A stretch of 32,046 nucleotides of DNA from the NCBI GenBank assembly GCA_030539175.1, contig JAUNSN010000013.1, positions 1-32,046 of the forward strand. Direction: 5' to 3'. The notes beneath the pieces are model-generated. The model did no database searches and had not been told where the DNA came from. It worked only from the letters and a program-made list of their open reading frames with translations. This DNA comes from a bacterium. Its GTDB lineage: Bacteria > Bacillota_I > Bacilli_A > RF39 > UBA660. Positions within the stretch are counted from its first letter, which is position 1. Each line of letters begins with the position of its first letter. A program made the translations under genes and the position numbers. Below, in pieces: positions 1-32,046 of the stretch.

Positions 1-314
<314 letters not shown>

Positions 315-376
315 TAATTATTATTCAATTTGATATACACATTATCTTGTTTTCAGAGAACAAAATTCTCTATATT

Positions 377-483
377 ATATTGGTGATAATAGCAAAGTGG
401 TTCACCTGTTCCCATCCCGAACACAGAAGTTAAGCACTTTAGCGCCGACGATAGTGTATGCGAAAATAGGACGTTGCCAATAT
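377..483 (+). rRNA. 5S ribosomal RNA
   Basis: The segment contains the hallmark 5S motif CCCATCCCGAACACAGAAGT (411-430) followed by TTAAG. The two ends pair with each other (ATATTGG at 377-383 with CCAATAT at 477-483), which gives a molecule of about 107 nt, the usual size. It follows the 23S gene in the same direction. The exact ends are inferred from helix I pairing. Confidence 0.95.
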
Positions 484-498
484 TTTTTTTGTTTATAT

Positions 499-521
499 CG
501 TTGATATATATCAACGTTTTT
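499..521 (+). terminator. rRNA operon terminator
   Basis: A perfect palindrome (CGTTGATAT/ATATCAACG, 499-516) is followed at once by a T run, 16 bases after the 5S gene. It is a typical intrinsic terminator for the rRNA operon. Confidence 0.8.
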
Positions 522-586
522 ATATGTTCTAAAAACTTTATTACCAAAACTTTGATCTAAATATCGATATCTATTGTTATTAAAAT

Positions 587-616
587 TTGACAATATATAA
601 TAATATATGATATTAT
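587..616 (+). promoter_or_regulatory. SigA-type promoter
   Basis: TTGACA (587-592) and TATTAT (611-616) are separated by 18 bp. They lie just upstream of the gene starting at 641 and after the rRNA terminator, so that gene has its own promoter. Confidence 0.6.
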
Positions 617-640
617 TTATAGCATGAAAGGACCAAGATT

Positions 641-1447
641 ATGAAAAATGAAAGTAATTTAGTTATAAAAATTGTTGCTATAATTTGTATAATCGCAGTG
701 ATTGGTATAGTAATTATAAATGTTTTTAAACCAAAATGGTTTGAAGAAAAAGTTAAACCAGTTGATTCAAACGTTAATACACTTGATAGTGAACAATTAA
801 AAAATGTTGACTACTTTTTAACATTAATCAAAGGTTACAACCTCGATTATTTAGATCAAGAGAATAAAAGCAATATTTCCAACTTTAATAACTTAACAAA
901 TAAAACAAATTGGCTCTTAGGAACTTATAATTTGATTTAAATAGATAAAATAAAATTAGCGACGATAACCGAAAAATTAAAAACTATATTTGGTACATCG
1001 ATAAACTTTCAACCACAAAATTTGGTTGATGAAACCAGCAATGAAATTATATATAGTTACAATGAAACAGAAAAAGAATTTGTAGTAAATCCCGACTTTG
1101 ATCAAAGTGTTTTTGATACACCTGTTGTCTCGATTAACCACAAATTAGTAAATTATAATTATGAAAATAACCAATATATAATAACAATTAACAAGTTGTT
1201 TTATGTATTAGAAAATGATAGAATAAGTAACGACTTCTATGGGAGTTATACTGATGCGGTAAGTCGAACTAACGTAATATTTTCTTATCAATCAGATGAA
1301 GATATAACTAACGAAGAATTAATAGATTATGCGACAAATTACTATAACAATAATTACAGTGATTTGTTTACAAAATTAAAACAATATCAATATATCTTTA
1401 TTAAAAATAACAACGATTATATTCTTAAGGAATATATAATAAGATAA
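641..1447 (+). pseudogene. membrane-anchored protein interrupted by an in-frame TAA
   Basis: Two open stretches, 641-940 (99 codons) and 941-1447, lie in the same reading frame and are separated only by one TAA (938-940). The sequence after the stop (IDKIKLATITEKLKTIF...) continues like normal protein with no start codon or ribosome site of its own. The simplest reading is one gene of about 268 codons with a nonsense mutation; one base change from CAA, AAA or GAA would be enough. The N-terminus has a single hydrophobic anchor (about residues 8-27) followed by a polar, Asn/Tyr-rich extracytoplasmic part. I do not recognise the family. AAAGGA precedes the ATG at 641. Either the gene is freshly inactivated, the base is a sequencing error, or the stop is read through. 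The first two are more likely. Confidence 0.7.
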
Positions 1448-1480
1448 AACTCATATTATTTATATTATGAGTTTTTGTTT
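1446..1480. terminator. bidirectional terminator between convergent genes
   Basis: The stem AAAACTCATA / TATGAGTTTT (1446-1455 with 1466-1475) has T-rich flanks on both strands. It sits between the plus-strand gene ending at 1447 and the minus-strand DUF378 gene ending at 1490. Confidence 0.7.
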
Positions 1481-1489
1481 TAAAATAGT

Positions 1490-1684
1490 TTAATCTAAAT
1501 CTTTAGGCAGTATTGCAAAACACAAAACTCCAGCAGCCATTATAACAATATAAATTATTCTTGTTAATAAAGAACCTTCTTTAAATAAAAAAGCAACTAA
1601 ATCAAAATCAAACATACCAACTAATCCCCAATTTATTGCACCAACAATAATCAATACCAATGCTACTTTTAATAATTTATTCAT
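1490..1684 (-). CDS. DUF378 small membrane protein
   Basis: A 64-residue protein with two transmembrane helices (about residues 6-26 and 40-60). The spacing of NWGLVG after the first helix and the short loop FDFDLV are characteristic of the DUF378 family (YuzA-like), small inner-membrane proteins of unknown role found widely in Firmicutes. The start is supported by an AAAGGAGG ribosome-binding site just upstream on the minus strand (around 1690). It is a stand-alone gene facing the broken gene at 641-1447. The family assignment is strong, but the biochemical function is not known for the family. Confidence 0.85.
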   Translation of the reverse strand: MNKLLKVALVLIIVGAINWGLVGMFDFDLVAFLFKEGSLLTRIIYIVIMAAGVLCFAILPKDLD

Positions 1685-1797
1685 AAAATCCTCCTTTTAC
1701 CATTATTTTGCCATTAATTGCACTTATTATACATTATAAATAACATATTTTCATTTTTTTTGTATATGATTTATTAGAAAGAAAAATGGGGTGATTT

Positions 1798-2799
1798 ATG
1801 AAAAGAAAATTATTTTTTCTAATTATAGTGTTAAGTTTTGTGCTGGTTGGATGTGGTAAAAAGACAGATAAAGATATATTAAAGGAGTTAACTAAAAAAA
1901 TAGAGAATGCAACAAGTTACTATATAGAGGGCAATATGGATATCATTAACAATGAAGATACATATAATTATCAAGTTAATGTATCACATAAAAAAGAGGA
2001 CTATTACAAAGTATACTTAAAAAACCAATCCAATAATCATGAACAAATAATTTTAAGAAATAAGGATGGTGTCTATGTAGTAACACCATCACTAAACAAG
2101 AGTTTTAAATTTCAAAGTGAATGGCCATATAATAATTCTCAAGTATATTTATTAAAATCTATCATTAATGATATAAATAATGATGAGAATAAAAGCTTTG
2201 AAGAAAAAGATGGATACTACATTTTTACATCAAAAGTTAACTTTCCTAATAATTTAAAGTTAAATAAACAATTGGTTTTTATAGATAAAAGTTTAAATAT
2301 AAAAGAAATACAAGTATTAGATGAAAATAACAATTTACAAATAAAAATGACATTTAATAAAATTGATTATAAATCAGAATTTAAAGAAAATTATTTTGAA
2401 TTAAATACCAATTTAGAATCTTCAATAAAAGATGAAGAAAATTTTAAGGAAGTAACTTCAATAGAAGATGTTATATACCCAATGTATTTACCAACTAACA
2501 CATATTTAACCAGCCGTGATACAGTAGCAACTGATAGTGGAGAGAGACTAATTTTAACATTTGACGGTGATAGTCCATTTATGTTGATTGAAGAAACAGT
2601 TAAATATGAGGATGAACACATTACAATACCAACTTATGGTACACCAGATATGCTAGTAGATACAATTGCTACAATTAGTGATAATTCAATTAATTGGTTC
2701 AGTAATGGAATAGAATACTATGTTATATCAGATGTATTAGCTAAAAACGAATTGTTGGATATAGCAAGATCTATTAGTGTAATTCCTGTTTCAAAATAA
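1798..2799 (+). CDS. lipoprotein with LolA-like fold and DUF4367-like C-terminus
   Basis: A 333-residue lipoprotein. The N-terminus is a type II signal peptide (MKRKLFFLIIVLSFVLVGC) with lipobox LVGC and lipidated Cys19, so it should be anchored on the outer face of the membrane. Residues of about 30-210 (a run of beta-strand-like segments beginning DKDILKELTKKIENATSYYI) resemble the LolA/GerS-type lipoprotein fold, in which a threshold of hydrophobic and threonine-rich strands surrounds a half-barrel. Residues of about 225-333 (MYLPTNTYLTSRDT... ISVIP) resemble the DUF4367-type domain found at the C-terminus of surface regulators in Firmicutes. Both assignments are by pattern, not by search. 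A GGGGTG site precedes the ATG. It is a single-gene unit with its own terminator downstream. The ligand or partner is unknown. Confidence 0.7.
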   Translation: MKRKLFFLIIVLSFVLVGCGKKTDKDILKELTKKIENATSYYIEGNMDIINNEDTYNYQVNVSHKKEDYYKVYLKNQSNNHEQIILRNKDGVYVVTPSLNKSFKFQSEWPYNNSQVYLLKSIINDINNDENKSFEEKDGYYIFTSKVNFPNNLKLNKQLVFIDKSLNIKEIQVLDENNNLQIKMTFNKIDYKSEFKENYFELNTNLESSIKDEENFKEVTSIEDVIYPMYLPTNTYLTSRDTVATDSGERLILTFDGDSPFMLIEETVKYEDEHITIPTYGTPDMLVDTIATISDNSINWFSNGIEYYVISDVLAKNELLDIARSISVIPVSK

Positions 2800-2803
2800 A
2801 AAG

Positions 2804-2839
2804 TTATAGAAATTAAGATAGTAATTTCTATAATTTTTT
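2804..2839 (+). terminator. intrinsic terminator
   Basis: A perfect 12-bp stem (2804-2815 with 2822-2833), a 6-base loop and a six-T run (2834-2839) follow the lipoprotein stop codon directly. Confidence 0.85.
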
Positions 2840-2874
2840 AATATATATATAACTTATTCAAAAGTTAAATAGCC

Positions 2875-2912
2875 ATTATAATTAATAAAACAATAAAATT
2901 ATTAATTATGAT
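2875..2912. repeat. inverted repeat upstream of the 2986 gene
   Basis: ATAATTAATAA (2878-2888) and TTATTAATTAT (2899-2909) are perfect reverse complements separated by 10 bases, and the symmetry extends weakly outward. There is no T run, so it is not an obvious terminator. It lies about 25 bp upstream of the -35 box and could be an operator, or chance in AT-rich DNA. Confidence 0.35.
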
Positions 2913-2933
2913 GTAAAGATATTGTTAAGATAA

Positions 2934-2962
2934 TTTACTTTTATTATAAAAAATGCTATAAT
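2934..2962 (+). promoter_or_regulatory. extended -10 promoter
   Basis: TTTACT (2934-2939), 17 bp, then TATAAT (2957-2962) preceded by TGC (extended -10). It drives the gene at 2986. Confidence 0.65.
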
Positions 2963-2985
2963 TACAACAGAAAGAAGGAGAAAAT

Positions 2986-3510
2986 ATGGGAAGAGAAGAA
3001 AGAAAGAAAAGGCAAACACTAAATAAAATAAATGAAAACCCAAATAGTAATAGCGAATTGAAGAAATTTATCATCATAGCAGCAATAATTCTTGGAGTTT
3101 ATGTCATCGCATATTTGATTATAGGTATATTTGTCACAAAAGAAATTGATTTATCATCTTTAATTAAAAATGAAGAAGAAAGCGAAAAAGTTATAATTGA
3201 TTCGAGTCATATTTTGGCAAGCGAAACTTTTAAGTTAAAAGATGAAACATACTATGTATATTTTAATAGTTACGAAGAAGCCAATAGTAATATTGAGTTA
3301 ATTATTACAAATTATTTATCAAATGAAAAAGTATATAGAGTAGATACAGATTCAGTATTTAATAATAAATATGTTACAGAAGAAACAAATAAAAGTGCAC
3401 AAAATATAGAGCAATTAAAAGTTAAAGAACCAACAATTATAAAAATTGAAGCAGGGGAAAATGTTTTATATTTAGAGGGTGAGGAAACGATAACAGAGTA
3501 TTTTAAATAA
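2986..3510 (+). CDS. membrane-anchored thioredoxin-fold-like protein without CXXC
   Basis: A 174-residue bitopic protein with a basic cytoplasmic N-terminus (MGREERKKRQ), one transmembrane helix (about residues 27-49) and an extracytoplasmic domain. The domain pattern recalls thioredoxin-like accessory proteins of Firmicutes: a strand ETYYVYFNS where a CXXC segment would follow, then KVYRVDTDS, then LKVKEPTIIKI with a Pro where thioredoxins have the cis-Pro, then a final GEETITEYF helix. The expected cysteines are absent (the local sequence is FNSYEEANS), so a redox role is unlikely. This is inference from motif spacing. The start is supported by GAAGGAG seven bases upstream. The HAD gene follows 18 bases later and is probably co-transcribed. 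Confidence 0.6.
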   Translation: MGREERKKRQTLNKINENPNSNSELKKFIIIAAIILGVYVIAYLIIGIFVTKEIDLSSLIKNEEESEKVIIDSSHILASETFKLKDETYYVYFNSYEEANSNIELIITNYLSNEKVYRVDTDSVFNNKYVTEETNKSAQNIEQLKVKEPTIIKIEAGENVLYLEGEETITEYFK

Positions 3511-3528
3511 ATATAAAGGTGGGGGAAT

Positions 3529-4074
3529 ATGGCAACAATCTATATTGATTTTGATGGAGTTATACTTGATACTAATGATTTAATAGATGATTTTCGAGAT
3601 ATTGTTCGGTATAAAAATAATTTGTCTAAAGATGAAGATGTTGAAAAATATCTTAATAATATGAATTGGTATGGTATCTTATCAAGAGCAAGGATAATAG
3701 AAAATAGTATTAATCACATAAAACAACTGCAAAATGAAAAGCTATTTAAGATTATAATACTAACTAAGTATAATACTTTCACAGAAAGGGCTTCTAAGGA
3801 TTATATCATCAAAAAATTGTTTAATCCAAATGGGATAGAGATTGTATTTGTACCATGTTATGTTCATAAATGTGAAGTAGTATGTCCTAAAGGGAATATA
3901 CTTATTGATGATTATATAGAAAATTTAATTGCGTGGCATCAAGCAGGGGGAATAGCAATAAAGTTTTCCGATGGAAATAAAATATCATCATTTCCACGAA
4001 TAACTAATATAGGGGAAATAACAGAAAAATGTTACAAACTATATCCTCAACGAATAAAAAAGTCAAAAATTTAA
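3529..4074 (+). CDS. HAD-superfamily phosphatase (5'-nucleotidase-like)
   Basis: A 181-residue protein starting with the HAD motif I DFDGVILDT (residues 7-15: nucleophile Asp7, general acid/base Asp9). Motif II is near IIILTK (about residue 79), and motif IV-like acidic residues occur in GNILIDDYIENL (Asp132, Asp133), after which comes a WHQAGGIAIKF turn typical of NT5C/5'-nucleotidase-like HAD proteins. It should be a cytoplasmic Mg-dependent phosphatase, perhaps acting on nucleotides or another small phosphate ester, but the substrate cannot be read from sequence. GGTGGGGG lies just before the ATG. The gene is 18 bases downstream of the 2986 gene in the same direction and ends just ahead of the tRNA-His promoter. 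Confidence 0.75.
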   Translation: MATIYIDFDGVILDTNDLIDDFRDIVRYKNNLSKDEDVEKYLNNMNWYGILSRARIIENSINHIKQLQNEKLFKIIILTKYNTFTERASKDYIIKKLFNPNGIEIVFVPCYVHKCEVVCPKGNILIDDYIENLIAWHQAGGIAIKFSDGNKISSFPRITNIGEITEKCYKLYPQRIKKSKI

Positions 4075-4103
4075 TTGATAAATTAACATATATGTGATAT
4101 CAT
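4075..4103 (+). promoter_or_regulatory. promoter of tRNA-His
   Basis: TTGATA (4075-4080), 17 bp, TATCAT (4098-4103) with TGA before the -10 box; the tRNA begins 15 bases later. Confidence 0.6.
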
Positions 4104-4117
4104 ATATATGTTCTTAT

Positions 4118-4194
4118 GGCGGTATTGGTGAAGTGGTTAACACGCTAGATTGTGGCTCTAGTACTCGTGGGTTCGATTCCCACATATCGCCCCA
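4118..4194 (+). tRNA. tRNA-His (GUG)
   Basis: The anticodon loop TTGTGGC gives anticodon GTG at 4152-4154. The T arm GGGTTCGATTCCC is intact. The acceptor stem GCGGTAT (4119-4125) pairs with ATATCGC (one G-T pair), which leaves an encoded G-1 at 4118 facing C73 at 4191. That is the identity element specific to bacterial tRNA-His. CCA (4192-4194) is encoded. Confidence 0.97.
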
Positions 4195-4232
4195 GAAGGA
4201 AATTTACGCACACCTTTGTGCGATAGTAAGTA

Positions 4233-4270
4233 AAAGTTCGTAATACTTGGTATTATGGACTTTTTCTTTT
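4233..4270 (+). terminator. terminator hairpin / leader of the 4290 gene
   Basis: A 14-bp stem (4233-4246 with 4250-4263, two G-T pairs), a 3-base loop and a T-rich tail lie downstream of tRNA-His. The hairpin ends only about 20 bases before the ATG at 4290, so it can end the tRNA transcript and can also act as a leader attenuator for the next gene. A smaller hairpin CGCACA/TGTGCG (4207-4222) precedes it. Confidence 0.7.
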
Positions 4271-4289
4271 CGTAAAGGTGGTGAGTTTA

Positions 4290-4598
4290 ATGAGAAACGT
4301 GTCCATAAAAACTTTAGAATTTCCTTTGTGTGTAAAAAATAAAATATTAAGAATTAGAAATATTACCAAATTAAATATAGAATATATTTCAGGGAAGAAT
4401 ATCATATTTAAAAATACTAATTTAGGTATTAAAGAACCTCATAAAATAATCATTAGTAATGATAATCAAGGAATAGTATTACTTTGTTATGATGATACTG
4501 ATACAACACTTTATAGAGAGGACTTATCTCATATAATTACATTAAATGAACTTACAAGAATAATTGAGTATTTATTAGAAAAAAACAAAAGAATTTAA
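4290..4598 (+). CDS. uncharacterised small protein, paralogue of the 6185 gene
   Basis: About 102 residues if it starts at ATG 4290, which has AAAGGTGGTGAG five to fifteen bases upstream; a GTG at 4278 falls inside that ribosome site and is unlikely. No signal peptide or transmembrane segment. I do not recognise a domain. The C-terminal half (KEPHKIIISNDNQGIVLLCYDDTDTTLY...) clearly matches the protein at 6185-6511 (IEPHRFIIEINDIALVLLCYDNLNLYLY...), with a shared (I/K)EPH(K/R) and VLLCYD core and a closing amphipathic helix. Both genes sit directly behind terminator-like hairpins in the same island. The fold looks like a small alpha/beta domain. Function is unknown. Confidence 0.65.
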   Translation: MRNVSIKTLEFPLCVKNKILRIRNITKLNIEYISGKNIIFKNTNLGIKEPHKIIISNDNQGIVLLCYDDTDTTLYREDLSHIITLNELTRIIEYLLEKNKRI

Positions 4599-5018
4599 AA
4601 AATTATAAAAGAAAACAAACTTATGTATTTATGCAATGTATAAAATGTCCTAAATGTAATACAATTATGGGTGGATGCTCATACAGGTAAAAAACATTGT
4701 TATTATCAATGTTCTAATTGTAAAACTAGAATTAGTGAAAAGAAAATAGAAAAACAAATGGTTAACTTTTTAGATGATATGTTAGATTTTTTCTTATTGA
4801 TTGATAACACTTACAAACCATATATTTATAAAGATACAGATAATGAAATTAAAAAGTGTAATAAAATAATTGAAGAATTAAATATTAAGGAAAAAAGAAT
4901 AAAGAAAGCATTTGTAGATGGTGTAGTTGAAGAAATTGAATTAAAAGATGAATTAGATTTTATAAAAAATCAAAAGATAGTAACAATAGAAAAACTTAAA
5001 AATTTAGAAATAAAATAG
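4592..5018 (+). pseudogene. C-terminal remnant of a large serine recombinase
   Basis: Only the zinc-ribbon and coiled-coil end of a large serine recombinase is left. In one frame, 4592 to about 4668 reads YVFMQCIKCPKCNTIMGG, the first CXXC of the recombinase zinc beta-ribbon. A frameshift near 4668 moves to the frame 4671-5018, which reads KKHCYYQCSNCKTRI, the second Cys pair, and then a Lys/Glu-rich coiled coil (about residues 60-115 of that frame). The catalytic resolvase domain and the DNA-binding recombinase domain are absent. The remnant overlaps the end of the 4290 gene and abuts a 5'-truncated YhcG gene. It indicates that a mobile element once entered next to tRNA-His and then decayed. 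Confidence 0.75.
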
Positions 5019-5038
5019 CTTATGAAGTAAATAATACT

Positions 5039-5956
5039 ATGTTATTAGCATACTGGAATGTTGGTAGAATTATTGTTGAAAATGAACAAAATGGAAATAT
5101 TAAAGCTGAATATGGCAAACAAATTTTAAAAGAACTTTCAAAGGAATTAAAAAAGATTTTAGGTTCTGGGTTTTCGGTATCTAATCTTCAATATATGCGT
5201 AGATTTTATCTTAAATATCCAAAACAACAGACACTGTCTGTTAAATTAAGTTGGTCTCATTATTGTGAGCTTTTAAGTATTGAAAATGATGATGAAAGAT
5301 GTTTTTATGAAAAAGAATGTGTCAATTCAAATTGGAGTGTTAGAGAGTTGAAAAGACAATTAGAAACATCTTTGTTTGAAAGATTATTATTATCTGAAGG
5401 TAAAGACAATAAGAAAAAAGTTTATGAACTTGCGAAAGCTGGACAATCTTTAAATACCCCAGAGGATATGCTAAAAGAACCATATGTGTTTGAATTTTTA
5501 GATATTAAAGAATCAAAACCTATTCTCGAAAAAGATTTAGAAATAAAATTAGTAAAACACATGGAAGAATTCTTATTAGAATTAGGTAAAGGTTTTATGT
5601 TTGTCGGCACTCAACAAAGAATAACTTTAGGAAATACTCACTATTATGTAGATATGGTCTTTTACAACAAAATTTTAAAATGTTATGTTTTAATTGATTT
5701 GAAAATAGGACAAATGAAACCAGAATATGCTGGTCAAATGAATATGTATCTAAATTATTACAATGAAGAAATAAATGATGAATTTGATAATAAGCCAATT
5801 GGTATTATACTTTGTAAAAGCAAGAAAGAAGTAGCAATGGAATATGCATTAGGTGGTTTATCTAATAATGTATTTGCATCAACATATACATATTATATAC
5901 CAAGGAAAGATGAATTGATTAGTGAAGTTGAAAAAATTTTAAATGAAAAAAACTAG
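5039..5956 (+). CDS. YhcG/DUF1016 PDDEXK nuclease, 5' end probably lost
   Basis: A 305-residue YhcG-family protein. The N-terminal DUF1016 domain (YWNVGRIIVE, then KELSKELKKILGSGFSVSNLQ, LSWSHYCELL) and the C-terminal PD-(D/E)XK nuclease domain (VDMVFYNKILKCYVLIDLK, residues about 203-222) are both visible. Family members usually begin 20-30 residues earlier. The upstream in-frame codons (KIAYEVNNT) still match the family but run into a stop at 4997-4999 inside the recombinase remnant, and no Shine-Dalgarno site lies before ATG 5039. The gene has therefore probably lost its start at a recombination junction and may be silent. Intact relatives are often near restriction-modification and other defence genes. 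The open frame has stayed clean for 300 codons, so the damage is recent or the protein is still made. Confidence 0.7.
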   Translation: MLLAYWNVGRIIVENEQNGNIKAEYGKQILKELSKELKKILGSGFSVSNLQYMRRFYLKYPKQQTLSVKLSWSHYCELLSIENDDERCFYEKECVNSNWSVRELKRQLETSLFERLLLSEGKDNKKKVYELAKAGQSLNTPEDMLKEPYVFEFLDIKESKPILEKDLEIKLVKHMEEFLLELGKGFMFVGTQQRITLGNTHYYVDMVFYNKILKCYVLIDLKIGQMKPEYAGQMNMYLNYYNEEINDEFDNKPIGIILCKSKKEVAMEYALGGLSNNVFASTYTYYIPRKDELISEVEKILNEKN

Positions 5957-5987
5957 GAATTATTGAAACAGAAAAATAATACCAATA

Positions 5988-6016
5988 TGGTTTTTAAAAG
6001 ACAAGTATGCTATAAT
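5988..6016 (+). promoter_or_regulatory. extended -10 promoter for the leader RNA
   Basis: TATAAT (6011-6016) is preceded by TGC, a full extended -10, with a weak TGGTTT 17 bp upstream (5988-5993). Transcription would begin near 6023. Confidence 0.6.
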
Positions 6017-6022
6017 CAACTT

Positions 6023-6159
6023 ATCAAGTATTACAAAATACTTTTACTACTTGGGTGCAAAATTTATTTACTCATTGCCCCATTTATGGGAAAATCAAAC
6101 CTTTTGGTTTGTTTAATAGCTAAAAACTAGGAATTTCAATAGGAAATCCTAGCTTTTTT
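6023..6159 (+). ncRNA. candidate structured leader or small RNA
   Basis: Between a clear promoter and a clear terminator lies about 135 nt without a gene but with several nested stems: AAGTAT/ATACTT (6026-6043), GGG(T)GCAA with TTGCCCC (about 6053-6081, one bulged base), CAAACC/GGTTTG with a TTTT loop (about 6097-6112), and the final terminator stem. It could be a stand-alone small RNA or a regulatory leader for the gene at 6185. I do not match it to a known riboswitch class. Start and end are inferred from the promoter and T run. Confidence 0.45.
6122..6159 (+). terminator. terminator hairpin ahead of the 6185 gene
   Basis: CTAGG/CCTAG and ATTTC/GAAAT stems with one bulged A (6127-6152) are followed by six T (6154-6159). 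It lies 26 bases before the start codon at 6185, so readthrough would be needed for expression from the upstream promoter. Confidence 0.75.
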
Positions 6160-6184
6160 GCATATTAAAGAAAGGTTTGATAGT

Positions 6185-6511
6185 ATGAAATTTGAGAAAA
6201 TTGATATGCCAGTAAATAAGAATTTATATAATAAATTAAATAATATGTGCATATTTAATAATTTAAAGTTAGAATTTAAAAATGGAATAATATTTAAAAT
6301 TGATGATACAAATGTCAATTTTATAGAGCCTCATAGATTTATTATTGAAATAAATGATATAGCGTTAGTATTATTATGCTATGACAATTTGAATTTATAT
6401 TTATATGATAAAGATATTGTAGTAAATGTGCCCTTACTAAAAGAGTTGATAAATAAAATTAGGAGTAAAAAAGCCAGAGCCAGGAGATGTGGCAATGGCT
6501 TAGTTAATTAG
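6185..6511 (+). CDS. uncharacterised small protein, paralogue of the 4290 gene
   Basis: 108 residues from ATG 6185, which has AAAGAAAGG about nine bases upstream; the longer frame from TTG 6158 starts inside the terminator T run and is unlikely. The region IEPHRFIIEINDIALVLLCYD matches KEPHKIIISNDNQGIVLLCYD of the 4290 gene, and both end in a helix. The last residues (KKARARRCGNGLVN) are unlike the paralogue and lie in a stretch where AAAAAGCC...GGCTTTTT repeats pair across the stop codon (6467-6547), so this C-terminus may be foreign. No known domain, no membrane segment. The tight link to a leader hairpin is shared with its paralogue. Confidence 0.65.
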   Translation: MKFEKIDMPVNKNLYNKLNNMCIFNNLKLEFKNGIIFKIDDTNVNFIEPHRFIIEINDIALVLLCYDNLNLYLYDKDIVVNVPLLKELINKIRSKKARARRCGNGLVN

Positions 6512-6580
6512 AAGCATTTAGTACATCTATATAGGCTACGGCTTTTTCTTTATTGATAGTAGATAGTTTATTGATTTTGT

Positions 6581-6835
6581 TTAGCAGTATAAATCGTCGT
6601 CAGAAATATTATTAGGCTTAATGTCATTTATAGGCATATTATATTTAGTGCAGCATAAAAGATAGTCGATAGAAGTATTGTAGTAGTTTGCAAGTTTAAT
6701 TAGAATATCAGAAGATGGAAAAACTCTGCCTGTTTCATAAGAAGATATAGTTTCTTGGGTAATGTTTAAGTCCATAACGACTTTAGTATGTAGTAAGTTT
6801 TTGCTATTGCAAATTTGTTTTAAATTATTCTCCAC
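6581..6835 (-). CDS. XRE-family HTH transcriptional regulator
   Basis: An 84-residue Cro/C1-type helix-turn-helix protein. The HTH spans about residues 16-60, with the recognition segment ITQETISSYETGRVFPSSD followed by the ILIKLANYYNTSIDYLL helix that is diagnostic for XRE regulators. The start is GTG at 6833-6835, chosen because AAGGAGGG lies seven bases upstream. It is transcribed away from the 6967 gene and the two share a 130-bp intergenic region, so it probably controls itself and perhaps that gene. The acidic tail NDIKPNNISDDDLYC has no recognised domain. Confidence 0.85.
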   Translation of the reverse strand: MENNLKQICNSKNLLHTKVVMDLNITQETISSYETGRVFPSSDILIKLANYYNTSIDYLLCCTKYNMPINDIKPNNISDDDLYC

Positions 6836-6916
6836 GCACTTACCCTCCTTTATATATAATTTTAAAGTTATTAAAAATTAGTGATGGTAATATTAGTTAT
6901 ATTTATATAATCGATA

Positions 6917-6945
6917 TTGTATATTTTGCTAAAATAATATATAAT
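6917..6945 (+). promoter_or_regulatory. promoter of the 6967 gene
   Basis: TTGTAT (6917-6922), 17 bp, TATAAT (6940-6945), located 22 bases before the start codon and divergent from the XRE regulator. Confidence 0.6.
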
Positions 6946-6966
6946 TGTGTATAGAGAGGTGTAGAT

Positions 6967-7569
6967 ATGGAAGATTTATTTTATTTATTATTAGGAATAG
7001 CAGTATTTGTAGTGCCAATTTATTTAGTGGTTAGAGTATTTAAGAATAAAGGAAAAAGAAAAAAAGTAGCTAAAGACACAATTGTTAAACAAAAAGAAAT
7101 CAAAGAAGATGTAGTTAAGGAAAAGAAAGCCAAAATATTAAAATTAAAAGATATAAAACATATTGAGGGAATTAGTAGTTTAAGGCAAGAAGAAGATTGT
7201 GCTTTAAATGTTGATGATGAGATATTAACGGTTATATCTAATATTGGAAATTTCAATATATCATTAGATAGAATTGTAAATGCTGGTATTATGAATAAGA
7301 AAGAAATGGATACTAAAAATAAAAGTGTATTTGCAAGGGCATTAGTTGGTGGCATGGTTGGCTTAGGTGCTTTAGGAGCATTAAGTGGTATAGGACAAAA
7401 AGTAAAAAATTATTATAATTATTTTTTAGTAATTATATACAAAGATAAGAATAATGAAGAATTAAAATCATTAGTGTTTGGTTTAGGAAAATATGATGGT
7501 ATGGGGCAGTTATTTGTGAATAAATTAACTAAAAGATTAAGTAATGAAAAGTTTGATATTGATTTATAG
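6967..7569 (+). CDS. membrane-anchored protein with PH-like domain and glycine-rich helix
   Basis: 200 residues. An N-terminal transmembrane helix (about residues 4-26) is followed by a Lys-rich charged linker (27-65) and a C-terminal domain. That domain has a strand-rich start (CALNVDDEILTVI), the segment NAGIMNKKEM, a glycine-zipper-like hydrophobic helix (ARALVGGMVGLGALGALSG) and YYNYFLVIIYKD. This order (strand, KS-x-FARA, Gly-rich helix, FLVI-Y) is seen in bacterial PH-like proteins that often occur in phage and island contexts. That is pattern recognition, not a search result. The start has GAGAGGTG upstream. Its neighbour is the divergent XRE regulator, which suggests a regulated accessory function. 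Confidence 0.55.
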   Translation: MEDLFYLLLGIAVFVVPIYLVVRVFKNKGKRKKVAKDTIVKQKEIKEDVVKEKKAKILKLKDIKHIEGISSLRQEEDCALNVDDEILTVISNIGNFNISLDRIVNAGIMNKKEMDTKNKSVFARALVGGMVGLGALGALSGIGQKVKNYYNYFLVIIYKDKNNEELKSLVFGLGKYDGMGQLFVNKLTKRLSNEKFDIDL

Positions 7570-7600
7570 TTGTATATAGTAAGTTTAAGGTATTTTGGTA

Positions 7601-7690
7601 TAATTTGTAAATGTCAATCTTTTTTTGGATAAAAATGGCAATCTAGGAATTGGACAGTTTTGACCAAAAAAAGATTGACATTTACAATTA
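7601..7690. mobile_element. transposon-end palindrome (MITE-like or internally deleted IS)
   Basis: A perfect 24-bp inverted repeat (7605-7628 with 7664-7687) extends outward by TAAT with one bulged T and inward with imperfect matches (AAAA, TG, C, AAT), so almost the whole 90 bp is symmetric. Two insertion-sequence ends facing each other with nothing between them would look like this. The end sequence (TGTAAATGTCAATC..., TTTTTGG, then GACAGTTTTG) and the short repeated AATGTACA boxes just downstream recall IS21-type termini. No transposase is present here. Confidence 0.55.
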
Positions 7691-7917
7691 CTCCCTAACA
7701 AGATAACGGGTATGTATCCACCATGCTTGATAGTGTTAATGATACTAAAGAATGTACAAAAAGTGGAATATAAAAATGTACATTAATGTACATCAAATAT
7801 CCATTTAAAATACATTCTTTTTTGATACGATAATCTCCAGAAATGGAGGTGAAAAAGAATGTCTAATCTGAAAGGAGTTAAATAGTCATATGAAATAATT
7901 TTATTAACAAGCTCTTA
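7691..7917. other. non-coding remnant stretch before the Bce operon
   Basis: No gene of normal size. AATGTACA occurs at 7751 and twice more in the stretch 7774-7793, the latter as an overlapping palindrome. At 7859-7885 a ribosome site (GGAGGTG) precedes an ATG that opens only MSNLKGVK before a TAG, which may be the clipped start of a transposase gene. The stretch looks like debris of an insertion sequence that left the palindrome at 7601-7690. Confidence 0.35.
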
Positions 7918-9930
7918 TTACTTTTCTCTAATAATTCGCTTGCTACATAAGTAAGTTGCTATAAAATATCCTCCATATACCAATATAATAAACAAAGTTG
8001 TAACAATAATATTAGTAGTTAAATTGATATTTGCAACCAAATCAATAACCTTGTTTACTTCTCGCAAACCAAAGAAGCTATGAACAAGTCCGACAATAAA
8101 AGGAAGAATAAAACAAATTGAAATTTGCATTAATAAACTTCTATTAATCATTTTTTCATCCGCACCAATTTGTCTAAGAAGTTTGTATCTATTATTGTTA
8201 TCACTTGATTCAGATAACTGACCGATTGCCAAAATCATTGCACTGCCAATTGCAAAAACAAATCCTAAATACAAACCAACAAAAGTAGCGATTGCAGAGA
8301 CTCCAATATTAGCGTCTCGCATAGAGGTTGTTGTATTAATATAGTTACCACCTGTTATATCCTCGAAATAAGAAACAAAATCATTTTCTATCTCGAGATT
8401 ACCGCTTTCAATCAAATTACCAAGTAATTTTTTTGAAAAAATTTCCTTTTCATCAATTAACTGATCACTAATCACGAGTATACCAGCATTACCATCGCCG
8501 TTAAAGTTTTCTAAAGCAATATCAATAATTTCATTACTGTAGGGAACTAATACCTCACCATTAATTACTACCTCATTACCATCTCTAATTGCTGGATAAT
8601 AATATTCTTTAACAGAATCAACATTACAAAGTAATAAATAATTATTCATATTCATATTAACAACTAAATCATTACGACCATAGAATTGCATTAATTTGTT
8701 ATAATCACTTAAACTCATTATTGGCATGACCGAATTAAATAAAGCCAGTCCATTAAATTCATTTTTTATATCATTTATTGTTTCTTCGTTCATCATCATT
8801 TCTATAATAACTGCATTATCATAATAAGTATTATAAGTAGCGTACTTCTCAACATAAGAATTAAACTTTTCGTCATTAATCAACATGTCAATATTGGGAT
8901 TATTATCCAGTGCTGTTTTGTTATCATAATATTCGGATATTGTAAAATCAGATAAATTATTTCCGTTAAAATTACCATTATAAGCATTAGCTAATGATAC
9001 TGAACCAGAGAGACTACTTATTGCAATCATTAACATTAAAGCCACAAAACTAGTGGAAATAACGGTAGTATTTATCCGACTATTTACTTGCTTCAAAACA
9101 AATATATTCAAATTTTTTAAGTATATCTTTTTATTTAATTTTATTATTCGCAAAAAGAAGCCAGATATTGACCAAAAGAATAAAAACGTACCTATAGCAC
9201 CACTTAAAAACATAATAATAGTTTTATCATCAAAGTTAAATAAAATACCATCAAATAATAATTTATAACCATATCCTAAGAATAATAATGACAGTATAAA
9301 AACAATAAATGAAAAGTATTTATTCTTAATTTTAGCTTTTTCATTTTTTTTATCCGCATTTATTAAATCAATTAATTTATATCTTGAAATATTTAAAACA
9401 TTAAACAATATTACCAACACATAAATAATTCCAAAATATGTTATAGTTTTTAATAAAGAACTACTAGAGAAAACAAAATAAAAACTTTCCATATTAACTT
9501 CAAACATTTTAGCAATAATTATTGAAAGAAACTGTGAAAGAACAATTCCAGCCAATAAACCAACTACTAAAGAGGCTACTCCGACAATTAAAGTTTCTAA
9601 TACTACTAAACTAGACACTTTAAGTTTACTCATTCCTAAAGTTAAATATAAACCCATTTCTTTCTTTCGTCTTTTAATTAAAAAGTTATTAGCATATATT
9701 ATCAAAAAACCAAGTACAATAGAAATAAATATAGAAATATATCCTAAAATATAGATTAAACTCTTAATGACATCAGCCTTAGACTCACTTAATTTTAAAA
9801 TAGCCATTTGGGAATCCATCGAATTAAATACATAAAATATACAAACAGCAATCATTAAAGTGAAAAAATAAATACTATAATCTTTAATACATTTCTTGAC
9901 ATTTTTTAAAGATAACTTAAATAACATCAT
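7918..9930 (-). CDS. BceB-type ABC transporter permease (FtsX family)
   Basis: A 670-residue FtsX-like permease of the BceB/VraG class. The N-terminus (FKLSLKNVKKCIKDYSIYFF) is typical. There are ten predicted helices in the family layout: one, then three, then a group up to about residue 310, a large extracytoplasmic domain at about residues 320-535, and a final FtsX-type trio (VGLYLGFVFAIGS..., to the C-terminus). FtsX domains show at about 60-180 and 555-665. Such permeases pair with a BceA ATPase to remove peptide antibiotics from their cell-wall targets and act as the sensor for the partner kinase, which lacks an extracellular domain. The start overlaps the ATPase gene by 14 bases, so the two are translationally linked. 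The specific peptide cannot be predicted. Confidence 0.92.
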   Translation of the reverse strand: MMLFKLSLKNVKKCIKDYSIYFFTLMIAVCIFYVFNSMDSQMAILKLSESKADVIKSLIYILGYISIFISIVLGFLIIYANNFLIKRRKKEMGLYLTLGMSKLKVSSLVVLETLIVGVASLVVGLLAGIVLSQFLSIIIAKMFEVNMESFYFVFSSSSLLKTITYFGIIYVLVILFNVLNISRYKLIDLINADKKNEKAKIKNKYFSFIVFILSLLFLGYGYKLLFDGILFNFDDKTIIMFLSGAIGTFLFFWSISGFFLRIIKLNKKIYLKNLNIFVLKQVNSRINTTVISTSFVALMLMIAISSLSGSVSLANAYNGNFNGNNLSDFTISEYYDNKTALDNNPNIDMLINDEKFNSYVEKYATYNTYYDNAVIIEMMMNEETINDIKNEFNGLALFNSVMPIMSLSDYNKLMQFYGRNDLVVNMNMNNYLLLCNVDSVKEYYYPAIRDGNEVVINGEVLVPYSNEIIDIALENFNGDGNAGILVISDQLIDEKEIFSKKLLGNLIESGNLEIENDFVSYFEDITGGNYINTTTSMRDANIGVSAIATFVGLYLGFVFAIGSAMILAIGQLSESSDNNNRYKLLRQIGADEKMINRSLLMQISICFILPFIVGLVHSFFGLREVNKVIDLVANINLTTNIIVTTLFIILVYGGYFIATYLCSKRIIREK

Positions 9931-10684
9931 TTAAATCTCCTCCAAGTAAAGTTATGACATCAATAATATTATCAAATAATTCTTTTCTTGTTTTTTTTCC
10001 TCTTACTATTTCATTAAATATTGTTCCATCTTTAATAAAAATAACTCTATCTGCATAACTAGCAGTAAAAGAATCATGAGTAACCATAAGAATAGTTGCT
10101 TTTAATTCATCATTTAAATTCTCTAATTTTTCTAGCAACATTCTTGCTGATTTTGAATCTAAAGCTCCAGTTGGTTCATCAGCAAGGATTAATGATGGTT
10201 TAGTAACTATAGCACGAGCTGCTGCAACTCTTTGTTTTTGTCCGCCAGATAATTGATAAGGATATTTAACAAGTTCATTTTCTATTTCCAATTCTTTAGC
10301 CACAGCTTTTACTTTATCATCTACTTTAGAAGAACTAACACCATTAATAGTAAGAGAAATAGCAATATTCTCATATGCAGTCAAGGTATCAAGTAAATTA
10401 AAATCTTGAAAAATAAACCCTAATTCTTTTCGTCTAAACTTATTTAAATTGTTTCCTTTAATCTTCGTAATATCCCGACCATTGACCAAAATATGTCCAT
10501 TAGTTACTTTTTCGATTGTGGAAATACAATTTAATAAAGTAGTCTTACCGCTTCCGCTAGCACCCATAATAGCAACAAATTCGCCTTTTTTAACTTTAAA
10601 ACTAATATTATCAACAGCTTTAGTCAAATTATTTTTATGTCCATAATATTTACTAATCTGTTGTAATTCTAACGTATATTCCAT
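9917..10684 (-). CDS. BceA-type ABC transporter ATPase
   Basis: 255 residues with all ABC motifs: Walker A GASGSGKTT (about residues 40-48), Q-loop FIFQDFNLLD, signature LSGGQKQRVAAARA, Walker B LILADEPTGALD and H-loop VTHD. The length and the sequence KGEFVAIMGASGSGKTT place it in the MacB/LolD-BceA group of ATPases that power FtsX-type permeases rather than substrate-binding-protein importers. It overlaps the permease start by 14 bases. A GAGGTGAT site lies before the ATG, and a promoter and dyad operator lie in the 68-bp gap to the kinase gene, so ATPase and permease can be induced apart from the two-component genes. Confidence 0.95.
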   Translation of the reverse strand: MEYTLELQQISKYYGHKNNLTKAVDNISFKVKKGEFVAIMGASGSGKTTLLNCISTIEKVTNGHILVNGRDITKIKGNNLNKFRRKELGFIFQDFNLLDTLTAYENIAISLTINGVSSSKVDDKVKAVAKELEIENELVKYPYQLSGGQKQRVAAARAIVTKPSLILADEPTGALDSKSARMLLEKLENLNDELKATILMVTHDSFTASYADRVIFIKDGTIFNEIVRGKKTRKELFDNIIDVITLLGGDLNDVI

Positions 10685-10703
10685 AGTTTATCACCTCAAA
10701 ATA

Positions 10704-10732
10704 ATCATATAGTAAGTCAATGATATTAACAA
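10704..10732 (-). promoter_or_regulatory. promoter of the ABC transporter genes
   Basis: Read on the minus strand, TTGTTA (10732-10727), 17 bp, TATGAT (10709-10704), about 20 bases before the ATPase start. It lies just downstream of the dyad at 10753-10766. Confidence 0.55.
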
Positions 10733-10752
10733 TAGATTTGTATTACATAACC

Positions 10753-10766
10753 TTACATATTTGTAA
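10753..10766 (-). promoter_or_regulatory. BceR-like response regulator binding site
   Basis: TTACA-N4-TGTAA is a perfect dyad and matches the TNACA-N4-TGTAA site described, as I recall, for BceR-type regulators. It overlaps the last codons and stop of the kinase gene and lies about 20 bp upstream of the -35 box of the transporter promoter, the expected place for an activator. Confidence 0.6.
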
Positions 10767-11775
10767 TATTACTTACCATTGAACTAATAGGAAAGATAAT
10801 GCAAACTTTAGTATATTCATTATAAACAGATTCTAACTCTATTTCATGATTTAATTTGTTACATAATTTTTTACACAAATACAAACCAATACCAGTAGAT
10901 TTCGTATATTTTCTCCCAATATTACCTGTAAATCCCTTATTAAAAACTAAATCGATATCTTCTGGCTTAATACCACAACCGTTATCAGTAATCGATAAAC
11001 TAATATTATTTTTATTATGAACAACAGCAAATGTTATAACTTTCTTTTTCTTGTTAAAGTATTTTATACTATTAATAACAATTTGATTAATAATAAATTC
11101 TAACCATTTACTATCACTATTTACCATTACATCTAAATTTATCAATTCCACCTTTATTTTTTTATTAATTAATTCTTTTTTATTCTTTCTAAGAACATTA
11201 TTTACAACATCTATTATAGAAGTTTGACATATAATATAATCTTTATCAACATAATCGCTTCTTGCATAAAATAAAGATTGTTCGACATAGTTATCTATCC
11301 TATCTAATTCATCCTTTATTAAAAGAGTAATATCATTACTATTATTATTAATAATCATATCAATAGTGGCAATAGGAATTTTTATTTCATGACACCATAA
11401 TTCAATATATTCCTTAAAGTCATTTTTATTAATTTTTATATTATTAATATTTTCGATCATAGATTTATCAACTTCATATAAAATATCACATAGTATATTT
11501 CCCTCTAGGAAAGTAGGAGAGTTAATAATCTCAGTTATATAATATTTCTCTTGTAAATTATTTAACATATTATTTAATTCATCATAAAAAGTTTTCCTTG
11601 TTACATAATCATGTAATAAAAAACAAAAATTAAATAATATAAAAACAGTTGGAATAAATATAATCATTAACATATGAGTATTTGTTAAAATAAGTAGCAA
11701 ACTAATAATAGTTATAAGAATAATCAAGATACAAATATAAAGTAACTTATCTCTTATATATTCACTAAATTTCAC
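10753..11775 (-). CDS. BceS-type intramembrane-sensing histidine kinase
   Basis: A 340-residue sensor kinase. Two N-terminal helices (about residues 10-30 and 35-56) are joined by only a few residues, so there is almost no outside domain; this is the intramembrane-sensing class that relies on a BceAB transporter for input. The phosphorylated His is His129 in ELWCHEIKIPIAT. The ATPase domain has the N box (QIVINSIKYFNK, about 230-241), G1 DNGCGI (about 271-276) and the later GIGLYLCK box. It overlaps the response regulator gene by four bases (ATGA). The partner is the regulator at 11772-12434 and, functionally, the permease at 7918-9930. Confidence 0.93.
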   Translation of the reverse strand: MKFSEYIRDKLLYICILIILITIISLLLILTNTHMLMIIFIPTVFILFNFCFLLHDYVTRKTFYDELNNMLNNLQEKYYITEIINSPTFLEGNILCDILYEVDKSMIENINNIKINKNDFKEYIELWCHEIKIPIATIDMIINNNSNDITLLIKDELDRIDNYVEQSLFYARSDYVDKDYIICQTSIIDVVNNVLRKNKKELINKKIKVELINLDVMVNSDSKWLEFIINQIVINSIKYFNKKKKVITFAVVHNKNNISLSITDNGCGIKPEDIDLVFNKGFTGNIGRKYTKSTGIGLYLCKKLCNKLNHEIELESVYNEYTKVCIIFPISSMVSNITNM

Positions 11776-12434
11776 AATATAATATATCCTTGATTTTTCT
11801 TAGTTATAATAACATTGTTTAATCCAATTAAACTAAGCTTATTTCTAACTCTAGTTATATTAACAGTCAAAGTATTATCATCAATAAAGCTACATTCATC
11901 CCATAAATAATTTATTAATTCATCTCGTGATACTATTTTTCCACGATTTTTTAATAGATAATATAGACATCTAATTTCATTTTTCGATAAATCTATTACG
12001 ATATCATTACACAATATAGAACTTTTATTAATATCTAATTTCATATTCTTATAATGAATCGTTTTAACAAAGGTATTAGTCCTTTTAAGTAGTCTTTGAA
12101 TTCTCGCTAAAAGAATTTGAGGATTATATGGTTTAGTTATAAAATCATCCGCCCCATAATTAATTGAAATTAATTCATCTATTTGATTATTTTTACTAGT
12201 TACCATTATAATAGGTATATCGCTTACCTTTCTTATTTTTTTACACATTGACATTCCATCCATACCAGGAAGTACTATATCAAGTAAAATAATATCAATA
12301 TCTTCGTTATTAATAAAGTTAGTTATATCATCATAGTCATCTAAAATTTTTACTTCAAAGTCATTATTTTCTAAAAATATTTTTAATTGATTTCTAAGTT
12401 TAATTTCATCTTCTATAATTAAGACCCTACTCAT
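11772..12434 (-). CDS. BceR-type OmpR-family response regulator
   Basis: 220 residues. The receiver domain (1-115) has the acidic pocket EDE (residues 8-10), the phospho-acceptor Asp52 in ILLDIVLPGMDG, the VTSK switch residue and the conserved Lys in ITKPYNP. The winged-helix DNA-binding domain (about 125-220) has the usual LSKNEIRCLYYLLKNRGKIVSRDEL and DDNTLTVNITRVRNKL segments. It is first in the operon, with GAAAGGAG before the ATG. The likely target is the dyad at 10753-10766, which would activate the transporter genes when the kinase is triggered by the transporter. Confidence 0.94.
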   Translation of the reverse strand: MSRVLIIEDEIKLRNQLKIFLENNDFEVKILDDYDDITNFINNEDIDIILLDIVLPGMDGMSMCKKIRKVSDIPIIMVTSKNNQIDELISINYGADDFITKPYNPQILLARIQRLLKRTNTFVKTIHYKNMKLDINKSSILCNDIVIDLSKNEIRCLYYLLKNRGKIVSRDELINYLWDECSFIDDNTLTVNITRVRNKLSLIGLNNVIITKKNQGYIIL

Positions 12435-12490
12435 AAGAAACTCCTTTCGAATATACCAATATATTAACTTAATAATTATAAAAAATCAAT

Positions 12491-12538
12491 TATAATATAA
12501 AAAAACTATTGCTATAACAACAGTTTTTTTATATTATA
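12491..12538 (-). terminator. terminator downstream of tRNA-Ala
   Basis: Arms of 21 bp (12491-12511 and 12518-12538) with a 6-base loop and one position that pairs as G-U only on the minus strand. With A/T runs inside the arms it works as an intrinsic terminator for the minus-strand tRNA and separates it from the BceR-type operon. Confidence 0.75.
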
Positions 12539-12567
12539 ACTCGTTTTACACAAGTTGAAATCTATTT

Positions 12568-12644
12568 TGGTGGAGAATAAGGGACTCGAACCCTTGACCC
12601 TCTGCGTGCAAGGCAGATGCTCTAGCCAACTGAGCTAATTCCCC
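12568..12644 (-). tRNA. tRNA-Ala (UGC)
   Basis: On the minus strand the sequence folds as a full cloverleaf: acceptor GGGGAAT/ATTCTCC (one G-U), anticodon loop CTTGCAC giving TGC, T arm with GGTTCGAGTCC and an encoded CCA (12570-12568). A strong minus-strand terminator follows. Confidence 0.97.
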
Positions 12645-12735
12645 AAAAGACTGGCAAAGTAATTATAGCACAATGTTTTCTTATATGTCAACAATTTTGG
12701 GTGAACTTTTTTGCTAGTTTTTTAGCGAAAAATAG

Positions 12736-12764
12736 TTGTCAACTAATGTAAAAATTGTTACAAT
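12736..12764 (+). promoter_or_regulatory. ppdK promoter
   Basis: TTGTCA (12736-12741), 17 bp, TACAAT (12759-12764) with TGT before the -10 box, 30 bases ahead of the ppdK start codon. Confidence 0.65.
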
Positions 12765-12794
12765 AGAAAAGTACTAAAGAAAGGAAGCGATAAA

Positions 12795-15425
12795 ATGACA
12801 AAATATGTTTATTCATTTGATGAAGGAAACAAAGAAATGAAGAATTTACTAGGAGGTAAAGGAGCTAACTTAGCAGAGATGACAACAATTGGATTACCAG
12901 TGCCAAGTGGTTTTACAGTAACGACTGAAGCTTGCAATAAATATTATGAAGATAATAAAATTATAAGCGAAGAAGTTAAAACACAAATTTTTGAAAAACT
13001 TGAGGTTTTGGAACAAACAAGTAATAAGAAATTTGGTGATTTAAATAATCCATTATTAGTATCAGTAAGAAGTGGTGCTAGAGCAAGTATGCCAGGAATG
13101 ATGGATACAGTATTAAATCTTGGTTTAAATGATGAAGTAGCAAAAAATTTAGCAGCAACAACCAATAATAAGAGATTTGTTTATGATTCATACCGACGTT
13201 TTATTATGATGTTTGCAGATGTTGTGAAAGGTTATTCAAAGAACACTTTCGAAAAGGCTTTTGAAAAAATAAAAGAGTCTAAAAATGTTGTCTATGATAC
13301 TGAATTATCAGCAGATGATATGTACGAAGTAGCAATGGAATTTAAAAAAATATATCAAGAACTAGATGGAGACGAATTTCCACAAGAACCTAAAATTCAA
13401 TTAATTGAAGCAATTACAGCTGTATTTAGGAGTTGGAATAATGAAAGGGCAATTATTTATCGTCGAATGAACGATATTCCATCATCATGGGGAACAGCTG
13501 TCAATGTTCAAGAAATGGTATATGGTAACATGGGAGAGACTTCTGGAACTGGTGTTGCTTTTACTAGAAATCCAGCAACAGGAGAAAAAAAATTATATGG
13601 TGAATACTTAATTAATGCCCAAGGAGAAGATGTTGTTGCTGGTGTTAGGACACCACAGAGTATTGAAACATTAAAAGACATTATGCCACAAATATATGAA
13701 GAATTTGTTGAAGTTGCTAAAATATTAGAGAAACATTATGCTGATATGCAAGATATGGAATTTACTATAGAAAATAAGAAATTATTTATGTTGCAAACAA
13801 GGAATGGAAAAAGAACAGCAAGTGCAGCATTAAAAATTGCTGTTGATTTAGTGAATGAACAAATGATTAGTAAGGAAGAAGCATTACTAAAAGTAGATCC
13901 AAAACAGTTAGATCAACTATTACACCCTAACTTCGATACTAAAAGCTTACAACAAGCTAAAGCTATTGCAACTGGATTAGCAGCTTCACCTGGAGCAGCA
14001 ACAGGAAAAATTTATTTTAATGCTTTAGATGTAAGTGAACACGCTAATGCTGGTGAAGATACTTTGTTAGTAAGATTAGAAACATCACCAGAAGATATTC
14101 AAGGTATGAGCGATGCCAAAGGCATTCTTACAATAAGAGGAGGAATGACTTCACATGCGGCAGTAGTAGCTCGCGGTATGGGAACTTGTTGTGTGTGTGG
14201 ATGCGGTGAGTTAACAATTGATGATGAGAATAAAACTTTAACAACAGCCAGTGGTCTTGTCTTTAAAGAAGGAGATTATTTATCATTAGATGGGTCAACT
14301 GGAAAAGTATACGGGGAAAAGATTAAAACAGTTGAACCAGCAATTAGTGGAGATTTTGAAACATTTATGAAATGGGCAGATGATGTAAGAACGTTAAAAA
14401 TAAGGACAAATGCCGATACCCCAAGTGATGCTAAAAAAGCACTTGATTTTGGAGCAGAAGGAATTGGATTATGTCGAACAGAGCATATGTTCTTTGATAG
14501 TGATAGAATCCTTGCTATGAGACAAATGATAGTTGCTGATACAGCTGACGAAAGGGAAAAAGCTTTAGAAAAATTACTTCCAATGCAAAGAAAAGACTTT
14601 GAAGGCATATATGAAGTAATGAAAGATTTACCAGTAACAATTCGTTATTTAGATCCACCATTACATGAGTTTTTACCTCATACAAAAGAAGAAATAGAAC
14701 AATTGGCAAAAGAATTAAACATGGATGTTATCAAATTAACTAATAGAATAGACAGTTTAAAAGAGTTTAATCCTATGATGGGACATCGTGGTTGTCGTTT
14801 AGCAGTTACCTATCCAGAAATTGCTAAAATGCAAACTAGAGCAGTAATAGAAGCGGCAATTAACGTTAATAAAAAGGGATTTTCTATTGAACCAGAAATT
14901 ATGATTCCGTTAATTGGAGATATAAAAGAATTAAAATATATTAAAAGTATTGTTGTTGAAACAGCCGATAACATTATAAAGGAAAACAATGCAACCCTAA
15001 AATATAAAATAGGAACAATGATAGAAATTCCACGTGCTGCTCTTACAGCCGATGTTATTGCGACAGAAGCAGAATTTTTCTCATTTGGTACTAATGACTT
15101 AACGCAAATGACTTATGGTTTTTCAAGAGATGATGCATCAAAATTTTTAGATGATTATTATAAAAAAACCATATTTGAGTCAGATCCATTTGCTAGACTT
15201 GATCAAACAGGTGTCGGTCAATTAGTTGAAATGGCAGTTAATAAAGGACGTTCAACTCGACCAAACATTAAGTTAGGTATTTGTGGAGAACACGGTGGAG
15301 ATCCATCAACAGTTGAATTTTGTTACAAAATTGGTCTCAATTATGTATCATGTTCACCATTTAGAGTTCCAATAGCGCGTTTAGCTGCAGCTCAAGCTGC
15401 TATCAAAACAGTGAGTAGTAAATAA
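12795..15425 (+). CDS. ppdK: pyruvate phosphate dikinase
   Basis: 876 residues, full length for the family. The enzyme interconverts pyruvate + ATP + Pi and phosphoenolpyruvate + AMP + PPi; in anaerobic Firmicutes it usually runs in the PEP-to-pyruvate direction to yield ATP. Visible parts: N-terminal nucleotide-grasp domain opening GGKGANLAEM, the swivelling phosphohistidine domain with His454 in GGMTSHAAVVARGMG, and the PEP/pyruvate TIM barrel with LCRTEHMFF and the catalytic Cys830 in GICGEHGGD. Start ATG has AAAGGAAG upstream. The last codons (AAIKTVSSK) lie in a 28-bp sequence repeated twice downstream, at the ends of two inserted units, so the 3' end appears to serve as an integration site and this C-terminus may have been supplied by the insertion. 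Confidence 0.98.
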   Translation: MTKYVYSFDEGNKEMKNLLGGKGANLAEMTTIGLPVPSGFTVTTEACNKYYEDNKIISEEVKTQIFEKLEVLEQTSNKKFGDLNNPLLVSVRSGARASMPGMMDTVLNLGLNDEVAKNLAATTNNKRFVYDSYRRFIMMFADVVKGYSKNTFEKAFEKIKESKNVVYDTELSADDMYEVAMEFKKIYQELDGDEFPQEPKIQLIEAITAVFRSWNNERAIIYRRMNDIPSSWGTAVNVQEMVYGNMGETSGTGVAFTRNPATGEKKLYGEYLINAQGEDVVAGVRTPQSIETLKDIMPQIYEEFVEVAKILEKHYADMQDMEFTIENKKLFMLQTRNGKRTASAALKIAVDLVNEQMISKEEALLKVDPKQLDQLLHPNFDTKSLQQAKAIATGLAASPGAATGKIYFNALDVSEHANAGEDTLLVRLETSPEDIQGMSDAKGILTIRGGMTSHAAVVARGMGTCCVCGCGELTIDDENKTLTTASGLVFKEGDYLSLDGSTGKVYGEKIKTVEPAISGDFETFMKWADDVRTLKIRTNADTPSDAKKALDFGAEGIGLCRTEHMFFDSDRILAMRQMIVADTADEREKALEKLLPMQRKDFEGIYEVMKDLPVTIRYLDPPLHEFLPHTKEEIEQLAKELNMDVIKLTNRIDSLKEFNPMMGHRGCRLAVTYPEIAKMQTRAVIEAAINVNKKGFSIEPEIMIPLIGDIKELKYIKSIVVETADNIIKENNATLKYKIGTMIEIPRAALTADVIATEAEFFSFGTNDLTQMTYGFSRDDASKFLDDYYKKTIFESDPFARLDQTGVGQLVEMAVNKGRSTRPNIKLGICGEHGGDPSTVEFCYKIGLNYVSCSPFRVPIARLAAAQAAIKTVSSK

Positions 15426-15426
15426 T
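15393..15426 (+). repeat. att-like repeat copy 1 (in ppdK 3' end)
   Basis: The core CAAGCTGCTATC (15393) to GAGTAGTA (15420), then AATAAT, includes the ppdK stop codon. The 28-bp core is identical to copy 3 (18620-18647) and differs by one base from copy 2 (17311-17338). The sequence to its right (15421-15455) matches the right flank of copy 2 but not that of copy 3. Within ppdK only the right half of the palindrome seen in copy 3 is present. Confidence 0.8.
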
Positions 15427-15499
15427 AAAAATATCTATAAGTGTTTTAAGTAAATTAGGCATTTACAATAATTGTAATTACTTGTGGGTAGTAGAATAA

Positions 15500-15545
15500 A
15501 AAAAAGGCTAAAATAACTATTAATATAGTATTCTTAGTCTTTTTT
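15500..15545 (+). terminator. terminator after ppdK, inside unit 1
   Basis: AAAAAAGGCTAA (15500-15511) pairs with TTAGTCTTTTTT (15534-15545, one G-T), with further imperfect pairing inside and a T run. It ends ppdK transcription before the AbiE promoter. Since it lies right of the insertion point, unit 1 brought it. Confidence 0.75.
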
Positions 15546-15591
15546 CTTTGAATTAAGACTTCGGTACAATGAAAAAAAGGAGTGGTTCAAA

Positions 15592-15684
15592 GTGCAAATA
15601 TTACATACAAAATCAAAAATAATTAATAATCAAGTTGACATTTCTAAGGAAAAATGCTATTCTTTTCCTAGAAAAAGGAAATGA
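15592..15684 (+). CDS. possible 30-residue leader ORF
   Basis: GTG at 15592 has AAAGGAG nine to fifteen bases upstream and opens a 30-codon frame (MQILHTKSKIINNQ...) that ends in TGA at 15682-15684, overlapping the ATG at 15681. It covers the -35 and -10 boxes of the abiE promoter, so it can only be read from an upstream transcript. It may be a small protein or chance; no family is recognised. Confidence 0.2.
   Translation: MQILHTKSKIINNQVDISKEKCYSFPRKRK
15635..15672 (+). promoter_or_regulatory. abiE promoter with overlapping inverted-repeat operator
   Basis: TTGACA (15635-15640), 17 bp, TATTCT (15658-15663) preceded by TGC. TCTAAGGAAAA (15643-15653) and TTTTCCTAGA (15663-15672) form an inverted repeat with one extra base that brackets the -10 box. 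AbiEi antitoxins are known to repress their own promoter through inverted repeats, so this is the likely operator. Confidence 0.65.
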
Positions 15685-15689
15685 TATAT

Positions 15690-16283
15690 ATGAATAATTA
15701 TAATAAAATTATAACTTACGCTAAAGAAAATAATGGATATATTACTACTAAAGAAAGTGAAATTATAAATGTTAATAGTATTTTTTTAAGTAATTTAGTA
15801 AATGATAAAAGATTAGAAAGAGTTGGCCCAGGAATTTATAAATTACCAGAATATCCAATTGATAATTTTTATATCTTATCTAAAAGTAGCAAGAATATGT
15901 GTTATTCTCATGCTACAGCATTATATTTACATAATATGTCTGATAGAATTCCATTAGTTTACGATATCACTGTTCCATATAATTATAGTGGTAATTTATT
16001 GAATAATGAAAATGTATCACTTAGATATGTTAAAGAAGATATTTTTAAGCTAGGTATGACTGATATTAAAACTATCAATAATCTTACAGTTAAGTGTTAT
16101 GATTTAGAAAGAACATTATGTGATATCATTAAGGATAAAAATCGTATGGATAAGGAGATTTATTCTAAAGCTTTAAAGGAATATGCTAGGAAGAAAGACA
16201 AAGATGTTTTGAAATTAATTAAATATTCTAAAAAGTTAGATGTTGAAGAAGAAGTTGTTGAATTAATGGAGGTATTATTATAG
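15690..16283 (+). CDS. AbiEi-family antitoxin / autorepressor
   Basis: 197 residues from ATG 15690, preferred over ATG 15681 because the AAGGAA site sits at 15676-15680, too close to 15681. The N-terminal winged-helix region (about residues 1-55: GYITTKESEIINVNSIFLSNLVNDKRLERVGPGIY in parts) is the AbiEi antitoxin domain, and the middle (CYSHATALYLHNMSDRIPL, then TVPYN) is the conserved AbiEi core. Known homologues bind their own promoter and, together with AbiEii, form type IV toxin-antitoxin systems that stop phage replication by abortive infection. The stop codon touches the next start with no gap, so the pair is translationally coupled. It lies in an insertion unit behind ppdK. Confidence 0.88.
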   Translation: MNNYNKIITYAKENNGYITTKESEIINVNSIFLSNLVNDKRLERVGPGIYKLPEYPIDNFYILSKSSKNMCYSHATALYLHNMSDRIPLVYDITVPYNYSGNLLNNENVSLRYVKEDIFKLGMTDIKTINNLTVKCYDLERTLCDIIKDKNRMDKEIYSKALKEYARKKDKDVLKLIKYSKKLDVEEEVVELMEVLL

Positions 16284-17138
16284 ATGAACTCTGACAAATT
16301 AAATAGTATTATCAAAAAGAAGTCTAATGGTAATAATAATTTAGCACATCATTTTCATCAAATGTTTTTCTTCGAACATGTTTTAATGAGATTAGAAAAA
16401 AGTAAGTATAGGGATAATGTTATTTTAAAGGGTGGTGTTCTACTTTCTTCTATTATTGGAGAGGATTTAAGAACTACTAAAGATATTGATGCTACTTTAA
16501 AAAGTTTACCATTAAATATAAAATCTATTAGAGACATCTTTGAAGAAATATTATTTATTCAAATAGATGATAATGTTAATTTTGAAATAGTTGGTATTAA
16601 GGATATAAGATTAGAAGATGAGTATGGTGGATTTAGAATAAATGTTAATGGTATATTTTATAACATAAAAACCAACTTCTTTATTGAAATAACTACTGGA
16701 GATATTATTACGCCAAGAGAAATTAAATATAAATATAGTTCTATCTTTGAAGATAGAAAAATAAATATTATGGCATATACAATTGAAACTATTATTGCGG
16801 AAAAGTTTGAAAGTATTGTTAGCAAAAATATTACTACCACTAGAGCTAAAGACTTTTATGATTTATATATGTTAATAAAAAAACATAAAAGACAAATTAA
16901 TAATAAAAATTTAGTTAAAGCTATTAAGAATACATTTAATAAAAGAAGTACTGAATTTAATATTGATAATTTTAAGGAAATAGTAGAAATATTAAAAGAT
17001 AGTAATGTTGTTAAAAGAGTATTTACTGATTATCAAAGAAAACTGGAATATACAAAAGAAGTAAGTTTTGATGATACCATTATAGCAATAAATGAAATTA
17101 TTAATATAGTAGAGCAAGAATTAATTGCAATACAGTGA
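16284..17138 (+). CDS. AbiEii/AbiGii-family nucleotidyltransferase toxin
   Basis: 284 residues. The nucleotidyltransferase motif is clear: LKGGVLLSSIIGED (GG at residues 50-51) and then RTTKDIDATLK with the metal-binding Asp67 and Asp69; a third acidic position is in the following strands. The C-terminal part (KFESIVSKNITTTRAKDFYDLYML) is the typical AbiEii segment. Family members are toxins thought to transfer nucleotides to a cellular target, with tRNA shown for some relatives. Start ATG directly follows the AbiEi stop; GGAGG lies about 11 bases upstream. It ends in TGA at 17136-17138, about 150 bp before the right end of the unit. Confidence 0.9.
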   Translation: MNSDKLNSIIKKKSNGNNNLAHHFHQMFFFEHVLMRLEKSKYRDNVILKGGVLLSSIIGEDLRTTKDIDATLKSLPLNIKSIRDIFEEILFIQIDDNVNFEIVGIKDIRLEDEYGGFRINVNGIFYNIKTNFFIEITTGDIITPREIKYKYSSIFEDRKINIMAYTIETIIAEKFESIVSKNITTTRAKDFYDLYMLIKKHKRQINNKNLVKAIKNTFNKRSTEFNIDNFKEIVEILKDSNVVKRVFTDYQRKLEYTKEVSFDDTIIAINEIINIVEQELIAIQ

Positions 17139-17284
17139 CAAACAGTTAAAAAATGATATTATATTATAATAAATCAATACAATATTTTAGTTTTGTCTAA
17201 AATTAGATGTGTACAAGATATTGATAGATAATTAAATTAGTCACAAATTGAAATTAATAGTTGCTAATATATTTTTATTATATT

Positions 17285-17344
17285 AACTACTTACTATTTA
17301 ACAAGTGGTACAAGCTTCTATCAAAACAGTGAGTAGTAAATAAT
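17285..17344 (+). repeat. att-like repeat copy 2 with unit 1 right end
   Basis: Core 17311-17338 differs from copies 1 and 3 by a single base (GCTT instead of GCTG) and continues AATAAT as in copy 1. The 26 bp to its left (ACTACTTACTATTT, then AA.TG..A) align with the left flank of copy 3 (ACTACTCACCATTT...), so they are the conserved right end of the inserted units. The outer inverted repeat is degenerate here (AACTACTTAC against GTGAGTAGTA). Confidence 0.7.
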
Positions 17345-17481
17345 TAAAATAATACCTTTATTCATAAGTGTTATAAGTAAATAAATCAAAAAATTTCAAA
17401 TACTTTAATCAATGTATTTACTAAAAAATAATTCAACGAGAGCATTATTTAATAGATCTATTGCACTGTAATTAATCAAAA

Positions 17482-17517
17482 AGCATACAGGAAAGTATAC
17501 AGGAAAGCGTATAAGAA
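17482..17517 (+). repeat. three tandem 12-bp repeats upstream of the fic promoter
   Basis: AGCATACAGGAA, AGTATACAGGAA and AGCGTATAAGAA follow each other without gaps and end four bases before the -35 box. Regularly spaced boxes like these suggest a regulator binding site, or a recombination accessory site. Confidence 0.5.
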
Positions 17518-17521
17518 ACAA

Positions 17522-17550
17522 TTGACTTTGATTAGTGAAAATAGTATAAT
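17522..17550 (+). promoter_or_regulatory. fic promoter
   Basis: TTGACT (17522-17527), exactly 17 bp, TATAAT (17545-17550). It shows that translation cannot begin at TTG 17522 and favours ATG 17576. Confidence 0.75.
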
Positions 17551-17575
17551 ACAAACAGAAATAAAGGAGATTAAT

Positions 17576-18571
17576 ATGAATAATTATAATCCACCATTTA
17601 CTGTAACAAATCTTATGCTTGAAAGAATTTCTTCTATAATGAAAAAAATTGGAAAGTTAGATAATTATAAAGATTTAAACAAGCTGCCTATTTTAAGAAG
17701 AAATAATAGAATTAAATCAATTCATTCTTCCTTAGCAATTGAAGCCAATTCTTTGTCTTTAAATGAAGTAAAAGATATAATCGATGGTAAATTAGTTGTT
17801 GGACCAAAAAAAGAAATTCAAGAAGTAAAAAATGCTTATAATGCTTATTTGAAAATTAAAGAAGTAAATCCATTTTCTATTAAAGATTTAAAAAAAATAC
17901 ATGGAATAATGACTTACTTAACGGTAAAAGATTCTGGAGAATTTAGAAAAGATAATGAAGGTGTTTTTGATGAGAATGGAACTTGCATTCATATTTGTCC
18001 ATCACCTGAACAGGTAAACAAGTTAATGAAGCAATTATTTGATTGGATGGATAGTAATCAAAAAAATCTTCATCCTTTGATTTTATCTTCAATATTTCAT
18101 TATGAATTTGTGTTCATTCATCCATTTAGTGATGGTAATGGAAGAACTGCTAGAATATGGCAAAATATAATATTATCAAATTGGGAAAGGCTTTTTGAAT
18201 ATATTCCAATTGAAAGTGAAATAAAAAAATATCAACATGACTACTACGAATCCATTAATGAATGTAATTCGAAGGGAGATTCAACTTTGTTTATTGAATT
18301 TATGTTGAAAATGATTGATGAAGTATTAGATGATCTAATGAGTAGTGTTGCAAATCAAATTAATCATGCTAGTCCATATGTAAAGAAACTATTAACTGTT
18401 ATGGAAACAGGAGTAATGTATACAACTAATGAATTAATGGAATTGTTAAAAATGAAATCGAGAATCTCTTTTAGAGAAAATTATTTGATACCAGCAATTG
18501 ATAATGGATTAGTTAAAATGTCATTTCCAGATAGTCCAACAAATAAAAATCAAACATATTATAAAGAATGA
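17576..18571 (+). CDS. Fic-family AMPylator (class II-like)
   Basis: 331 residues from ATG 17576, which follows AAAGGAGA and lies downstream of the promoter. The catalytic loop is IHPFSDGNGRTAR with His182, fitting the consensus HPFxxGNGRxxR of enzymes that transfer AMP from ATP to a protein Ser/Thr/Tyr. An N-terminal helix carries SSLAIEANSL, close to the (S/T)xxxE(G/N) inhibitory motif of class II Fic proteins, with A in place of G/N after the Glu. The region about 270-331 resembles the winged-helix tail of Fic/DOC proteins (TNELMELLKMKSRISFRENYLIPAIDNGLV), probably DNA binding. It is alone in its unit with no separate antitoxin. Targets are unknown; a toxin or defence role is inferred from context. 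Confidence 0.92.
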   Translation: MNNYNPPFTVTNLMLERISSIMKKIGKLDNYKDLNKLPILRRNNRIKSIHSSLAIEANSLSLNEVKDIIDGKLVVGPKKEIQEVKNAYNAYLKIKEVNPFSIKDLKKIHGIMTYLTVKDSGEFRKDNEGVFDENGTCIHICPSPEQVNKLMKQLFDWMDSNQKNLHPLILSSIFHYEFVFIHPFSDGNGRTARIWQNIILSNWERLFEYIPIESEIKKYQHDYYESINECNSKGDSTLFIEFMLKMIDEVLDDLMSSVANQINHASPYVKKLLTVMETGVMYTTNELMELLKMKSRISFRENYLIPAIDNGLVKMSFPDSPTNKNQTYYKE

Positions 18572-18593
18572 TAGTATTTTAGATATTATTATT

Positions 18594-18647
18594 TACTACT
18601 CACCATTTGATAAATGACACAAGCTGCTATCAAAACAGTGAGTAGTA
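18594..18647 (+). repeat. att-like repeat copy 3 with two nested inverted repeats
   Basis: Outer arms TACTACTCAC (18594-18603) and GTGAGTAGTA (18638-18647) are perfect reverse complements. Inner arms TTTGATA (18606-18612) and TATCAAA (18628-18634) are also perfect, with spacers of 2 and 3 bases between inner and outer arms and a 15-base loop. The right-hand half is the core shared with ppdK. The whole could fold as a hairpin with one unpaired base, which is the geometry of a folded recombination site. Confidence 0.7.
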
Positions 18648-18780
18648 GAATAAAGAATATACAGAAAAACATGCATTCATAAGAGAAAAGATAGACAAAT
18701 AAGAATAATATTTTATATAATAAAAAATCAACAAAATCAATAATTGAAGATATATGTAAAGTTAGGATATGATAAATATT

Positions 18781-20106
18781 CTAACTTTTGTTTGTAATAA
18801 TTATTGCTAGTTCCATTCGCGAATGAACGTCATATTTTTTATATATATTCTTTATATGATCATTTACAGTATAATTTGAAATGTTTAGTTTGCTTGCTAT
18901 TTCTTTATTAGAATATCCGTTAATAAGTAATTCTGTTACTTCTATTTCTCTTTTGGAAAGTTTAGTAATTTTTTTTAATAATTTATTTTTGTTAGAATTA
19001 CATAATGATTGTAATTCTAAGTTTGGTTCTATCATTAAATAAATAACTACATTAATTATTGATAAAATTGAATATATTAAATATAAAAAAGTACTACTAA
19101 GTCTAAAGGATTCAACTAAAAGAGAATTAATGATTACTGTTAATAAACAAATGATTACAGTGATAGGTGCGATTAACTTAGAGGGATATTTTGCAAATAA
19201 ATGTGATATTAAAAATGGAGCAACTAATATATTAAATAGCCCAAAGCCTTGAAGAAATAAAGATATATAGTTTGTAATATTGTTAGGTATTAAAAATAAT
19301 ACAAAGCCTATTGAACATATTCCAAAATAATATTTACAAACTTTAAATGGGTTTAATTTATCATTTTTATAAAGGATATAACAAATTAATCCTGATATGA
19401 ATAAACCTAGATATGACATTGATATTCCCCCACCAATACTTTCGGATAAAGTTGCAGTAAACAAAGTGGATAGACAACAAATAATTTGAATAATTATTAA
19501 TCCAATAATATTTTGTTTAGGTGGTATTTTTAATTTATCACTTTTACTTAAAAAAATAGTATTCATCTTAATTGGTAATTTAAATAAAGCAAAAGTTATT
19601 AACAATAAACAAATACTACTAATAGTATTAAACATTATAAAATTAAAAGGAATAATATTATTTTGACAAATAGCAATCATTATACCTGTTATTATAGCCC
19701 CTACTATAGCATCCATTAATGCTGATTTTAAACTGTATAAGTTAATTAATAGACTAGTATTTATACTTATAAAGAAAACACAATTAAAAGTTAAAACATA
19801 ATATAGAATTTTAAATAATAAACTAGGAATATTAAAGAATAAAATAATAGATGCTATCAAAGAAATAAACATTAGTAATCTTCCAACAAATACTGTTTTT
19901 TTAGGAAATAAGTAAATAAATAATATTCCTAAAATATATCCCGTAATAACTAAAAAAATAGAATTATCAAGTACTACTGGTAAAGGATTTGAATTATTTA
20001 TTGTCAATGTTTTTGATGAATAATAAATAATTCCCATTTGCCAAACACTAAATGTTTCAATAAATGCTAATACATAAGTTTTAACATCTAATTTATTGTT
20101 TTTCAT
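18781..20106 (-). CDS. 12-TM membrane protein with LuxR-type HTH domain
   Basis: 441 residues. Twelve hydrophobic helices (about residues 10-370) in an MFS-like arrangement are followed by a cytoplasmic LuxR/GerE helix-turn-helix (about 378-441: KLSKREIEVTELLINGYSNK, IASKLNISNYTVNDHIKNIY). This fusion of a multi-pass membrane domain with a DNA-binding tail is known in gut Actinobacteria and Firmicutes and is thought to couple a membrane signal to transcription. The start codon lies at 20104-20106 with GGTAGTG upstream. It is a single-gene unit on the minus strand facing the fic unit. Its target is not evident, but the lipoprotein and ABC genes to its right, read in the opposite direction, are candidates. 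Confidence 0.85.
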   Translation of the reverse strand: MKNNKLDVKTYVLAFIETFSVWQMGIIYYSSKTLTINNSNPLPVVLDNSIFLVITGYILGILFIYLFPKKTVFVGRLLMFISLIASIILFFNIPSLLFKILYYVLTFNCVFFISINTSLLINLYSLKSALMDAIVGAIITGIMIAICQNNIIPFNFIMFNTISSICLLLITFALFKLPIKMNTIFLSKSDKLKIPPKQNIIGLIIIQIICCLSTLFTATLSESIGGGISMSYLGLFISGLICYILYKNDKLNPFKVCKYYFGICSIGFVLFLIPNNITNYISLFLQGFGLFNILVAPFLISHLFAKYPSKLIAPITVIICLLTVIINSLLVESFRLSSTFLYLIYSILSIINVVIYLMIEPNLELQSLCNSNKNKLLKKITKLSKREIEVTELLINGYSNKEIASKLNISNYTVNDHIKNIYKKYDVHSRMELAIIITNKS

Positions 20107-20211
20107 ATAAATTCACTACCTTTTTATCAAACCCCCTTATTTAAGGGATTTTATTTCATCAACAATTTTTATAAAATTATTATACATAGAGTTGTTTATA
20201 CCATTATATCA

Positions 20212-20539
20212 TCATATGTAAGTTTTTATAAGCAAGTCTTGTTAGAAAGTGGTGATATAGCAAAAAGAACATTAATAGTATGGCTGATTACAGTAGTTAT
20301 ATGTTTAGTACTAATAGAATGAAATTAATAGTATTAAAACTTCAAAAAACAACGATAATTTTAGTTTGGTTGTAGGAAAATATCATGAAGAAATCGGCCA
20401 TTATGAATCAATATAGTGATATTTTGTTTGATGGTAAAGGGTAGAATTAACTGTCAAACAAGAAATACTAAATGCTTATAGTAATTTTAACTATAATAGC
20501 TTTTATGATTTGATGAACGAAACATATCAAGCCATATAA
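20212..20539 (+). pseudogene. decayed small membrane protein gene
   Basis: Frames here join into one degenerate coding sequence. 20212-20320 reads VSFYKQVLLESGDIAKRT and then a hydrophobic helix (LIVWLITVVICLVLIE) up to a TGA; another frame continues INSIKTSKNNDNFSLVVGKY up to a TAG; a third from about 20449 reads VKQEILNAYSNFNYNSFYDL and ends in TAA at 20537-20539. Several stops and shifts separate them and there is no intact start. The family is not recognised. The gap 20107-20568 otherwise holds only a small hairpin (CCCTT/AAGGG near 20145) and a weak ribosome site for the next gene. Confidence 0.45.
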
Positions 20540-20568
20540 TAATTATCTTTAAGAAAGGAACAAACATA

Positions 20569-21036
20569 ATGAAAAAGTTTTTAAAAAGATTTATGACGTT
20601 TGCTTTAGTGTTAACTTTTGTCGTTGCACTTACAGGATGTCAAAAAGAAACAAATACCAGTAAAGGAAATGGTAGTAGTAAAATTAGTGATAGTTGGCCA
20701 ACAGGTGTTAGTTATGTACCTGATATAAAATATGAAGGAAAAGGTTCAATTGTAAAAACAAAAGAAGATACAGAATATGGAAATCAATATATGATTTATA
20801 TTAAAGGTGCTGATTTAGAATCTGCTAATGCTTATGTTGATAAATTATATAGCAATGGATACGAAGTTATGAATATGTTTAGTGATGAAGGGAAGTACTT
20901 ACAACAACCAAAATCTAATAGTTATTTTAAAATGGGCTACGAAAATGAAGATGATGGGATAAGTGTCCAATTGAATTTACATGATAACCAAGAGGATTAT
21001 AATTTAGTAATCACTTGGGCAGATATGAATTCATAA
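20569..21036 (+). CDS. small lipoprotein, first of a related pair
   Basis: 155 residues with a type II signal peptide (MKKFLKRFMTFALVLTFVVA) and lipobox LTGC (Cys24), so it should be displayed on the outer membrane face. The mature part starts with a Ser/Lys/Asn-rich linker and then a small alpha/beta domain (WPTGVSYVPDIKYEGKGS, later YIKGADLESANAYVDKLYSN and LVITWADM). The segment GADLESANAYVDKLYSNGYE matches GAKVEDVVAYVQTLKAKGLK in the next gene, so the two are paralogues. The pattern resembles small clostridial lipoproteins of unknown function. AAAGGA before the ATG. Probably co-transcribed with the next gene. Confidence 0.75.
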   Translation: MKKFLKRFMTFALVLTFVVALTGCQKETNTSKGNGSSKISDSWPTGVSYVPDIKYEGKGSIVKTKEDTEYGNQYMIYIKGADLESANAYVDKLYSNGYEVMNMFSDEGKYLQQPKSNSYFKMGYENEDDGISVQLNLHDNQEDYNLVITWADMNS

Positions 21037-21059
21037 AAAGAAAGGAAATTTAATTAGAA

Positions 21060-21542
21060 ATGAAAAAATATTTAAAAGGAATATTAACAGTTGCATTTAT
21101 ATTTGTAATTGCAACTATATTATCAGGATGCAGTAGTAAGGAAAATGGTGGAGAAAATTCTAATAAAAAATATGATTTTCCTAGTGCAAGTTTTATACCA
21201 AGTGGTATGGAATATACAGGAAGTGGAACAATAATGTATTCTTCAACAAATGAAAAGATTACACCAAAACAAGCAGATGTATATATATCTGGAGCTAAAG
21301 TCGAGGATGTTGTCGCATATGTTCAAACATTAAAGGCAAAAGGACTTAAAAATGCTAATGAATACAAAGAAGAACAAACAGGCTTTAATGAATATGGCTC
21401 ATATTCTTGGATAGGAGTAAACAGTGATAATTCATTTAGTTTAAGTGTTACTTTATCTAGTGAAGAAACAGATTTGAATTTAGTTGAAGGAACGTATAAT
21501 TTATTAATATCTTTATCAGATTCTAATCCTTACGCAGAATAA
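21060..21542 (+). CDS. small lipoprotein, second of a related pair
   Basis: 160 residues with signal peptide and lipobox ILSGC (Cys24). It begins 23 bases after the first lipoprotein with AAAGGAAA upstream. The mature domain (FIPSGMEYTGSGTIMYSS, VYISGAKVEDVVAYVQTLKA) follows the same order as its neighbour, including the GA(K/D)xE helix. The pair lies 259 bp upstream of a MacB-type ABC transporter read in the same direction, which may make them accessory surface proteins for it, but no shared operon is shown. Confidence 0.75.
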   Translation: MKKYLKGILTVAFIFVIATILSGCSSKENGGENSNKKYDFPSASFIPSGMEYTGSGTIMYSSTNEKITPKQADVYISGAKVEDVVAYVQTLKAKGLKNANEYKEEQTGFNEYGSYSWIGVNSDNSFSLSVTLSSEETDLNLVEGTYNLLISLSDSNPYAE

Positions 21543-21695
21543 AAAATAAAAGTTTTTAAAAAGTAAGATAATATAATTAGATTTATATAATATTGTTTAT
21601 ATAAGTCTTTTTATAAATTGATTGTATTTTTTGATAAAAGACGACGTTAGTTATTCTAAAGACGATAAGAAGTTTTAATTATATGAAAAAAGATC

Positions 21696-21750
21696 AAGAC
21701 AAATAAAGGTACTGGAAAGAATTTATTTTCACATTACTTTTATTTGTCTT
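21696..21750. repeat. inverted repeat upstream of the ABC transporter genes
   Basis: 16-bp arms, 21696-21711 and 21735-21750, with one mismatch and 23 bases between. The following TCAGTTT is not a terminator T run. The remaining gap 21543-21801 has no gene. The arms could be an operator or the ends of a lost small element. Confidence 0.45.
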
Positions 21751-21801
21751 TCAGTTTATTTTCACAAATATATTATATTCTAATATCAGAAAGGAGAAAA
21801 A

Positions 21802-23232
21802 ATGTATATATTAAAAAATGCCATTATTTCCATTATGAGAAATAAATCGAGAAACATACTAATAGGAATAGTTGTTTTAGTTATTGGATGTGCTACAGCA
21901 GTAACTTTGTCGATTAGAAATTCAGCCGAAGTGTTAGTTAATTCTTATATTAGTAAAAATGAAATAACTGCTAGTATTAGTATGAATAGACAAAATTTTA
22001 ATAAAAATATGCAACAAGATGACTCTAATTTGGAAGAAATGCAAACCAAATTTCAAGAAATATCATCACTTACTAAAGAAGAGATAGAAAGTTATGGGGA
22101 TAGTGAATATGTAAGTAATTATTATTATACTTATAACTTATCTATGAATTCTAATATTGACAAAGCCGAAAGTACAAGTAATTCAAATATGCCTAATAAT
22201 ATGCAAGAAGACAGAATGAAAAACCAAGAGGAAGGGGACTTTACCATAATTGGTTATAGCTCTTATTCATCAATGAGTGAATTTATTAATGGTTCATACA
22301 CTATTACCTCAGGCGAGGTAAGCGAAGACTTTACAGCTAATAACTGTGTAATTAATTCACAACTTGCGACATTAAATAATTTAGAAATTGGAGATATTAT
22401 CACTATAATAAATCCTAATAATGATGATCTAACCTATGAATTTGTTATTACGGGAATATTTACGGAAAATAGCACGGATAATTCTATGAATATGTTTGAT
22501 AATTCAGTCAACAGTATAATTACTAACAATGTAGCAGTTGAAAAAATGATTAATGATGATGATGAAATAAAAGCAAGAATTACTCCAACATTTATTCTAA
22601 CTAGCCAAAATGATATAGATAATTTTACTGCTGAATTAACAGACAAAGGATTAAATGAGTATTACCAAGTTACAACAAATTTAGATGAGATTAACGCTGA
22701 GATAAATTCTGTAAGTAATTTATCCAATTTTGCAACTGCTTTTTTAATTGTAACTCTAGTAATTGGTGGAATAGTACTGCTGGTATTAAATATGATAAAT
22801 GTAAGAGAAAGAAAATATGAAATAGGAGTATTACGAACTATAGGTATGAAAAAGAATTTGGTTATAACCAAGTTTGTAAGCGAACTGTTAATTGTTTCTA
22901 TTACTGCATTATTACTAGGATGTGCTATAGGATCGTTGATGAGTGTAAGTATTGCGAATAACTTGTTAAAAAATGAAGTAGAATCAGCTAGTGCCGAAAA
23001 AACTAATATAAGTAAAAATTTTGGAAAAGGTGATATGAACGAACCTCCTACTATGAATATAATGCAAAAAAATAGTATTGATTATGTAACTACAATAGAT
23101 GCGACAGTAGATTTTAAAGTATTAAAAGAATTGTTAATTATCGGAATTGCTCTTACTTTAGTTAGTAGTATTATAACCATGATAAATATTTCCAAGTTTT
23201 CACCACTTACAATTCTCAAGGAAAGGACATAA
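21802..23232 (+). CDS. MacB-type ABC transporter permease (FtsX family)
   Basis: 476 residues. One N-terminal helix (about 16-36), a large extracytoplasmic domain (about 40-310) of MacB_PCD type, and three C-terminal helices of the FtsX domain (about 315-335, 360-385, 445-465) with the conserved VRERKYEIGVLRTIGM cytoplasmic loop. This four-helix layout is that of MacB-like exporters and mechanotransducers, not of the ten-helix BceB group seen elsewhere in this window. Paired with the ATPase four bases downstream. Many Gram-positive relatives export peptides or bacteriocins or protect against them; the substrate is not known here. AAAGGAG precedes the ATG. Confidence 0.9.
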   Translation: MYILKNAIISIMRNKSRNILIGIVVLVIGCATAVTLSIRNSAEVLVNSYISKNEITASISMNRQNFNKNMQQDDSNLEEMQTKFQEISSLTKEEIESYGDSEYVSNYYYTYNLSMNSNIDKAESTSNSNMPNNMQEDRMKNQEEGDFTIIGYSSYSSMSEFINGSYTITSGEVSEDFTANNCVINSQLATLNNLEIGDIITIINPNNDDLTYEFVITGIFTENSTDNSMNMFDNSVNSIITNNVAVEKMINDDDEIKARITPTFILTSQNDIDNFTAELTDKGLNEYYQVTTNLDEINAEINSVSNLSNFATAFLIVTLVIGGIVLLVLNMINVRERKYEIGVLRTIGMKKNLVITKFVSELLIVSITALLLGCAIGSLMSVSIANNLLKNEVESASAEKTNISKNFGKGDMNEPPTMNIMQKNSIDYVTTIDATVDFKVLKELLIIGIALTLVSSIITMINISKFSPLTILKERT

Positions 23233-23236
23233 GAAA

Positions 23237-23887
23237 ATGAAAATATTAAAATTAGAAAATGTTTCATATAAATATGCAGATGGAAACGAATATGTCTTAA
23301 AAGACATTAATTTTGAGTTTTATAAAGGAAAAACATATGCGGTTAAAGGAAGAAGTGGAAGTGGTAAAACAACATTACTATCTCTTATATCAGGTTTAGA
23401 AAAATGTAGTGAAGGTAATATATATTTTGGTGAAAAAAACTTAAAAAATATTGACTTAGATCGATATCGTAGCAACAATATTGGCATAGTATTTCAATCA
23501 TTTAACCTATTGCCACATTTAACAGGTATAGAAAATATTATCTTATCAATGGATATTAGTAAAGTAAATATTCTTGATAAAAGGGCAACAGCTATAGAAT
23601 TGTTAAAAAGTGTAGGACTTGATGAGACAATTGGAAACAGACGGATATTAAAACTATCAGGGGGAGAACAACAAAGAGTAGCTATTGCTAGAAGTTTATC
23701 ATATAACCCAGAAATCATTATTGCTGATGAACCAACTGGTAACTTAGATCATGAAACAGAAAACGAAATAATGAAAATATTTGAAAGATTAGCAAAAGTG
23801 GAAAGAAAGTGTATTATAATTGTTACTCATTCAAAAAATGTGAGTCAACAAGTTGATAACGTCTTTGAATTGAAAAAACATAAGTAG
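23237..23887 (+). CDS. MacB/LolD-type ABC transporter ATPase
   Basis: 216 residues with Walker A GRSGSGKTT (about residues 38-46), Q-loop IVFQSFNLLPHLT, signature LSGGEQQRVAIARS, Walker B IIIADEPTGNLD and the H-loop VTHS. It starts four bases after the permease stop with AAGGACA just upstream and must be translated together with it. The complex should sit in the cytoplasmic membrane with the large permease domain outside. Ends the gene pair; the next 150 bases hold only the tRNA-Arg promoter region. Confidence 0.95.
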   Translation: MKILKLENVSYKYADGNEYVLKDINFEFYKGKTYAVKGRSGSGKTTLLSLISGLEKCSEGNIYFGEKNLKNIDLDRYRSNNIGIVFQSFNLLPHLTGIENIILSMDISKVNILDKRATAIELLKSVGLDETIGNRRILKLSGGEQQRVAIARSLSYNPEIIIADEPTGNLDHETENEIMKIFERLAKVERKCIIIVTHSKNVSQQVDNVFELKKHK

Positions 23888-24043
23888 CAATACTTTTGTT
23901 TTTTTATTGATCAGTTAAACGTTAAGAAGGTAACGAACAACATTGCTAGATAGCTAGGCCAAAATTATAATTACAAATTCCGCAAAAACTGTTGTAAAAA
24001 AACAAAAAATGTTATAAAATATAATACGTAAGAAAAGTTTTGT

Positions 24044-24120
24044 GCGCCCGTGGCTCAATTGGATAGAGCACTTGACTACGGATCAAGCGATTATGGGTTC
24101 GAATCCTATCGGGCGCGCCA
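24044..24120 (+). tRNA. tRNA-Arg (ACG)
   Basis: Cloverleaf with acceptor GCGCCCG/CGGGCGC, anticodon loop CTACGGA giving ACG at 24078-24080, T arm GGGTTCGAATCCT and encoded CCA. The ACG anticodon is normally edited to ICG by TadA. An extended -10 (TGTTATAAA, about 24010-24018) with TTGTAA upstream is a plausible promoter. Confidence 0.97.
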
Positions 24121-24143
24121 TTTTTTATTTATAGGAGGTTTTT

Positions 24144-24536
24144 GTGATTAATCAAGAAGAGAATATCAATCAAATTTTAGTGAAAACTTTTTGCAATACA
24201 AAATTAATAAGAAATAATAATTATTGGTATGAAATTAATGATTTACAAATAAAAGAAACTATTCCTAATAACTCTTACAACATCGTTGAATTTCAATTAG
24301 TATATCATTGCTCTAAAAAAGATATTAGATATAATTTTATTGGATATTGTTTAGAAGAACAATGTACGATGGATTTAGAAACAAAGCAAGGGAACAAAGA
24401 AATTAGATTAAGAGTTTTTTATGACAATGATAAACAAATAGAAATATATCGCTATAACAATAAGACAAATGTATGGAAATTACATTACAAACCTAGTGAA
24501 CCTAAAAAAAGAACTAAAAAATTTAGTTGTAATTAA
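24144..24536 (+). CDS. uncharacterised 130-residue protein
   Basis: 130 residues starting at GTG 24144, chosen for the AGGAGGTT ribosome site five to twelve bases upstream. No signal peptide, no membrane segment. The sequence alternates short charged and aromatic strands (NNNYWYEINDLQIKETIPN, EFQLVYHCSKKDI, IRLRVFYDNDKQIEIYRYNN), which suggests a beta-rich soluble protein, and it ends in a Lys/Arg-rich tail (EPKKRTKKFSCN). I do not recognise the family. It lies between tRNA-Arg and the nusA operon; the promoter of that operon overlaps its last codons. It may be lineage specific. Confidence 0.6.
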   Translation: MINQEENINQILVKTFCNTKLIRNNNYWYEINDLQIKETIPNNSYNIVEFQLVYHCSKKDIRYNFIGYCLEEQCTMDLETKQGNKEIRLRVFYDNDKQIEIYRYNNKTNVWKLHYKPSEPKKRTKKFSCN

Positions 24537-24555
24537 TAAAAAAGTATGATACAAT
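24527..24555 (+). promoter_or_regulatory. promoter of the rimP-nusA-infB operon
   Basis: TTGTAA (24527-24532), 17 bp, TACAAT (24550-24555) with TGA before it. Transcription would begin around 24562, just ahead of the leader hairpin. Confidence 0.65.
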
Positions 24556-24570
24556 AAATTTGCTTGAAAG

Positions 24571-24597
24571 AAAAGAGTGGTTAGACACCACTTTTTA
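24571..24597 (+). terminator. leader hairpin with T run (possible attenuator)
   Basis: AGTGGT/ACCACT (24576-24581 with 24587-24592), extended by A/T pairs and a G-T, loop of five, then five T. It lies in the 5' leader of the nusA operon, about 10 bases after the predicted transcript start and 23 before the rimP start codon. The weak stem would suit a NusA-stimulated terminator, and autoregulation by attenuation is described for this operon in Bacillus subtilis. Confidence 0.5.
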
Positions 24598-24619
24598 TCA
24601 TATATTAAGGAGGGAAAAA

Positions 24620-24874
24620 ATGGATATTTCAACAAAAATAAAATTACTTATTCAAGACACATTACAACGTGAAGGACTAAAAATTTATAAAATAACCTAT
24701 CAAAAAGAAGAAAGCAACAAAGTATTAAGAATTGTTATTGAGGGAGAAAACAAATTAACTGCCGATGATTGTGCTGCAGCATATAAAAAGATTAATCCCA
24801 TATTAGAAGAAAATAATCTTATTGATGAACCACACATATTAGAAGTAAGTACAAGGATGAGTGAAGAAAAATGA
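24620..24874 (+). CDS. rimP: RimP, N-terminal domain only
   Basis: 84 residues from ATG 24620, which has AAGGAGGG just upstream; an upstream in-frame TTG at 24560 falls in the leader hairpin and is not the start. The protein is the N-terminal domain of the 30S maturation factor RimP: LRIVIEGENKLTADDC (family pattern L-x-V-x-I-D-x-x-G-x-T-x-x-D-C) and EPHILEVST (family LEVSSPG). It stops exactly where the C-terminal SH3-like domain would begin; full-length RimP is about 150 residues. No open continuation is seen, because nusA starts four bases earlier than the stop codon ends. This is a real shortening in this lineage or a deletion. The gene order before nusA supports the assignment. Confidence 0.85.
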   Translation: MDISTKIKLLIQDTLQREGLKIYKITYQKEESNKVLRIVIEGENKLTADDCAAAYKKINPILEENNLIDEPHILEVSTRMSEEK

Positions 24875-25926
24875 ACGGAAAAGAATTTATAAAAGCATTA
24901 GACAATGTTGTAAAAGAAAAAAACATATCAAAAGACATAATAATTGAAGCTATGGAAGCTGGATTGGTAGCGGCTTACAAAAAGAACTTCAACGCATTAA
25001 CTAATGTTAGGGTAAGTATTAATGAAGAAACTGGAGATATAAAAGTATACTCATTTATTACTGTGGTTGATGAGGTTGAGGATGAACAAACAGAAATTAC
25101 ATTAGAAGAAGCTAGAAAAAAAATTGCGAACATTAATGTAGGTGAAACAATAGAAGAAGAAGTAACACCAAAAGAATTTGGTCGAGTGGCAGCTGGTACA
25201 GCTAAACAAATAGTAATTCAAAAAATAAAGGAAGCTGAAAAAAATAATATTATTGAAGAATATAGTGACAAAGAACAAGAATTAATGGTTGGTACATTAT
25301 CAAGAGAAGATGCTAAAAATTACTATGTTGATTTAGGACATATTCATGGGGTATTGCCAAAAAGTGAAATTATTCCTGGAGAAAAACTAGAAATGGAATC
25401 TTCTATTAAGGTTTATGTATCTAAAGTAGAAGTTAGTAGCAAAGGTACATTTATCTTATTAACTAGAAACCATTATGGGTTTGTTAAAAAATTATTAGAA
25501 TTAGAAGTACCAGAAATAGCTGAGGGAACAATAATAATTCACAGTATAGCAAGGGATGCTGGCAATAGAAGTAAAGTTGCAGTATCTTCGATTAATTCCA
25601 ATGTTGATCCAGTTGGGGCAATAGTTGGAACAAGATCGAGTCGTTTATCAAGAATAATAAAGCAATTAAATGGCGAAAAGTTAGATATAATTATTTATGA
25701 TGAAAAACCAGAGATATTTATAGCAAATGCTTTAAGCCCCGCTAAGAATATTAAAATAGTACTTAAAGACGATAAAAAACAAGAAGCATTAGCTATTGTA
25801 GGAGAAGACGAGTTATCACTATGTATAGGTAAAAAGGGTAACAATGTTAAATTAGCAAGCCGTTTAACAAAATATAAAATTGATGTAAAGACGAAAAAAC
25901 AATTAGAAGAAAACGAAAACAAATGA
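24871..25926 (+). CDS. nusA: transcription termination/antitermination factor NusA
   Basis: 351 residues, the normal length for a Gram-positive NusA without the extra acidic repeats of proteobacteria. Order: N-terminal RNA-polymerase-binding domain (1-125; ALDNVVKEKNISKDIIIEAM), S1 domain (about 130-200; GTLSREDAKNYYVDLGHIHGVLP in parts), KH1 (about 205-275; RSKVAVSS, DPVGAIVGTRSSRLSRI) and KH2 (about 280-345; ALAIVGEDELSLCIGKKGNNVKLASRLT). It sets pausing, termination and antitermination by RNA polymerase. It overlaps rimP by four bases (ATGA) and ylxR likewise, so all three are translationally coupled. Confidence 0.97.
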   Translation: MNGKEFIKALDNVVKEKNISKDIIIEAMEAGLVAAYKKNFNALTNVRVSINEETGDIKVYSFITVVDEVEDEQTEITLEEARKKIANINVGETIEEEVTPKEFGRVAAGTAKQIVIQKIKEAEKNNIIEEYSDKEQELMVGTLSREDAKNYYVDLGHIHGVLPKSEIIPGEKLEMESSIKVYVSKVEVSSKGTFILLTRNHYGFVKKLLELEVPEIAEGTIIIHSIARDAGNRSKVAVSSINSNVDPVGAIVGTRSSRLSRIIKQLNGEKLDIIIYDEKPEIFIANALSPAKNIKIVLKDDKKQEALAIVGEDELSLCIGKKGNNVKLASRLTKYKIDVKTKKQLEENENK

Positions 25927-26174
25927 ATAAAGTTATATTACGTAGTTGTATAGTGACCAAAGATAAGTGTCCCAAAAGTGAACTTTTGCGAATTGTTTTG
26001 ACAAAAGAAAAAGAGGTTCTAGTTGATAAAAATGGTAATATAAAGGGTCGTGGAGCATATATTAAAAAAGATATAAAAGTATTAAACAAGTTAAAGAAAA
26101 GTAATATATTAGAAAAAAAATTGCGAACAAAAGTAGATAATAAAATTTATGACCAAATATCTAGTCAATTGTAA
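25923..26174 (+). CDS. ylxR: YlxR-family RNA-binding protein
   Basis: 83 residues of the YlxR (RnpM) family: RSCIVTKDKCPKSELLRIVL, then VDKNGNIKGRGAYI, the last containing the diagnostic GRGAY box. YlxR is a small nucleic-acid-binding protein, shown in Bacillus to bind RNase P RNA and to affect its activity. It starts inside the nusA stop (ATGA overlap). The infB gene follows 26 bases later. In many Firmicutes an L7Ae-like gene (ylxQ) sits between ylxR and infB; it is missing here. Confidence 0.93.
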   Translation: MNKVILRSCIVTKDKCPKSELLRIVLTKEKEVLVDKNGNIKGRGAYIKKDIKVLNKLKKSNILEKKLRTKVDNKIYDQISSQL

Positions 26175-26200
26175 GTGTAAAAAAATGGAGGTGAAACGCC

Positions 26201-28300
26201 ATGATGAGTGTTTTAGAATATGCAACAGATATGAATAAAATTGATGAAGAAGTGATTAAAGTTTGTCAAGAACTTGAATTGCCCATAACAACTAAAGATG
26301 ATATATTAGATGAAGACATGATAGTTATGCTTGATAATTATTTCATGGAGAATGAAGAAGAAATAAATAATGAAATAGACGAAGAAGAACAAAAGAAAAT
26401 AGAACAAGAAGAATACTTTGTTATGGAAGAAGAGCAAGTAACTTTATCGCCGAAGAAATCTGTAAATAAAAATCTTAGCAAGAAAGAAGATTATGCAAAA
26501 TTAAAGAAGGAAATGTACAAACATAAAAATAAGTTTAAAAACAATAATATCGTTGAAGATGATGCAGTTTTATATAAAAAAAACATGACGGTTGGAGAAC
26601 TTGCTAGTGGACTTAATAAAAGTCCGACTGAAATAATTAAAAAGTTGATGAATTTGGGTTTAATGCTATCAATAAATAGTTCAATAGATTTTGATACTGC
26701 CGAAATTATAACCAGTGAATACAACAAGAAATTAAAAATGGAAGAAAGCATAGATGAAAGTAACTTTGAAGAATTTATTTCATTAGATAAAAGTGAAGAT
26801 TTAGTTAGCCGGCCTCCAGTTGTAACTATCATGGGACATGTTGATCATGGAAAAACAACATTGTTAGATGCAATACGACAAAGTGACGTTGCTTATCATG
26901 AAGCTGGAGGAATTACGCAAAGAATTGATGCCTATCAAATAGAGTATAATAATAAAAAAATTACTTTTATTGATACTCCTGGCCATGCAGCGTTTACGGA
27001 AATGCGAGCAAGGGGAGCAGCAATAACCGATATAGTTATAATTATTGTTGCAGCCGATGATGGAGTAATGCCCCAAACAAAAGAAGTAATTGATCATGCT
27101 TTAGTTGCTAAAGTGCCAATTATTGTTGCAATTAACAAAATAGACAAACCTGGAGCCAATATAGACAAAATAATGAGTGATATGTCGGCTAGTGGAATAA
27201 CACCAGAAGCCTGGGGTGGAAAGAGTATGTTTATACAAATATCTGCTAAAAACAAAGTAGGTATTGAAGAATTACTAGATGCTATATTATTAGAATCAGA
27301 GATGTTAGAATTGAAAGCTAACCCTAACAGGTATGCAACTGGGACAGTCGTTGAAGCATCTGTTGATAAAAAACAAGGAGTAACCGCAACGATTTTAATC
27401 CAAAATGGTACTCTACGTATTGGAGATAATATAGTAGTGGGAACTAATTATGGTAAAGTAAGAACAATAAAAAATGAAATGGAAGAAGATTTAGTTGAGG
27501 CTTATCCATCGATGCCCGTTACTATTACAGGACTTAGTAATGCTCCTTCTGCTGGTGATAAGTTTGTAGTTTTTGAAAACGAAAAAAGAGCAAGAAATGT
27601 CGCTGAAATAAGGAAAAATCGTCAACAACAAAATAATACAATTGTAAGCGAACCAATTACCCTAGAAGATTTATTTTCAAAAATCAATTCTGGGACAAAA
27701 GAAATAAACGTTGTCTTAAAAGCAGATATAAAAGGAAGCGAAGAAGCAGTTAAAAGTTCTCTACAAAAAATCGATGTTGAAGGGGCAAAAGTGAAAGTTG
27801 TTAGAAGTTCAGTTGGGGCAATAACTGAAAGTGATATTGTTCTAGCTGCAGCGGCTAATGCAATTATTATTGGATTTAATGTTCGACCAGATAGCAAGAT
27901 AATCAATTATGCAAAAGAAAAGAAGGTTGAATTAAAGTTATATGATATAATTTACAAAGTAGTTGAAGAAATGGAAGCAGCTATGAAGGGTATTTTAGAC
28001 CCAGAATATGTTGAACAAGTTTTAGGAACAGCAGAAGTTAGAAAAATTTTTAAATTTTCTAAAGTAGGAACAATTGCTGGATGTTATGTCTTAGAGGGAA
28101 CTATAAAAAAAGATTCAAAAGCAAGAATTATAAGAGATTCTGTTGTTATATACGATGGTAAAATAAACTCTTTGGCACGTGAGAAAGATCAAGTAAAAGA
28201 AGTAAAACAAGGACTAGAATGTGGCTTAACCATAGAAAATTATAATGATATTAAAGAGCAAGATGTCATTGAAGTATATGAAATGCAACTTTTAAAGTAG
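26201..28300 (+). CDS. infB: translation initiation factor IF-2
   Basis: 699 residues, short end of the IF-2 range because the N-terminal region is brief. About residues 125-175 form the IF2_N domain ([20 protein letters not shown]). The GTPase domain starts near residue 205: G1 [10 protein letters not shown]3 [10 protein letters not shown]4 NKID; then domains II-IV with the IF-2 C-terminal fMet-tRNA-binding region ([20 protein letters not shown], about 625-645). It binds fMet-tRNA on the 30S subunit and hydrolyses GTP at subunit joining. GGAGGTGAAA precedes the start; ATG 26201 and ATG 26204 are both possible. RbfA follows eight bases later. Confidence 0.97.
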
Positions 28301-28308
28301 GTGAAATA

Positions 28309-28653
28309 ATGAATACTAATATAAAATTAGAAAGAATGGAACATGATTTTGTTCGCGAAATAAGCGAAATAATACGTGATGAAATTAAGGATAATAAAAT
28401 TAATCAAGTTACAATCAATTCAGTAGATATAACTAATGATTTAAGTTATGCTAAAGTTTATTTTACAACCCTAAATGATGATAAAAAAGAAGAAATACTT
28501 TCAGCCTTAAACAAAGCTAGTAACTTTATTAGGAAGATGCTTTTTGATAAAGTAGAAATTAGAAAGATGCCAACCTTAATATTTGTTTATGATACATCTA
28601 TTGAATATGGCAAAAAAGTAGAAGAAATAATAGAAAGGATAAAAGAAGAATAA
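28309..28653 (+). CDS. rbfA: 30S ribosome-binding factor A
   Basis: 114 residues with a single KH-type domain. Visible family features: the N-terminal helix MEHDFVREISEIIRDEI, the strand pair TINSVDITNDLSYAKVYFT and LNKASNFIRKMLFDKVEIRKMPTL, then FVYDTSIEYGKKVEEII. RbfA helps maturation of the 16S 5' end in late 30S assembly. It starts eight bases after infB with AGGTGAAA as ribosome site and ends inside a hairpin that separates it from truB. Confidence 0.95.
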   Translation: MNTNIKLERMEHDFVREISEIIRDEIKDNKINQVTINSVDITNDLSYAKVYFTTLNDDKKEEILSALNKASNFIRKMLFDKVEIRKMPTLIFVYDTSIEYGKKVEEIIERIKEE

Positions 28654-28667
28654 CTCTTCTTTTTATC
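28638..28667 (+). terminator. hairpin with T run between rbfA and truB
   Basis: GATAAAAGAAGA pairs with TCTTCT...TTTATC (28638-28649 with 28655-28667, one extra T), loop ATAAC. It covers the rbfA stop codon and ends two bases before the truB ATG, leaving truB without a Shine-Dalgarno site. Confidence 0.6.
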
Positions 28668-28669
28668 TT

Positions 28670-29518
28670 ATGAATGGAATTATAATCGTTGATAAACCAA
28701 GTGGTATTACATCTTTTGATGTTGTAAAAATAATGAAAAAAAAATTCAATACTAGCAAAGTAGGTCACACTGGAACTTTAGATCCACTAGCAACAGGCAT
28801 CTTAGTTATATGTATAAATTCTGCTTTAAAAATTGCTGAAAAATTAACTCAAGATACAAAAGAATACGAAGCTGTAATCAAACTAGGAATGCAAACAGAT
28901 ACTCTTGATATAACAGGCAATATTATTACAACATCTAATATTCCTAAACTTACTCCAATAAAAGTAAACCAAGTATTAGAAAAATTTACTGGTGTAATTA
29001 ACCAAGTTGTTCCACTTTATTCATCAATTAAAATAAATGGTAAAAAATTATATGAATATGCTAGGAACAATGAAGTAATTACTCCACCAACTAGAAAAGT
29101 GCTTATAGAATATATAAATTTAATTGAAATAAAAGAAGATACAATTAAAATAAAATGTAAAGTGAGTAAAGGTACATATATAAGAAGTTTAGCAAGAGAT
29201 ATTGGTTTATCCTTAGGAACTCATGGAACTATTAAAAATTTAAGAAGGATTAAACAAGGTAATTTTAGTATTGCAGATGCTTTTACTTTAGAACAAATAG
29301 AAAAAGATTATTTTAAAATAATATCTATTGAAAATGCTCTTAATATAAAAACTATTGATGTATCAAAAGAACTATATTTTAAAATTAAAAATGGTCAAAT
29401 AATAAATAATTTTACTAAAGAAGCAGAAATTCTTTTTACTTATCAACATCAGCCAGTTGCAATATATCAAACATATCAAAAAGATATAAAAAAAATAAAA
29501 CCTTGGAAAGTTTTTTGA
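28670..29518 (+). CDS. truB: tRNA pseudouridine(55) synthase TruB
   Basis: 282 residues. The family start MNGIIIVDKPSGITSFDVV and the catalytic motif GHTGTLDPLATGIL (catalytic Asp38) are plain; later motifs are YSSIKINGKKLYEYAR and CSKGTYIRSLARDIG-like KVSKGTYIRSLARDIGLSLG (cut here to its core). It makes pseudouridine 55 in the T arm of all tRNAs. The start is fixed by the family N-terminus, but the bases before it are a T-rich hairpin arm with no ribosome-binding site, which suggests coupling to rbfA or weak translation. The C-terminal codons (WKVF) lie within a terminator stem. Confidence 0.96.
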   Translation: MNGIIIVDKPSGITSFDVVKIMKKKFNTSKVGHTGTLDPLATGILVICINSALKIAEKLTQDTKEYEAVIKLGMQTDTLDITGNIITTSNIPKLTPIKVNQVLEKFTGVINQVVPLYSSIKINGKKLYEYARNNEVITPPTRKVLIEYINLIEIKEDTIKIKCKVSKGTYIRSLARDIGLSLGTHGTIKNLRRIKQGNFSIADAFTLEQIEKDYFKIISIENALNIKTIDVSKELYFKIKNGQIINNFTKEAEILFTYQHQPVAIYQTYQKDIKKIKPWKVF

Positions 29519-29539
29519 CTTTCAAAGGTTTATTTTTTT
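29498..29539. terminator. bidirectional terminator for truB and the coiled-coil gene
   Basis: A 13-bp stem (29498-29510 with 29519-29531, one mismatch) is followed by ATTTTTTT on the plus strand and a T-rich tract on the minus strand. It overlaps the last truB codons and the 3' end of the convergent gene at 29530. Confidence 0.75.
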
Positions 29540-30090
29540 AACGTTCTAACCTTGACTCGTTCTTTTAATGCAAGTGGAACATCTTTAGAGCAAGTAGCAA
29601 TTATTGAAGAACATAATTGTTCTTTAGTAATTATAGCAACACTATGAACCTTATTAAGTTCTTTTAGTTGCTTTGCATAATTTCTATTTGCCTTACAAAG
29701 TGAATTAAATTCTTCAAGTAATCTCGTAAAATTTAATTCAAGAGCATAAGCTTTTAAACTAGTATCTTTTTTAATTGGGGTAAATGCTGAGGAAAATAGA
29801 AGTGATTGATTATAAAGAGGTACTGATAAAACAAAATTAAGTAATAGATTTCTTTGCTTTATCAATAGTTGTCTTTCCTCTTCCTCTTTCTCTTTTTGTC
29901 TTTCTTGCTCTTTTAAAAGTAATGTTAACTTGTCTAATTTAGCTGCTAATTTCTCAATTTTCTCAATGTTTTCCTCTTTTTTTTCGCTAATTTCTTTTTG
30001 CTTTTTTTCAATAATTTGAATTTTTTTGTTTAATTCATTAATACTATTTTGCAATGAATTAATTGTTTTTTCTTGTGACAAATCCACCAT
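29530..30090 (-). CDS. coiled-coil protein of unknown function
   Basis: About 186 residues if it starts near MVDLSQEK (30090); the frame can be extended to 30150, but the AAAGGAG site lies directly before 30090, so the true start is the ATG there or a GTG/TTG one to four codons later. Residues of about 5-85 are a strongly charged heptad-type coiled coil (NSINELNKKIQIIEKK, EKEEEERQLLIKQRN), followed by a less polar part (LLLNFVLSVPLYNQSLLFSS) and a basic C-terminus (LKERVKVRTLKK). No signal peptide. I do not recognise the family; it may be a structural or DNA-associated protein. Single gene facing truB. Confidence 0.6.
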   Translation of the reverse strand: MVDLSQEKTINSLQNSINELNKKIQIIEKKQKEISEKKEENIEKIEKLAAKLDKLTLLLKEQERQKEKEEEERQLLIKQRNLLLNFVLSVPLYNQSLLFSSAFTPIKKDTSLKAYALELNFTRLLEEFNSLCKANRNYAKQLKELNKVHSVAIITKEQLCSSIIATCSKDVPLALKERVKVRTLKK

Positions 30091-30137
30091 CTCCTTTATA
30101 TATACATTATATATAAAAAAAGAAAACTTGTAAAGGC

Positions 30138-30166
30138 TTGAAAAAAGCATAAATATAATTTATAAT
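30138..30166 (+). promoter_or_regulatory. promoter of the EIIB-like gene
   Basis: TTGAAA (30138-30143), exactly 17 bp, TATAAT (30161-30166), about 20 bases before the start codon. Confidence 0.7.
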
Positions 30167-30187
30167 AGATACGAGGAGATGAAACAA

Positions 30188-30514
30188 ATGCATTGGTACT
30201 ACTATGTAATTATAATAGGAATACTATTATTAGTTGCCTTAGCAATAGTTAAGGGTAATAAAAAAGATTTTAAACTATCATTAAATAAACTAGTTGAATG
30301 CTTAGGTGGACAAGACAACATAGTCTCAACTGAAGTTAATATGTCAAGATTTAAAGTAACATTAAAAGATATAACTAAAGCCAATAAGGAAGCAATATTA
30401 AAATTGGGTGCTAAAGGAGTAGTAGAAATAGATAATCAATTAAAGATAATCCTTGGTAATAATGCTAAACAATTAAAAAAATATATTGACAATATTAAAA
30501 CTAATAAATTTTAA
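30188..30514 (+). CDS. membrane-tethered EIIB-like domain lacking the active Cys
   Basis: 108 residues from ATG 30188; ATG 30179 directly touches the GAGGAG ribosome site and is less likely. One transmembrane helix (about 5-22) precedes a domain of the glucose-type PTS EIIB fold: LVECLGGQDNIVSTEVNMSR, then KVTLKD, KLGAKGVVEI, QLKIILGNNAKQL. In true EIIB the motif is (D)xCxTR with the phosphorylated Cys; here Asn51 stands at that place (VNMSR), so phosphotransfer is not possible. Small membrane-bound EIIB-like proteins of this kind occur in Firmicutes and are probably regulatory, but the role is not established. It has its own promoter and terminator, so it is a single-gene unit. Confidence 0.75.
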   Translation: MHWYYYVIIIGILLLVALAIVKGNKKDFKLSLNKLVECLGGQDNIVSTEVNMSRFKVTLKDITKANKEAILKLGAKGVVEIDNQLKIILGNNAKQLKKYIDNIKTNKF

Positions 30515-30554
30515 TGACTAAAAGTGCTAAAAAAGATCACTTTTAGTCATTTTT
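30515..30554 (+). terminator. intrinsic terminator
   Basis: A perfect 12-bp stem (30515-30526 with 30538-30549) and five T follow the EIIB-like gene directly. Confidence 0.9.
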
Positions 30555-30605
30555 CGACATTATTCGACAAATAAATTTTATATAATAACCAAAACGGAGG
30601 TTATT

Positions 30606-31838
30606 ATGAAATTATTAGACGAGGTTTTAATTAGTAGTATTCTTATCATGTTTCCATTATTAATATATCTATTTTATGTAACATACAAAAATATAACAAA
30701 TCATCAAGAAAAAGATATATATTTTGCTCTTGCTATATTTACATCACTATATTTAAGTATCAAGTATACTTTTATAGATAGTAGAATAATAATAATGTTA
30801 AATATATTAATATTATTATCATATATAAAACAAAAAGAAAAAATTGCTTACTTAGTATCAATAATATTAGTCGGGTATAGTTATTTTTATACCAATATAA
30901 ATATATATATCTTAATTATCATGTATATAAGTTTTGCTATAACATATTATTTATCTAAGCAAAGAAAGTTTTTAGATAATAAATTCTTAAGTATTATAGC
31001 AACCCTACAAGGATTCTTTATTACCCTGGAATATTTTTATCGTTATACAAAAGCTAATGATATTAATATAATTTTTAGTTTATTTATTATTATAACTATA
31101 TTTTATACAGTTAGTTTTTTACTCCTATATCTATTTAATAAAGCTGATGAAATGTTAAATCTTCATAGTTTAATACATAAATTAGAACAAGAAAAAGAAG
31201 TTAAAAATTCATTATTTAAAGTAACTCATGAAGTTAAAAACCCTGTTGCAGTAATAAAGGGATATTTAGATATGTTTGATATAAAAGATGAAGAAAAATC
31301 AAAAAGATATATCAATATAATGAAAGGAGAAGTAAATAGAAGTATTAATATAATGAATGACTTTTTAGATTTAAGTAAAATAAAAATTAAAAAAGAAATA
31401 CTAGATATAAATTTAATAGTTGAAGAAATAGAAGATAGTTTAAGTATTATGGCTAGTAATAAAAATATAGAATGTAGTAGTACATATATAGATGATGAAA
31501 TATATGTAATGGGAGATGAAAATAGATTAAAACAAGTATTAATAAATATTATTAAAAATAGTATAGAATCTATATTAAATAAAGGTAAGATAGAAATACA
31601 AACTAAAACTATTAATAATAATTATATTATAAGTATTATTGATAATGGTTGTGGAATGGATGAAGAAACACTAAGTAAAATAAATGAAATGTTTTTTACT
31701 ACTAAAAAAAATGGTACTGGATTAGGTATAGTATTATCAAATGAAATAATAAAAGCTCATGGTGGTACAATAAGCTTCATTTCTAAAGAAAATATTGGTA
31801 CTACAGTAAATATAAGTTTACCAATTTACAATTTATAA
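30606..31838 (+). CDS. orphan multi-TM sensor histidine kinase (KinB-like)
   Basis: 410 residues. Six or seven hydrophobic helices fill residues 7-176 with only short loops, so there is no outside sensor domain. The kinase core follows: H box LFKVTHEVKNPVAVIKGY with His208, N box LKQVLINIIKNSIESI (about 308-323), G1 IIDNGCGMDEETL and G2 GTGLGIVLSNEII. The HEVKNP H box and the multi-helix N-terminus are those of KinB/KinD-type sporulation kinases, which phosphorylate an unlinked regulator. No response regulator lies next to it in this window. ACGGAGG is the ribosome site. Whether this organism sporulates cannot be told from here. Confidence 0.85.
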   Translation: MKLLDEVLISSILIMFPLLIYLFYVTYKNITNHQEKDIYFALAIFTSLYLSIKYTFIDSRIIIMLNILILLSYIKQKEKIAYLVSIILVGYSYFYTNINIYILIIMYISFAITYYLSKQRKFLDNKFLSIIATLQGFFITLEYFYRYTKANDINIIFSLFIIITIFYTVSFLLLYLFNKADEMLNLHSLIHKLEQEKEVKNSLFKVTHEVKNPVAVIKGYLDMFDIKDEEKSKRYINIMKGEVNRSINIMNDFLDLSKIKIKKEILDINLIVEEIEDSLSIMASNKNIECSSTYIDDEIYVMGDENRLKQVLINIIKNSIESILNKGKIEIQTKTINNNYIISIIDNGCGMDEETLSKINEMFFTTKKNGTGLGIVLSNEIIKAHGGTISFISKENIGTTVNISLPIYNL

Positions 31839-32046
31839 TTTATTTTAAAGTTAGAAATATTTATTTAAGTAGAAGTAAAACTAAAAATAAAATAACAAAA
31901 ACTATTGCCACAAGTTATCACTATGTGATAAACTTAACTTGTATAAATAGAAAGGTTGTGGATATTGTGAAAAATGTTGTGTTAACTGCAGGTGAATACG
32001 GGGTGAACAAACCTTTAAAATAAAGGGTTTAGAGACACTTTTTAAA
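31839..32046 (+). other. leader-like region at the window end
   Basis: No complete gene. TTATCAC-TAT-GTGATAA (about 31915-31931) forms a small perfect hairpin with flanking ACAAG/CTTGT. At 31967-32023 a GTG with GAAAGG upstream opens 18 codons (MKNVVLTAGEYGVNKPLK) and stops; AAACC...GGTTT pairs across the stop (about 32009-32030). It could be a leader peptide or the start of a gene read on after a frameshift. The window ends before this can be decided. Confidence 0.3.

Follow-up and report, generated by a model that had tools for sequence, protein, structure and literature searches.

A nested inverted repeat behind ppdK as the probable attachment site of a small gene cassette of serine-integrase type

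For the capture of single-gene cassettes, integrons provide the textbook example. Several other described systems insert larger elements into the 3' ends of conserved genes. ECC, which we consider below together with SCC and SCCmec, is about 32 kb long and contains inverted repeats in both attR and attECC; tandem ECCs were not directly observed in that work (PMC6222049). Many Dehalococcoides ssrA islands (DsiB serine recombinase) lie in tandem; every island is flanked by a repeat of the ssrA 3' end, preceded directly by a conserved motif, and the integrase is CcrB-like, some islands being without integration genes (PMC3146451). In Bacteroidota, PvCTn-like conjugative transposons use the ppdK 3' end as target, at the codons AQAA, and regenerate the stop codon (PMC11005914). 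The double-stranded sites of large serine recombinases (LSRs) are pseudo-palindromic, with inner and outer half-site motifs, and in a Listeria integrase structure the zinc-ribbon domain reads positions 16–24 of the attP half-site (PMC3783163). Here we analyzed a bacterial DNA stretch of 32,046 nucleotides (the window), in which a folded-looking repeat behind ppdK most likely represents the site by which a small mobile gene cassette is attached at its right-hand end.

The nested repeat and the ppdK array of the window

The features of the array are collected in Table 1. Direct reading of the sequence agrees with the initial annotation, which had described a nested perfect inverted repeat at the right end of the second unit (site C). 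The outer arms, TACTACTCAC (18594–18603) and GTGAGTAGTA (18638–18647), and the inner arms, TTTGATA (18606–18612) and TATCAAA (18628–18634), are all perfect, with spacers of 2 and 3 nt and a 15-nt loop (18613–18627). When first-order Markov sequences matched to the window in length and composition were searched for any nested perfect repeat with 10+7 arms, spacers up to 4 and a loop up to 40, only 1 of 100 contained one. The real window holds two further such nests, at 7606–7686 and 12490–12539, both of which are ordinary long hairpins. Long perfect or near-perfect hairpins span 7594–7698 (44-nt arms) and 12482–12547 (33-nt arms), the latter directly preceding a tRNA-Ala gene (12568–12644). Across the 193 genomes of the family considered below, CTACTYAC-N20..50-GTRAGTAG is present solely at the two right ends of this window.

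Table 1 Features of the ppdK array in the window.
Feature	Coordinates	Strand	Basis or remark
ppdK, pyruvate phosphate dikinase, 876 aa, insertion target	12795..15425	+	Pfam PPDK_N, PEP-utilizers, PEP-utilizers_C; translation
Copy A, right half only, ppdK/cassette-1 junction	15393..15420	+	predicted crossover dinucleotide C15393/A15394
Cassette 1, 1918 bp core to core	15394..17311	+	boundaries by analogy with transferred cassettes; sequence
Terminator-like GGCTAA...TTAGTCTTTTTT after ppdK	15500..15549	+	resembles terminators behind relatives' ppdK 3' ends / cassette starts
AbiEi antitoxin	15681..16283	+	PADLOC AbiEi E 8e-61
AbiEii nucleotidyltransferase toxin	16284..17138	+	Pfam AbiEii E 1e-35; PADLOC
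Site B, cassette 1 right end, ...AACAAGTGGT before ACAAGC	17285..17338	+	degenerate inverted repeat
Cassette 2, 1309 bp core to core	17312..18620	+	sequence; boundaries from transferred cassettes
Fic-domain protein	17522..18571	+	Pfam Fic E 8e-23; start possibly ATG at 17577
Site C, probable attR-type right end of cassette 2	18594..18647	+	nested inverted repeat; dyad C18620/A18621
Displaced older ppdK 3' end, 20 open codons, QAAIKTVSSRIKNIQKNMHS then stop	18620..18682	+	read from sequence

The 28-bp identity of site C to ppdK had been reported correctly, and three copies of it are located, at 15393–15420, 17311–17338 (one mismatch) and 18620–18647. The exact 21-mer occurs in the window's own genome at these three copies only and has no match across the GTDB genomes, a collection that may exclude the own genome. 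As had also been claimed, the ppdK copy has the right half alone, the left half being absent, and the middle copy (site B) is degenerate. In site B, the outer arm has one G-T wobble and the inner arm is broken. A point missed in the initial annotation is that the outer-arm dyad of site C is the exact start of the 28-bp identity.

Dyad symmetry reaches 14 of 20 positions in site C, as compared to 4–6 at neighbouring shifts, and 13 of 20 in site B, while in the sites of relatives it is slight (6.8/20). The pairing between a site's own halves is likewise strongest in site C (−21.9 kcal/mol), with site B second (−14.5 kcal/mol). Scored with the family half-site matrix, site C is poor (−4.6, compared to 6.6 for site B and a cassette median of 13), and site B is the best-scoring ACAAG of the window. 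As the symmetry of the relatives' sites is slight, the strong palindrome of site C is lineage-specific or partly due to chance; our guess is that a lineage-specific recombinase lies behind the higher symmetry of sites B and C.

Counted from the dyad (the half-site position numbers are our own count), the inner arms occupy half-site positions 8–15 and the outer arms 18–27, and the family motif GCC.CCC falls at positions 18–24. Serine-integrase sites are pseudo-palindromes of ~50 bp centred on the crossover dinucleotide, and the 54-bp site C has its dyad on the core. Because of this position of the dyad, and because the outer arms lie at the attP zinc-ribbon spacing, site C fits a double-stranded serine-integrase site.

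The AbiEi, AbiEii and Fic genes of the two cassettes are all on the ppdK strand. The AbiE operons of other genomes match the operon alone (about 15608–17126), so that AbiE is considered to be cargo and not part of the cassette frame. A relative of the Fic protein (38%) is found behind a cassette core in another family genome (G183, locus L188). The present last codons of ppdK (QAAIKTVSSK) would come from cassette 1. Both cassettes have ATAAGTGTTNTAAGTAAAT in common shortly after their start (15437–15455 and 17364–17382), which is perhaps part of a carried ppdK 3' untranslated region. A degenerate copy, GTGGGTAGTAGAATAA (15484–15499), lies between the ppdK stop codon and the terminator and shares GTAGTAGAATAA with 18638–18653, to the right of site C; this copy is perhaps left over from an older site or from the original end of ppdK.

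Cassette arrays and large serine recombinases in related genomes

Our comparison set consisted of the ppdK loci in 193 genomes of the family. These genomes mostly appear to be metagenome-assembled, one per species, and the named LSR-carrying loci suggest a placement among uncultured Bacilli and Candidatus Pelethosoma, Mycoplasmatota. In several of the genomes, the last ppdK bases repeat downstream and the loci consist of tandem units. The cassette-core pattern TACAAGCNGCNATYAA was found at ~65 places in 36 of the 193 genomes, spanning 33 genera, as compared to 1 for the reversed control. A slightly wider pattern, from which a few chance coding matches were removed, yielded the final set of 75 cassette ends. 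Their left halves have GCC.CCC.AAC..G.C.GT.GT in common directly before ACAAGC; it should be noted that conservation of ACAAGC was imposed by the core pattern used for collection, whereas the left-half consensus was not. The right halves encode varied in-frame ppdK C-termini (QAAIKAKKN, QAAINNK, QAAIKSAGKNQ and others, each before a stop codon), often followed by a ppdK-type terminator. Such sites lie downstream of ppdK, on the same strand, at 36 of 82 ppdK loci (some genomes being counted more than once) and upstream at none. The earlier suggestions that a mobile unit ends here in what looks like a recombination site, and that ppdK is the primary (attI-like) target bearing one half, are supported.

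Homology between cassettes of different genomes starts 0–5 bases before the ACAAGC core in 6 of 8 pairs, with an earlier start only in pairs whose left halves are also alike. The cassette unit therefore extends from core to core. It opens with a substitute ppdK 3' end including the stop codon, continues with one or more genes and closes with a half-site of its own. A cassette start after the 28-bp copy was considered and dropped; the homology of transferred cassettes begins at ACAAGC. The median cassette length is 1158 bp (43 intervals up to 3.5 kb), and 60 of 62 cassette ORFs of at least 70 aa are on the ppdK strand. Among the proteins encoded by the cassettes are helix-turn-helix plus Bro/KilA-N proteins, acetyltransferases, Abi_2/AbiD, cation efflux proteins, an APH-like kinase and others, as well as proteins resembling ToxN-type toxins behind short tandem repeats in tandem units, one of them without a Pfam hit. 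At one locus (L079 of G178), a pair of diverged units sharing the same ToxN-like gene and tandem repeats is arranged head to tail about 833 bases behind ppdK, and similar units are seen at L072, L058 and L166. Several cassette sites are located at contig ends, as expected for variable arrays.

In two pairs of genomes from different genera, the cassettes are far more alike than the ppdK ends (98.0% vs 74.5% identity for G019/G099 and 98.8% vs 86.5% for G114/G183). As the cassettes are nearly identical despite the diverged ppdK genes, single cassettes, bounded by their cores, have moved recently between genera.

In G039 and G172, larger ppdK-linked units were found that code for a recombinase of ~540 aa, in which a Resolvase and a Recombinase domain are recognised; the ends of these units are sites of the type seen in the small cassettes. 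The nearest NCBIfam models of this LSR are CcrB and CcrC, both far under their cut-offs (for CcrB, 138 bits vs 900). About 13 of the 193 genomes carry a member of its clade, taken at 57% identity or above (below this, identity drops to 47%). At 17 of 51 LSR loci in GTDB genomes, ppdK lies upstream on the same strand, many of the other loci being cut by contig ends or belonging to distant relatives, and 23 loci have an ACAAGC/ppdK-like site downstream, at most about 3 kb from the LSR segment that was matched. The window's own genome is without the ppdK-linked clade (best identity 40%) and has ten other LSRs. As autonomous and small units with the same type of end share the same target, the small cassettes would move in trans. 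In IMG/VR, the clade was not found (best 39%); there, GTACAAGCNGCNATYAAA has 102 matches, with one match each among the matches listed and hence no array.

Further observations concern the LSRs themselves. The genomes of the family, including the own genome with its ten LSRs, are small (about 1.2 Mb) but rich in LSRs, which are found in 155 of the 193, with up to 20 in each. At L063 (3683–5725) and L061 (4974–7007), the LSR-bearing units also carry a PHP/ATPase protein that is related to TrlF-family ATPases but below cut-off, together with other cargo, and may themselves be defence islands. In G130 (L057/L298), a broken LSR, with a stop codon after its first 101 aa (93% identity), stands just before a cassette site; this is a dying helper element. 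LSRs that are 58–67% identical to the ppdK-linked one are found in Lachnospiraceae and other Clostridia with no ppdK nearby (L278–L284, L288), and the Lachnospiraceae relatives gave no clear flanking repeat pointing to a target gene.

Explanations for the site

All of our evidence is comparative, and among these genomes, mostly one per species, no cassette circle, empty site or polymorphism within a species was seen. On this basis, we consider it probable that 18594–18647 is the attR-type end of a small non-autonomous cassette, in an array at ppdK built by a CcrB-like LSR. An LSR of the cassette-chromosome type would build, or would have built, the array by joining a circular cassette to the ppdK 3' end at the CA inside ACAAGC (ppdK codons A-Q-A). 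The left end of the cassette would supply a substitute ppdK 3' end, with a stop codon and usually a terminator, so that ppdK would stay intact, and at the right end the (P) half-site of the cassette would be retained and would adjoin the ppdK half that had been displaced. Since substitute and native ends are similar, the junction at ppdK would be reusable, and cassettes could stack in one orientation, as in integrons. The nested arms of site C would then represent two-fold half-site motifs, with the inner arms near the core and the outer arms at the zinc-ribbon position. Against this explanation stand the lack of the ppdK-linked LSR clade in the own genome, where a helper for the array was thus not seen, the poor score of site C on the family half-site matrix and the slight dyad symmetry in relatives.

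The initial annotation had instead likened the geometry of the arms to that of an integron attC site. Under such a reading, the double hairpin of site C would be folded from a single strand and used by an IntI/Xer-type tyrosine recombinase, with ppdK serving as attI, in agreement with the perfect nested arms with one extra spacer base, the ppdK half-site and the integron-like array. However, when arm covariation was examined in the right ends of relatives, as the initial annotation had proposed, the complementarity of a site's own halves was no higher than that of shuffled pairs (P = 0.74, n = 75; P = 0.30 with sites B and C of the window included). Left/right complementarity is visible only in site C and, more weakly, in site B, and folding is not a common property of the cassette ends. 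Furthermore, homology between cassettes starts at ACAAGC, in the loop, whereas with attC the outer right arm would be the start, and relatives have an LSR at the locus. No integron integrase was found in the own genome (assembly 95.8% complete), where the three tyrosine recombinases found (XerD-like, XerC-like and a 219-aa protein) reach 75–141 bits with integron-integrase models vs a cut-off of 265. A folded integron-type site is thus very improbable. What stands of the likeness to integrons is the organisation of the array into short, same-strand, tandem cassettes; attC folding and an integron integrase are not supported. A cassette that ends in a nested palindrome does not necessarily carry an attC, as the attR of cassette-chromosome elements looks alike.

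Small islands could also have been put into the ppdK 3' end by a tyrosine integrase, like other elements at gene 3' ends. This stretch of ppdK is also the target of PvCTn elements in Bacteroidota (PMC11005914), and the own genome encodes the 219-aa tyrosine recombinase, but the ppdK-linked elements inspected encode an LSR, and the length and spacing of the half-sites fit LSR sites, such that we regard this route as improbable. As for the tyrosine recombinases of the own genome as movers, these were judged unlikely, the candidates being below the integron-integrase cut-off. A further possibility is that the ppdK 3' ends were duplicated in tandem, or recombined by homology, with no dedicated recombinase, which agrees with right halves that are ppdK-like and nearly identical within the window. 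This has very little chance given the common non-ppdK motif of the left halves, the same-strand units with sharp core boundaries and the single moves between genera. The palindrome has just as little chance of being the transcription terminator or an RNA hairpin of fic: it lies 22 bases past the Fic stop codon, but no T run stands behind it (GAATAAAG...), and the right arm consists of the coding sequence at the ppdK 3' end, of which there are three copies.

Comparison with described systems

The locus can be described as a miniaturised, integron-like cassette-chromosome system at ppdK, with recombination inferred from the sequences. No paper on LSR cassette arrays at ppdK was found in the open-access literature, and as far as this literature shows, the novelty lies in the miniature format of the cassettes, in their spread over many genera and in the combination of an integron-like stacking with a recombinase of the serine type. 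A wider reading, which we put forward tentatively as possible but short of probable, is that of a serine-recombinase counterpart of integrons, a widespread platform of uncultured gut Bacilli/Mycoplasmatota in which an LSR acting in trans would capture, stack and shuffle small cassettes at the ppdK 3' end and exchange them between genera. As part of this joint reading, some cassettes would carry defence or toxin-antitoxin genes, and the replacement ppdK 3' end would keep the target reusable. An unrelated recombinase class appears to support an integron-like organisation across dozens of small-genome gut genera, with many small genes as cargo, among them AbiE, Fic and Abi_2/AbiD-like ones. Should this be confirmed, defence genes would have a route from one uncultured lineage to another, serine-integrase sites that are reusable by nature would be at hand, and the ending of several contigs beside arrays might be explained.

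Among the known systems, the staphylococcal and enterococcal cassette chromosomes (SCC/SCCmec, ECC), which have Ccr large serine recombinases, resemble the present locus in that a conserved gene is entered at its 3' end, this end recurs as direct repeats and attR contains inverted repeats (seen here in site C of the window, with weak symmetry in relatives). A relationship of the ppdK-linked LSR to CcrB, its nearest model, may be a further likeness. They differ in that their target is the rlmH 3' end and not ppdK, while the LSR found here is far under the Ccr family cut-offs and the units are mostly 0.3–3 kb, with one or two genes, stacked in arrays. The Dehalococcoides islands share the tandem copies of the target 3' end, the motif before the repeat, the CcrB-like integrase and the integrase-free units, whereas their target is tmRNA, their repeat is 20 bp long, the islands are larger, the cargo is reductive dehalogenases and the distribution is within one genus. 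PvCTn-like elements have the same ppdK target stretch and a regenerated stop codon in common with our cassettes, but are conjugative, carry T4SS genes, belong to another phylum and have no described cassette arrays (the integrase type is unnamed in the paper's text). Integrons, finally, are alike in their primary site by a fixed gene, their short, same-strand, recombinase-free cassettes, their diverse cargo and exchange between genera. In contrast to integrons, the system described here would use a serine recombinase and double-stranded half-sites with no conserved folding, and its fixed gene is the housekeeping gene ppdK, the 3' end of which would be replaced by each cassette.
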